From Candidatus Liptonbacteria bacterium (GTDB lineage: Bacteria; Patescibacteriota; Minisyncoccia; UBA6257; 2-01-FULL-56-20), in assembly GCA_016867315.1 (NCBI GenBank), contig VGJV01000008.1, forward strand, positions 1 through 40,011: a stretch of DNA of 40,011 nucleotides, given 5' to 3'. Numbering within the stretch: the first letter of the stretch is position 1; the number at the start of each line of letters is the position of its first letter. The position numbers and the translations under genes were made by a program. The notes beneath the pieces were generated by a model. The model was not told where the DNA came from, ran no database searches, and saw nothing but the letters and a program-made list of their open reading frames with translations. Shown piece by piece: positions 1-40,011 of this stretch.

Positions 1-75
1 GTAGTGTCAATTTTTGTCCAGAAATCCGAACCATTTTCAAAAAGGGTATTCCCTCCACGACACCTTTATCGATAA

Positions 76-660
76 TACAGGGCCATCCTTTCTCTCCCGA
101 CATTTGAGCGCACCTTCGTAGCCTTTGGAGCGATCCTCTTCAGTGATACGATCGGCTACTACACCGTAGCGCGCGGCAATCTCGATTTGAAAACCGCATT
201 CTTCCGGACGGCAACGCTCCCGACAGTCTATGCATTTCTCCTCGGAGTAGTAGTGAGTTTGGCACAAATCCCTTTGGGTGAAATATATTCCACCGCCACC
301 GGCTACTTCCGCGGGGCTTTCACAATCCTCGGAATGTTGATTTTAGGAGTCGCTCTGGCCGACATCAAAAAATATAAATGGGACTGGAAATTCTTTTCCG
401 TTCCTTTTTTCGCCAAATTCATTGTGTGGCCGGCGCTTATCCTTCTTGTCATAGCGCTTGATACTAATTTCTTCCATATATACGATCCCCTGATCCACAA
501 AGTCTTTCTGCTCCTCTCCATAATGCCCTTAGGCACGAACACCGTAGTATATGCGACCCAGCTGAATGTCTACCCCGAAAAAATCGCTACCACCGTGGTA
601 TTAAGCACGGCATTTTCCCTTTTGCTTATACCGATAGTAACCACTCTATTTTTGAAATAA
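76..660 (+). CDS. AEC-family (auxin efflux carrier-like) permease, C-terminal part; 5' end absent or frameshifted
   Basis: In-frame hydrophobic reading continues upstream of the listed start (TTG at 187) to codon 76 after TAA at 73-75; multiple TM segments; ...LGMLILGVALADIKKYKWDWKF...LLSIMPLGTNTVVYATQLNVYPEKIATTVVLST resembles AEC permease C-termini. Confidence 0.6.
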   Translation, partial: YRAILSLPTFERTFVAFGAILFSDTIGYYTVARGNLDLKTAFFRTATLPTVYAFLLGVVVSLAQIPLGEIYSTATGYFRGAFTILGMLILGVALADIKKYKWDWKFFSVPFFAKFIVWPALILLVIALDTNFFHIYDPLIHKVFLLLSIMPLGTNTVVYATQLNVYPEKIATTVVLSTAFSLLLIPIVTTLFLK

Positions 661-694
661 ATATACTGGAAACAAAGGAGTGAAATGTGTTGAG

Positions 695-765
695 CTGGGG
701 GACAGGGATTCGAACCCCGATACTCGCCTCCAAAGGGCGATGTCCTACCGTTAGACGATCCCCCA
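695..765 (-). tRNA. tRNA-Gln (anticodon TTG)
   Basis: Reverse complement TGGGGGATCGTCTAACGGTAGGACATCGCCCTTTGGAGGCGAGTATCGGGGTTCGAATCCCTGTCCCCCAG folds as a cloverleaf: acceptor TGGGGGA/TCCCCCA, anticodon stem TCGCC/GGCGA with loop CTTTGGA, T arm GGTTCGAATCC; CCA not encoded. Confidence 0.93.
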
Positions 766-849
766 GCACAGCACACTTAAGAACACTATGCAGTGCCGAG
801 TATAGCGTTTTCCGCTCTTTTTTGGAAGCGTAATGCTAAAATAAACTTC

Positions 850-1452
850 ATGAGAAAACTAATCGTGCTCGAATTCATAACGTTAGATGGAGTAATGCAA
901 GCGCCAGGGGGTCCAGAAGAGGATACTTCAGATGGTTTCAAATATGGGGGTTGGACTGTTCCCTACTTCGACGAATTTGCGGGTAAAGCTATGGAAGAAC
1001 AAATGCCTTTGGAACGAGCCGACCTGCTTCTGGGCCGAAAGACATACGAAATATTTTCAAGCTATTGGCCGCACCATGCTCAAGATTGGCCCGGAATAAA
1101 CGATGTGAAGAAGTATGTTGCGTCTCACGATGCTTCGCTGAAGCTCAGCTGGGAAAATTCTGTACTCCTTACCGGAAATGTTGCCGAGGAAGTGAGGAAA
1201 CTTAAAAGCACGAACGATCGCGACCTGCAGGTTTGGGGAAGCGGCAACTTGATTCAAACTCTTCTGAAGAACGACCTCGTCGATAAACTTTGCCTGAAAA
1301 TTTTCCCAATCACGCTGGGTTCCGGTAAACGCTTATTTGCCGAAGGTACGATTCCCGCGGCATTCACATTGACTGATAGCAAAGTTTCTCCAAAGGGAGT
1401 TATTTTTGCGAACTACGAACGCGCCGGGAAAGTGGAAACGGGATCGTTTTAA
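850..1452 (+). CDS. Dihydrofolate reductase family protein (RibD C-terminal-like)
   Basis: MRKLIVLEFITLDGVMQAPGGPEED...LLLGRKTYEIFSSYWP...LQVWGSGNLIQTLLKNDLVDKL; start trimmed from 793 to ATG at 850. Confidence 0.85.
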   Translation: MRKLIVLEFITLDGVMQAPGGPEEDTSDGFKYGGWTVPYFDEFAGKAMEEQMPLERADLLLGRKTYEIFSSYWPHHAQDWPGINDVKKYVASHDASLKLSWENSVLLTGNVAEEVRKLKSTNDRDLQVWGSGNLIQTLLKNDLVDKLCLKIFPITLGSGKRLFAEGTIPAAFTLTDSKVSPKGVIFANYERAGKVETGSF

Positions 1453-1454
1453 GA

Positions 1455-1967
1455 ATGGACAATAATCTCAACAACCGAATAGCTGTGGCAAAAGAACTCT
1501 TGCGCACGATCCGATTTGCCGCGATGGCTACCGTGAACGCCGATGGTAGTCCACTGAACTCTCCTTTATTCTTTATTCCAGATCCTAAACTTAAATATTT
1601 TTATTGGGGCTCGCACCCGGATTCGCTCCATTCTCAAAACGCGCTCCACACCGGAAAAATTTTTGCGACGATCTTTGATGAACGAGGAGGGCTCTACATG
1701 GCGGCCGAAAATGCTCATATCCTCGAAGGTGGAAAACTCGCAAGCGCGCTTGAAGCCCACAACGTTGCCCGCGCCCGCTTCAATAAGAAACCTATTACGA
1801 TTGATTATTACACGGGCGCAAACCCGCAACGCATGTGGGCGGCTACAATAACCCATTTCTGGGTGAATCTCATGGAAAGAGACGCAGATGGCCGCTTGAT
1901 AAGAGATTCGAAACAGGAAATCTCTAGAGAAAATTTGTCTAATGCTTTTCAAAACTCCTCCTTCTGA
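1455..1967 (+). CDS. Pyridoxamine 5'-phosphate oxidase-family (FMN-binding split barrel) protein
   Basis: RFAAMATVNADGSPLNSPLFFIPDPKLKYFYWGSHPDSLHSQNAL pattern. Confidence 0.75.
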   Translation: MDNNLNNRIAVAKELLRTIRFAAMATVNADGSPLNSPLFFIPDPKLKYFYWGSHPDSLHSQNALHTGKIFATIFDERGGLYMAAENAHILEGGKLASALEAHNVARARFNKKPITIDYYTGANPQRMWAATITHFWVNLMERDADGRLIRDSKQEISRENLSNAFQNSSF

Positions 1968-2340
1968 TTTTAAAAAAGAAATTGATGTGGTTGGTTGCTA
2001 TCTCGAACACGAGGGAAAATTCGTACTCCTCCGCCGCGAAGAGTCAAAAACTCACGGCGGCAAATGGGGCCTCCCCGCAGGAAAAGTTCACGCTGGGGAA
2101 ACAATACAAGCCGCAATGGCGCGGGAAATCAAAGAAGAAACCGGAGTGGAACTCGAAGAAAATAAACTTCACCATCTCGGCTCTCTTGCGGTGCGAAACA
2201 ACGGACACGATCTGGACTACCATATGTTCACAGCCAAACTTGCCGAAAAGCCTGAAATCCAAATAAGTCCCGCGGAACATCGAGATTTTGCCTGGGTCTC
2301 CCCCGCCGAAGCTCTTCAATCCACACATTTCTATTCATAG
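1942..2340 (+). CDS. NUDIX hydrolase
   Basis: Nudix box GKVHAGETIQAAMAREIKEETGVEL; overlaps the upstream gene by 26 nt. Confidence 0.9.
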   Translation: MLFKTPPSDFKKEIDVVGCYLEHEGKFVLLRREESKTHGGKWGLPAGKVHAGETIQAAMAREIKEETGVELEENKLHHLGSLAVRNNGHDLDYHMFTAKLAEKPEIQISPAEHRDFAWVSPAEALQSTHFYS

Positions 2341-2378
2341 AATGAATATGACAAACCGAATATTAAAGTGAGATTAAT

Positions 2379-3821
2379 CTATTGAGCGTTCAACGCCGCT
2401 CGAGTACTCGCATCAACAGTCCCGGATTGCGTGAGGCCTTTCGCCTTTTGATACTTGATTACCGCCTGCTTTGTAAGAGAACCGAAGAATCCCGTCACTT
2501 CCTCGGAATAATATCCCTCCGCAGTAAGCCGCTGCTGAAGCGCAGTCACATCCTCCCCCTTCGAACCGATCGAAAGTGAGGAGTTGAACTTATGTTTTCC
2601 GCCGGATATTGCCGCAGTACTTGCCGCTGAAGTGGATGGCTTTACCGCAGACAAACTTCCCGCGACCTTCGAAACCAGCGCCTGGAGAGTTCCCTGCATA
2701 GCCTGCAATTCAGAAAGCATCTGCGTAAGCTTCGTTTGAAGGGTTTTGATTTCTACCAAAATTTCCGCAGTCGAGGCGATGTTCGCCGCTGTCGTAGTCG
2801 TAGACTGCAGTATCGGTGCGGCAGGCGCAGAAGGAGCAGGAGAAGTGGTAGCCGGAGTAGTTACCGGCAAGGTAGTCTGAACGGTCGTTCCAGGAGCAGC
2901 GTTCGTGATAGAGAAGAAGAGGGTTCCGCAACGGTTGGAATTCAAGGGATCACACACAGTAACAAAGGTAGAACCCGCCCCTAATGCCGTAAGGGATAAA
3001 ACATTATTTCCCACGCTCGCCTGCACCAGATTAGGATTAGGACTATTTTCTAATCGAAACTTCTCCGAGCCTCCAGCAAGCGCGACATTCAGAGTCTGCC
3101 CAACAGTAAGTGTGGGATTCGAGACACTGAAAGTAATGTTGGGATTCGTCACCGTGGCCGCGGTCGTAGTGGCAGTGGTTGCATTCGTATTTCCTACTGC
3201 GGCAGTGAGAGAACCGCACACGTTCGGAGTCACTGAACAAAGAGAAATAACTGTGCTTCCATCAGAAAGCCCGTTGATCGTAAGCATGGAGCCACTCACT
3301 GATTGAGTAGCCACCGATGCACTCGTAGTTCCCGAAATATAATAGCCACTGCCGCCGGAAAGCTTTACCGTTATCGCCTGCCCTTTATTGATGGTGAGGA
3401 TTGAAGGACTGAAAGTGATCGCACTCGCATTCACTGTTCCTGTGTTGCCCGAAGTGTTCGTAGTATTCGTACTCGCCCCGTACGGCCACGTCTGCGTCGT
3501 AGATTGCTGCCCGTTCACCAGTACATACACCTGACTTGCGGGATTTATCCCGTACGCAATCGAACTGATAGTAGTGGTAAGCGCTCCATTCGAATCCGTG
3601 ATTCCCAAGGAAGCCAAGGAATCTCCAGACGCTCCTCCAATGTTATAGCGAAGCGTCGCACCCATATTAGGATCTCCGTTTATAACTAATTGCACCTGAT
3701 CCCCGGTCGTATTAGTAAGGGTAACAGTAGGAGTTGCCGCATAAGCATTTCCACCGACCATAAAGAATACAATGGCGACCAAAAACCCCACTATCTCAAA
3801 AATTTTTTGTGGCATAGTCAT
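2379..3821 (-). CDS. Secreted protein with C-terminal peptidoglycan-binding domain
   Basis: Signal peptide MPQKIFEIVGFLVAIVFFMVGGNAYA, Ser/Thr-rich body, C-term SLSIGSKGEDVTALQQRLTAEGYYSEEVTGFFGSLTKQAVIKYQKAKGL. Confidence 0.8.
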   Translation of the reverse strand: MTMPQKIFEIVGFLVAIVFFMVGGNAYAATPTVTLTNTTGDQVQLVINGDPNMGATLRYNIGGASGDSLASLGITDSNGALTTTISSIAYGINPASQVYVLVNGQQSTTQTWPYGASTNTTNTSGNTGTVNASAITFSPSILTINKGQAITVKLSGGSGYYISGTTSASVATQSVSGSMLTINGLSDGSTVISLCSVTPNVCGSLTAAVGNTNATTATTTAATVTNPNITFSVSNPTLTVGQTLNVALAGGSEKFRLENSPNPNLVQASVGNNVLSLTALGAGSTFVTVCDPLNSNRCGTLFFSITNAAPGTTVQTTLPVTTPATTSPAPSAPAAPILQSTTTTAANIASTAEILVEIKTLQTKLTQMLSELQAMQGTLQALVSKVAGSLSAVKPSTSAASTAAISGGKHKFNSSLSIGSKGEDVTALQQRLTAEGYYSEEVTGFFGSLTKQAVIKYQKAKGLTQSGTVDASTRAALNAQ

Positions 3822-3891
3822 ATTTTCCACCAATACGCCAAATACGCAAGAGCCCACGCGAGACTCTTTATGCTAGGATAAAACAAACGAA

Positions 3892-3987
3892 TTAGGCAGT
3901 CCGGGCCCAGATCATAAGGGCCACAGAAATGAGGATCCCTACAATCGCAAGGACTATAGCGATCCTCGATATTACCGCATCCAACAT
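3892..3987 (-). CDS. Putative 31-aa single-TM microprotein
   Basis: ATG...TAA on minus strand: MLDAVISRIAIVLAIVGILISVALMIWARTA; fills an otherwise empty intergenic region. Confidence 0.4.
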   Translation of the reverse strand: MLDAVISRIAIVLAIVGILISVALMIWARTA

Positions 3988-4014
3988 GGTAGCTTAATGT
4001 GAGTATAACATTTC

Positions 4015-4370
4015 ATGATCGAAAAAATTCAAATCCCTTCTTCTTTGGGGAAAAAATTGGTCGCAGCAGTCCACTACCCGGAAAGCCAAATGGACCCGCC
4101 TGCCGGCGAGGCAAGTAAATTGGCGATTCTCTGCCCGGGATATTTGGATACAAAGGAATACCCGCACCTTATCGAACTCGCGAAGACGCTCGCTGAAAAG
4201 GGTTACACCTCGGTCCGATTCGATCCCACGGGCACCTGGGAAAGTGAAGGAGATATCGCCGAGTACACTACCTCTCAATTTTTAAAAGATATTCAAAGTG
4301 TGCTGGAATACATGCTTCGAGAAAGAAGCTACGAACATATTCTTCTAGGCGGCCACAGCCGCGGTGGAAT
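4015..4370 (+). pseudogene. Alpha/beta hydrolase, truncated just after the nucleophile elbow
   Basis: LCPGYLDTKEYPHLIELAKTLAEKGYTSVRFDPTGTWESEG...ILLGGHSRGG, then unrelated KRRLINLQLLNNPT and stop; C-terminal catalytic region absent. Confidence 0.7.
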
Positions 4371-4439
4371 GAAGCGACGTCTTATAAATCTACAATTATT
4401 AAATAACCCCACTTAGTAACTCCGTGCCTCACGGGAGCG

Positions 4440-4480
4440 ATCCCAGCCGTTTTATAATATTTCCTAAAAACGGCTGGGAT
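4440..4480. repeat. Strong hairpin (14-bp arms), possible terminator
   Basis: ATCCCAGCCGTTTT (4440-4453) / AAAACGGCTGGGAT (4467-4480), 13-nt spacer. Confidence 0.7.
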
Positions 4481-4707
4481 TTGTGCGCTCACAGGGCGGG
4501 CGGGGCAAGCACGATAAGAATAGTTGTGCCTAGCACAATCCACTTATTGAGTTACCACGACCAGTCTCGAAGTCACAGAAGTTTAGAGCTACCACTAAAC
4601 GCGAAGAGGAAGCGCCTCGTCTCGCCGCAAGGACGGAGAAATGAACAATCTCAAGTAATCACAAAGTGACATAATACAAATGTTCATTTTGTAGTCTGAA
4701 GCGGCGA

Positions 4708-4801
4708 ACCAAAACCAAAAATTTCCTTTCCACTTTTTGTCGGCTCCCCCCACACCCCCCGCCGAAAACATTAAGAAAGGAAGGAAAACTTTTGGTTTTG
4801 T
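4708..4801. repeat. Long imperfect inverted repeat with C-rich loop
   Basis: accaaaaccaaaaatttcctttccactttttgtcggc versus reverse complement of gccgaaaacattaagaaaggaaggaaaacttttggttttgt; loop tccccccacacccccc. Confidence 0.6.
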
Positions 4802-4892
4802 ACCGCGACCGAAGGGAGCGGACGAGGCGCGCATCATTCTGCATCCGGATTGTTTTGGAAAAAAGTTCGGATTTTGTTCAGGAGACACAGCA

Positions 4893-5483
4893 ATGAAAAA
4901 CATTGTGCCAAAGGACACGAGGTATGTTCCCTTAACGCAGCAAAATTCTTGCTGCGTGCCGACCAGCATCAGCATGGTCATGTACCGGCTCGGCATACCG
5001 CTCATGCCGCAGGAGCTGCTCGGCCATCACCTCGGGCTTATTATCGACGCTAAACATAAGCGTCTGTTTTGGAACGTCAGAACAGGGAAGCGACCCAAGG
5101 CGGGTTACGGTACACAAATAGATACGGAGCCACATGAAATAAATGCAGTGTTCAGAAAATTAAAGATTCCTATTACGGTGAGCACTCACCCGATTACTGA
5201 ATTCCGGACGAAGGCAGACTTGGTGGCCTTCATCTCGGATGCTCTATATGAAGATACTGACCTAATCGTCATCTTGGCGAGCGATGCTCTGAACGGTACA
5301 CGGAAACGTAACGGGCATGCATGTGTCGTAGATAGGATATATCCTCCACGGAACATCATCCGCTTGGTTGACCCATCCGCTGTTCAGCCAAAATGGAGAG
5401 AGATATCTATCAATACGTTCATACGCGCGGTGAAGCTCCATCCGGCACAAAACGGAAGGCTATTGAAACTCGTCCGAAAGTAA
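4893..5483 (+). CDS. C39-like (papain-fold) cysteine peptidase-like protein
   Basis: QQNSCCVPTSISMVMYRLGI (Gln/Cys motif), GHACVVDRIY (His motif), RLVDPS (Asp motif) in the order typical of C39-like domains; start trimmed from 4737. Confidence 0.55.
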   Translation: MKNIVPKDTRYVPLTQQNSCCVPTSISMVMYRLGIPLMPQELLGHHLGLIIDAKHKRLFWNVRTGKRPKAGYGTQIDTEPHEINAVFRKLKIPITVSTHPITEFRTKADLVAFISDALYEDTDLIVILASDALNGTRKRNGHACVVDRIYPPRNIIRLVDPSAVQPKWREISINTFIRAVKLHPAQNGRLLKLVRK

Positions 5484-5579
5484 TTGCAGCACGTTTGTAC
5501 GTTTCTAATAGATTCGTAGTTCGCCTGCCTTCGCGGGCAGGTAGTGCAACAAATCTCTGCCGTATACGTCAGAAGGTAT

Positions 5580-6158
5580 ATGGCGCAACTTTTGATACCT
5601 GTTTCGACCGAAGACCATGTACTCGGGAACCCCGAAGCGCTCCTTTCTATTGTGGAATACGCTGACTTTGAAAGTCCGGAGTGTCGCAAAGCGGCAGAGG
5701 TGATGCGACGCGTCGTTACCGCGCATCGAGATGATATTGTCTACGCCTTTCGCCACTTTCCGCTTGAGGAACTCCACCCTGAGGCTGAGCGCGCCGCAGA
5801 AGCAGCAGAAGCAGCTGGCGCCCAAGGCGAAGACAAGTTCTGGGAAATGCACGATATGCTTTTTGCAAATCAAGATGCGCTTGACGATGACAGCCTCAAC
5901 CTCTACGCAGATATGATAGAGCTCAATACGGAGCAATTCAGAGCAGACTTGGAAGCACGCGTCTATGCGGGGCGAGTACATCGCGACCATATGCGCGCAC
6001 TTCAAAACGGTACCAGGCAAGCGCCGTCATTTTTCGTAAGCAATCAACTCTACGCAGGAGTCTATAGTTTTCGTGAGCTTCTCCGAGCTATTAGGGCAGG
6101 CAAGCGCCGCATCTGGAACAAATATAAGTGCAGCCAAAAAAGCCACGATATACATTAA
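5580..6158 (+). CDS. DsbA-like thioredoxin-fold protein with SPEC in place of CPxC
   Basis: DHVLGNPEALLSIVEYADFESPECRKAAEVMRRV...FRHFPLEELHPEAERAAEAAEAAGAQGEDKFWEMHDMLF...TRQAPSFFVSNQLYAG. Confidence 0.75.
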   Translation: MAQLLIPVSTEDHVLGNPEALLSIVEYADFESPECRKAAEVMRRVVTAHRDDIVYAFRHFPLEELHPEAERAAEAAEAAGAQGEDKFWEMHDMLFANQDALDDDSLNLYADMIELNTEQFRADLEARVYAGRVHRDHMRALQNGTRQAPSFFVSNQLYAGVYSFRELLRAIRAGKRRIWNKYKCSQKSHDIH

Positions 6159-6265
6159 CCCCGTTACTCCCGGACTGCGTTTGGGGAAAATCCACTTGAA
6201 TTTTGAACTGTAAGACCGGTACTCCGATCCCTCAATATCAGAGTTAGGGAGTAACGGGGTTAATC
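6155..6265. repeat. Perfect 18-bp inverted repeat with 75-bp spacer
   Basis: attaaccccgttactccc (6155-6172) / gggagtaacggggttaat (6248-6265). Confidence 0.9.
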
Positions 6266-6365
6266 TATTCTTCATAGAATTCCGATTCTACGGAAGTGTG
6301 AGAAGTTGTCTAGACCCATAGAAACCCTTTATTTCCAGAGGCTCCGGCTAAATGAATTTTACATG

Positions 6366-6371
6366 TATAAT
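6366..6371 (+). promoter_or_regulatory. Putative -10 element upstream of prs
   Basis: TATAAT about 33 nt upstream of the ATG; no clear -35. Confidence 0.4.
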
Positions 6372-6403
6372 GCAGAGGACCCGTTTTCGATATTATTTAG
6401 GAT

Positions 6404-7366
6404 ATGAAGGCGAAACTAAGAATATTTTCCGGTCAGACTTCAAACGATCTCAATAAAGAAATTGTGAAGATTTTAGGCATTCCCATGGGGAAAGCGGAGG
6501 TCTCCCGCCACTCCGACGGGGAAGTAAGGGTGCAAATTGAAGAAGACGTGCGCGGAATGGACGTTTTTATAGTAAATAGCACCCATCCCCCGCTTGAGAA
6601 TCTCATGGACATGCTTCTCTTAGCCGACGCTGCACGCCGAGCCTCTGCCGGCCGCATTACGCTCGTTCCCACTTATTTAAGCTACAACCGCCAGGACAGG
6701 AAAGATCGGCCTCGAGTACCCATCAGTTCGCATGTATTGATCCAAATGCTGGGAAATTCGGGCGCAGATCGAATTCTCCTTTTCGACGTACACTCCGAAC
6801 CCACAATGGGCTTCTTCGACAATAAAATAGTAGTAGACCATCTCTATGCCTCAGTCGTGAGCGTCCCTTATCTTAAGAAAATAATCCCGAAACCCTTCGT
6901 AGTCGCCTCCCCCGATAAGGGCGGGGGACCTCGCGCTGAAGCCTATGCGCGACGGCTCGGGATGGAAGACTATGTGCTTTTTACGAAAATCCGTCCCAAA
7001 GCGGGAGAGATAAACAAAAAACTCATCAAAATCATCGGGGAGGTTGAGGGGAAAAATGTGCTCTTTGTAGATGACATGATCGATACCGGCTCTACCCTCA
7101 TCGCCGATGCCGCCGCAGCGAAGCAAGCCGGAGCCAAAAAGATATATGCGCTGGCCACGCACGGAGTACTCTCCGGAAATGCCGTAAAAAACCTGGACGA
7201 AAGCGAGATCGAAGAACTTATTATCACGAATACTATTCCCCACGCCATGCCTAAACTAAAAACGAAGCGCTTAAAGATTACGATACTCCCGATGGCCCCG
7301 CTCATCGCCGGCGCAATATCGAGAATTCATGAGGGAAAGCCTCTCTCCCCGTTAATTCTCCAATGA
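6404..7366 (+). CDS. prs: Ribose-phosphate pyrophosphokinase
   Basis: KIFSGQTSNDLNKEI, SDGEVRVQIEEDVRGMDVFIVNST, RQDRKDRPRVPISS, VLFVDDMIDTGSTL. Confidence 0.95.
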   Translation: MKAKLRIFSGQTSNDLNKEIVKILGIPMGKAEVSRHSDGEVRVQIEEDVRGMDVFIVNSTHPPLENLMDMLLLADAARRASAGRITLVPTYLSYNRQDRKDRPRVPISSHVLIQMLGNSGADRILLFDVHSEPTMGFFDNKIVVDHLYASVVSVPYLKKIIPKPFVVASPDKGGGPRAEAYARRLGMEDYVLFTKIRPKAGEINKKLIKIIGEVEGKNVLFVDDMIDTGSTLIADAAAAKQAGAKKIYALATHGVLSGNAVKNLDESEIEELIITNTIPHAMPKLKTKRLKITILPMAPLIAGAISRIHEGKPLSPLILQ

Positions 7367-8376
7367 ACCCCGACGCCATAAGGGTCTCCGGGTTATCGAA
7401 AAAATTTACTTTCCCCGTAAAGGAAAGTTCTTCAAACTGGATCCGGAATCTTTTGTTCCCACAAACAAGGGAAATCACCGCCGTAGATGCTATCTCCTTC
7501 GCAGTAAAACCCGGCGAGCGAGTGGCATTTATTGGCCCCAACGGTGCAGGCAAATCAACCACGATAAAGATGCTCACCGGAATCCTTTTCCCGACCCTGG
7601 GCGAAATCAAAGTATTAGAGCTCGATCCCGCAAAAGACCGCAAGAAACTCGCCTATAAGATAGGCACCGTGTTCGGTCAACGCTCTCAGCTCCTGCCTAA
7701 TTTGCCCCTTACCGATTCCCTCGAATTCTTTGGAGTAATGTATGACCTCCCGAATCGCGATATTCGCAATCGGATTCGAGAACTTACCGATCTATTTCAA
7801 TTACACGCGTTTGTAGACCAACCAGTACGAAAACTTTCCCTGGGACAACGCATGCGTGCCGAAGTAGCCGCCGCGCTCATGCATAAGCCCGAAATCATAT
7901 TTCTCGACGAACCGACGATTGGTCTCGATGTGGTAGCTAAAAAGTCTTTAAGAGATTTACTCCTCACCATCAACAAAGAAGAAAGCACTACTATTTTCTT
8001 AACCTCGCATGATGTGGGAGATATTGAATCCCTCTGCACGCGCACGATCGTCATAAATCATGGGAAAATTATCAAAGACCTTCCTACTCGAGAACTTGCC
8101 CGTACGTTCGTATACGAAAAATATATAGACCTCATTCCTGAGAAGTCTTTCGAGCACTTCCCCGACCTTCCGGAGGGAATCCGCTATCTCACTCAAAACA
8201 AAAATAAAATAACGGTAGTAGTAGACAACAATACTATCGGGCTTCAGGAATCGCTTAAAAAATTATTGGATCTTTTTGAAGTGGAAGACATCGATGTGTA
8301 TAGCGCGGATCTTGAGGCCGTAATCAGGCACATTTACGAAAAAGTCCCTCATGAAAGAACTCCGACTCGCAAATAA
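7363..8376 (+). CDS. ABC transporter ATP-binding protein (ABC-2 exporter type)
   Basis: Walker A GPNGAGKST, signature LSLGQRMRAEVAAAL, Walker B IIFLDEPTIGLD. Confidence 0.95.
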   Translation: MNPDAIRVSGLSKKFTFPVKESSSNWIRNLLFPQTREITAVDAISFAVKPGERVAFIGPNGAGKSTTIKMLTGILFPTLGEIKVLELDPAKDRKKLAYKIGTVFGQRSQLLPNLPLTDSLEFFGVMYDLPNRDIRNRIRELTDLFQLHAFVDQPVRKLSLGQRMRAEVAAALMHKPEIIFLDEPTIGLDVVAKKSLRDLLLTINKEESTTIFLTSHDVGDIESLCTRTIVINHGKIIKDLPTRELARTFVYEKYIDLIPEKSFEHFPDLPEGIRYLTQNKNKITVVVDNNTIGLQESLKKLLDLFEVEDIDVYSADLEAVIRHIYEKVPHERTPTRK

Positions 8377-9151
8377 GATCGTTACTACTCAAATTAAAGA
8401 CAGGATCCACTATCCTGGCCGGCTTGTGGCAGACACGCTGGCCAATATAGGCCGCTGTGGGATTCTTCTTCTGCTCTACTGGTACGTATTCAACCTCCGC
8501 GAAGGCACGATTCAGAACACCACTTTTTTGCTTGTAGCCTGGAGCATGTTTTTCTACTTCGCTTTTTCAGTCCTGAGACTGCGAGACATCGGTAAAACAA
8601 TTATGGAAGATGTGCGCTCCGGTACCGTGGAGATACTCTTGAATAAACCGATCTCATATATTTTGTATCGAGCGTGGTGGCAATTAGGCGGTGGACTCTA
8701 TTCCTTTTTGGTAATTGGAATAATAGGAACAATACTCCTCACTACTCTCATAGGCATTCCTGATACCATGATGAACCTCACCTTCGCCCTTTCCCTCGCC
8801 GCAGTCTTCATACTCGGAATAGTACTTTCTCTCATTCTCTATTCAATCGTAGGAATGTTGGCTTTTTGGATCGAAGAAATAAGACCGATATTCTGGATGG
8901 TGGACAAATCCGTAATGATTTTAGGAGGCTCCTATCTCCCCATCGCCCTATTCCCGGACATTATGTATAAACTCGCCATATGGAGTCCTTTTGGAGCTTC
9001 GCAATTCGTTACTCATACGATGTACCCCTCCTGGACTCGTGAGTGGTATAGCTTTGTAGGAATTCAGCTTTTTTGGATCGCAATACTCGGAATGTTTACA
9101 TATTTCTTGTTTCAAAAAGCCAAACAAAAATTATCCGTAAATGGAGGATAA
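8351..9151 (+). CDS. ABC-2 family permease
   Basis: Polytopic membrane protein overlapping the ATPase gene; second permease follows. Confidence 0.85.
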   Translation: MKELRLANKIVTTQIKDRIHYPGRLVADTLANIGRCGILLLLYWYVFNLREGTIQNTTFLLVAWSMFFYFAFSVLRLRDIGKTIMEDVRSGTVEILLNKPISYILYRAWWQLGGGLYSFLVIGIIGTILLTTLIGIPDTMMNLTFALSLAAVFILGIVLSLILYSIVGMLAFWIEEIRPIFWMVDKSVMILGGSYLPIALFPDIMYKLAIWSPFGASQFVTHTMYPSWTREWYSFVGIQLFWIAILGMFTYFLFQKAKQKLSVNGG

Positions 9152-9166
9152 AAAAATTACTGAACC

Positions 9167-9970
9167 ATGATTTCTGTGATAAGAGAAATCCGCTTCGCGT
9201 GGTATGCGACAATAAAAAATATCCAAAGCAGCGCAGAACTTCGCGCCAGCTTCCTTATGAATGTAGTGGGGATGGCCATAAACAATACCTCTTTCACTCT
9301 GCTCTGGATTCTATTCACCCAATCAGTGGGAAATATCAATGGCTGGGCGCCTAAAGATATCGTAGGCCTCGTAGGATTCGGTACGTTATGCTTTGGGCTC
9401 GTATTCTCCATAGGCGATGGAATACGCAAACTCCCGGAGTATGTAAGCTCCGGCTCTTTTGATAGATTTATGCTTTCCCCTAAAAACCTATTACTCCGCA
9501 TAGCCACCTCCTCTTTCAATGCCTCCACGTTAGGAGATGTAGTATTTGGGATTATTTGCCTTACGCTGTATGGATTCTTGACAGATGCGAGTGGCCTCCA
9601 AATAGCCCTTATGTTCCTCCTCATAATATTTACCACGCTCACTTTCTTGGGAGTAGCCATCGCTGCGAACTCTTTAAGCTTTCTTTTCGTGGACGCCCGC
9701 GCCGTCGTAGAAGGGACATTCGATCTATTCCTCACTACCTCTCTTTTTCATGGAGGGGCTTTTCAAGGATTTCTGCGCTTCTTCTTCATCCTCATAATTC
9801 CAGCACTGCTCGTAGGAACACTTCCCGTGGAAATTTTAAAGGAACTCTCTTGGATCAAATTAATCCTCACGGGAGCCCTTTCTATGGGGTGGTTCATACT
9901 CTCTATAAAAATATTCGAAAAGGGCGTGCGGAAATACGAAAGCGCAAACTTTATAACCTTTGGAGTGTAG
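9167..9970 (+). CDS. ABC-2 family permease
   Basis: Polytopic; conserved gene order ATPase-permease-permease. Confidence 0.85.
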   Translation: MISVIREIRFAWYATIKNIQSSAELRASFLMNVVGMAINNTSFTLLWILFTQSVGNINGWAPKDIVGLVGFGTLCFGLVFSIGDGIRKLPEYVSSGSFDRFMLSPKNLLLRIATSSFNASTLGDVVFGIICLTLYGFLTDASGLQIALMFLLIIFTTLTFLGVAIAANSLSFLFVDARAVVEGTFDLFLTTSLFHGGAFQGFLRFFFILIIPALLVGTLPVEILKELSWIKLILTGALSMGWFILSIKIFEKGVRKYESANFITFGV

Positions 9971-9974
9971 TCTA

Positions 9975-10619
9975 ATGATCGAAGATTGGTCCGAAGAAAA
10001 TATCAAACAGAATTGCCCGCATTGCGACCTGCATTCGCAAGCGTTTGAGTATAGTCTCAAAACAACGGAAAACTTTACGGTAGTATGCGATGCGAATCCT
10101 ATTGTCGAAGGGCACCTCCTCATAATTCCTAAAAAGCATTACTCCTGCATCGGCGAATACCCACGACCAATTTTTGAAGAGTTCTCCGAACTCGATCGCG
10201 AAGTTTCCATATTTTTAACCAAAGAATACGGCGAATGCGCGAGCTTTGAGCATGGAATATTTGGCCAAACGGTATTTCACTCCCACGTACATTATCTCCC
10301 CCTCCAAAGCACCGCCTTAGACATTATTCCCGAAGGGGAAAAAGAAATTCAAAAACTGGAGGCTCTTACCGACTTAAAAGAAATGTATGAAAAGGAAGGT
10401 GGATATCTCTATTTTGCGATCGGCGGGAACCGGTGGACAGTAAACAAAGCGCTGGCGACTCCGCGCTTCTTCAGAGATCGCTTTGCGAAAGCCCTACACC
10501 ACCCCGAGCGAGGTAACTGGAAAGAAATTCGAGCCACTCCTGAGCTTCATAAACTCTCCAAATTATTAAATGAGAACACCATAACGAAGTGGAACCTAAC
10601 GCTCCTGCCGAATAACTGA
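9975..10619 (+). CDS. HIT (histidine triad) family protein
   Basis: CPHCDLHSQAF, LLIIPKKHYSCIGE, HSHVHYLPL triad. Confidence 0.85.
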   Translation: MIEDWSEENIKQNCPHCDLHSQAFEYSLKTTENFTVVCDANPIVEGHLLIIPKKHYSCIGEYPRPIFEEFSELDREVSIFLTKEYGECASFEHGIFGQTVFHSHVHYLPLQSTALDIIPEGEKEIQKLEALTDLKEMYEKEGGYLYFAIGGNRWTVNKALATPRFFRDRFAKALHHPERGNWKEIRATPELHKLSKLLNENTITKWNLTLLPNN

Positions 10620-10925
10620 ACCGTCCTCATTGGTCCGATAAACATGTTCCTGCTCCTCAAACTGTAAAGTAACCTCATATCCTGGAGTAATCACCTCCGC
10701 ACACATTTCCTCTTCGAGTGGCAGTCCCAAGCACGTATTCGGCCATTCCCGCCAGACTGCGGAAATTACCGTGACTTTTCCTTCTTCCATATTGAGACGC
10801 TCCGCCGCGAAGGCTCTCGCAGCCGCCGCCGCAGGAAGCGGTGGATCACGCCGCAATACGATCGCGAACACTAATCCTGCAAAAATAAGAACGCCGAGGG
10901 CAATAATAAAAGGCTCGCGCTGCAT
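10596..10925 (-). CDS. Membrane-anchored hypothetical protein
   Basis: N-terminal TM helix, then EWPNTCLGLPLEEEMCAEVITPGYEVTLQFEEQEHVYRTNEDGSV, a conserved-looking small extracellular domain. Confidence 0.6.
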   Translation of the reverse strand: MQREPFIIALGVLIFAGLVFAIVLRRDPPLPAAAAARAFAAERLNMEEGKVTVISAVWREWPNTCLGLPLEEEMCAEVITPGYEVTLQFEEQEHVYRTNEDGSVIRQER

Positions 10926-10988
10926 GCCTTCAATATACTCAGGAATATATGAGTGCCCGGTGAATACAAGAAAGAAAAATATAAACTT

Positions 10989-11044
10989 ATCCGGCTTATT
11001 TCTTCCAACCGTAAATCTACAGGGAGGAAGAAATGAGCCCGGAT
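10989..11044. repeat. Conserved-loop hairpin element, copy 1 (3' side of lexA)
   Basis: atccggcttatttcttcc-aaccgtaaatctacaggga-ggaagaaatgagcccggat; stem pairs apart from one bulge and a G-U. Confidence 0.7.
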
Positions 11045-11056
11045 AATATTAAAGCA

Positions 11057-11767
11057 TTACTCGAAACGGTACTCCATCCGCACTTCCTCCGGAGATTCCA
11101 CGAGCGGCACAATCTCGATTTCTCCGCTCTTCGCTTGCATGCGAATCACATCGATCACTTTCCCAAAAATACGGAAATTCTTGCTCACAATAATAGGCTT
11201 ATATTGCGGGTCAGAAGATACCGGAGAGAGAATTACCGCATTATTCGCGAGCTGCAGTTTTTTGATAACCGCAAAGCTGTCGAGAATAGCGACCACCAAA
11301 TCTCCTTCTTCGGCAGCCTCTGTCACTTCTACGAGTACATAATCTCCTTCCTTTATTCCCGCATCGAGCATCGAGTCTCCGATTGCCCGGACACACACCA
11401 CGTTATCCAGCTTTTTTCCTTGGAGTAGTTCTGTCGCCACACACACATAATCTCCGAAATTCCTCTGCGCAAAAACACTTACATGATCACACCCCACTGA
11501 AGCGATCACCGGAATCTGCACCGTCATGGGCTCATCCTGCCTCGGAGCTACCAGTCGAATTCCCCGCCGCGCATATCGCTGCCGTTCGATCAATCCCTTG
11601 CGCTGCAATGCTTCTAAATATTGAGTTACCGCCCGGGGAGAAGAAAATTTCATAAGCCGCACAAGCTCTGCCACAGTAGGAGATTCTCCTTTCTTAACCA
11701 TAAGCTTTTGGAGAGACTCATAAAACCTCGCCTGCTTCGGAGTAAGCTGGATAAGTTTGCGTTTCAT
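11057..11767 (-). CDS. lexA: LexA-like transcriptional repressor
   Basis: wHTH MKRKLIQLTPKQARFYESLQKLMVKKGESPTVAELVRLMKFSSPRAVTQYLEALQRKGLI; Ser/Lys peptidase motifs GDSMLDAGIKEGDYVLV and VVAILDSFAVIKKL. Confidence 0.9.
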   Translation of the reverse strand: MKRKLIQLTPKQARFYESLQKLMVKKGESPTVAELVRLMKFSSPRAVTQYLEALQRKGLIERQRYARRGIRLVAPRQDEPMTVQIPVIASVGCDHVSVFAQRNFGDYVCVATELLQGKKLDNVVCVRAIGDSMLDAGIKEGDYVLVEVTEAAEEGDLVVAILDSFAVIKKLQLANNAVILSPVSSDPQYKPIIVSKNFRIFGKVIDVIRMQAKSGEIEIVPLVESPEEVRMEYRFE

Positions 11768-11843
11768 AAGAATATTATAAATAAAAGAGTGGGATATATA
11801 CAATATATATTTATCCACACCTCTCCCATTCGTAACTACCCGC

Positions 11844-11898
11844 ATCCGATTCGTCCTTTCTGACCGTAAATCCGCAGGGAGGAAAGGATGAATCGGAT
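11844..11898. repeat. Conserved-loop hairpin element, copy 2 (5' side of lexA)
   Basis: atccgattcgtcctttc-tgaccgtaaatccgcagggag-gaaaggatgaatcggat; 17-bp stem with one G-U. Confidence 0.7.
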
Positions 11899-11906
11899 AG
11901 TAAGCC

Positions 11907-12197
11907 TTATGCCCGCTCCGCCACTACCAGCGCCCGCGGGCATCCGTGTTCGCCAAGAGCGGCAGCGAAGAAATCCTCCGAGATGTCATCAACCGCGAAG
12001 TCGCCGTCTCGGTTCTGTTTCAGAGCGATCGGATTTCCGTATTGTGCGTGAATTTTGGGAAATTGTTTCGCGAACCAAGCGTTTGGCGAGAGGAATTTCG
12101 GTTTGTGCGGCTCAGGACCCGTGATTGGTAGATCCACTGCCTCGCCACGACCAGTTCCATTCCCGCTGAGATTCTTAATCGATGTTCGTGTTTTCAT
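11907..12197 (-). CDS. Hypothetical protein
   Basis: 96-aa ORF with balanced composition; no clear RBS; no family recognised. Confidence 0.35.
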   Translation of the reverse strand: MKTRTSIKNLSGNGTGRGEAVDLPITGPEPHKPKFLSPNAWFAKQFPKIHAQYGNPIALKQNRDGDFAVDDISEDFFAAALGEHGCPRALVVAERA

Positions 12198-12799
12198 GCT
12201 GTGTCACTTTATGGATTCGGCGCTCGCAACGAGGCGTGACAAGAAATCGATAGGATTTGCGGTTCAGAAATTACCCTTGGCAGGCCTTGACAGAATTCTT
12301 GCCTGTATTACCATTAAGTCACTCGTTGACAACCGTTTAATACCTTTTAACCCCTCTGGGATAGCCCGATTATTGGGCATTCATAATTGTGGCGGAACCA
12401 ATAACCCTTGGCGCTCTCTCGCAATCGCCAATCGCAACAGGCCTCCGCTATCGCTTCGAAACTTTCTCGCTCGCCAGCGCCAATTCCTCTTTTAGCGAGT
12501 CCGCCGTGACCAACGGTTAGCCCAACCTTCTCAATTGGCGGGTGAATGACCGGGAAAATCGACGGATTCACCCGTAGGTCTCCACTACAAGGGCTCACAA
12601 CCGTGTCAATTCGTGCCCTACTGGCTTTGCCATCGCCAAAAAACAGGCTCCTTTAAGTTCTCCAAATCTACAAACCCGGCTGAGTCAGCCCCTTCTCGAT
12701 TCCCCTGTTGGCGGTTCACCCCGGGTGCCGGTAGCACGTGGGGGAATTGTCCGCCAACGATATCGACGCAGAAATGCAGACTAAATAATGTAAAACGAA

Positions 12800-12997
12800 A
12801 TGAAACCTCAACATAAATACCACACTTCCAAAGTAATACAGTCGCAAGCGACTCGCCAACGGCGCGCATTTGCTAGGCTAGTTGAATTTGCTCGACGAAA
12901 GGCTGAACTGGAGGGTCCTAATCGACCTTCTGAGTTGGACGATTTGATTAACAAGCGGCTCACGCCTGAGGAAATCCGAGAGATCGTTAATCACTAG
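12800..12997 (+). CDS. Small hypothetical protein (65 aa)
   Basis: MKPQHKYHTSK...ELDDLINKRLTPEEIREIVNH; terminator-like hairpin follows. Confidence 0.45.
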   Translation: MKPQHKYHTSKVIQSQATRQRRAFARLVEFARRKAELEGPNRPSELDDLINKRLTPEEIREIVNH

Positions 12998-13040
12998 AGC
13001 TAGACGCGCACTCAGAGATTGACGAATGTCCAATGTTTAG

Positions 13041-13068
13041 GGCCCCAGAGCATTAGCTGGGGTCTTTT
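13041..13068 (+). terminator. Intrinsic terminator-like hairpin
   Basis: gccccag...ctggggt followed by cttttcg. Confidence 0.55.
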
Positions 13069-13239
13069 CGTAAGACCTTGCGGTATTAAGGATCGAAGAA
13101 AGGCTAGGGGATTACATTTAACCGGAAAACGGTTCCTAAAAATAAAAAACTTTGTCATCAGTGCAACGTTCTTTCGATAGCCTTAGTGTTGGTTCTGCTG
13201 ATCCTGTGCTGTGGCATGCCGCCAAGATGATGCAGATGT

Positions 13240-13593
13240 ATGAGCAGAGATGAAGCAATTTTTGGTGCTATCCGCGACCGCGACTGGTTTACGATGTTGC
13301 GGTTGGTTCAGGACCATTATCGTGCACGTCTCCGCGGATATCTCTATTGCTTTGTCGGACGCGACAATTTAGATGACGTTTGCAACCAAACGTACCATCA
13401 TTTTTACAAAGTCGCCGAACGTGGACGCATCAAATCACCAAGTCATATTGAAAGGCTAATCTTCCACATCGCAAAAAGACGAGGAATCGATTTTGACCGA
13501 ACTGAACGCCGAACACGATGGCGGAAGGTCGATATGGAAGCTCCGGAGGATGACGAACTTCCCTCCTGGGTAGATATGATTGCCGCTCAATAG
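13240..13593 (+). CDS. Sigma-70 region 2-like protein (ECF-type), lacking region 4
   Basis: HYRARLRGYLYCFVGRDNLDDVCNQTYHHFYKVAERGRIKSPSHIERLIFHIAKRRGIDFDRTERRTR resembles ECF region 2; ORF ends soon after. Confidence 0.5.
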   Translation: MSRDEAIFGAIRDRDWFTMLRLVQDHYRARLRGYLYCFVGRDNLDDVCNQTYHHFYKVAERGRIKSPSHIERLIFHIAKRRGIDFDRTERRTRWRKVDMEAPEDDELPSWVDMIAAQ

Positions 13594-13599
13594 GAGTTC

Positions 13600-13846
13600 C
13601 TTTCTCGAGTACCTGCCAAAATCTTAAGAAAAGCTCTTGGAGTAGTTCTTCTGCCCGGGATACCGAAAAAATACGAAACACGAAATAGCGGTATAGAGGT
13701 TCAGCGTAATTTTGATACATCTCAAGAAAGAACTTTTCTTTGTCTGTCACATACTGAGACGAAACTGCTTGCGAACTCTTAACGAGACCCCAAAATGAAG
13801 CTCCTCCCTTTCGAAAACGATTATGGAAAATAACTTTAACGCGCAT
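13600..13846 (-). pseudogene. ECF sigma factor N-terminal fragment (region 2), truncated
   Basis: YVTDKEKFFLEMYQNYAEPLYRYFVFRIFSVSRAEELLQELFLRFWQVLEKG; beyond this the frame runs antisense to the 13240-13593 ORF. Confidence 0.6.
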
Positions 13847-14792
13847 CCTCGTTATCTTTAAAAACCTCAATAACCACCTTTCCTTGTTTATGCCCTCGTT
13901 CCACATGCGCGATCGCCTCGGGCGCCTGATCGAGAGGAAATATTTTGTCGAGCTTGATATCGATTGCGCCGGCGTCTACTAATTTGGCGAGGCGAGTAAG
14001 CTTATCAGCAGTAATCTCGGTAGACTGACTAATCGCGTGCACCTTATATTGAGCAGCTAATTTCTTATCCGGTGTCTCGAGTAAAGAAACTAAAGTCCCT
14101 CCCTGGCGCAATACTCGAAAAGAACGCGCATAGGTTTCGCCGCCGACAGTGTCGAGCACCGCGTCTACTCCCTGAATATGGTCGTCGAAAGACGTTTTGG
14201 CATAATCGATTATTTGATCCGCGCCTAAACCCTGCACAAATTCCAAATCTTCCTCGCGCGCCGTGGAAAAAACCTTGACGCCCATATGCTTTGCGATCTG
14301 AATCGCGAACATCCCGATCCCCCCCGCCCCGCCATGAACAAGAATCGTGTGCCCGCGCGAAATTCCGATGTGCTCAATAAGAGCCTGGTAGGCGCTTACC
14401 CCGGCGAGAGGCAATGCCGCCGCCTGAAGAGTCCCCACATTATGGGACGTATGTGCCACACTTTGCTTTTTTACAATTGCAAATTCCGCAAATGCACCCG
14501 ATCCGCCGCTCAACGTACTCGCGGTGCCATATACTAAATCCCCCTCCTCGAAACCCGCTACGTTTCCTCCGACTTCGACTACTTTCCCAGAGAAATCCCC
14601 TCCGAGAGTGAGGGGGAAGGAAACCGAAGGAGGTTGAATAAATCCTTCTCGGATCTTCCAATCCACGGGATTCACCCCCGCCGCACATACTTTCACTAAA
14701 AGCTCCCCCGCCTTCACTTTAGGCAGCGAAGCCTGGGAATTAATAAAGACTGCCTCAACACTTCCAAACTTGTCTATCTGAGCCGCTTTCAT
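13836..14792 (-). CDS. NADP-dependent quinone oxidoreductase / zinc-type alcohol dehydrogenase family
   Basis: MKAAQIDKFGSVEAVFIN...GGDFSGKVVEVGGNVAGFEEGDLVYG...ILVHGGAGGIGMFAIQIAKHMG. Confidence 0.9.
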   Translation of the reverse strand: MKAAQIDKFGSVEAVFINSQASLPKVKAGELLVKVCAAGVNPVDWKIREGFIQPPSVSFPLTLGGDFSGKVVEVGGNVAGFEEGDLVYGTASTLSGGSGAFAEFAIVKKQSVAHTSHNVGTLQAAALPLAGVSAYQALIEHIGISRGHTILVHGGAGGIGMFAIQIAKHMGVKVFSTAREEDLEFVQGLGADQIIDYAKTSFDDHIQGVDAVLDTVGGETYARSFRVLRQGGTLVSLLETPDKKLAAQYKVHAISQSTEITADKLTRLAKLVDAGAIDIKLDKIFPLDQAPEAIAHVERGHKQGKVVIEVFKDNEDAR

Positions 14793-15017
14793 CCCGTGAG
14801 AAATAGGTTCCGCGCGCGAAACCCTAAAAAATAACAGTGACCCGTATCCAAACTGCCACACGCAAAAAGATAGGGGCATAAGAACCGCGATGACACATGA
14901 TTGTCTATAACGGGATTCATTTGAAGTTCAATATTGATATGGAACTCTGAAATGTGTGAAAGGCATATGAAATTCTCTTACCATGAACTTTTAACACATT
15001 TATGTTAGAATGAGGGA

Positions 15018-15659
15018 ATGAAAATCACGAAACTTGGACATTCGTGTCTTTTGATCCAGCACGGAGAATGTGCTGTGCTGACAGACCCCGGGATATACAC
15101 CACGGAGGAAATAAAATCGATAAAAAATCTTGACGCGCTTTTTATAAGCGACACACATGCTGATCATTTGAATATTGACTCGATAAAAATACTCATCGCG
15201 AACAATCCAGAATTAAAGATCTACACGCAAACCGCCAATCAAAAAACTCTCGCTGCCGAAGGAATTGAAAGCGCACTCCTTTTAGAGGATCAACAAACCA
15301 TAGTGAAAGGAATGAAAGTAGAAGGCATCGGCATGAAACATGCGGTGATTCATTCTTCTATTTCCCAATCAGACAATACCGGCTATTTCTTCGGTGAACG
15401 CCTGTTTTATCCAGGAGATGCCTTCACCAAACCTCCGAAAAAGGTAGAAATCTTGGCCTTGCCGGTCGCAGGCCCATGGCTCAAAATCGCGGACGCCATC
15501 GAATATGCCATTGAAGTAGCCCCTAAAATTTGTTTCCCGGTGCACGACGGCATCTTGAAAGCTCCTGGAGTAGTACATCGCGCTCCCAAAGAAATTCTGG
15601 CGAGTCACGATATTTCGTTCGTTATCCTTGAACCAGGTAAAGAAACGGAATTCGCATAG
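15018..15659 (+). CDS. MBL-fold metallohydrolase
   Basis: MKITKLGHSCLLIQHGECAVLTDPG...FISDTHADHLN...FYPGDAF. Confidence 0.9.
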   Translation: MKITKLGHSCLLIQHGECAVLTDPGIYTTEEIKSIKNLDALFISDTHADHLNIDSIKILIANNPELKIYTQTANQKTLAAEGIESALLLEDQQTIVKGMKVEGIGMKHAVIHSSISQSDNTGYFFGERLFYPGDAFTKPPKKVEILALPVAGPWLKIADAIEYAIEVAPKICFPVHDGILKAPGVVHRAPKEILASHDISFVILEPGKETEFA

Positions 15660-15662
15660 CTC

Positions 15663-16722
15663 ATGAAAAAAGCGCATCTGATTCTCCTTGGGGCCGCAAC
15701 TGCAGCGATAGTGTTCGTAGGGATATATCGCGCAGACTCCCCTTCCGTTCCTTCCATAATAGAACCCGAAGGTCCCGCTTCCGCCGCACTCCCGCCCCCC
15801 TCCGACGATTGATTCTCCTCTTACAATAGAATCGCTCGAAAAAAGAACGTATGAGGGAAGCGATATTATAATAGAAAAGACTCTGGATACACGGGAAAAT
15901 TATCAAAGATTCATTACTTCTTATATTTCGGAAGGCTTCAAAGTGTACGGCCTCCTCACGATTCCCACGACTCCCCGTCCTCCCGAAGGCTTTCCTGCGA
16001 TTCTTTTTAATCATGGCTATATTCCTCCGCATAAGTATCGGACCCTCGAACGATATGGCTCATATGTAGATCGACTCGCGAAAAACGGCTACATCGTCTG
16101 GAAAATAGACTACCGAGGCCACGATCAATCGGAAGGTGAAGCCATACCTGCTTATTTTTCTCCCAATCACGCGATAGACATACTGGAAGCGCTCGCGAGC
16201 TTAAGAAATCATCCTTCCGTAAATCCGAATAAAATCGGAATGTGGGGTCACTCCATGGGAGGCCATCTGATTGTATCCGCAATGGTAGTAAGGCCTGACG
16301 AAATAAAAGCCGGAGTAATATACGGAGGCCTCACGGGTACGTATGATGAAGTTTTTGACACCTGGTACCATCTCCCCCGCCCGGATGGAGGCGAAACCCA
16401 AATTGAATACGATTCCCTGCGAAAAGCCGCGGATCCTTTAATCGAAAAATACGGGTCTCCGACTCAAGACTCCCCCTTTTGGAAAGCGATCACTCCCACC
16501 AACTTCCTGGAAAAGCTATCGGCCCCGATTCAGCTGCACCACGGCACGGCGGATATTTCGGTTTCTTATAAGTTTTCCGAGGATCTCGCTCGTCGTTTAA
16601 AAGAGAATAACAAAGAAACGGAACTATATCTTTATCCCGGCGGTGACCACGATATTGCCGGAATCCATTTTCGCTCCGCCATGGCTCGCACAGTGAAGTT
16701 TTTCAATCGATATCTTAAATAG
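15663..16722 (+). pseudogene. Membrane-anchored/secreted alpha/beta hydrolase, frameshifted at a C6 tract (15795-15800)
   Basis: N-term MKKAHLILLGAATAAIVFVGIYRADSPSVPSIIEPEGPASAALPPPSDD* and downstream frame (TIDSPLTIESLEKRTYEGSD...GMWGHSMGG...GGDH) fuse in frame if one C is removed from CCCCCC. Confidence 0.75.
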
Positions 16723-16789
16723 CGAGACAAGCTGAATGGCGCAAGGAGCGGTAATGCCGTATACTGCTCCTGCCTTCTGCGGCATACAT

Positions 16790-18244
16790 ATGAGAAACGA
16801 CGAAGTTGTAATCCGGTTTAATAAGGTTTCTTTCGAATACGGGCACTCCAAACCCATCCTCCATGAGGCCGATTTTTCGGTCCGCCGCGGCTCGAAAGTT
16901 ACGCTCATGGGCCAGAATGGCGCAGGAAAAAGTACGATATTTTCCCTAATTATCGGCGCCTTGAAACCCGAATCCGGAGCTATTGCCATCAAAAAAGGAG
17001 CAACAATAGCCACGGCTCGCCAGGTAATTCCTCGCGAGGAACTCGGGAATACGGTGGAAGAATTTTTCGCGTCAGTATTTCCTCAAAAAGTCTATGACCT
17101 CACTCCGAAGATTGAGGAAGTGCTCGAAATTGTGCATCTCAAAGCCGCTCACGATCGACCATTGCGCACATTTTCTGGAGGTCAACAGGCCCGCCTTCTG
17201 CTTGCGCAGGCTTTGATTCAGAATCCCGATATTCTCCTTCTTGATGAGCCCACGAATAATTTGGACAAACAAGGCATTGCCCATCTCACTCAATTCCTCA
17301 AGGAATATCCCGAGACTTGCCTCGTAATCTCGCACGACGCTCACTTCTTAAATTCCTTTACCCAAGGAGTGCTCTATCTCGAAACATTTACGAAGACCAT
17401 CGAACAATATGCGGGAGACTATTTTGCCGTAGTAGAAGAAATCCAAGCTCGGCTCGAACGCGAACGAATGAAAAATGTTCGCCTCGAAAAAGATATTGCG
17501 CATAGGAAGGAACAAGCCAACTTCTTTGCTCAAAAAGGAGGCCACATGCGCGATGTCGCACGTAAAATGAGGGAAAAGATAGAAACCCTTGAAGAAGAAA
17601 TAGTGGATGTCCGTCGGGAAGATAAAACTATCCGCCAATTTATAATCCCCGCGCAGAAAGATTTAAGTGGCGTACTTCTCAACCTGAAGTCTGTATTGGT
17701 ACTCAAAGGAGCTAAGCCGGTAAAGAAAAAAGTGGGAGTGAAGCTGAAAAAAAATGAACATCTCCTTCTTCAAGGGCCCAATGGCATCGGCAAAACGACA
17801 CTGCTCGAAAAGCTTGCCACCGGAACCGCCGAAGGAGAATCGGTAGCTGCAGGAGTACGCATCGGCTACTACCGCCAAGATTTCTCCACATTAAATTTTG
17901 AAGAAACGGTATACGCGGCCTTAAAACGCGCTGCGCACGACGAAACCGAAGAAAAACTCCGCGCACATGCCGCAGGATTTCTTCTCGATGCGGAAGTGCT
18001 GAAGATCAAAATTGGCTCTCTTTCCGAAGGTCAAAAGGGGTTAGTAGCATTTGCGTCACTCTCACTCCTTCGCCCAGGCTTGCTGATATTAGATGAACCC
18101 ACCAACCATATTAATTTCCGCCACATCCCCGTAATCGCCCGAGCCCTTGACCAATACGAAGGCGCAATGATTCTAGTAAGCCACGTGCCTGATTTCGTAG
18201 CGCAGATTCGTATCGATCAAACTTTAGATTTGGAAAGCCTATAA
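16790..18244 (+). CDS. ABC-F family ATPase (tandem ABC domains, no TM)
   Basis: Two ABC cassettes: GQNGAGKST...FSGGQQARLLLAQAL...LLLDEPTNNLD and GPNGIGKTT...LSEGQKGLVAFASL...LILDEPTNH. Confidence 0.93.
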   Translation: MRNDEVVIRFNKVSFEYGHSKPILHEADFSVRRGSKVTLMGQNGAGKSTIFSLIIGALKPESGAIAIKKGATIATARQVIPREELGNTVEEFFASVFPQKVYDLTPKIEEVLEIVHLKAAHDRPLRTFSGGQQARLLLAQALIQNPDILLLDEPTNNLDKQGIAHLTQFLKEYPETCLVISHDAHFLNSFTQGVLYLETFTKTIEQYAGDYFAVVEEIQARLERERMKNVRLEKDIAHRKEQANFFAQKGGHMRDVARKMREKIETLEEEIVDVRREDKTIRQFIIPAQKDLSGVLLNLKSVLVLKGAKPVKKKVGVKLKKNEHLLLQGPNGIGKTTLLEKLATGTAEGESVAAGVRIGYYRQDFSTLNFEETVYAALKRAAHDETEEKLRAHAAGFLLDAEVLKIKIGSLSEGQKGLVAFASLSLLRPGLLILDEPTNHINFRHIPVIARALDQYEGAMILVSHVPDFVAQIRIDQTLDLESL

Positions 18245-18251
18245 TACCTCT

Positions 18252-19226
18252 ATGCTTATCGACGATGTAACAATCCGGATAAAAGCCGGGAATGGCGGGA
18301 ATGGCGGGGTGGCGTTCAACAAAAACATGATGAGCTTAGGCCCCACCGGCGCCTCCGGAGGTAATGGCGGGAACGTATATGCCGAGGGAGTCTCTGATCT
18401 AGGAGCGCTTCGTCAATTTCGTTTTAAAAAGGCATTCGCCGCTCCTGATGGCAAACCTGGCCGCAGCCAATTTCGCGACGGCCAAGACGGAGAAGATTTG
18501 ATTCTAAAAGTTCCCGCAGGCACCACGATTCACAATCTCAAAAACGAAATCCAGGTTGAAATCCTAAAAATAGGGGAAAAGATGCTTCTTGCCGAAGGAG
18601 GAAAAGGCGGACGAGGAAACTTCCATTTCCGCTCTTCGACGAATACCTCTCCCAAAGAATTCGAATATGGGACTCCCGGAGAAGAATTTGAAATCCGGCT
18701 TGAATTAAAACTTATCGCTGACATAGGCTTGATCGGCTTCCCCAACGCCGGAAAGTCAAGCCTTTTGAACGCTCTGACGAACGCAAAAAGCAAAATCGGG
18801 AATTATCCCTTTACCACCCTCGAACCAAACCTGGGAGCTTATTATGAACTTATTCTTGCAGACATTCCGGGCCTTATTGAAGGGTCCTCAGGGGGGAAAG
18901 GCTTAGGTATAAAATTCCTCCGTCACATTGAAAGAACCGGAATTCTCTTCCATCTTGTCTCTGGAGAATCCATGGATCCCGAAAAGGACTATAAAACCAT
19001 CCGCCAGGAGCTCGGAAATTACAGTAAAGCCTTGAAAAATAAACCCGAATACCTTTTTCTTTCTAAGATAGACCTTCTTGAAAAAAAAGAGAGCAACGAA
19101 AAATTAGAAATTCTTCGAAGATTAAATCCCAACGCTGCCCTCCTTTCTATTAAAATGCCCGAAACTCTAGAGAACTTGAAACAAATTTTAAACAAAATTA
19201 AAACTGAGAAGGGGTCTTCATCATAA
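18252..19226 (+). CDS. obg: GTPase Obg/CgtA
   Basis: Gly-rich Obg fold MLIDDVTIRIKAGNGGNGGVAFNKN; G1 GFPNAGKSSLLNAL; DIPGLIEGSSGGKGLGIKFLRHIERT. Confidence 0.95.
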   Translation: MLIDDVTIRIKAGNGGNGGVAFNKNMMSLGPTGASGGNGGNVYAEGVSDLGALRQFRFKKAFAAPDGKPGRSQFRDGQDGEDLILKVPAGTTIHNLKNEIQVEILKIGEKMLLAEGGKGGRGNFHFRSSTNTSPKEFEYGTPGEEFEIRLELKLIADIGLIGFPNAGKSSLLNALTNAKSKIGNYPFTTLEPNLGAYYELILADIPGLIEGSSGGKGLGIKFLRHIERTGILFHLVSGESMDPEKDYKTIRQELGNYSKALKNKPEYLFLSKIDLLEKKESNEKLEILRRLNPNAALLSIKMPETLENLKQILNKIKTEKGSSS

Positions 19227-19268
19227 ATTAAGGAGGGGTGTGTACTATTTGAAACACTCACCTCTCCT

Positions 19269-19409
19269 ATGAAATCAACTGCAGATGCCAAAAATCCGAC
19301 CCTATGGATTGTGTTAACTTTTGCAGTAGTGATATCAGTGACATATCTTGCCACTCCTCAGGCTCGACTTCTATATCCGATTCAGGCAGAATCGCGGCAT
19401 CTCTCTTAA
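19269..19409 (+). CDS. Putative 46-aa single-TM microprotein
   Basis: MKSTADAKNPTLWIVLTFAVVISVTYLATPQARLLYPIQAESRHLS*; terminator hairpin downstream. Confidence 0.5.
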   Translation: MKSTADAKNPTLWIVLTFAVVISVTYLATPQARLLYPIQAESRHLS

Positions 19410-19450
19410 ACTGAACTTAAAAGGGGGAGTGAGGTCATCACTCACCCAAC

Positions 19451-19478
19451 GAAAAGCCCCGGATAAACGGGGCTTTTC
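19451..19478. terminator. Bidirectional terminator hairpin
   Basis: gaaaagcccc ggataaac ggggcttttc. Confidence 0.8.
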
Positions 19479-19502
19479 ACTAACATACCGCGATTGGGGA
19501 AG

Positions 19503-19622
19503 CTAATATATGTAACTATTCTCCGGAGGAGAACGTTCTGCGAGCACTATGCGAGGATCCACTGCATGCGAACTGCCTCCGTAAGGATACACCGAGTGAG
19601 GACATGGAGGTGCTGAACGCAT
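19503..19622 (-). CDS. Putative 39-aa Pro/Ser/Tyr-rich microprotein
   Basis: MRSAPPCPHSVYPYGGSSHAVDPRIVLAERSPPENSYIY*; stop followed by the shared terminator. Confidence 0.35.
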   Translation of the reverse strand: MRSAPPCPHSVYPYGGSSHAVDPRIVLAERSPPENSYIY

Positions 19623-19680
19623 TGCCACATAGTAGTGGATTTAGGATGAAACTATTATGAAGATATGTCCTACCTCTTCA

Positions 19681-19860
19681 TCAAAAGTACCCGCTCGATA
19701 TTCCCCCATTCGAAAAGTCGGAAGTGGAGGAAGCATGTATAAGCTGCCGCACCATAAGTCCGAGCGCCTGGGTTCCCGCCTGCCGAATCTCCTGTATAAC
19801 GCGAAGTTGGGCCATCCGATGGTTAAGAGTAGCCTGATATTCGGCGAGCAAGGCACGTAC
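19681..19860 (-). pseudogene. C-terminal fragment of an unidentified protein
   Basis: ...PEQRAAVRALLAEYQATLNHRMAQLRVIQEIRQAGTQALGLMVRQLIHASSTSDFSNGGISSGYF*; no independent start, abuts the intein-like region. Confidence 0.4.
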
Positions 19861-20807
19861 CGCCGCCCGCTGCTCCGGAACGGCTCTACCCGCGCCAGAT
19901 CGGATCGGGTGTACCCCGCGCCTCGTACAGTTTGTGCGCCTGATTGCTGGCAAACAGTTCCAAGTTCTCCAGCCGGTTGTCCTGCGGGTCGTGGTTCCGA
20001 TGATGCACCACTTCCGACCGAAGCAGGCACCGCCCCAGCGCACGCGCAACGAACAGCCGATGCTCCATGACATACCCGTCCAGCCGCGCCATCGGTAGGA
20101 ACTCCACCGGGCACCGGACGTACTTGATCGGCTTGTAATTGCCGTGCTTGCGGAAGTATGTCACGCCGCCCTTCCATGCCGGGTTCCCCGCCCCGGTCAT
20201 CTTGGTCAGGTAGGACGCCATGCTGTCCGCCGTCCACGCTGCCCGCCCCTTGTGAGCGTGTTTCGCCCACTCCTTGCCGCGCACCTTGCCGTTGCATTCC
20301 CGCGAACAGAACGGCTTCTTGACCTTCCGCAACCATGCGTCCGGTTTCCATGTTTCCTTGCCGCAGGTCGGGCAGGCAATCATACGCCCCTTGCGCTCTG
20401 CAAGCGGTTTCTTCGCTCGCTTCGGTTTCGGTATGCACACCTGCCCGCAATACTGATTCCGCGCCGCCTGTTCCTTCGTGTGGCACGGGAAGGGCTTTGA
20501 GCAGGTCTTGCACATTTTCCAGAACGGGTACACGCGCTTCGCGTTCCAGTGTTTCGGCAAGGGCGAATGCGTAGCCTCCGCCTCGTTCAACAAGGCAACG
20601 ATGGTTTCTGGAGACGATCTGGTCTGTGTAATCGCCGCGAATACGAAAGGCGGTATCGTCGTAGTCGTATTCGACAAGCTCTTGGATGGGTTCCCAATTA
20701 AAGGTTTCATGCTTTGCATCGTAGCACAATGCGCGACCCTTGTCAATGGCTTTACGGTACGGCTCCCACCGCCCATCGATAAGCAATTCCGTGTCCTCGC
20801 TCAAACA
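19861..20807 (-). other. Intein-like (Hint) insertion in the methylase; C-terminal splice motifs not seen
   Basis: After WVYG: CLSEDTELLIDGRW (block A-like Cys1), then DYTDQIVSRNHRCLVER (block B-like with His); frame stays open to ...YTRSDLARVEPF, then joins unrelated sequence. Confidence 0.6.
19886..20776 (-). CDS. HNH endonuclease with zinc knuckles, overlapping the intein-like frame
   Basis: MCKTCSKPFPCHTKEQAARNQYCGQVC, ACPTCGKETWKPDAWLRKVKKPFCSREC, MEHRLFVARALGRCLLRSEVVHHRNHDPQDNRLENLELF; 5' end of ORF uncertain. Confidence 0.75.
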   Translation of the reverse strand: MGGGSRTVKPLTRVAHCATMQSMKPLIGNPSKSLSNTTTTIPPFVFAAITQTRSSPETIVALLNEAEATHSPLPKHWNAKRVYPFWKMCKTCSKPFPCHTKEQAARNQYCGQVCIPKPKRAKKPLAERKGRMIACPTCGKETWKPDAWLRKVKKPFCSRECNGKVRGKEWAKHAHKGRAAWTADSMASYLTKMTGAGNPAWKGGVTYFRKHGNYKPIKYVRCPVEFLPMARLDGYVMEHRLFVARALGRCLLRSEVVHHRNHDPQDNRLENLELFASNQAHKLYEARGTPDPIWRG

Positions 20808-21122
20808 CCCGTACACCCACGCGATCATGTCGCGAATCTCAAACCCCGCGTCCTCGATGTTCACCGCCATCCGGTGCTGCGTTCGCGTCCCGGCAAACGA
20901 GAGCAGGTGAGCCCCCGGCTTGCACGCCGCTAGAACCAGTCGCCATATATCAATACTCGGCACGTCGTAATCCCACGCCTTGCCCATGAAGCTCAGTCCA
21001 TACGGCGGATCGGTCACAACGGCATCTACCAGCGCAAGCGTCGGCAGTACGTCCGCGCTGTCGCCGAGGTAGAGCGTGCATAGCGCGTTTCCGTGCCTGA
21101 TGATGACGGGTTGGTTGGACAT
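20808..21122 (-). pseudogene. DNA methyltransferase N-terminal extein (phage type)
   Basis: LYLGDSADVLPTLALVDAVVTDPPYGLSFMGKAWDYD...GAHLLSFAGTRTQHRMAVNIEDAGFEIRDMIAWVYG; C-terminal extein not found. Confidence 0.7.
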
Positions 21123-21146
21123 TATGCTTGCCGCCTGCGCGACCAA

Positions 21147-21406
21147 TCAATCGCATCCCGCGCAGTGAGAATAAGGATAGGGGTAGTAATGTTGCGCGCT
21201 CGCGCATCGCGGCACACTTCAAAACCATTTTTCTTCGGAAGCATAAGATCGAGCACCACCACGTCATAATCCCCGTGATTCATCTCTATCCGCCGCTCTC
21301 CCATTTCCCCGTCCAAAAGATAATCAGCCGCATAGCCGTTCTTTTCGAGGCCCTTCTGAAGGGATTTCGCGAGTTTCTCTTCGTCTTCGATAATAAGTAC
21401 TCTCAT
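21147..21406 (-). pseudogene. Response regulator receiver domain, truncated
   Basis: MRVLIIEDEEKLAKSLQKGLEKNGYAADYLLDGEMGE...YDVVVLDLMLPKKNGFEVCRDARARNITTPILILTARDA then unrelated; Lys/beta5 region and output domain missing. Confidence 0.75.
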
Positions 21407-21519
21407 AAAATATTCTATTAAAAACCTAGCTCAATCCGCCTACGGGCGCAACCCTGAGAAACTGTATATACATATTACATCGTTCAAACAATGAAATCCG
21501 CATGAAGCGTTCGAACACA

Positions 21520-21549
21520 TTGACTTTATTCCTTTCTTCTTCCATAATT
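21520..21549 (+). promoter_or_regulatory. Putative sigma-70 promoter of typA
   Basis: TTGACT (520-525), CATAAT (543-548), 17-nt spacing. Confidence 0.5.
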
Positions 21550-21568
21550 AGAACGTCAATGTAAGCTT

Positions 21569-21600
21569 CGGTTCCGCTTGAGCGGAATCGTTTTATTTTA
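21569..21600 (+). terminator. Terminator/attenuator-like hairpin in typA leader
   Basis: cggttccgct tg agcggaatcg + ttttatttta directly before ATG at 21604. Confidence 0.55.
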
Positions 21601-21603
21601 ATC

Positions 21604-23400
21604 ATGCAAAACCTACGAAATATAGCGATTATCGCCCACGTAGACCACGGGAAATCCACCCTCACGACTGAAATCTTAAAACAGTCTGAAACGGATCTCG
21701 GGAAAGCGGGCGAACAGGAAATGATCATGGACTGGAACGAGCTCGAAAAAGAGCGCGGTATTACGATCTTCTCCAAGAACGCCGCAGTGGAATATAAAGG
21801 TACGAAAATCAATCTTATCGACACCCCGGGCCACGCGGACTTCGGCGGCGAAGTAGAGCGCATATTAAACATGGCAGATGGCGCGCTTCTTCTCGTAGAT
21901 GCCCAGGAGGGCCCGATGCCGCAAACTCGGTTCGTATTGAAGAAAGCGCTCGCCGCGGGACACAAAATCATTGTAGTGATAAATAAAATCGATAAACCGA
22001 ACGCACGCGTAAATTATGTAGTAGACAAAGTCCTCGATCTTTTTATTGAACTCGGCGCCTCTGATGCCCAGCTTGAATTTCCCATTGTGTATGCCGCCGC
22101 GAAACTCGGAAAAGCGGGCCGCTCCCCTGAGCTTCAGAGCATGACGAATCTCGAACCTCTTTTTCAAACGATCTTAGAAACTATTCCTTCTCCTCAGGTG
22201 AATTCCGAAGGCCCCCTTCAAATGATGGTGGTATCGGTAATGTACGACAACTACAAAGGCAAAATCGGTATTGGACGCGTGCATCAAGGAACAGTCCGTA
22301 GCAGCCAGTCAGTTACCCACGTAAGCCGGGAAGGCAAAACCAAGACCTCTCCGATCACAAGCCTCATGACCTTCCAGGGACTCCTCCGTAAAGAAACTCC
22401 TGAAGTAAAAGCCGGAGACATCGCGGCGATCTCAGGAATCACCGATATCAACATTGGAGACACGATCGCAGATGCGACGAATCCGGTCCCCTTGCCTCCT
22501 ATCGCAATTGAAAAACCTACCGTAAAAATGATTTTTTCGGTTAACGATTCTCCTTTTGCCGGCACGGAAGGCGAATTTTGTACCTCTCGCAATCTAAAAG
22601 AACGGCTCGAAAAAGAACTCGATAATGATGTCGCACTCCGCGTGGAACCCACGCAGTCTACAGATTCATTCATTGTGAGCGGCCGCGGCGAACTTCACTT
22701 GGCTATCCTTATCGAAAAAATGCGCCGGGAAGGATACGAACTCCAAGTTTCCCGCCCCGAAGTAATTTATAAAGAGGAAGAGGGCAAAACGCTCGAACCC
22801 GCAGAAGACGTATGGGTAGAAGTGCCGGAAGTCTACTCCGGGATAGTGATTGAAAAAATGAGCAAGCGGAAAGGAGAGTTGAAGAACATGAATGTGGAAA
22901 ACGGCGTAGCTCATTTCCACTTCTTTATTCCCATAAGAGGTCTTATCGGTTTTCGGAACGAATTTTTGATCGAAACCAAAGGCACCGGCATCATTAATAC
23001 TCTTTTCGCAGGCTATTTCCCAAAATGGGAAGAGATCAAGGGTACTCCCCACGGTTCGCTCATCGCGCATGAACCAGGCACCTCCACGGCATATGCGCTT
23101 CTAAGCTCTCAAGAACGCGGGGTGATGTTTATAGGTCCGGGGGCAAAAATCTATGAAGGTCAGGTGGTCGGAGAAAATGCCAAAGCGGAAGATCTGGTAG
23201 TAAACGTCTGCAAGCAGAAACAACTTACCAACTTCCGGGCCAAAACCGATGCGGTAACGGACGACCTCGTTCCTCCCCGCGCGCTTTCCTTGGAACAAGC
23301 GCTTGAATACATCGGGGATGATGAGTTGGTAGAAGTCACTCCTCAGAGCATCCGGCTTCGAAAGAAAACCCTTTCGAACACTCTCCGGAAAAAGAAGTAG
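21604..23400 (+). CDS. typA: Translational GTPase TypA/BipA
   Basis: IIAHVDHGKSTLTTEIL, ERGITIFSKNAAVEYKGTKINLIDTPGHADFGGEVER, VINKIDKPNAR; C-terminal BipA-like domain. Confidence 0.95.
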   Translation: MQNLRNIAIIAHVDHGKSTLTTEILKQSETDLGKAGEQEMIMDWNELEKERGITIFSKNAAVEYKGTKINLIDTPGHADFGGEVERILNMADGALLLVDAQEGPMPQTRFVLKKALAAGHKIIVVINKIDKPNARVNYVVDKVLDLFIELGASDAQLEFPIVYAAAKLGKAGRSPELQSMTNLEPLFQTILETIPSPQVNSEGPLQMMVVSVMYDNYKGKIGIGRVHQGTVRSSQSVTHVSREGKTKTSPITSLMTFQGLLRKETPEVKAGDIAAISGITDINIGDTIADATNPVPLPPIAIEKPTVKMIFSVNDSPFAGTEGEFCTSRNLKERLEKELDNDVALRVEPTQSTDSFIVSGRGELHLAILIEKMRREGYELQVSRPEVIYKEEEGKTLEPAEDVWVEVPEVYSGIVIEKMSKRKGELKNMNVENGVAHFHFFIPIRGLIGFRNEFLIETKGTGIINTLFAGYFPKWEEIKGTPHGSLIAHEPGTSTAYALLSSQERGVMFIGPGAKIYEGQVVGENAKAEDLVVNVCKQKQLTNFRAKTDAVTDDLVPPRALSLEQALEYIGDDELVEVTPQSIRLRKKTLSNTLRKKK

Positions 23401-23406
23401 CGAACC

Positions 23407-23430
23407 AAAGCCCCGCCAAAGCGGGGCTTT
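23407..23430. terminator. Bidirectional terminator between typA and microprotein 1
   Basis: aaagccccgc caaa gcggggcttt. Confidence 0.85.
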
Positions 23431-23452
23431 AAAAACTCTCATACCTGTAGTT

Positions 23453-23518
23453 TTATTCTCCAGAAGGAGGCGCCGGTTTTTTGGGCTCCTGGGGCTCTGG
23501 ATCAAAATGCTTGAACAT
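23453..23518 (-). CDS. Proline-rich microprotein 1 (21 aa), paralogue of 23707-23796
   Basis: MFKHFDPEPQEPKKPAPPSGE*; shares HFDPxPQxP with microprotein 2; terminator after stop. Confidence 0.55.
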   Translation of the reverse strand: MFKHFDPEPQEPKKPAPPSGE

Positions 23519-23547
23519 ATTTTTATATGCGTGGACGCGTTATTAGA

Positions 23548-23576
23548 CTCCTTTGCGGATTTACGACTATTACCGC
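23548..23576 (-). promoter_or_regulatory. Leader motif of microprotein 1 (also resembles the lexA-flanking hairpin loop)
   Basis: minus strand gcggtaatagtcgtaaatccgcaaaggag, 30 nt before ATG. Confidence 0.5.
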
Positions 23577-23669
23577 GTTCCGCATATGCGCTTGAGCATA
23601 CAGAAAGGAATATGGAAATAAAATGAATTCGAAGAATAAATCCCGCACATACGTGTATGTGAGGGATAA

Positions 23670-23695
23670 AAATCCCCCGCGTGCGCGGGGGATTT
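23670..23695. terminator. Terminator hairpin after microprotein 2
   Basis: aaatcccccgc gtgc gcgggggattt. Confidence 0.8.
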
Positions 23696-23706
23696 GAAAA
23701 GCATTG

Positions 23707-23796
23707 TTACTTTATTGAAGGCGTCGAAGGACCGATTTGGGGCTTCGAAGGACCTTGCTGTGGCTTCTGCGGCTGCGGATCAAAATGGCTCATCAT
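23707..23796 (-). CDS. Proline-rich microprotein 2 (29 aa)
   Basis: MMSHFDPQPQKPQQGPSKPQIGPSTPSIK*; internal GPSKPQIGPSTP repeat; terminator after stop. Confidence 0.55.
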   Translation of the reverse strand: MMSHFDPQPQKPQQGPSKPQIGPSTPSIK

Positions 23797-23820
23797 CTCT
23801 GTATCAGAAGATTAATTAAC

Positions 23821-23848
23821 CTAACCCGCGGCATACGACCATAACCGC
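23821..23848 (-). promoter_or_regulatory. Leader motif of microprotein 2
   Basis: minus strand gcggttatggtcgtatgccgcgggttag aligns with the 23548-23576 motif (GCGGTwATrGTCGTA..CCGC), 25 nt before ATG. Confidence 0.45.
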
Positions 23849-23958
23849 ACCCCGTACGTGGGCATATCCATAGTAGAACTCCCCCACCCCTTTGCAATAT
23901 TGACAAAAAACCTCTTCATGACGGGTAAAAAATACCATTCTGGTATAGAATTTGAGCA

Positions 23959-24280
23959 ATGGAAACAAAAAAGTGCGCCCAGTGCAGCACTGATTTCTCG
24001 GTATTTCCGGACGATCTCGCGTTCTACCAAAAAATCGACGTTCCTTCTCCTACGCGTTGCCCGGAGTGCCGCTATATCCGGCGGCTTTTAGATCGAAACG
24101 AATACAATCTTTATAAACGGAAATGCGATGCCACGGGCGAACCTATTATTTCAATTTACCGCCCCGACGCCCCTTTCCCGGTTTTCAAACAAGACTATTG
24201 GAAATCCGACGCGTTCGATGCTCTTCCTTTCGGGAGAGATTTCGACTTCAGTCGCTCCTTTTTCGAACAAAGCCAGAGAG
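23959..24280 (+). pseudogene. Zn-ribbon Cys-rich protein, N-terminal fragment (paralogue of 31736-33520)
   Basis: METKKCAQCSTDFSVFPDDLAFYQKIDVPSPTRCPECRYIRRLLDRNEYNLYKRKCDATGEPIISIYRPDAPFPVFKQDYWKSDAFDALPFGRDFDFSRSFFEQ aligns with the 594-aa protein, then stops matching. Confidence 0.8.
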
Positions 24281-24404
24281 TCCACATCAGTGGATTTGCC
24301 GTGCGCGTGGAGTTCTAGATGCCGAATACAGGTATTGGCTGTCGAGGTATCCCCGATTAGAAAGCGCCTGGTGCCACGCATAGGCCAACCGACGACAACT
24401 GATA

Positions 24405-24690
24405 CTATTGGGGCGCCTCTTTTCGCGAATCAATTTTCGACGAGTCATCAACTGGCGTGTAACCAAGGTCCGACTGCGCGTTGGCAATATCCCAAAAACG
24501 CCCAGCATCGTCAGATACGCCGTAGTAGATACCATAATTAACATCGGCGTCTATGCTCTTGCGGAACAGTTGCACCAGATCCCTGTGGCTAAGCCACGTA
24601 CGCATCCACCGGCCACTGGGATCATTTCGGGGGTCATCATCGTCTCGTACGGTACCTAATCTAAGGCAAACAGACCTGACTTTGTGCGCC
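24405..24690 (-). pseudogene. NAD-dependent epimerase/dehydratase C-terminal fragment
   Basis: CLRLGTVRDDDPRNDPSGRWMRTWLSHRDLVQLFRKSIDADVNYGIYYGVSDDAGRFWDIANAQSDLGYTPVDDS; Rossmann N-terminus missing. Confidence 0.65.
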
Positions 24691-24928
24691 TACATTCGTT
24701 GCCGCGATTATCCATACCATCCAAACCGATAGTTCAATCGTTTTTCTCATGAATTTTCTCCTTTTCAACACGTAAAAACTCACAAACGCTGCGTTGTGTA
24801 AAACCTCCAATACGCTTGGCGGTAGTACGCCGCGCGTGAGTCCCTCGTTATCTAGGAGTATTAAATTCTATGAAAATGAAGGGGAGATGAACGCTACGGG
24901 TACCAATCCAAAACTATCTATCAAATTA

Positions 24929-25978
24929 TTAAAACAGCCTTATCACATCCCGCACCGTCACGACCACCATCAAAATCAAAAGGAGTACAAATCCTATGCC
25001 ATTGATAAATCCTTCTACTCGGCGAGGGATCGGAGAGCCTTTAATCTTTTCTACGAAAATAAGGAGCAACCGCCCCCCGTCGAGCGCCGGGAAAGGAATC
25101 AAGTTGATAACCGCCAGGTTTAAGGAGATCAAACTCAAGAGCTGAAGCAGATATGCGAAGCCTATTTCACTCGTCCGCTGTGCCACCGATACAATCCCCA
25201 GTGGTCCCACTACATCCGCTGAGACCGATCCTTGCATTACGAGACTCCGAAGCATCTCCCACACTGCCTGGAATGTAAGGCCGATAATGAGCCCGGCGCG
25301 CATCAGCCCCTCCCATAATGCGGAGAAAAATCCATGCGGCGCTTCCCCCGCTTCCGCGAGTTGTACGCCGATCGCTCCTTCTCCGGGAGGCGGATTTTCT
25401 CGCGGGGTTACTCGTATGACTTTCTCCCCGCTTCCTTTCAAAGCCTGGAGCTCGATAGCCTTCCCTTTATTTTGATTTACATAATTGATAAATTCCTCCG
25501 CGGTACGAAATTCCTTGATCACATCCCCCGCCGCGATTCCCGCTTGAGCGGCAGGCGATCCGGCGTCCACCCCTGCCACTACCACCGCCGAAGGAGTACC
25601 GATCATGAGCGCAATGGAAAGCAGCCACCATCCCAAGATAAAGTTCGCCACCACTCCCGCCACAATAACGAGGAAACGCTGCCATGCGGGACGAAACGAG
25701 AAAAGGCAGTCTTTCTCGCTACTTGCCACTTGGCCACTCGCTACTTGCTCTTCTGCTTTCTCCGGATCTTCCCCTGCAATTTTTACAAATCCCCCAAACG
25801 GCAGCCAGTTGAAACTGTACTCCGTCTCTCTTTTTTTCTTTGCCCAAAGTCGGGGAGGGAAACCAATTCCAAACTCATCCACGCGCATTTTGAAAAATTT
25901 TGCCACGCCGAAGTGCCCCAATTCATGCCCCACAATAAGCAAAGAAAGCCCCACTATAACGATGATTGTAATCAGCAT
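24929..25978 (-). CDS. rseP: RIP-type site-2 metalloprotease (M50, PDZ-containing)
   Basis: IVGHELGHFGVAKFF active site, PDZ-like AGIAAGDVIKEFRTAEEFINYVNQNKGKAIEL, NLIPFPALDGGRLLLIFVEKIKG. Confidence 0.93.
   Translation of the reverse strand: MLITIIVIVGLSLLIVGHELGHFGVAKFFKMRVDEFGIGFPPRLWAKKKRETEYSFNWLPFGGFVKIAGEDPEKAEEQVASGQVASSEKDCLFSFRPAWQRFLVIVAGVVANFILGWWLLSIALMIGTPSAVVVAGVDAGSPAAQAGIAAGDVIKEFRTAEEFINYVNQNKGKAIELQALKGSGEKVIRVTPRENPPPGEGAIGVQLAEAGEAPHGFFSALWEGLMRAGLIIGLTFQAVWEMLRSLVMQGSVSADVVGPLGIVSVAQRTSEIGFAYLLQLLSLISLNLAVINLIPFPALDGGRLLLIFVEKIKGSPIPRRVEGFINGIGFVLLLILMVVVTVRDVIRLF
25716..25758. repeat. Degenerate 7-bp-period repeat inside rseP
   Basis: tcgctac ttgccac ttggccac tcgctac ttgctct tctgctt; translated as AEEQVASGQVASS. 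Confidence 0.6.
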
Positions 25979-25980
25979 TG

Positions 25981-26001
25981 ATTAGAAATTAGGAATTAGA
26001 A
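25981..26001. repeat. 7-bp-period repeat (attagRa)x3 between frr and rseP
   Basis: attagaa attagga attagaa. Confidence 0.75.
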
Positions 26002-26010
26002 ATTCTCTAC

Positions 26011-26568
26011 TTATTCTTCGAGTTCTTTAAGTTTACCCTCTAATGAAGCTTCCAGGTTGCGATTGGTGTCCTCCACGACCTTCTGAAGCTTCTCCTTAGT
26101 TTTAAACGCAACATCCTTACTGATTTGACTCTCGGTTTCCGCAGTTTTGAGCTTTTTATTCGCCTCATCGCGATATGCTCGTACCCGAATTCGAGCTTCT
26201 TCCACCTCTTTTTTTACGATCTTTGCAAGCTCTTCTCGGCGCTCATTCGAAAGCGCAGAAAGGTTCGCTCGGATAGTAAGCCCCTCGGAAGACACGGTGA
26301 GTCCCGCTTTTGCCTCCTCGATTGCCTTGGTAACGGGACCCACGGCGGCTTTGTCCCATAAAGTAACCTGAATACCTCGCGGCGGGAGTACGCTAAGCGT
26401 CCCCAGCTGTTTGATAGTAAACCACTGATCGTAATAATTTACTTTCAAATCCCCTACCAAATCCACGGAAGGCCGGTTACTGCGGATCAATCGCAGCACT
26501 TCTTTGAGTTTGTCACTCACTCCGCGGAGTTCCTGTTCAAATGTCTTAAGTAATGCGTCGGTATTCAT
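26011..26568 (-). CDS. frr: Ribosome recycling factor
   Basis: LRSNRPSVDLVGDLKVNYYDQWFTIKQLGTLSVLPPRGIQVTLWD...LSNERREELAKIVKKEVEEARIRVRAYRDEANKKL. Confidence 0.95.
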   Translation of the reverse strand: MNTDALLKTFEQELRGVSDKLKEVLRLIRSNRPSVDLVGDLKVNYYDQWFTIKQLGTLSVLPPRGIQVTLWDKAAVGPVTKAIEEAKAGLTVSSEGLTIRANLSALSNERREELAKIVKKEVEEARIRVRAYRDEANKKLKTAETESQISKDVAFKTKEKLQKVVEDTNRNLEASLEGKLKELEE

Positions 26569-26577
26569 TATTACTCT

Positions 26578-26605
26578 ATGCTATAAGCTATTTGCTCTTT
26601 GCTTA
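26578..26605. repeat. 7-bp-period repeat between holB and frr
   Basis: atgctat aagctat ttgctct ttgctta. Confidence 0.6.
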
Positions 26606-27439
26606 GCTCTCAAAGAGAGCTAATAGCTGTAGGCGCGGATTCAGACTACCACGCCGAGCCTCCTCCCGCAACGCGAGTAAACGGTGCCAGAATAAAGAAT
26701 TACTCTTGCCTTTGAGAAATTCTTCTGCGGTGAGTTCAATACATGCATCTAAAAAACGAACGAGATTAAAATCCACTGGCGCGATTATCTTTTTCACTAA
26801 CTCCTTGCGTGCGGCAGACACTGCCCCAAGAAACTGCCGAGCCGCTTTCTTTTCTTTGGACTGCTCCTCTTCCAAGACTCGTGCGGGAGACCCTAATGCT
26901 TTAAGGCTGGCCTCCTGTGCCTCCTTGTCCCCCATTCCTCTTTCTTCTTTGAGCCATTTTGTGAGATGCGAAGTCGAAACCATCCCAAAATATACCTGAT
27001 GCAGCCGGGATTGAAGCGTGGGGAGTAGTCCATCCTTGTCGGAAGTAATGAGGATTAAGACTCCGGAAGCCGGAGGCTCTTCAGCGACTTTCAAAAGTGC
27101 ATTCTGAGCCTCGGGCGTCATCCGGTGTGCGTCATCGATAATGGCCAGCCGATAGGCACTTACATTCGGCTTTGCATAAAGAAAAATTTTAAGCTCTCGC
27201 GCGGCCTCGATCCCAATTTTCCCTTCGGTGTCTGGCTCGACAATCCGGGCGTCATTCAAAACTCGAGTCGCGGGTTCGAAGGGTCCTCCCTCAGAATAAT
27301 GCGCGAGGGATTCCGCAATCAGCCGCTTCCCCACTCCTGCAGGACCGAAAAAGAGATATCCGTGCGCAAACTCCCGGGCAGTAGCGAGCCGCTTCAGTAC
27401 TTTTATAGCCGCCGTATGCCCAAGGATTTTATTGGCCAT
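26603..27439 (-). CDS. holB: DNA polymerase III subunit delta'-like AAA+ ATPase
   Basis: GYLFFGPAGVGKRLIAESLA, AIIDDAHRMTPEAQNALLKVAEEPP, LLPTLQSRLHQVYF. Confidence 0.85.
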   Translation of the reverse strand: MANKILGHTAAIKVLKRLATAREFAHGYLFFGPAGVGKRLIAESLAHYSEGGPFEPATRVLNDARIVEPDTEGKIGIEAARELKIFLYAKPNVSAYRLAIIDDAHRMTPEAQNALLKVAEEPPASGVLILITSDKDGLLPTLQSRLHQVYFGMVSTSHLTKWLKEERGMGDKEAQEASLKALGSPARVLEEEQSKEKKAARQFLGAVSAARKELVKKIIAPVDFNLVRFLDACIELTAEEFLKGKSNSLFWHRLLALREEARRGSLNPRLQLLALFES

Positions 27440-28445
27440 AACGCTTATTCAAAAGCGTCCGTTTATACGTATCGAGGTGATTCAAGATTATTCCCGTTCC
27501 TCGCGCCACACAAAAAAGCGGATCCTCGGCGAGATATGCAGGCACCCCAAGAAATCGTTCGAAAAACTCCGGCAAATGATGGAGCTGCACGCTCCCTCCC
27601 GAGAGAATCACGCCTTTTTCCATAATATCCGCCACGAGTTCCGGCGGGGTGTCATTAAACACGTTCTGTACCGAAGAAGCGATTTCTAAAAGATGTGCAT
27701 TCAAGGCTTCCGCGATTTCATCCGACGTAACGGTGACATCTTTCGGCAATCCGCTCAAAAGATCCCGCCCGCGCACGTTGTATTCCATTTTATTTTTCGA
27801 AGGAATCGCCGCCCCAATCTGGATTTTCACGTTCTCGGCACTTTGCTCCCCGATCGCCAAAGCATATTTCTTTTTGATATATTCGCTGATCGCCTGATCG
27901 AATTTATTCCCAGCAACACGCAAGGAAGTCCACGACACGATGTTCCCAAGCGCAATCACAGCCACTTCCGAAGTACCGCCTCCCATATTGATAACCATAT
28001 TGCCGGAACGGGCATTGATAGGAATCCCTGCGCCCAAGGCGGCAAGCACCGGTTCCCGCACGACGAAAGCACTCCTCGCTCCGGCTTCCCGCGCCGCGTT
28101 CACGACCGCCCGCCGTTCAGTCTGGGTAATTCCCGCAGGCACCGACACCACCACATCCGGCCGAAAAATATTAAATCTCCCTCTAGCCTTCGCGATGAAA
28201 TACGTGAGCATCGCCTTCGTAATGTAGTAATCGGCGATTACTCCTTCTTTTAAAGGCCGGTACGCCACGATCTCTTCAGGGGTCCGCCCGATCATCTCCT
28301 TAGCCTCGATCCCTACGGCAAGGACGGTATTATCCGGTTTCGAAAGCGCCACAATCGTGGGCTCGTTAATGATAAAGCCTTTCCCGGGCACATATACGAC
28401 CGTATTCGCTGTTCCTAAGTCGATGCCAATTTTAGTTACAAACAT
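27429..28445 (-). CDS. mreB: Rod shape-determining protein MreB
   Basis: KIGIDLGTANTVVYVPGKGFIINEPTIVAL...MVINMGGGTSEVAVIALG...GVILSGGSVQLHHLPEFFERFLGVP. Confidence 0.95.
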   Translation of the reverse strand: MFVTKIGIDLGTANTVVYVPGKGFIINEPTIVALSKPDNTVLAVGIEAKEMIGRTPEEIVAYRPLKEGVIADYYITKAMLTYFIAKARGRFNIFRPDVVVSVPAGITQTERRAVVNAAREAGARSAFVVREPVLAALGAGIPINARSGNMVINMGGGTSEVAVIALGNIVSWTSLRVAGNKFDQAISEYIKKKYALAIGEQSAENVKIQIGAAIPSKNKMEYNVRGRDLLSGLPKDVTVTSDEIAEALNAHLLEIASSVQNVFNDTPPELVADIMEKGVILSGGSVQLHHLPEFFERFLGVPAYLAEDPLFCVARGTGIILNHLDTYKRTLLNKRYGQ

Positions 28446-28570
28446 GTGAAAATAATGCCTTAAGGCGCTTACACTTTACCGCGCAGAAGCTCTAATGGTC
28501 AATCAACGATAAATAGATTATCCTAGGAATCACAAGTAGCAACTTGACCTTAACCTAAAATGGAGGGCTT

Positions 28571-28768
28571 ATGCTTAACTGCTGCTCAGACCCAGATGTC
28601 TGTGACTGTAGTTGCCACGACCCTCACCCTCCGGGCACTCTTATAAGTTGCCACTGCTGCTTTGACTGTGGTAAGTGCGGAAAAAGAATAAAAGCTGGGT
28701 TATACAAAATTCATCAAAAAAATGCAAGAGCAAAGAAACGCATCACGAACACTGAAAACCGGAGGTGA
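28571..28768 (+). CDS. Cys-rich small protein (65 aa), putative metal-binding
   Basis: MLNCCSDPDVCDCSCHDPHPPGTLISCHCCFDCGKCGKRIKAGLYKIHQKNARAKKRITNTENRR; SD ggagg upstream; terminator downstream. Confidence 0.65.
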   Translation: MLNCCSDPDVCDCSCHDPHPPGTLISCHCCFDCGKCGKRIKAGLYKIHQKNARAKKRITNTENRR

Positions 28769-28779
28769 AACTTAATTTT

Positions 28780-28809
28780 AACGCTGTCGGGCCACCCCTC
28801 GACAGCGTT
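28780..28809 (+). terminator. Terminator hairpin
   Basis: aacgctgtcg ggccacccct cgacagcgtt + tta. Confidence 0.75.
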
Positions 28810-28846
28810 TTAGTTATCACGTAGACCAATGAGATCACTAGAACAT

Positions 28847-30148
28847 CTAGCTCACTCTGGTAATATCGGCTCCTAGTGCCCGCAACCGCTCGTCAATCCT
28901 CTCATACCCGCGATCAATTTCTTCTACTCCTTCGATTTTCGTTTCACCCTTCGAGACAAGCGCCGCAATAATATTGATCATTCCTGAGCGCAAATCCCGC
29001 ACCCGAAGCGCTTTTCCATCTCCTTTAAGTTCTGCGGGGCCTTGAATCTCTGCCACATGCTTGAATCCCTTCCCGGCGAAGCGGCACTCTTTCCCCGACG
29101 GACATTCCATACTCACCTGGATATTCGCCCCCAACGCCCGCAAATCCTCCGCATACGCAAACCGGTCTTCCCAAATAGTCTCGTGAATCCGAGAAGTTCC
29201 ATTGGTTTGAGTAAGAAGCACCGCCAAAGGCTGCTGCCAATCGGTCATGAATCCCGGGTATGTTCCCGTCTTCACTGAAATTGCCTTAAGAAGGCCTGGC
29301 CGAGTGAAGGTAATTCCTCCAGAAATGATTTTGTACTCCGCTCCCAGCCGCCGGACCACATTCAAGAACGTAATCAGATGATCCTGCATCGCTCCTCGCA
29401 CAAAAATTTCTCCTCCCGTCGCAATCGCGAGACAGGCGAAAGAAACTGCCTCGTTTCTATCCGAAATTACTTCATGCACCACGCCTCGTAATTTGGAGAC
29501 TCCCTCGATATAAATATCGCGATTAGCCCCAAGCTCGATGATCGCGCCCATATTCTGAAGCATCTTCACCATACTGATAATCTCCGGTTCGAGGGCAGCA
29601 TTTAAAATTACAGTTTCCCCTTTCGCGAGTACTCCCGCCAAGATGCTAGTCTCCGTAGCTCCCACACTGGGGAAGGGCAAATCGATCACCGCCCCGGTAA
29701 GCCCTTGTGGAGCTCGGGCGAAGTAACTCTCCTTATTAATCTCCACTTCCGCCCCTAACGCTCGTAGAGCGTCGAGGTGAAAGTCGACCGGCCGAGGGCC
29801 AATTTTATCCCCCCCTAAGATTGGAACCTCCGCTTCTCCCGCGCGAGCCAAAAGAGGGCCCATCGCGAGAATTGGAATTCGATTACGTCGGGAAAGCTCG
29901 GTCACACGGCTTTGTTTGATTGTAGGGGTATGAAGCGTCGCCACCCCATCGCGAACTTGAATGGTGCTCCCGATTTTCTCGCAAAGCTCCCCGGTAATTG
30001 CGGTGTCTCCAATCGCCGGGAAATTATGAAGCGTGCACGGCTCGTCAGTAAGAAGCGTCGCCACCATCAAATTAGTAGCACCATTCTTCGACCCCGCAAG
30101 TTTCACTTCTCCTCGAAGTGGTTTTCCTCCTCTAACGACGAAGTGCAT
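28847..30148 (-). CDS. murA: UDP-N-acetylglucosamine 1-carboxyvinyltransferase
   Basis: FVVRGGKPLRGEVKLAGSKNGATNLMVATLLTDEPCTLHNFP...; EPSP synthase fold repeats; TDWQQPLAVLLTQTNGTSRIHETIWEDRF. Confidence 0.95.
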   Translation of the reverse strand: MHFVVRGGKPLRGEVKLAGSKNGATNLMVATLLTDEPCTLHNFPAIGDTAITGELCEKIGSTIQVRDGVATLHTPTIKQSRVTELSRRNRIPILAMGPLLARAGEAEVPILGGDKIGPRPVDFHLDALRALGAEVEINKESYFARAPQGLTGAVIDLPFPSVGATETSILAGVLAKGETVILNAALEPEIISMVKMLQNMGAIIELGANRDIYIEGVSKLRGVVHEVISDRNEAVSFACLAIATGGEIFVRGAMQDHLITFLNVVRRLGAEYKIISGGITFTRPGLLKAISVKTGTYPGFMTDWQQPLAVLLTQTNGTSRIHETIWEDRFAYAEDLRALGANIQVSMECPSGKECRFAGKGFKHVAEIQGPAELKGDGKALRVRDLRSGMINIIAALVSKGETKIEGVEEIDRGYERIDERLRALGADITRVS

Positions 30149-30154
30149 AGTAAA

Positions 30155-30231
30155 ATTTCTAAGTTCTAATTCCTAATTTCTAAATGTTTGGTACATTGGA
30201 GTTTAGTTAGAAATTAGATATTAGAAATTAA
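30155..30231. repeat. Two oppositely oriented 7-bp-period arrays in murA-glyS intergenic region
   Basis: (atttcta agttcta attccta atttcta, 30155-30182) and (tagttag aaattag atattag aaattaa, 30204-30231). Confidence 0.7.
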
Positions 30232-31541
30232 GTCTTACTGATTTTCTCTCTAAGAAAACTTTCTAACTCTTGAATTTTGACTCGCTCTTGTTTCGCCGTG
30301 TCTCTATCCCGCACGGTCACATCTCCTTTCTCCAAGGTATCGAAGTCCACGGTAATGCAGTATGGTGTCCCAATTTCATCCTGCGAATAGTATCGTTTTC
30401 CAATATTCCCTCGATCGTCCCATGCCACCGCAAAGTCTTGCTTCAAAGCTTTATAAACTTCTTCCGCTTTAGCCACCAACTCTGGTTTATTTTTGAGAAG
30501 CGGAAATATGGCAGCTTTATAAGGGGCAAGCAGTGCGGGAAGCTTCAAATACATCCGCCTTTCTTCTCCTTCGCCTTCTTCGCGATACGCTTCAAGTAAG
30601 ACAACAAGCAATGTACGGTCGATGCCAAACGTAGGTTCGATCACATGCGGAATATATTTCTCTTTCGTATCGGGATCGGTATACGACAAATCCACTCCGC
30701 TCTTTTCCGTGTGCCGCTTCAAATCATAGTCGGTGCGGTACGCCAAGCCGTAAAGCTCTTTTTGTCCGAAAGGATAGTGATACTCGATATCGATCGTTCG
30801 TCTCGAATAATGCGCGCGATCGCCATCCGGTATCTCGTGAAATACCAAGTTTTTGGAATTCACGCCACAAAATCTGAGCCATGCTTTCATTTCTTCCAAC
30901 CAATATTCGAACCACTTCTCCCATTCCTGAGGATGTACAAAATATTCGAACTCCATCAAATTAAACTCCCGAGTCCGGAACGTGAAGTTTCCCGGCGTGA
31001 TTTCATTGCGGAAACACTTTCCCTGCTGGGCGATCCCGAATGGAATCCGCTGCCGCGAAGTTTCCTGTACCAATTTGAAATCCACAAACATCGCTTGGGC
31101 GAGTTCTCCGCGCAGATATGCCACCGCAGACGCATCCTCAGTTGCGCCGAGAAAAGTCTTAAACATCAAATTGAAGTTTTTGGGTACCGTAAAACTTTCT
31201 TTTGCTTCGCAGTTCCCACAAGGCTTCTTCATATCAACCTGATCTGCTCGAAATCGTTCGTGACACTTTTTACACTCGACTAGAGGGTCCGTAAACTCCG
31301 CAAGATGCCCCGAAGCTTCCCACACTTTTGGATTCATAATGATTGCCGCATCGATCCCCACCATATCGCTCCGCTCACGCACAAATCGCTTCCACCACGC
31401 ATCCGCGATGTTGCGCTTAAGTTCCGTTCCAAGCGGTCCGTAATCCCACGAATTCGCAAGTCCACCGTAAATCTCCGACCCCGGGAAAATAAATCCCCTG
31501 CGCTTGCACAAACTCACTATCTTCTCCATTGCATCAGCCAT
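30228..31541 (-). CDS. glyQS: Glycyl-tRNA synthetase (class II, homodimeric type)
   Basis: MEKIVSLCKRRGFIFPGSEIYGGLANSWDYGPLGTELKRNI...FRTREFNLMEFEYFVHPQEW...VIEPTFGIDRTLLVVL. Confidence 0.95.
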   Translation of the reverse strand: MADAMEKIVSLCKRRGFIFPGSEIYGGLANSWDYGPLGTELKRNIADAWWKRFVRERSDMVGIDAAIIMNPKVWEASGHLAEFTDPLVECKKCHERFRADQVDMKKPCGNCEAKESFTVPKNFNLMFKTFLGATEDASAVAYLRGELAQAMFVDFKLVQETSRQRIPFGIAQQGKCFRNEITPGNFTFRTREFNLMEFEYFVHPQEWEKWFEYWLEEMKAWLRFCGVNSKNLVFHEIPDGDRAHYSRRTIDIEYHYPFGQKELYGLAYRTDYDLKRHTEKSGVDLSYTDPDTKEKYIPHVIEPTFGIDRTLLVVLLEAYREEGEGEERRMYLKLPALLAPYKAAIFPLLKNKPELVAKAEEVYKALKQDFAVAWDDRGNIGKRYYSQDEIGTPYCITVDFDTLEKGDVTVRDRDTAKQERVKIQELESFLREKISKT

Positions 31542-31700
31542 GATAAGAATTTTAATTAAGCCGCCCTGCCCCGTTGTTGCGAAGCAACTTTACGGGGTTG
31601 CAAAGGCTCACTATTTTTTCCATCAATCCCTCCCCGTTCGCCGGCTTTTTAATTGCCATTATGCCCTAGAGAATACCTGATTTTTCTCGTAAGTTCAATT

Positions 31701-31735
31701 CTATTTTCTACTCTCTACTTTCTATCTTCTAGCTA
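31701..31735. repeat. 7-bp-period repeat (CTAnnnn)x5 between Zn-ribbon gene and glyS
   Basis: ctatttt ctactct ctacttt ctatctt ctagcta. Confidence 0.75.
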
Positions 31736-33520
31736 TTACGTGGTTTCCGCCTGATAACATTCCTCACAATACACGATTTCTTTTCGATCCGGCCCGTATC
31801 CCGTCTCAAATTGATTCGGACAAACGGCCGTTCCATGCGAATGAGCTGCGGAGTTTTTATATGCATCATTATTAGAGTTCGCTCCCGCACAGTCGCATTG
31901 TCGGGAATACAGCTGCAATCCGGTCCGTTGCTTCAACCGTTCAAAGGTTCGGCAATTGTGACAAAGCCGCGGCAGGGGCACTCCAAGTTTTCTATAAAAA
32001 GTAAGTTCATCAGGAAGAATCCGGAATGCCGTCGTGCAAAGCTGGTTGCATTTTCCCTCATGCTCACAGGCAATCACCTCGTTTGTAATCCCATCCTGCA
32101 CTTCCGAAATATGATCAGGAAGCTCGCGAGGCTGGAGAGTAACCTTATAATTTCGTTCCGCAGTCTCTCTCCAGTTGTATCCTTGGGAAACTATCTCCTC
32201 CTTTCCTAAGGGGAAATATTCCTGCGCCATGGATTCGTTATATCCCACTGGACTAATCTCCACAGGGAAAAATTCCCCGTACTTATATACCCGCCCCGCC
32301 TTGTCAGTGTACGGCTGTCGATCCATCTGTTCGATTATTTTGGCGCGGAGTTTTTCATACTCCTCTTTTGAATACTGCTTGTTTAAAATACAGTATTGTT
32401 TCTTCCGCACTCCCACGCACCCGAAAAGATAACCCGAGCCTGCGACCATTACTGAATATTCGACATCATGTGAGTCTTCCTGAGTAAAAAGGCAAAAGCG
32501 AACATTCTGCGTCCCGAGACCGCATGCATGGCATTCATACATAAGCTGGCCATTATCTCCCCAAATAGACCAATCGTAACAATCTTTGCAGCCAGGCAGC
32601 TCCTGAAGATACTGGCAGAATTTCAAATTCTCCCCGCTGCGCACGAGAAAAGAATTATGGACGTTTTTTGACTGGTCAATATAGTTTCCGCTCACCCGAA
32701 GGTTATGCAAACCCTCTAAAAACTTATTGGGGAATTTCAGCCAAAATTCGCGGGCCTGCGCTTTAACTTTTTCGTACTGCGCTCGCGATCCTAAATTCAG
32801 TTCTTTGAGCTTTTGCTGATATTCCTCTTTTGAATATTGCACATTCCAAATGCAGTATTGTTTTTTGCGAAGTCCCACGCATCCCAGACAATCGGAGCAC
32901 CCCGAACAGTTTTTCGAGAACCACATGGTATACGAATTCTCACAGTTATTGCAGCCGATATTCCGGTTTCCGGAAGTAACCCAAAACGAGTCATAACACG
33001 ATTCGCTTTTCCCAAGGTGAGACACATCCACGCAGTCACGACACTCCGTGATGCCATGGCCGTACATACAATCCTCAGAGTGGCTGCCATTGAAACACAA
33101 ATAACAATTTTTGGGTTCCGTGAAGTTGCTGCTGTAAGGGCTACGTACTTCATTCACCAAATTTAGATTTTTAAGCGGCACAGAGTGAAGAAGTTCGCTA
33201 AACTGCTCAAAAAAAGGTTTGTTGAAGTCATAGTCTCGCCCATAATCCAAAGGATCCCACTGATCGGAAATCCATATATCCTTTTCGTACACCTTATATC
33301 CGGAGTCCGGCGAATACATACTGAAAATATCCTTGCCTGAAAAATCACTCTTCCGCTTGTAAAGAATTCTTTCGTTCCGAAACGCCATACGCCGTTGCGC
33401 CCGGCATAGCCAGCAAAACGTAGGCGGCGGCACCTTCATCTTCTCATAGAACGCCAAGTCCTCTGCCTCGATTATGAAAGGCTGCTTACAATTCTGACAA
33501 TTTTTAGTTTGCTCGAGCAT
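31736..33520 (-). CDS. Large Cys-rich Zn-ribbon protein (594 aa), unknown function
   Basis: Zn-knuckle N-terminus NCQNCKQPF...CWLCRAQRR, related C-terminal domain CNQLCTTAFRILPDELTFYRKLGVPLPRLCHNCRTFERLK, internal duplicated LxGCVGxRKKQYCIxNxQYSKEEY. Confidence 0.8.
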   Translation of the reverse strand: MLEQTKNCQNCKQPFIIEAEDLAFYEKMKVPPPTFCWLCRAQRRMAFRNERILYKRKSDFSGKDIFSMYSPDSGYKVYEKDIWISDQWDPLDYGRDYDFNKPFFEQFSELLHSVPLKNLNLVNEVRSPYSSNFTEPKNCYLCFNGSHSEDCMYGHGITECRDCVDVSHLGKSESCYDSFWVTSGNRNIGCNNCENSYTMWFSKNCSGCSDCLGCVGLRKKQYCIWNVQYSKEEYQQKLKELNLGSRAQYEKVKAQAREFWLKFPNKFLEGLHNLRVSGNYIDQSKNVHNSFLVRSGENLKFCQYLQELPGCKDCYDWSIWGDNGQLMYECHACGLGTQNVRFCLFTQEDSHDVEYSVMVAGSGYLFGCVGVRKKQYCILNKQYSKEEYEKLRAKIIEQMDRQPYTDKAGRVYKYGEFFPVEISPVGYNESMAQEYFPLGKEEIVSQGYNWRETAERNYKVTLQPRELPDHISEVQDGITNEVIACEHEGKCNQLCTTAFRILPDELTFYRKLGVPLPRLCHNCRTFERLKQRTGLQLYSRQCDCAGANSNNDAYKNSAAHSHGTAVCPNQFETGYGPDRKEIVYCEECYQAETT

Positions 33521-33549
33521 ATATTTTATTTTCTGCTATCTTTCCATTT

Positions 33550-33577
33550 TTATCTACGTGCTACTCGCTATTTATTG
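33550..33577. repeat. Short 7-bp-period repeat between 594-aa genes
   Basis: ttatcta cgtgcta ctcgcta tttattg. Confidence 0.45.
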
Positions 33578-35356
33578 CTGCACCCTTCTATCCTGCACCG
33601 TAACAGTAGGATCTTCCAAAAGATCGGTCTGAAGCACGCCTGCAGTAGATTCAAGAGCCATCCCGGTAAAAATGTCTTTTGCCTGCAATCGAGATTCGCT
33701 CAAGATCGGTACATATCCTCCCAAGTGATTACTGGAAGGAATAACTTCAATCTGAAAAACTCCTTCGATCGGTGCACCCACGACTCCGCGCGTTGCGGCC
33801 ACGGAGGGAATATCCCACACCACCTTCCCCGTAGCGGCGTCATACTGCGGAAGAGTAGCTCCGGTACTCTTAGCCTTTCCTAAGAATTTTGCCCCGGACT
33901 GGAGATATGCCTCGACCCGCACCCCGCTCGCATCGGTCGCATAATTCGTAATGATCCAATGGATAGTATATTGCGTGGGTTGATTCACACGGGGTGGGAA
34001 AGGCCCGCTATTCACAATCCCCCATGCGGCATCTTTCCATAACGCTTTCGCATGTAATGCAATTTTGCCCGCCACTTTGGTCTCAAAGCTCCCGACTGCA
34101 ACAGTGGTATCCACGGCAGTGTCCGGAAGCACCGTAGGAGATTCCGCCCGAGCCTCCACTTTAAGTGTGTAATTTTTGTCACTTACGCGGCTGATAGGAT
34201 AAGTACCTTTAAGCGCAATATCGAAAGTAAGCGTCTTCGACTCGCCGGGATTCAAACTTTGTAATTCGGGGGTATTCGCGGTAAGCCACGTAAGCGTATT
34301 GGTAAGCGAATTGAAAGAAGCCTGAGCCCTAAGAGTAGAGTAGTTGAACATTGCCCCTATTAACCTGGCATTGAGCGTAATACCGCGAAATACCACGGAA
34401 GAATTGTTTTTTAAAGTAAGGGAATACTGCAAAACTTCTCCGGGATTTGCAGCATTATTTTGCACTCCGCTCACCCCTATGGCCACCGATAAGGGCGAAG
34501 TAGCAATCGCAAGCGATGCAGTTTGAACAGCCAATTCGCGGGATTCTCCTAAATAATCCGCCGTCACTGCTGCATTCAAAGTAAAGAAAGACCCCTCAGC
34601 GCCCACGACCACTCCATCAAATGTTATTTCCCCTTGTGTTCCCGCCGGGAGATTTCCCAAACTCCATGAATCATTAGTGCGAGTAGCGGACTCGAGTGAA
34701 GCTTTGGTAAGCGAAAAGAGAGATGGGTATCGGAATGCCACGCGCACATTTTTAAATTCCTGCTTACTCGCATTTTTATATTTAACCGTGGCCGTAAAAG
34801 GAGCTCCGTTCACCACCTGCTTCGGAGCTTCCAAAGAAAGTTCCAATGCGGCAGCTCCGACTCGTATTTCTGCGGCAGCTTCCTTTTCAAACTGCACCCG
34901 TCCCTCGGGAGAGGTGGAGTACACAAACTTTGCCCGCACGCGCTTTACCGCCTGGGGCTGCCCTACTACCACCACATTTACCGTGCGCTGAGTAACACTT
35001 CCCGGCCCGAGAGAACCCAAAGCCTCATCATGCACCCGCTCTCTGCTGTATTCCCCCACAAAAAGCACATCCTCAGGAAGAATGATCGAGAACTTTGCTC
35101 CGTAAAGCACTCCGTCGGATTGATTGGCAAGCGATAAAGACAGCGGAAATGGCTCTCCTAAAAGCGGTTGCGGCGGAGTCTCAAACTCCACCGAGACACT
35201 CACCCCGGCCGGTTGTCGAAACAAAAAATAAGAAAATATCCCTACCCCCGCCAAAAATAAGAACGCAAGAATCCCGAAAAGCTTGAAACGGCCTGAGGAA
35301 CGGGGCGGAGGTGCTCCCAAATGCTCATCTGCCGCCCAAGGCGTAGTACTGGTCAT
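33572..35356 (-). CDS. Membrane-anchored surface protein with repeated beta-sandwich (DUF11/CARDB-like) domains
   Basis: N-terminal TM LFGILAFLFLAGVGIFSYFLF; repeated ...YSLTLKNNSSVVFRGITLNARL..., ...YTIHWIITNYATDASGVRVEAYLQSG... motifs. Confidence 0.65.
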   Translation of the reverse strand: MTSTTPWAADEHLGAPPPRSSGRFKLFGILAFLFLAGVGIFSYFLFRQPAGVSVSVEFETPPQPLLGEPFPLSLSLANQSDGVLYGAKFSIILPEDVLFVGEYSRERVHDEALGSLGPGSVTQRTVNVVVVGQPQAVKRVRAKFVYSTSPEGRVQFEKEAAAEIRVGAAALELSLEAPKQVVNGAPFTATVKYKNASKQEFKNVRVAFRYPSLFSLTKASLESATRTNDSWSLGNLPAGTQGEITFDGVVVGAEGSFFTLNAAVTADYLGESRELAVQTASLAIATSPLSVAIGVSGVQNNAANPGEVLQYSLTLKNNSSVVFRGITLNARLIGAMFNYSTLRAQASFNSLTNTLTWLTANTPELQSLNPGESKTLTFDIALKGTYPISRVSDKNYTLKVEARAESPTVLPDTAVDTTVAVGSFETKVAGKIALHAKALWKDAAWGIVNSGPFPPRVNQPTQYTIHWIITNYATDASGVRVEAYLQSGAKFLGKAKSTGATLPQYDAATGKVVWDIPSVAATRGVVGAPIEGVFQIEVIPSSNHLGGYVPILSESRLQAKDIFTGMALESTAGVLQTDLLEDPTVTVQDRRVQQ

Positions 35357-35850
35357 ACGATTGATACATTAATAATATCTCGACGAGGCATATTACTCGC
35401 ACAAGAAACACAAAAAAAATCTTGCCGCGGGATGTGAAAGCCCCAAGGCATTGCGCTGCACGTGCTGCATGCCGCTTCCTGCGGATCCCATCCTAAAAGA
35501 GCGAGAATCCTTTGCCACGAAAACTGCCCATCGCGGACTGCATGCCACAAGGCAATATCCGCTTCTCCCTCTCCCAACAAGCGATCCAGAAGATAAAGAT
35601 CCGAAGGAGGAATGGATAGCCGGGTCTTTTTGAGTGCATCCACTATCAAGACCTCATTCTTCTCCACGAGCCGGATCTCGGAAATATTCCCAGGTTCAAG
35701 ATGCGCGGAAAGCTTGGAAGTGATTTTGCGAGCGCTTTTGGCTTTCGCCACGAGCTTTCCGAAGCGCTTACTAAAAAAAGAAACTCTATTATCCTGCTCA
35801 CCGAGCGGTTCCTTTCGGAGTACGATCGCTTCTCCCCCATACTCTTGCAT
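35353..35850 (-). CDS. recO: DNA repair protein RecO (short form)
   Basis: GEAIVLRKEPLGEQDNRVSFFSKRFGKLVAKAKSARKITSKLSAHLEPGN; C-terminal CSTC...FFCVSC. Confidence 0.8.
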   Translation of the reverse strand: MQEYGGEAIVLRKEPLGEQDNRVSFFSKRFGKLVAKAKSARKITSKLSAHLEPGNISEIRLVEKNEVLIVDALKKTRLSIPPSDLYLLDRLLGEGEADIALWHAVRDGQFSWQRILALLGWDPQEAACSTCSAMPWGFHIPRQDFFCVSCASNMPRRDIINVSIV

Positions 35851-35942
35851 TGCCTCTATATAATACCACTTCTTCGCCTCCTTCTTGAAAAATTCATCTT
35901 CATGTGCCCATCATATGAGCAGTCATTTGCAATAACCTATAT

Positions 35943-37097
35943 ATGAAAACGAATCTTAAACTGCTAGTGCTGCTTCTCCTGCCGTACCATGCTGCGATAG
36001 GGGCCACCGTAACCCTGACGAGCACCGATCAACCTCCGATGTTTGTGCCGGAAGGCGCAAGGGCCCCAGGCGGTGAAATCACGGTAAGCTCCCTCCTGCC
36101 GATACCTCCTCTCGAACTCCACTTCGGAGTAGAAGGCATCTGGCAAGACATCGAGAAAGTGGTGGTGTTAAGTAACAATAAGTTGCTTGGGGAAGCTTGG
36201 ATGTTTGAATCGTATCCGATCACAGTCACCAACTCTCATGCGGTGATCGCGACAAATACGGTGACAAATCCCACGGCTACCAACGCTCCTCCTCCTCAAC
36301 CCACCTTCGATCCAAACACGGGGGTAACACTTACCCCTATAACCGATCCGTTTTTTATCGACATCTTGGGTACTAACCGCTCCCGAACTACGCTCGTCAC
36401 GAATACAACCACCCTTGTCGTAACCCAGCGCGTGCAACTCGACATTACCCTTCCGGTGATTCCCAGCGGAAGCACTCCTATCCAGTACTTTATGGATGTG
36501 AAGAATAATATTGCGACCAACGGAGGGTGGATAAAACTGACGCTCCTAGGAATTAGTCGAGGGACGAACGTGTTTCTTCAGGGAAGACTGCCCAATGGAG
36601 TAACGCACACCCTGGTAAGAACTCCGCAACTAGGAAGTGGAGAGCTGGAATCAGTTATGCTCTCCCACACTATTCGCCGAGGTACCAACAATACGATCGG
36701 AGCGGTATTCCTCAAGGGCGGAGTGGAACCCCGCCAAGTTACTCTCCCGGTGGAATTTCACTTCCAAAGTTTCCACTGGGCGAGAATCGACAATATGGCT
36801 GCGGTAGTAAACGGCCAAATAATCACTCCGCGGATGAACGGAATGGCAGGCACGCATCCATTTCGCGACGACGTGCTAATACTCCGCGAAGTGTTTCGAA
36901 ATATTCCGGTTCCCGCCGAAGGCACCCGGATCTATTTCATAGGCACCGTCCATGGAGACATCCAAAGCCGCGCAGGCACTCTCTCCGCCACTTCGCTCGC
37001 TTCGGAATGGCTGATCCGAGGGCTGCATTCCAATACCCTCATCGTCCCGCACGCCGAAGGCGGCGGAGTCTCAAGCACCGTCGTAGTGGGCAGATAA
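35943..37097 (+). CDS. Secreted hypothetical protein (384 aa)
   Basis: Signal peptide MKTNLKLLVLLLLPYHAAIGA; long ORF, Thr/Asn-rich; no family recognised. Confidence 0.65.
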   Translation: MKTNLKLLVLLLLPYHAAIGATVTLTSTDQPPMFVPEGARAPGGEITVSSLLPIPPLELHFGVEGIWQDIEKVVVLSNNKLLGEAWMFESYPITVTNSHAVIATNTVTNPTATNAPPPQPTFDPNTGVTLTPITDPFFIDILGTNRSRTTLVTNTTTLVVTQRVQLDITLPVIPSGSTPIQYFMDVKNNIATNGGWIKLTLLGISRGTNVFLQGRLPNGVTHTLVRTPQLGSGELESVMLSHTIRRGTNNTIGAVFLKGGVEPRQVTLPVEFHFQSFHWARIDNMAAVVNGQIITPRMNGMAGTHPFRDDVLILREVFRNIPVPAEGTRIYFIGTVHGDIQSRAGTLSATSLASEWLIRGLHSNTLIVPHAEGGGVSSTVVVGR

Positions 37098-37186
37098 AAT
37101 CAAAGATTCATTCTGAAAACAACTCGAGCCATGGCAATTACGCGCATGGCTCGAACCTTTTTACCCATTCCTCAACCTCGTGGCAT

Positions 37187-37336
37187 CTAGAAATTCGCTC
37201 GATAGACCGCCACTTTGTCCTCCACTACCCCATCTGGCCCAGGGAAAAACTTCCCTTGAGGAAGGTTGCGAAGCGCCGCACATCCCGTGCTGAGCGCAAG
37301 AATCCCGAGCAACGCGATCAAACATAATCGCCTCAT
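37187..37336 (-). CDS. Small lipoprotein (49 aa)
   Basis: MRRLCLIALLGILALSTGCAALRNLPQGKFF; lipobox LSTGC. Confidence 0.6.
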   Translation of the reverse strand: MRRLCLIALLGILALSTGCAALRNLPQGKFFPGPDGVVEDKVAVYRANF

Positions 37337-37556
37337 GATACCTCCAATCTGCGTTTGGTTTGAGTTGTTAAGTGAGCCCATACATCATCTTCCTGACCCT
37401 ACTCAGGAAAATCCTACTTTGTATACACCCACCGTAAAGCAAAAGCAAAAATTGACATAAAAAGAAACTTCTGGCATAATATGCGCAGCAAAATCAGAGC
37501 TTTGAAACCCGCGATGGGACTTCAAAAAGAAGGCTCTTTTTAGCTTGAAATACGTT

Positions 37557-37823
37557 ATGAAAAAAATGATTATTTGCGCGATTGCGGCTCTGTTCGTAAT
37601 CTCGCACAAGCTCGATCTTATGGGGAAACTCACTAAGATGTCCGGTCCTGCGGTCGTTACTGCAGGAACAACCTCCGAAACCCAACAACTCTCAACCCAA
37701 GCTGTCGTGCAAGAGCAGAATCCGAAGGTGAAAGTTATCACCTTCCACATCCGGCCTCAACTGGATGTGAGCGGAGAACACACTCGTCCGCAAACCCAAA
37801 CCTCAGAAACTCAGAAAAATTAA
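37557..37823 (+). CDS. Small membrane/secreted hypothetical protein
   Basis: MKKMIICAIAALFVISHKLDLMGKLTKMSGPAVV...; directly upstream of 37825 gene. Confidence 0.5.
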   Translation: MKKMIICAIAALFVISHKLDLMGKLTKMSGPAVVTAGTTSETQQLSTQAVVQEQNPKVKVITFHIRPQLDVSGEHTRPQTQTSETQKN

Positions 37824-37824
37824 C

Positions 37825-38901
37825 ATGAAAAAAAAATATTGGCTTTATTTAGTGTCGGTGTCAGTGTCGTTGGTTTTCGGAGCAGGAGAAAAACCTACTC
37901 CTCCTCCCCCTTCAGGCCCCCTCGTCCCCATTGATGTTGTGGCCAAGGGTCGGCAGGGCGTGGTGGACTATCTGCTGAAGCAAGTGGATCAGGTCCAAAT
38001 TCAGACTGTAGGACGCTCCGTGCTCACGTCGGAGTTGCAATGGATTACCTCCGTGGACTTGAAAAATCGAGGATACATCCATCCCGGTTCTTTTTGGGAA
38101 CTCCAAAACGCGCTCGCGTCGGTGGAGTTTCGAGAGGAAGTTATCCAACTTCCGGGAGGCGGCTACGACGTGAATGTGAAGCTCGCCTTCTTCGATAAAG
38201 ACGGCGCGCGAATCCTCGAAGGATGGGGATACGTTCCAATCAACTTCGCCGGAGTAATAACCGATGAGATTCGTCCTTGGATAGGACTTCCCGAAACCGT
38301 CCTGGCGAAAGATTATCGAATCATCACAGCGGCCAAATGGATGGGAAAAAATTGGAAGGATGAGCCACTCCCCATCTCTTACCAAAACGGTTATTCAACC
38401 ATCTCGATTCCTCAAAGCCTTCTGGGACAAGGCACGCTGGCACTCGCTTCCATGACCGGGCAGGTGTCCGGCTGGAACTTTGAGAACGGGGGATTTCTTC
38501 CGGGGAAACAAATAATTGCTCTCCTCGGGAAACTGAACTCGAGCGAAATCCGGGTTCTCAGAAATCCGGAAATCATCGATGCGGGAGATGTCCAGTTCTA
38601 CTTCTCGGAAGGGTACATCTATGGGCGGTTTCCGCTCACAGAACTTGTCTTGAATGAACCCCTTACGACCACTGTGAACTTTACCATTCCTGTATGGGGC
38701 CAAGACATGAGAATTGCGCCAGCGATGCTCTACATCACCCCCATATCCGTGAACGACGACCGAAGCCGCCTCGTGCCAGGACAGGAATACACCCTCGGCG
38801 CACCGGGAGGCTCATGGACCGTCCCGGCGGGAATCTACCATCTTCGGATCGTATTCCCGAACGTCCTGGACTGGACGGCCGACCCCAATCCAAAAGGATA
38901 A
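37825..38901 (+). CDS. Secreted hypothetical protein (358 aa)
   Basis: Signal peptide MKKKYWLYLVSVSVSLVFGAG then PTPPPPSGP; terminator downstream. Confidence 0.65.
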   Translation: MKKKYWLYLVSVSVSLVFGAGEKPTPPPPSGPLVPIDVVAKGRQGVVDYLLKQVDQVQIQTVGRSVLTSELQWITSVDLKNRGYIHPGSFWELQNALASVEFREEVIQLPGGGYDVNVKLAFFDKDGARILEGWGYVPINFAGVITDEIRPWIGLPETVLAKDYRIITAAKWMGKNWKDEPLPISYQNGYSTISIPQSLLGQGTLALASMTGQVSGWNFENGGFLPGKQIIALLGKLNSSEIRVLRNPEIIDAGDVQFYFSEGYIYGRFPLTELVLNEPLTTTVNFTIPVWGQDMRIAPAMLYITPISVNDDRSRLVPGQEYTLGAPGGSWTVPAGIYHLRIVFPNVLDWTADPNPKG

Positions 38902-38915
38902 AATCAGTAACAACC

Positions 38916-38952
38916 AAAGCCCCGCGTGAACCCTTACGGTTCCCGGGGCTTT
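38916..38952 (+). terminator. Terminator hairpin
   Basis: aaagccccg ... cggggcttt. Confidence 0.8.
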
Positions 38953-38983
38953 GTCATTTGCAAAAACACTGAAACGGAAAATA

Positions 38984-39017
38984 TGTCATAAAGTTGACGA
39001 TCGTCAACTTTATGACA
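38984..39017. promoter_or_regulatory. Perfect 34-bp palindrome upstream of PaaX/Cas2-like gene, putative operator
   Basis: tgtcataaagttgacgatcgtcaactttatgaca is its own reverse complement. Confidence 0.8.
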
Positions 39018-39028
39018 AAATCAAAAGT

Positions 39029-39622
39029 ATGCACGGCCAATTTACATTAGAACTGCTTAAAAAGATTGCGGAAAGGGCAAATGAATATGGAGAATTGCTA
39101 GAGGTATTCCTGCTCTCCGGCCCCGGCGCAGCAACACCAAGGATAAGAAAAAGAAGGGGGGAGTTAAAATGGCGAATAGCTTCTCGTGAAAATCGAGAGC
39201 AAATTCGTGAAAAACAAAGAAAAATAAAGAGAAGGTTTTATTCCTTGATCCAATGGCTGGAAAAAGATGGCTTAGTAACAAGAAGGGGTAAAAGGAAAAT
39301 TTGCATTACCAAACAGGGATTCGCGTACCTCAAACGATTAGAGGCAAGAAAAGAACGCGAAATAATCCGAACATACCCAACCGAAAGAAGCACAACACTG
39401 ATTATGGTCGCTTTTGATATCCCTGAACAGGAAAAAGAAAAAAGAGTATGGCTCCGAGGGGTGTTACGGGAATTAGGCTTTTCTTTGCTCCAAAAAAGTC
39501 TCTGGATAGGAAAGATAAAAATCCCGGAGGAATTACTCGAAGATATTTCTCGGCGTGGTCTCGGCAACAGGGTAGAAATTTTCGAAATAACCAAACAAGG
39601 AAGTCTACGCGAGATTCTTTAA
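39029..39622 (+). CDS. PaaX-like wHTH regulator with C-terminal Cas2-like ferredoxin domain
   Basis: RRFYSLIQWLEKDGLVTRRGKRKICITKQGFAYL (winged helix) and TTLIMVAFDIPEQEKEKRVWLRGVLRELGFSLLQKSLWIGKIKIPEELLEDI (Cas2-like). Confidence 0.75.
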   Translation: MHGQFTLELLKKIAERANEYGELLEVFLLSGPGAATPRIRKRRGELKWRIASRENREQIREKQRKIKRRFYSLIQWLEKDGLVTRRGKRKICITKQGFAYLKRLEARKEREIIRTYPTERSTTLIMVAFDIPEQEKEKRVWLRGVLRELGFSLLQKSLWIGKIKIPEELLEDISRRGLGNRVEIFEITKQGSLREIL

Positions 39623-39625
39623 AAT

Positions 39626-39659
39626 TGTCATAAAGTTGACGATCGTCAAATTTATGACA
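39626..39659. promoter_or_regulatory. Second copy of the 34-bp palindrome (one mismatched pair)
   Basis: tgtcataaagttgacgatcgtcaaatttatgaca, immediately after the gene. Confidence 0.8.
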
Positions 39660-39752
39660 AAAACTCTCTTATTTCCGAGATACGAACTCCCGAAACAAGG
39701 TTTTAATGTGCGCAGGGAGGATTCCGTCGCTTCGCTCCTAGAACCCTACGCC

Positions 39753-39811
39753 TCACCCCGACCCCCATCTGGAGAACCTTCGGGTTCTCCACGCTCTCCA
39801 ACGCGGGGTGA
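39753..39811. other. Structured stem-loop with UUCG tetraloop hairpin nested in an 8-bp outer stem
   Basis: tcaccccg (753-760)...ggagaacc ttcg ggttctcc (771-790)...cggggtga (804-811). Confidence 0.5.
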
Positions 39812-39839
39812 TGCTGGGTTCGAATCGCCTCGCCTCATG

Positions 39840-39880
39840 TAACAAAACCGGATACCCACTAGGAGTATCCGATTTTGTTA
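39840..39880. terminator. Long hairpin, terminator-like
   Basis: taacaaaaccggatac ... gtatccgattttgtta (one mismatch). Confidence 0.65.
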
Positions 39881-40011
39881 TATAGGTGCTGTAATTATAC
39901 ACTTTGCGCGAACTTTTTTCGAGCGGAAACTGAAGGGATGAATCAGTCCCGCCACCGCCTCGCAGAGCCTCGGCGGACACCAAAGAAAAATGTTCCTTGC
40001 TTTTCGGATTT

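Follow-up and report, generated by a model that had tools for sequence, protein, structure and literature searches.

Two hairpins beside lexA in a Candidatus Liptonbacteria genome probably belong to a low-copy, replication-polar, REP-like palindromic repeat with a conserved tip

The lexA locus and the copies of the hairpin

The window, that is the whole stretch of 40,011 nucleotides that was analysed, carries on its minus strand the lexA gene (11057-11767), whose product contains S24 peptidase and LexA DNA-binding domains, and an ORF of 96 amino acids and of unknown family (11907-12197) which is listed tentatively. Both are neighbours of two hairpins that are read on the plus strand, and lexA itself lies outside the element. 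The first hairpin (lexA3, 10988-11045) is located 3' of lexA, about 12 nt past its stop codon, and the second (lexA5, 11842-11901) lies upstream of the lexA promoter, about 8 nt past the stop codon of the 96-aa ORF, which adjoins it. Both share a tip of 27 nt, TTCCAACCGTAAATCTACAGGGAGGAA at 11003-11029 in the first copy and TTCTGACCGTAAATCCGCAGGGAGGAA at 11858-11884 in the second, and within this tip the sequence ACCGTAAATCYRCAGGGAGG is identical in the two hairpins (11008-11027 and 11863-11882). The two hairpins and their common centre, first noticed in a sequence-only reading of this DNA, were thus both located, the centre being exact in each. No third match to ACCGTAAATCYRCAGGGAGG with three or fewer mismatches was found in the 40-kb window, nor was any found in 100 shuffles. 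When folded as RNA the window hairpins gave -32.9 and -34.5 kcal/mol, corresponding to z values of -8.0 and -6.8 relative to shuffled sequences.

Analysis of the host genome (G000; 878,862 bases in 14 contigs, 99.5% complete) revealed seven copies in total: besides the window pair there are four close copies and a single divergent one. With the window pair the close copies number six, each matching the centre ACCGTAAATCYRCAGGGAGG with two mismatches or fewer, and the seventh (C1:161323-161386) was recovered by a covariance model search with 45.6 bits. The sequence-only reading had staked its proposal of a hairpin family or small mobile repeat on the existence of further copies with complementary arms, and such copies were indeed found. 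It had also described a GGGAGG followed by a well-spaced ATG; this combination is present in both window copies but is absent from the other four close copies.

The tip common to the copies is TTCYRACCGTAAATCYRCAGGGAGGAA or a near variant of it. In the six close copies the near-invariant segment is TTCYRACCRTAAATCYRCAGRGAGGAA, below which the arms diverge. From its base upward the tip, TTCC-GA-CC-GTAAATCCGCA-GG-GA-GGAA, has a stem of 4 bp, internal loops of two bases and a CC/GG pair, and it ends in a loop of 11 nt. The seventh copy has CCCGTAAGCCTGCAGGGA within arms of about 20 bp, and this copy and the one found in a related genome (G023, see below) retain TTCY/RGAA around a CCGTAA-YCTGCAGG centre. 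Tandem G-A pairs were considered as a conserved RNA motif and rejected, since the positions concerned are paired in the G023 copy and partly also in the copy at the tra-like gene.

All seven copies in the host genome are intergenic and most of them begin within 15 nt past a stop codon. The one at yvcK lies between divergent genes; the other six are 3' of gyrA, gatA, hisS, lexA, the 96-aa ORF and a tra-like gene.

Searches among 38 genomes of the family indicated that G023 carries the only other clear copy, located 3' of tsaD (R1 4.8e-8, R2 1.5e-11). A possible but weak candidate lies inside an ORF in G011, and another possible weak candidate, from a genome of another family (G062), is a perfect terminator-like hairpin flanked by runs of A and of T. 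When 244 genomes of the order and 384 genomes of the class were searched with the core pattern and with models, no further clear copies above chance emerged, the remaining candidates looking like chance matches or other hairpins. Scanning 85,000 species genomes for the exact pattern gave eight matches, none of them with arms, and all were attributed to chance. No match was obtained in scans of IMG/VR or in BLAST searches of plasmids and phages, no Rfam family scored above its gathering threshold, and none of the literature searched describes such repeats in CPR.

Replication polarity and comparison with known repeats

Around every copy in the host genome GC skew was measured over 20 kb, or over 40 kb in the case of the window. 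The skew of the motif strand was negative in all six regions, which together hold the seven copies, with values from -0.054 to -0.118, and the genes in these regions run both ways. On contig 1 the sign of the skew flips at about 154-156 kb, which is the position of dnaN (153,806-154,915) and dnaA (155,051-156,409), both identified from their translations and not by profile search. Three copies lie to the right of this flip and all are on the minus strand; since dnaA and dnaN coincide with the flip, these three are lagging-strand copies with respect to a real origin. Judged by GC skew and by the origin at dnaA/dnaN, the motif is on the lagging strand in seven of seven copies (two-sided p 0.016), or in six of six regions when the lexA pair is counted once (p 0.03), few sites standing behind either figure. 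The strong copy in G023 showed the same polarity as the host copies. As for the weak candidates, the skew was near zero around the one in G011 and opposite around the one in G062.

The hairpins are best explained, with fair probability, as copies of a low-copy, dispersed, replication-polar, REP-like palindromic DNA repeat and not as a lexA switch. What is new about this repeat is that its conserved part is the tip rather than the foot. The inherited part would be the tip, and the arms below it may drift or be rebuilt from local DNA, remaining self-complementary. Copies would settle between genes, mostly no more than 15 nt past a stop codon and always with the motif on the lagging strand. Spread may occur via folded single-stranded DNA at replication forks, as in IS200/IS605 elements and REPs, through a mobilising enzyme that would now be absent from the genome or unrecognised in it. 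The arms could be kept paired by a need for the folded form, by template switching that repairs imperfect palindromes, or by both, and any effect on neighbouring genes would be a generic one, a hairpin at mRNA ends as for REPs. A folding DNA element tied to the replication fork would explain at once the dispersal, the intergenic position, the mixed transcription sense and the polarity of the copies. A palindromic repeat that is polar to replication, with a constant tip and with arms that vary but stay self-complementary, is thus described in a reduced genome, probably Patescibacteria-like by its size and gene content, in which no transposase for it is visible.

Comparison with REPs showed that the hairpins are likewise short imperfect palindromes, dispersed, extragenic and mostly 3' of coding regions, with mismatches inside the stem. 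They differ from REPs in their loop, which is conserved and 11 nt long where that of REPs has 2-5 nt, in their arms, which are not conserved, and in their number, the seven copies of the model search being far from the high copy number that characterises REPs; REP copies often exceed 100. The tetranucleotide tag at the 5' foot of REPs (GTAG/GTGG or CGTC) is absent from the flanks of the hairpins. No RAYT/Y1 transposase (PF01797) was detected in the 14 contigs of the host genome or in G023, while the control genomes were positive, so that the mobilising enzyme stays putative. Because foot tag, high copy number and RAYT are all missing, we place the hairpins among REP-like dispersed palindromes, outside the GTAG and CGTC super-families. 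CGTC REPs are likewise without a dedicated transposase (PMC3733652).

The transposases of IS200/IS605 elements work on the template of the lagging strand and recognise loops and irregularities of the stem (PMC6006769, PMC8266576). These elements and their miniature derivatives resemble the hairpins in the folded single-stranded form and in the coupling to the lagging strand, but here neither a transposase nor a pair of left and right ends nor a target tetranucleotide was found. No common flanking target motif was seen by eye in the seven copies, whose element boundaries are uncertain, and no attC-type core site shared by the outer arms was seen by eye either.

Covariation of the arms and competing explanations

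Covariation was counted in an alignment of the six close copies comprising 20 pairs, with shuffled and slid alignments as controls. Thirteen of the 20 pairs are altered on both sides, compared with 6.1 in the shuffles, none of which (0/500) reached 13. The covariation score was 0.573, against 0.246 in shuffles and 0.20-0.21 when the alignment was slid by one, and 88% of the cells in the alignment are paired. The first reading, that the arms differ in sequence and yet each pairs with its own partner, was therefore upheld across the six close copies. The 5' arms of lexA5 and yvcK5 are identical at 12 of 15 aligned positions, which argues for common descent of the copies including at least part of the arms.

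A stem that covaries in this way is expected of a cis-regulatory RNA, but template switching could yield the same; and a consistent position or strand with respect to one gene or class of genes, which such an RNA should also display, was not observed among the seven host copies. The copies occur on mixed strands and at mixed genes, and the cis-regulatory RNA that had been suggested for the lexA hairpins is unlikely. The covariation could also reflect a trans-acting RNA regulon, in which the tip binds an RNA-binding protein or a small RNA, the arms are selected as its support and the seven transcripts are co-regulated. An almost invariant tip above covarying arms is what such a regulon predicts, folding is in nearly all copies more favourable for the motif strand than for its complement, and G-T wobbles outnumber A-C on the motif strand by 9 to 2 (p 0.07), an excess which hints that the motif strand is read as RNA. 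However, the motif is sense to about half of its neighbouring genes and antisense to about half, the would-be target genes differ, genomes of the same genus are without the motif and Rfam gave no match. We consider the regulon unlikely.

The copy in G023 bears on a second alternative, in which the pairing is a mutational product and the arms are built and corrected by inverted copying of local DNA around a tip seed, neither function nor transposition being needed for the arm changes. At the tsaD site a hairpin is missing from four relatives of the same genus (an empty site), and the promoter of the next gene, TTGAC-N-ATATAAG..ATGCTAATAT, is common to G023 and these four. In G023 this promoter (TTGAC...ATATAAGCATATGCTAATAT), which lies downstream and is conserved, is overlapped by the outer right arm, TTGACGGAATATAT, of which the left arm is an inverted copy. 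Since the outer arm overlaps a native promoter and the hairpin is absent in the relatives, at least the outer arm at this one locus is host sequence copied in inverted orientation, and template switching thereby becomes an alternative to selection on RNA. The claim of compensatory changes consequently stands as far as changes on both sides are concerned, but selection for an RNA need not follow from them. Template switching is known to create hairpins with perfect arms by inverted copying of local DNA and to maintain them with multi-base compensatory changes (PMC8794818), and quasipalindrome mutation is reportedly strand-biased (PMC7202029). As a full account it is nevertheless about as improbable as the regulon: it leaves unexplained how the same tip arrived at seven loci, a fixed tip common to several loci not being a product of template switching; the differences between lexA5 and yvcK5 are scattered single changes and not blocks; and the direct evidence comes from one locus. 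Covariation is usually taken as evidence of functional RNA structure, but it can also occur in a dispersed repeat of DNA, and replication may shape the arms of such a repeat.

It is rather doubtful that a mobile tip of about 15-27 nt, a "hairpin cap", is the sole inherited part and that, wherever it lands, it gains new arms as host DNA is copied in fold-back fashion at the replication fork; a mobile element of this sort, if it exists, would be very small, and its arms would be a record of the target.

Ordinary intrinsic terminators that share a loop by chance are very improbable. Most copies do lie directly past stop codons and the distant candidate in G062 is a perfect hairpin between A and T runs, but a T-run is missing after the host hairpins on both strands, apart from a weak one at lexA3 and at yvcK5, the hisS copy occupies a gap of 65 nt between hisS and a co-directional HIT gene, and the common 20-mer is not expected by chance. 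Hardly credible is a lexA-specific element, whether cis-regulatory RNA or protein site, for which the flanking of the gene by two copies in the window had spoken: five of the seven copies are at other genes, the orientation of the seven to transcription is mixed, the lexA orthologues of two genomes of the same genus (G033 and G034, 85% and 82% identical) have different neighbours and no hairpin copy, and the lexA promoter TGTGGATAAnTATATATTGTATATA (about 11793-11819, minus strand) lies outside the hairpin, so that the bracketing of lexA is a coincidence of position.

DnaA boxes and other palindromes

The promoter TGTGGATAAnTATATATTGTATATA is conserved in three genomes of the same genus and contains the only exact DnaA box TTATCCACA of the window (11811). 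Three of the seven copies have an exact box no more than about 50 nt away (L124:15348, L127:11403 and that at lexA), and the sequence is rare, with seven occurrences in 440 kb of the host genome that were sampled. Because the box in the lexA promoter is conserved in G033 and G034, where there is no hairpin, we assign it to the sites rather than to the element; the boxes near the copies probably reflect shared promoter-bearing sites.

In keeping with a REP-like repeat, different palindromic repeats occupy the equivalent positions in G033 (L048:1460-1500, L054:2800-2900 and L063:580-660). These are ATTCCCGCGTACGCGGGAAT between the lexA promoter and the start of the gene, a AATAATGCGAAT repeat between hisS and HIT, and TCATTCCCGCG..GCGGGAATC near tra-like genes; none of the three was found in 440 kb of the host genome.

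Two near-identical palindromes, tgtcataaagttgac-GATC-gtcaa..., are present in the window at 38984-39017 and about 39625-39660. The GAC-GATC-GTC tip recurs with other arms in hairpins of the host genome (L127:14186-14231) and in one 3' of tsaD in G007, and these constitute a second hairpin type with a common tip. The reverse arrangement was observed in the palindromes at L119:8809-8869 and L130:12996-13069 of the host genome, which have common outer arms (ACCCGGTAGT/ACTACCGGGT) and different insides. Low-complexity palindromes such as ATGACTAATGACTTATAAC and TCTAATTTCTAATT were also identified in the window (30160-30230) and at L137:7045-7095, 8501-8589, 11153-11210 and 11594-11657, those of L137 lying 3-8 nt past stop codons.

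Follow-up and report, generated by a model that had tools for sequence, protein, structure and literature searches.

The preQ1-I riboswitch is a very small hairpin in the 5'-UTR, with about 5 bp and a long loop. Other cis-regulatory leader RNA motifs are orphans, collected in Rfam and in comparative genomic surveys (e.g. PMC2864571). Among very small proteins with a single zinc finger, the one-domain micro-proteins of Haloferax volcanii (PMC6562870) and Brz of Halobacterium (PMC2253796) are reported to have stress, lifestyle or regulatory roles. No description of the leader or the microprotein family presented here, and no report of a leader RNA of Patescibacteria's own, was found in the open-access papers searched.

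In this study, we analysed a stretch of 40,011 nucleotides from a Candidatus Liptonbacteria bacterium, referred to as the window. It contains two microprotein genes, each preceded by a short hairpin that we call the type A leader (stem GCGGY/RCCGC, loop AURGUCGUA). They are members of a microprotein family that had not been filed before, in which a zinc ribbon is frequent and a conserved hairpin leads the gene. The type A leader shares its size, short stem and long loop with preQ1-I. Unlike preQ1-I, it has on inspection no tail segment that pairs with the loop, no queuosine genes lie downstream, and it has no match in Rfam, where only tRNAs in the flanking DNA reached a gathering threshold. 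A preQ1-like pseudoknot was rejected, as the spacer holds, by eye, no conserved complement of the loop. Like the orphan motifs, the leader is a short structured 5'-UTR element with a conserved loop, a covarying stem and recurrent downstream genes; unlike them, it was found in one Patescibacteria class only in the searches made, and its genes mostly encode microproteins.

The ribbon pattern of the family, YxCPxC...PGxCPxC(N)xPM, resembles HMBD (PF19335) and rubredoxin-like zinc ribbons. However, the family members are stand-alone microproteins with a disordered tail, and the window copies are cysteine-free. The product of locus L044 came closest to PF19335 (22.8 bits, E 9.1e-5, gathering score 23.6), with other products lower and the window peptides without a match. 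Against the small zinc-binding families of NCBIfam, the best score was 17.9 bits, compared with a cut-off of 32 (NF033497), and the window peptides again had no match. No Rfam, NCBIfam or Pfam cut-off was reached by the leader or the microproteins. The proposal in an earlier note that an undescribed peptide family is encoded here is supported. The Haloferax micro-proteins and Brz are similar in being very small single-zinc-finger proteins, but they are archaeal, the abstracts of their papers mention no shared leader RNA, and a sequence relation to the present family is not established.

Two cassettes converging on typA

The features of the locus are as follows.

23870..23897, minus strand: candidate promoter of cassette 1, TTGCAA, 16 nt, TACTAT; weak (8/12 matches), read by eye
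23828..23848, minus strand: leader hairpin of cassette 1, GCGGTTATGGTCGTATGCCGC; 31.6 bits with covariance model R1, 25.9 bits with a matrix trained exclusively on other genera
23707..23796, minus strand: ORF of cassette 1, 29 aa, MMSHFDPQPQKPQQGPSKPQIGPSTPSIK; Pro/Gln-rich, resembling relatives
23665..23693, minus strand: hairpin terminator of cassette 1, a strong GC hairpin 3' of the stop, from fold and sequence
23555..23576, minus strand: leader hairpin of cassette 2, GCGGTAATAGTCGTAAATCCGC, with one base bulged; 27.6 bits with R1, 27.7 bits with the other-genera matrix
23453..23518, minus strand: ORF of cassette 2, 21 aa, MFKHFDPEPQEPKKPAPPSGE
23407..23430, minus strand: hairpin terminator of cassette 2, a strong GC hairpin 3' of the stop, common to the convergent typA; from fold and sequence, with a scan match on part of the stem
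21604..23400, plus strand: typA/bipA GTPase gene, a recurrent neighbour of type A microprotein genes

Both short ORFs and a GC-rich terminator fold behind each of them were thus found as the earlier note had described, and its view that a cassette made up of leader, short ORF and terminator has been duplicated was borne out. A strict terminator scan listed the terminator of cassette 2 only, and the candidate promoter of cassette 1 was absent from the strict scan output. As typA ends at 23400 on the plus strand and has its terminator in common with cassette 2, the cassettes converge on typA. The window contains exactly two copies of the leader core GCGGTNATRGTCGTA (23562-23576 and 23834-23848), each on the minus strand. 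The upstream motif that the earlier note placed 25-30 nt before each ATG is present, but its end (CCGC) lies 31 nt from the ATG in cassette 1 and 36 nt in cassette 2. An extra inverted repeat (CCCTCACATACACGTATGTGCGGG) lies between the cassettes at 23640-23665, directly past the terminator of cassette 1.

The two peptides have HFDPxPQxP in common, with three synonymous differences in Pro codons. The window has no other HFDP peptides, and no further copies were found in the source genome (879 kb, 99.5% complete). A search of 37 further genomes of this family gave no HFDPxP peptide either, its sole pattern match lying in unrelated sequence. HFDPxPQ, by which the earlier note had defined the peptide family, was ruled out as its signature by this absence in relatives, and it is the leader that defines the family instead. 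Two traits of the family are present in the window peptides, namely a type A leader upstream of the start and a Pro/Gln/Glu-rich tail. Neither peptide contains a cysteine or the N-terminal zinc ribbon.

Distribution of the leader and its genes

A covariance model (R1) was built from the 23-nt leader and run, with its successors R2 and R3, on the family, order, class and phylum. Candidates with a short 5' region and a short or known ORF behind it were kept, and matches within coding frames were dropped (L081, L083, L086, L088 and L092, among others). A zinc-ribbon profile then added members, whose upstream DNA was read for leaders. These searches, among them the use of a covariance model that the earlier note had proposed, led to 29 copies of the type A leader in 27 genomes, all of one class. 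The class is probably Paceibacteria because of the names Azambacteria and Wolfebacteria: a pattern scan of genome contigs gave real matches only in these two groups and in one further Patescibacteria MAG, while its matches in other phyla were without the cassette layout. Matches of R2 were sparse (18 of 245 genomes of the order, some of them within coding sequence), and the phylum-wide search gave no convincing leader outside the class.

A matrix from 18 leaders of other genera ranked the two window sites first and second at 27.7 and 25.9 bits, with the third site at 11.8 bits on both strands of the 40 kb. As this places the window leaders 14 bits above the third site, they are family members and not a product of model circularity. 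In the same-genus genome G033, ATATGCGGACGCGGCGATAGTCGTAAACCGC, an ORF (MKMQQVPPQQPKPGQPGQVAA) and a hairpin follow one another about 1.2 kb from typA on the opposite strand. In the third genome of the genus (G034), the cassette is absent at typA and the leader model had no good match.

Behind the 29 type A leaders are 18 zinc-ribbon genes, 8 tail-only genes and 3 others. The zinc-ribbon members have a 25-residue ribbon followed by a Pro/Gln/Glu-rich or acidic tail, e.g. MTSYKCPQCGAVSTQPGNCSKCNVPMVAVEEQVGADAPQQKEQTPQEPQPQQPQQ. The tail-only members are the window's two and those of G033, G007, G360, G303, G480 and G465. The remaining three genes encode an Fe/Mn superoxide dismutase (SOD; G007), a subtilase (G147) and a basic peptide (G136). 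Since the leader precedes such different genes, it is a module of the 5'-UTR rather than a component of the peptide gene itself. Its place and orientation are fixed, roughly 10-50 nt before the start codon. G038 and G147 have the same upstream gene and leader, followed by a zinc ribbon in the former and the subtilase in the latter. The SOD gene of G007 (L031/L051) carries TATAAT in addition to the type A hairpin in its 5' region.

In zinc-ribbon genes without type A, the ATG is preceded at 13-55 nt by a second leader, type B (AAAGGUCGY), in the form AAAGGUCG(C/U) or one closely similar to it. One or the other leader was present at nearly all of 45 zinc-ribbon loci examined, and WRGUCGY is the core common to both. 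At these loci, AAAGGTCG was counted 19 times in the 70 nt before the ORF and 9 times in all the other ~215 kb, taking both strands together. The stem of type B is weakly supported, with 20 of 500 shuffles as good. A glutaredoxin-like gene was found at 18 type B loci, usually just upstream. At L132-L161 and L169, AAAGGUCGY stands before zinc-ribbon microproteins, often behind a glutaredoxin gene.

The typA gene, in the earlier note a mere location, proved to be a recurrent neighbour. It lies within about 1.5 kb of a type A gene in 7 of the 27 genomes (G000, G033, G136, G388, G459, G086 and G458, of families f1, f3, f6 and f41), which represent few independent lineages. By our own rough estimate, taking typA and its flanks as ~5 kb of 700 kb, the chance of this linkage is <1% per genome. 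In families f3 and f6, the type A gene directly follows typA, and in G516 typA is beside a type B-like gene. This recurrence indicates that the typA side in the window is probably the old position of the gene, and the window peptides are probably ribbon-less descendants of a typA-linked microprotein.

Other features were observed around typA in the window. A 119-aa ORF on the plus strand (23959-24318, METKKCAQCSTDFSVFPDDLAFYQKI...) resembles the beginning of a Cys-rich protein of 586 aa, cut short. The full-length protein is encoded downstream of typA in G034 (L042 1647-3407), and the window itself also encodes an intact 594-aa relative on the minus strand (31736-33520). A DNA methyltransferase-like ORF (19641-21146, minus strand) is apparently interrupted after ...MIAWVYG, where CLSEDTELLIDG... 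follows with an intein-like start, and an overlapping frame at 19886-20776 may encode an HNH-type endonuclease. A response-regulator receiver domain at 21122-21406 (minus strand) ends abruptly beside the methyltransferase element, as though an insertion had cut it.

Leader structure and competing readings

We next consider how the leader may act. In 20 aligned leaders, the stem of 5 bp was paired in 96% of cells, and both sides changed in 3 of 5 pairs, by exchanges among G-C, G-U and A-U, among C-G, U-G and U-A, and between G-C and A-U. When these leaders were shuffled, the paired cells and the double-change cells were each matched by 5 of 500 shuffles. The outer four pairs in 25 leaders had 1 mismatch in 100 cells, and about one fifth of the stem cells were G-U wobbles. 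Because of the G-U pairs and compensatory changes, the leader is probably an RNA hairpin. Since conservation is greatest in this short hairpin, which lies in the untranslated 5' part of the mRNA, control is probably shared at the RNA level, in line with the earlier suggestion that the leader may be regulatory.

In the reading that we favour, which has in our judgement about an even chance of being right, a cis-regulatory 5'-UTR hairpin read by a conserved trans-acting factor controls one microprotein family with a stress-related role. Each cassette would give a short, separately terminated mRNA consisting of the hairpin with its near-invariant loop, a spacer of ~30 nt without a Shine-Dalgarno sequence, the ORF and an intrinsic terminator. 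The loop would be recognised by the factor, which may be an RNA-binding protein or, with lower probability, a small ligand. Its binding would set the translation or stability of the message. The products would form one gene family in which a disordered Pro/Gln/Glu-rich tail follows a small zinc ribbon, and the window lineage would have been reduced to the tail by loss of the ribbon and then duplicated. The linkage to typA, the linkage of the AAAGGUCGY branch to glutaredoxin and the SOD copy together suggest the stress-related role. Several results weigh against this reading: the sparse matches of R2, the weak stem of type B, the few lineages with typA linkage, and the -10 boxes and predicted folds of the window leaders described below.

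Since the leader persists without the ribbon, and in G147 precedes a subtilase behind the upstream gene of G038, its action would not depend on the product. That the zinc ribbon regulates its own gene is disfavoured, because the type A leader persists in G000, G033 and G007, where a profile search found no zinc-ribbon relative at E 0.01. Other signals were also looked for. The -10 boxes before leaders were no commoner than base composition predicts, and Shine-Dalgarno sequences did not differ between family ORFs (3/55) and control ORFs (5/86). Mimicry of the 16S decoding site (AAGUCGUAA at 1492-1500) was rejected because E. coli 16S and 23S rRNA contain the degenerate core five times, so that the match is not significant, and because the type B leader lacks the longer match. 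An upstream ORF starting from AUR in the loop was also rejected, as the triplet is mostly AUA and frames and lengths are not conserved.

It is unlikely, in our estimate, that the transcript is instead a small noncoding or dual-function RNA in which the loop is active and the window ORF is incidental or decaying. The leader is indeed conserved better than the peptide, the window peptides have neither a zinc ribbon nor a motif found in relatives, and the transcripts look short and separately terminated. However, the synonymous/nonsynonymous comparison, another check named in the earlier note, gave dN far below dS in relatives. This included a Pro/Gln-only pair (L093/L109; dN 0.11, dS 0.88, Fisher p = 1e-5), and dN was below dS in 12 of 12 further homologue pairs. 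The distance from leader to ORF is similar each time, and both window peptides keep HFDPxPQxP despite their synonymous differences. Since the comparison of the window pair itself (dN 0.32, dS 1.6) covers only 18 aligned codons and is biased by alignment, we infer translation of the window peptides from dN/dS in their relatives.

GUCG(U) within the loop offers the 5' arm of the leader an alternative partner to the downstream (G)CCGC. A riboswitch-type leader, in which the balance between these pairings responds to temperature or to a ligand, for example a metal ion, would use this property, and we consider such a device improbable. Both pairings are possible in nearly every leader (outer and inner, 96% and 97% of cells). 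Folding predicts the inner one for both window leaders, where the consensus stem is not thermodynamically favoured, and for G033, L093 and L104, and the covarying outer one for most others; the downstream genes include metal-binding ribbons and the Fe/Mn SOD. However, as the GUCG side hardly varies, the inner pairing is without covariation support, and covariation backs the outer stem only. Neither a terminator nor an anti-SD helix is visible as an expression platform, and the Pro/Gln-only products bind no obvious metal. A wider proposal, which seems to us quite doubtful, is that of a bistable leader RNA class confined to one Patescibacteria class, its 5' arm switching between two 3' arms that resemble each other. 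Such RNAs would control a regulon made up of disordered and zinc-ribbon microproteins, with ties to redox stress and to the ribosome GTPase TypA/BipA.

A DNA-level site, for example a repressor operator just downstream of the promoter, would agree with the position of the leader near a promoter and with its inverted-repeat stem, but a DNA palindrome does not tolerate the G-U wobbles in the stem, the orientation is fixed, and the loop rather than the arms is most conserved, so that this explanation is very unlikely. Chance, in the form of two unrelated ORFs with a coincidental repeat, draws on the ORFs being very short and is scarcely credible, refuted by the ranking of both sites with the other-genera matrix; homologous cassettes in the same genus and other families also speak against it.

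Meaning of the family

Patescibacteria have tiny genomes. The hairpin is kept where the protein has probably lost its folded domain, and also stands before SOD and subtilase genes; as a probable regulatory input, it would have a partner that can be searched for directly. The microproteins, from 21 to about 115 aa in length, are skipped by ORF callers and are placed beside typA and glutaredoxin genes. This placement provides a testable entry to the stress control of translation in reduced bacteria.
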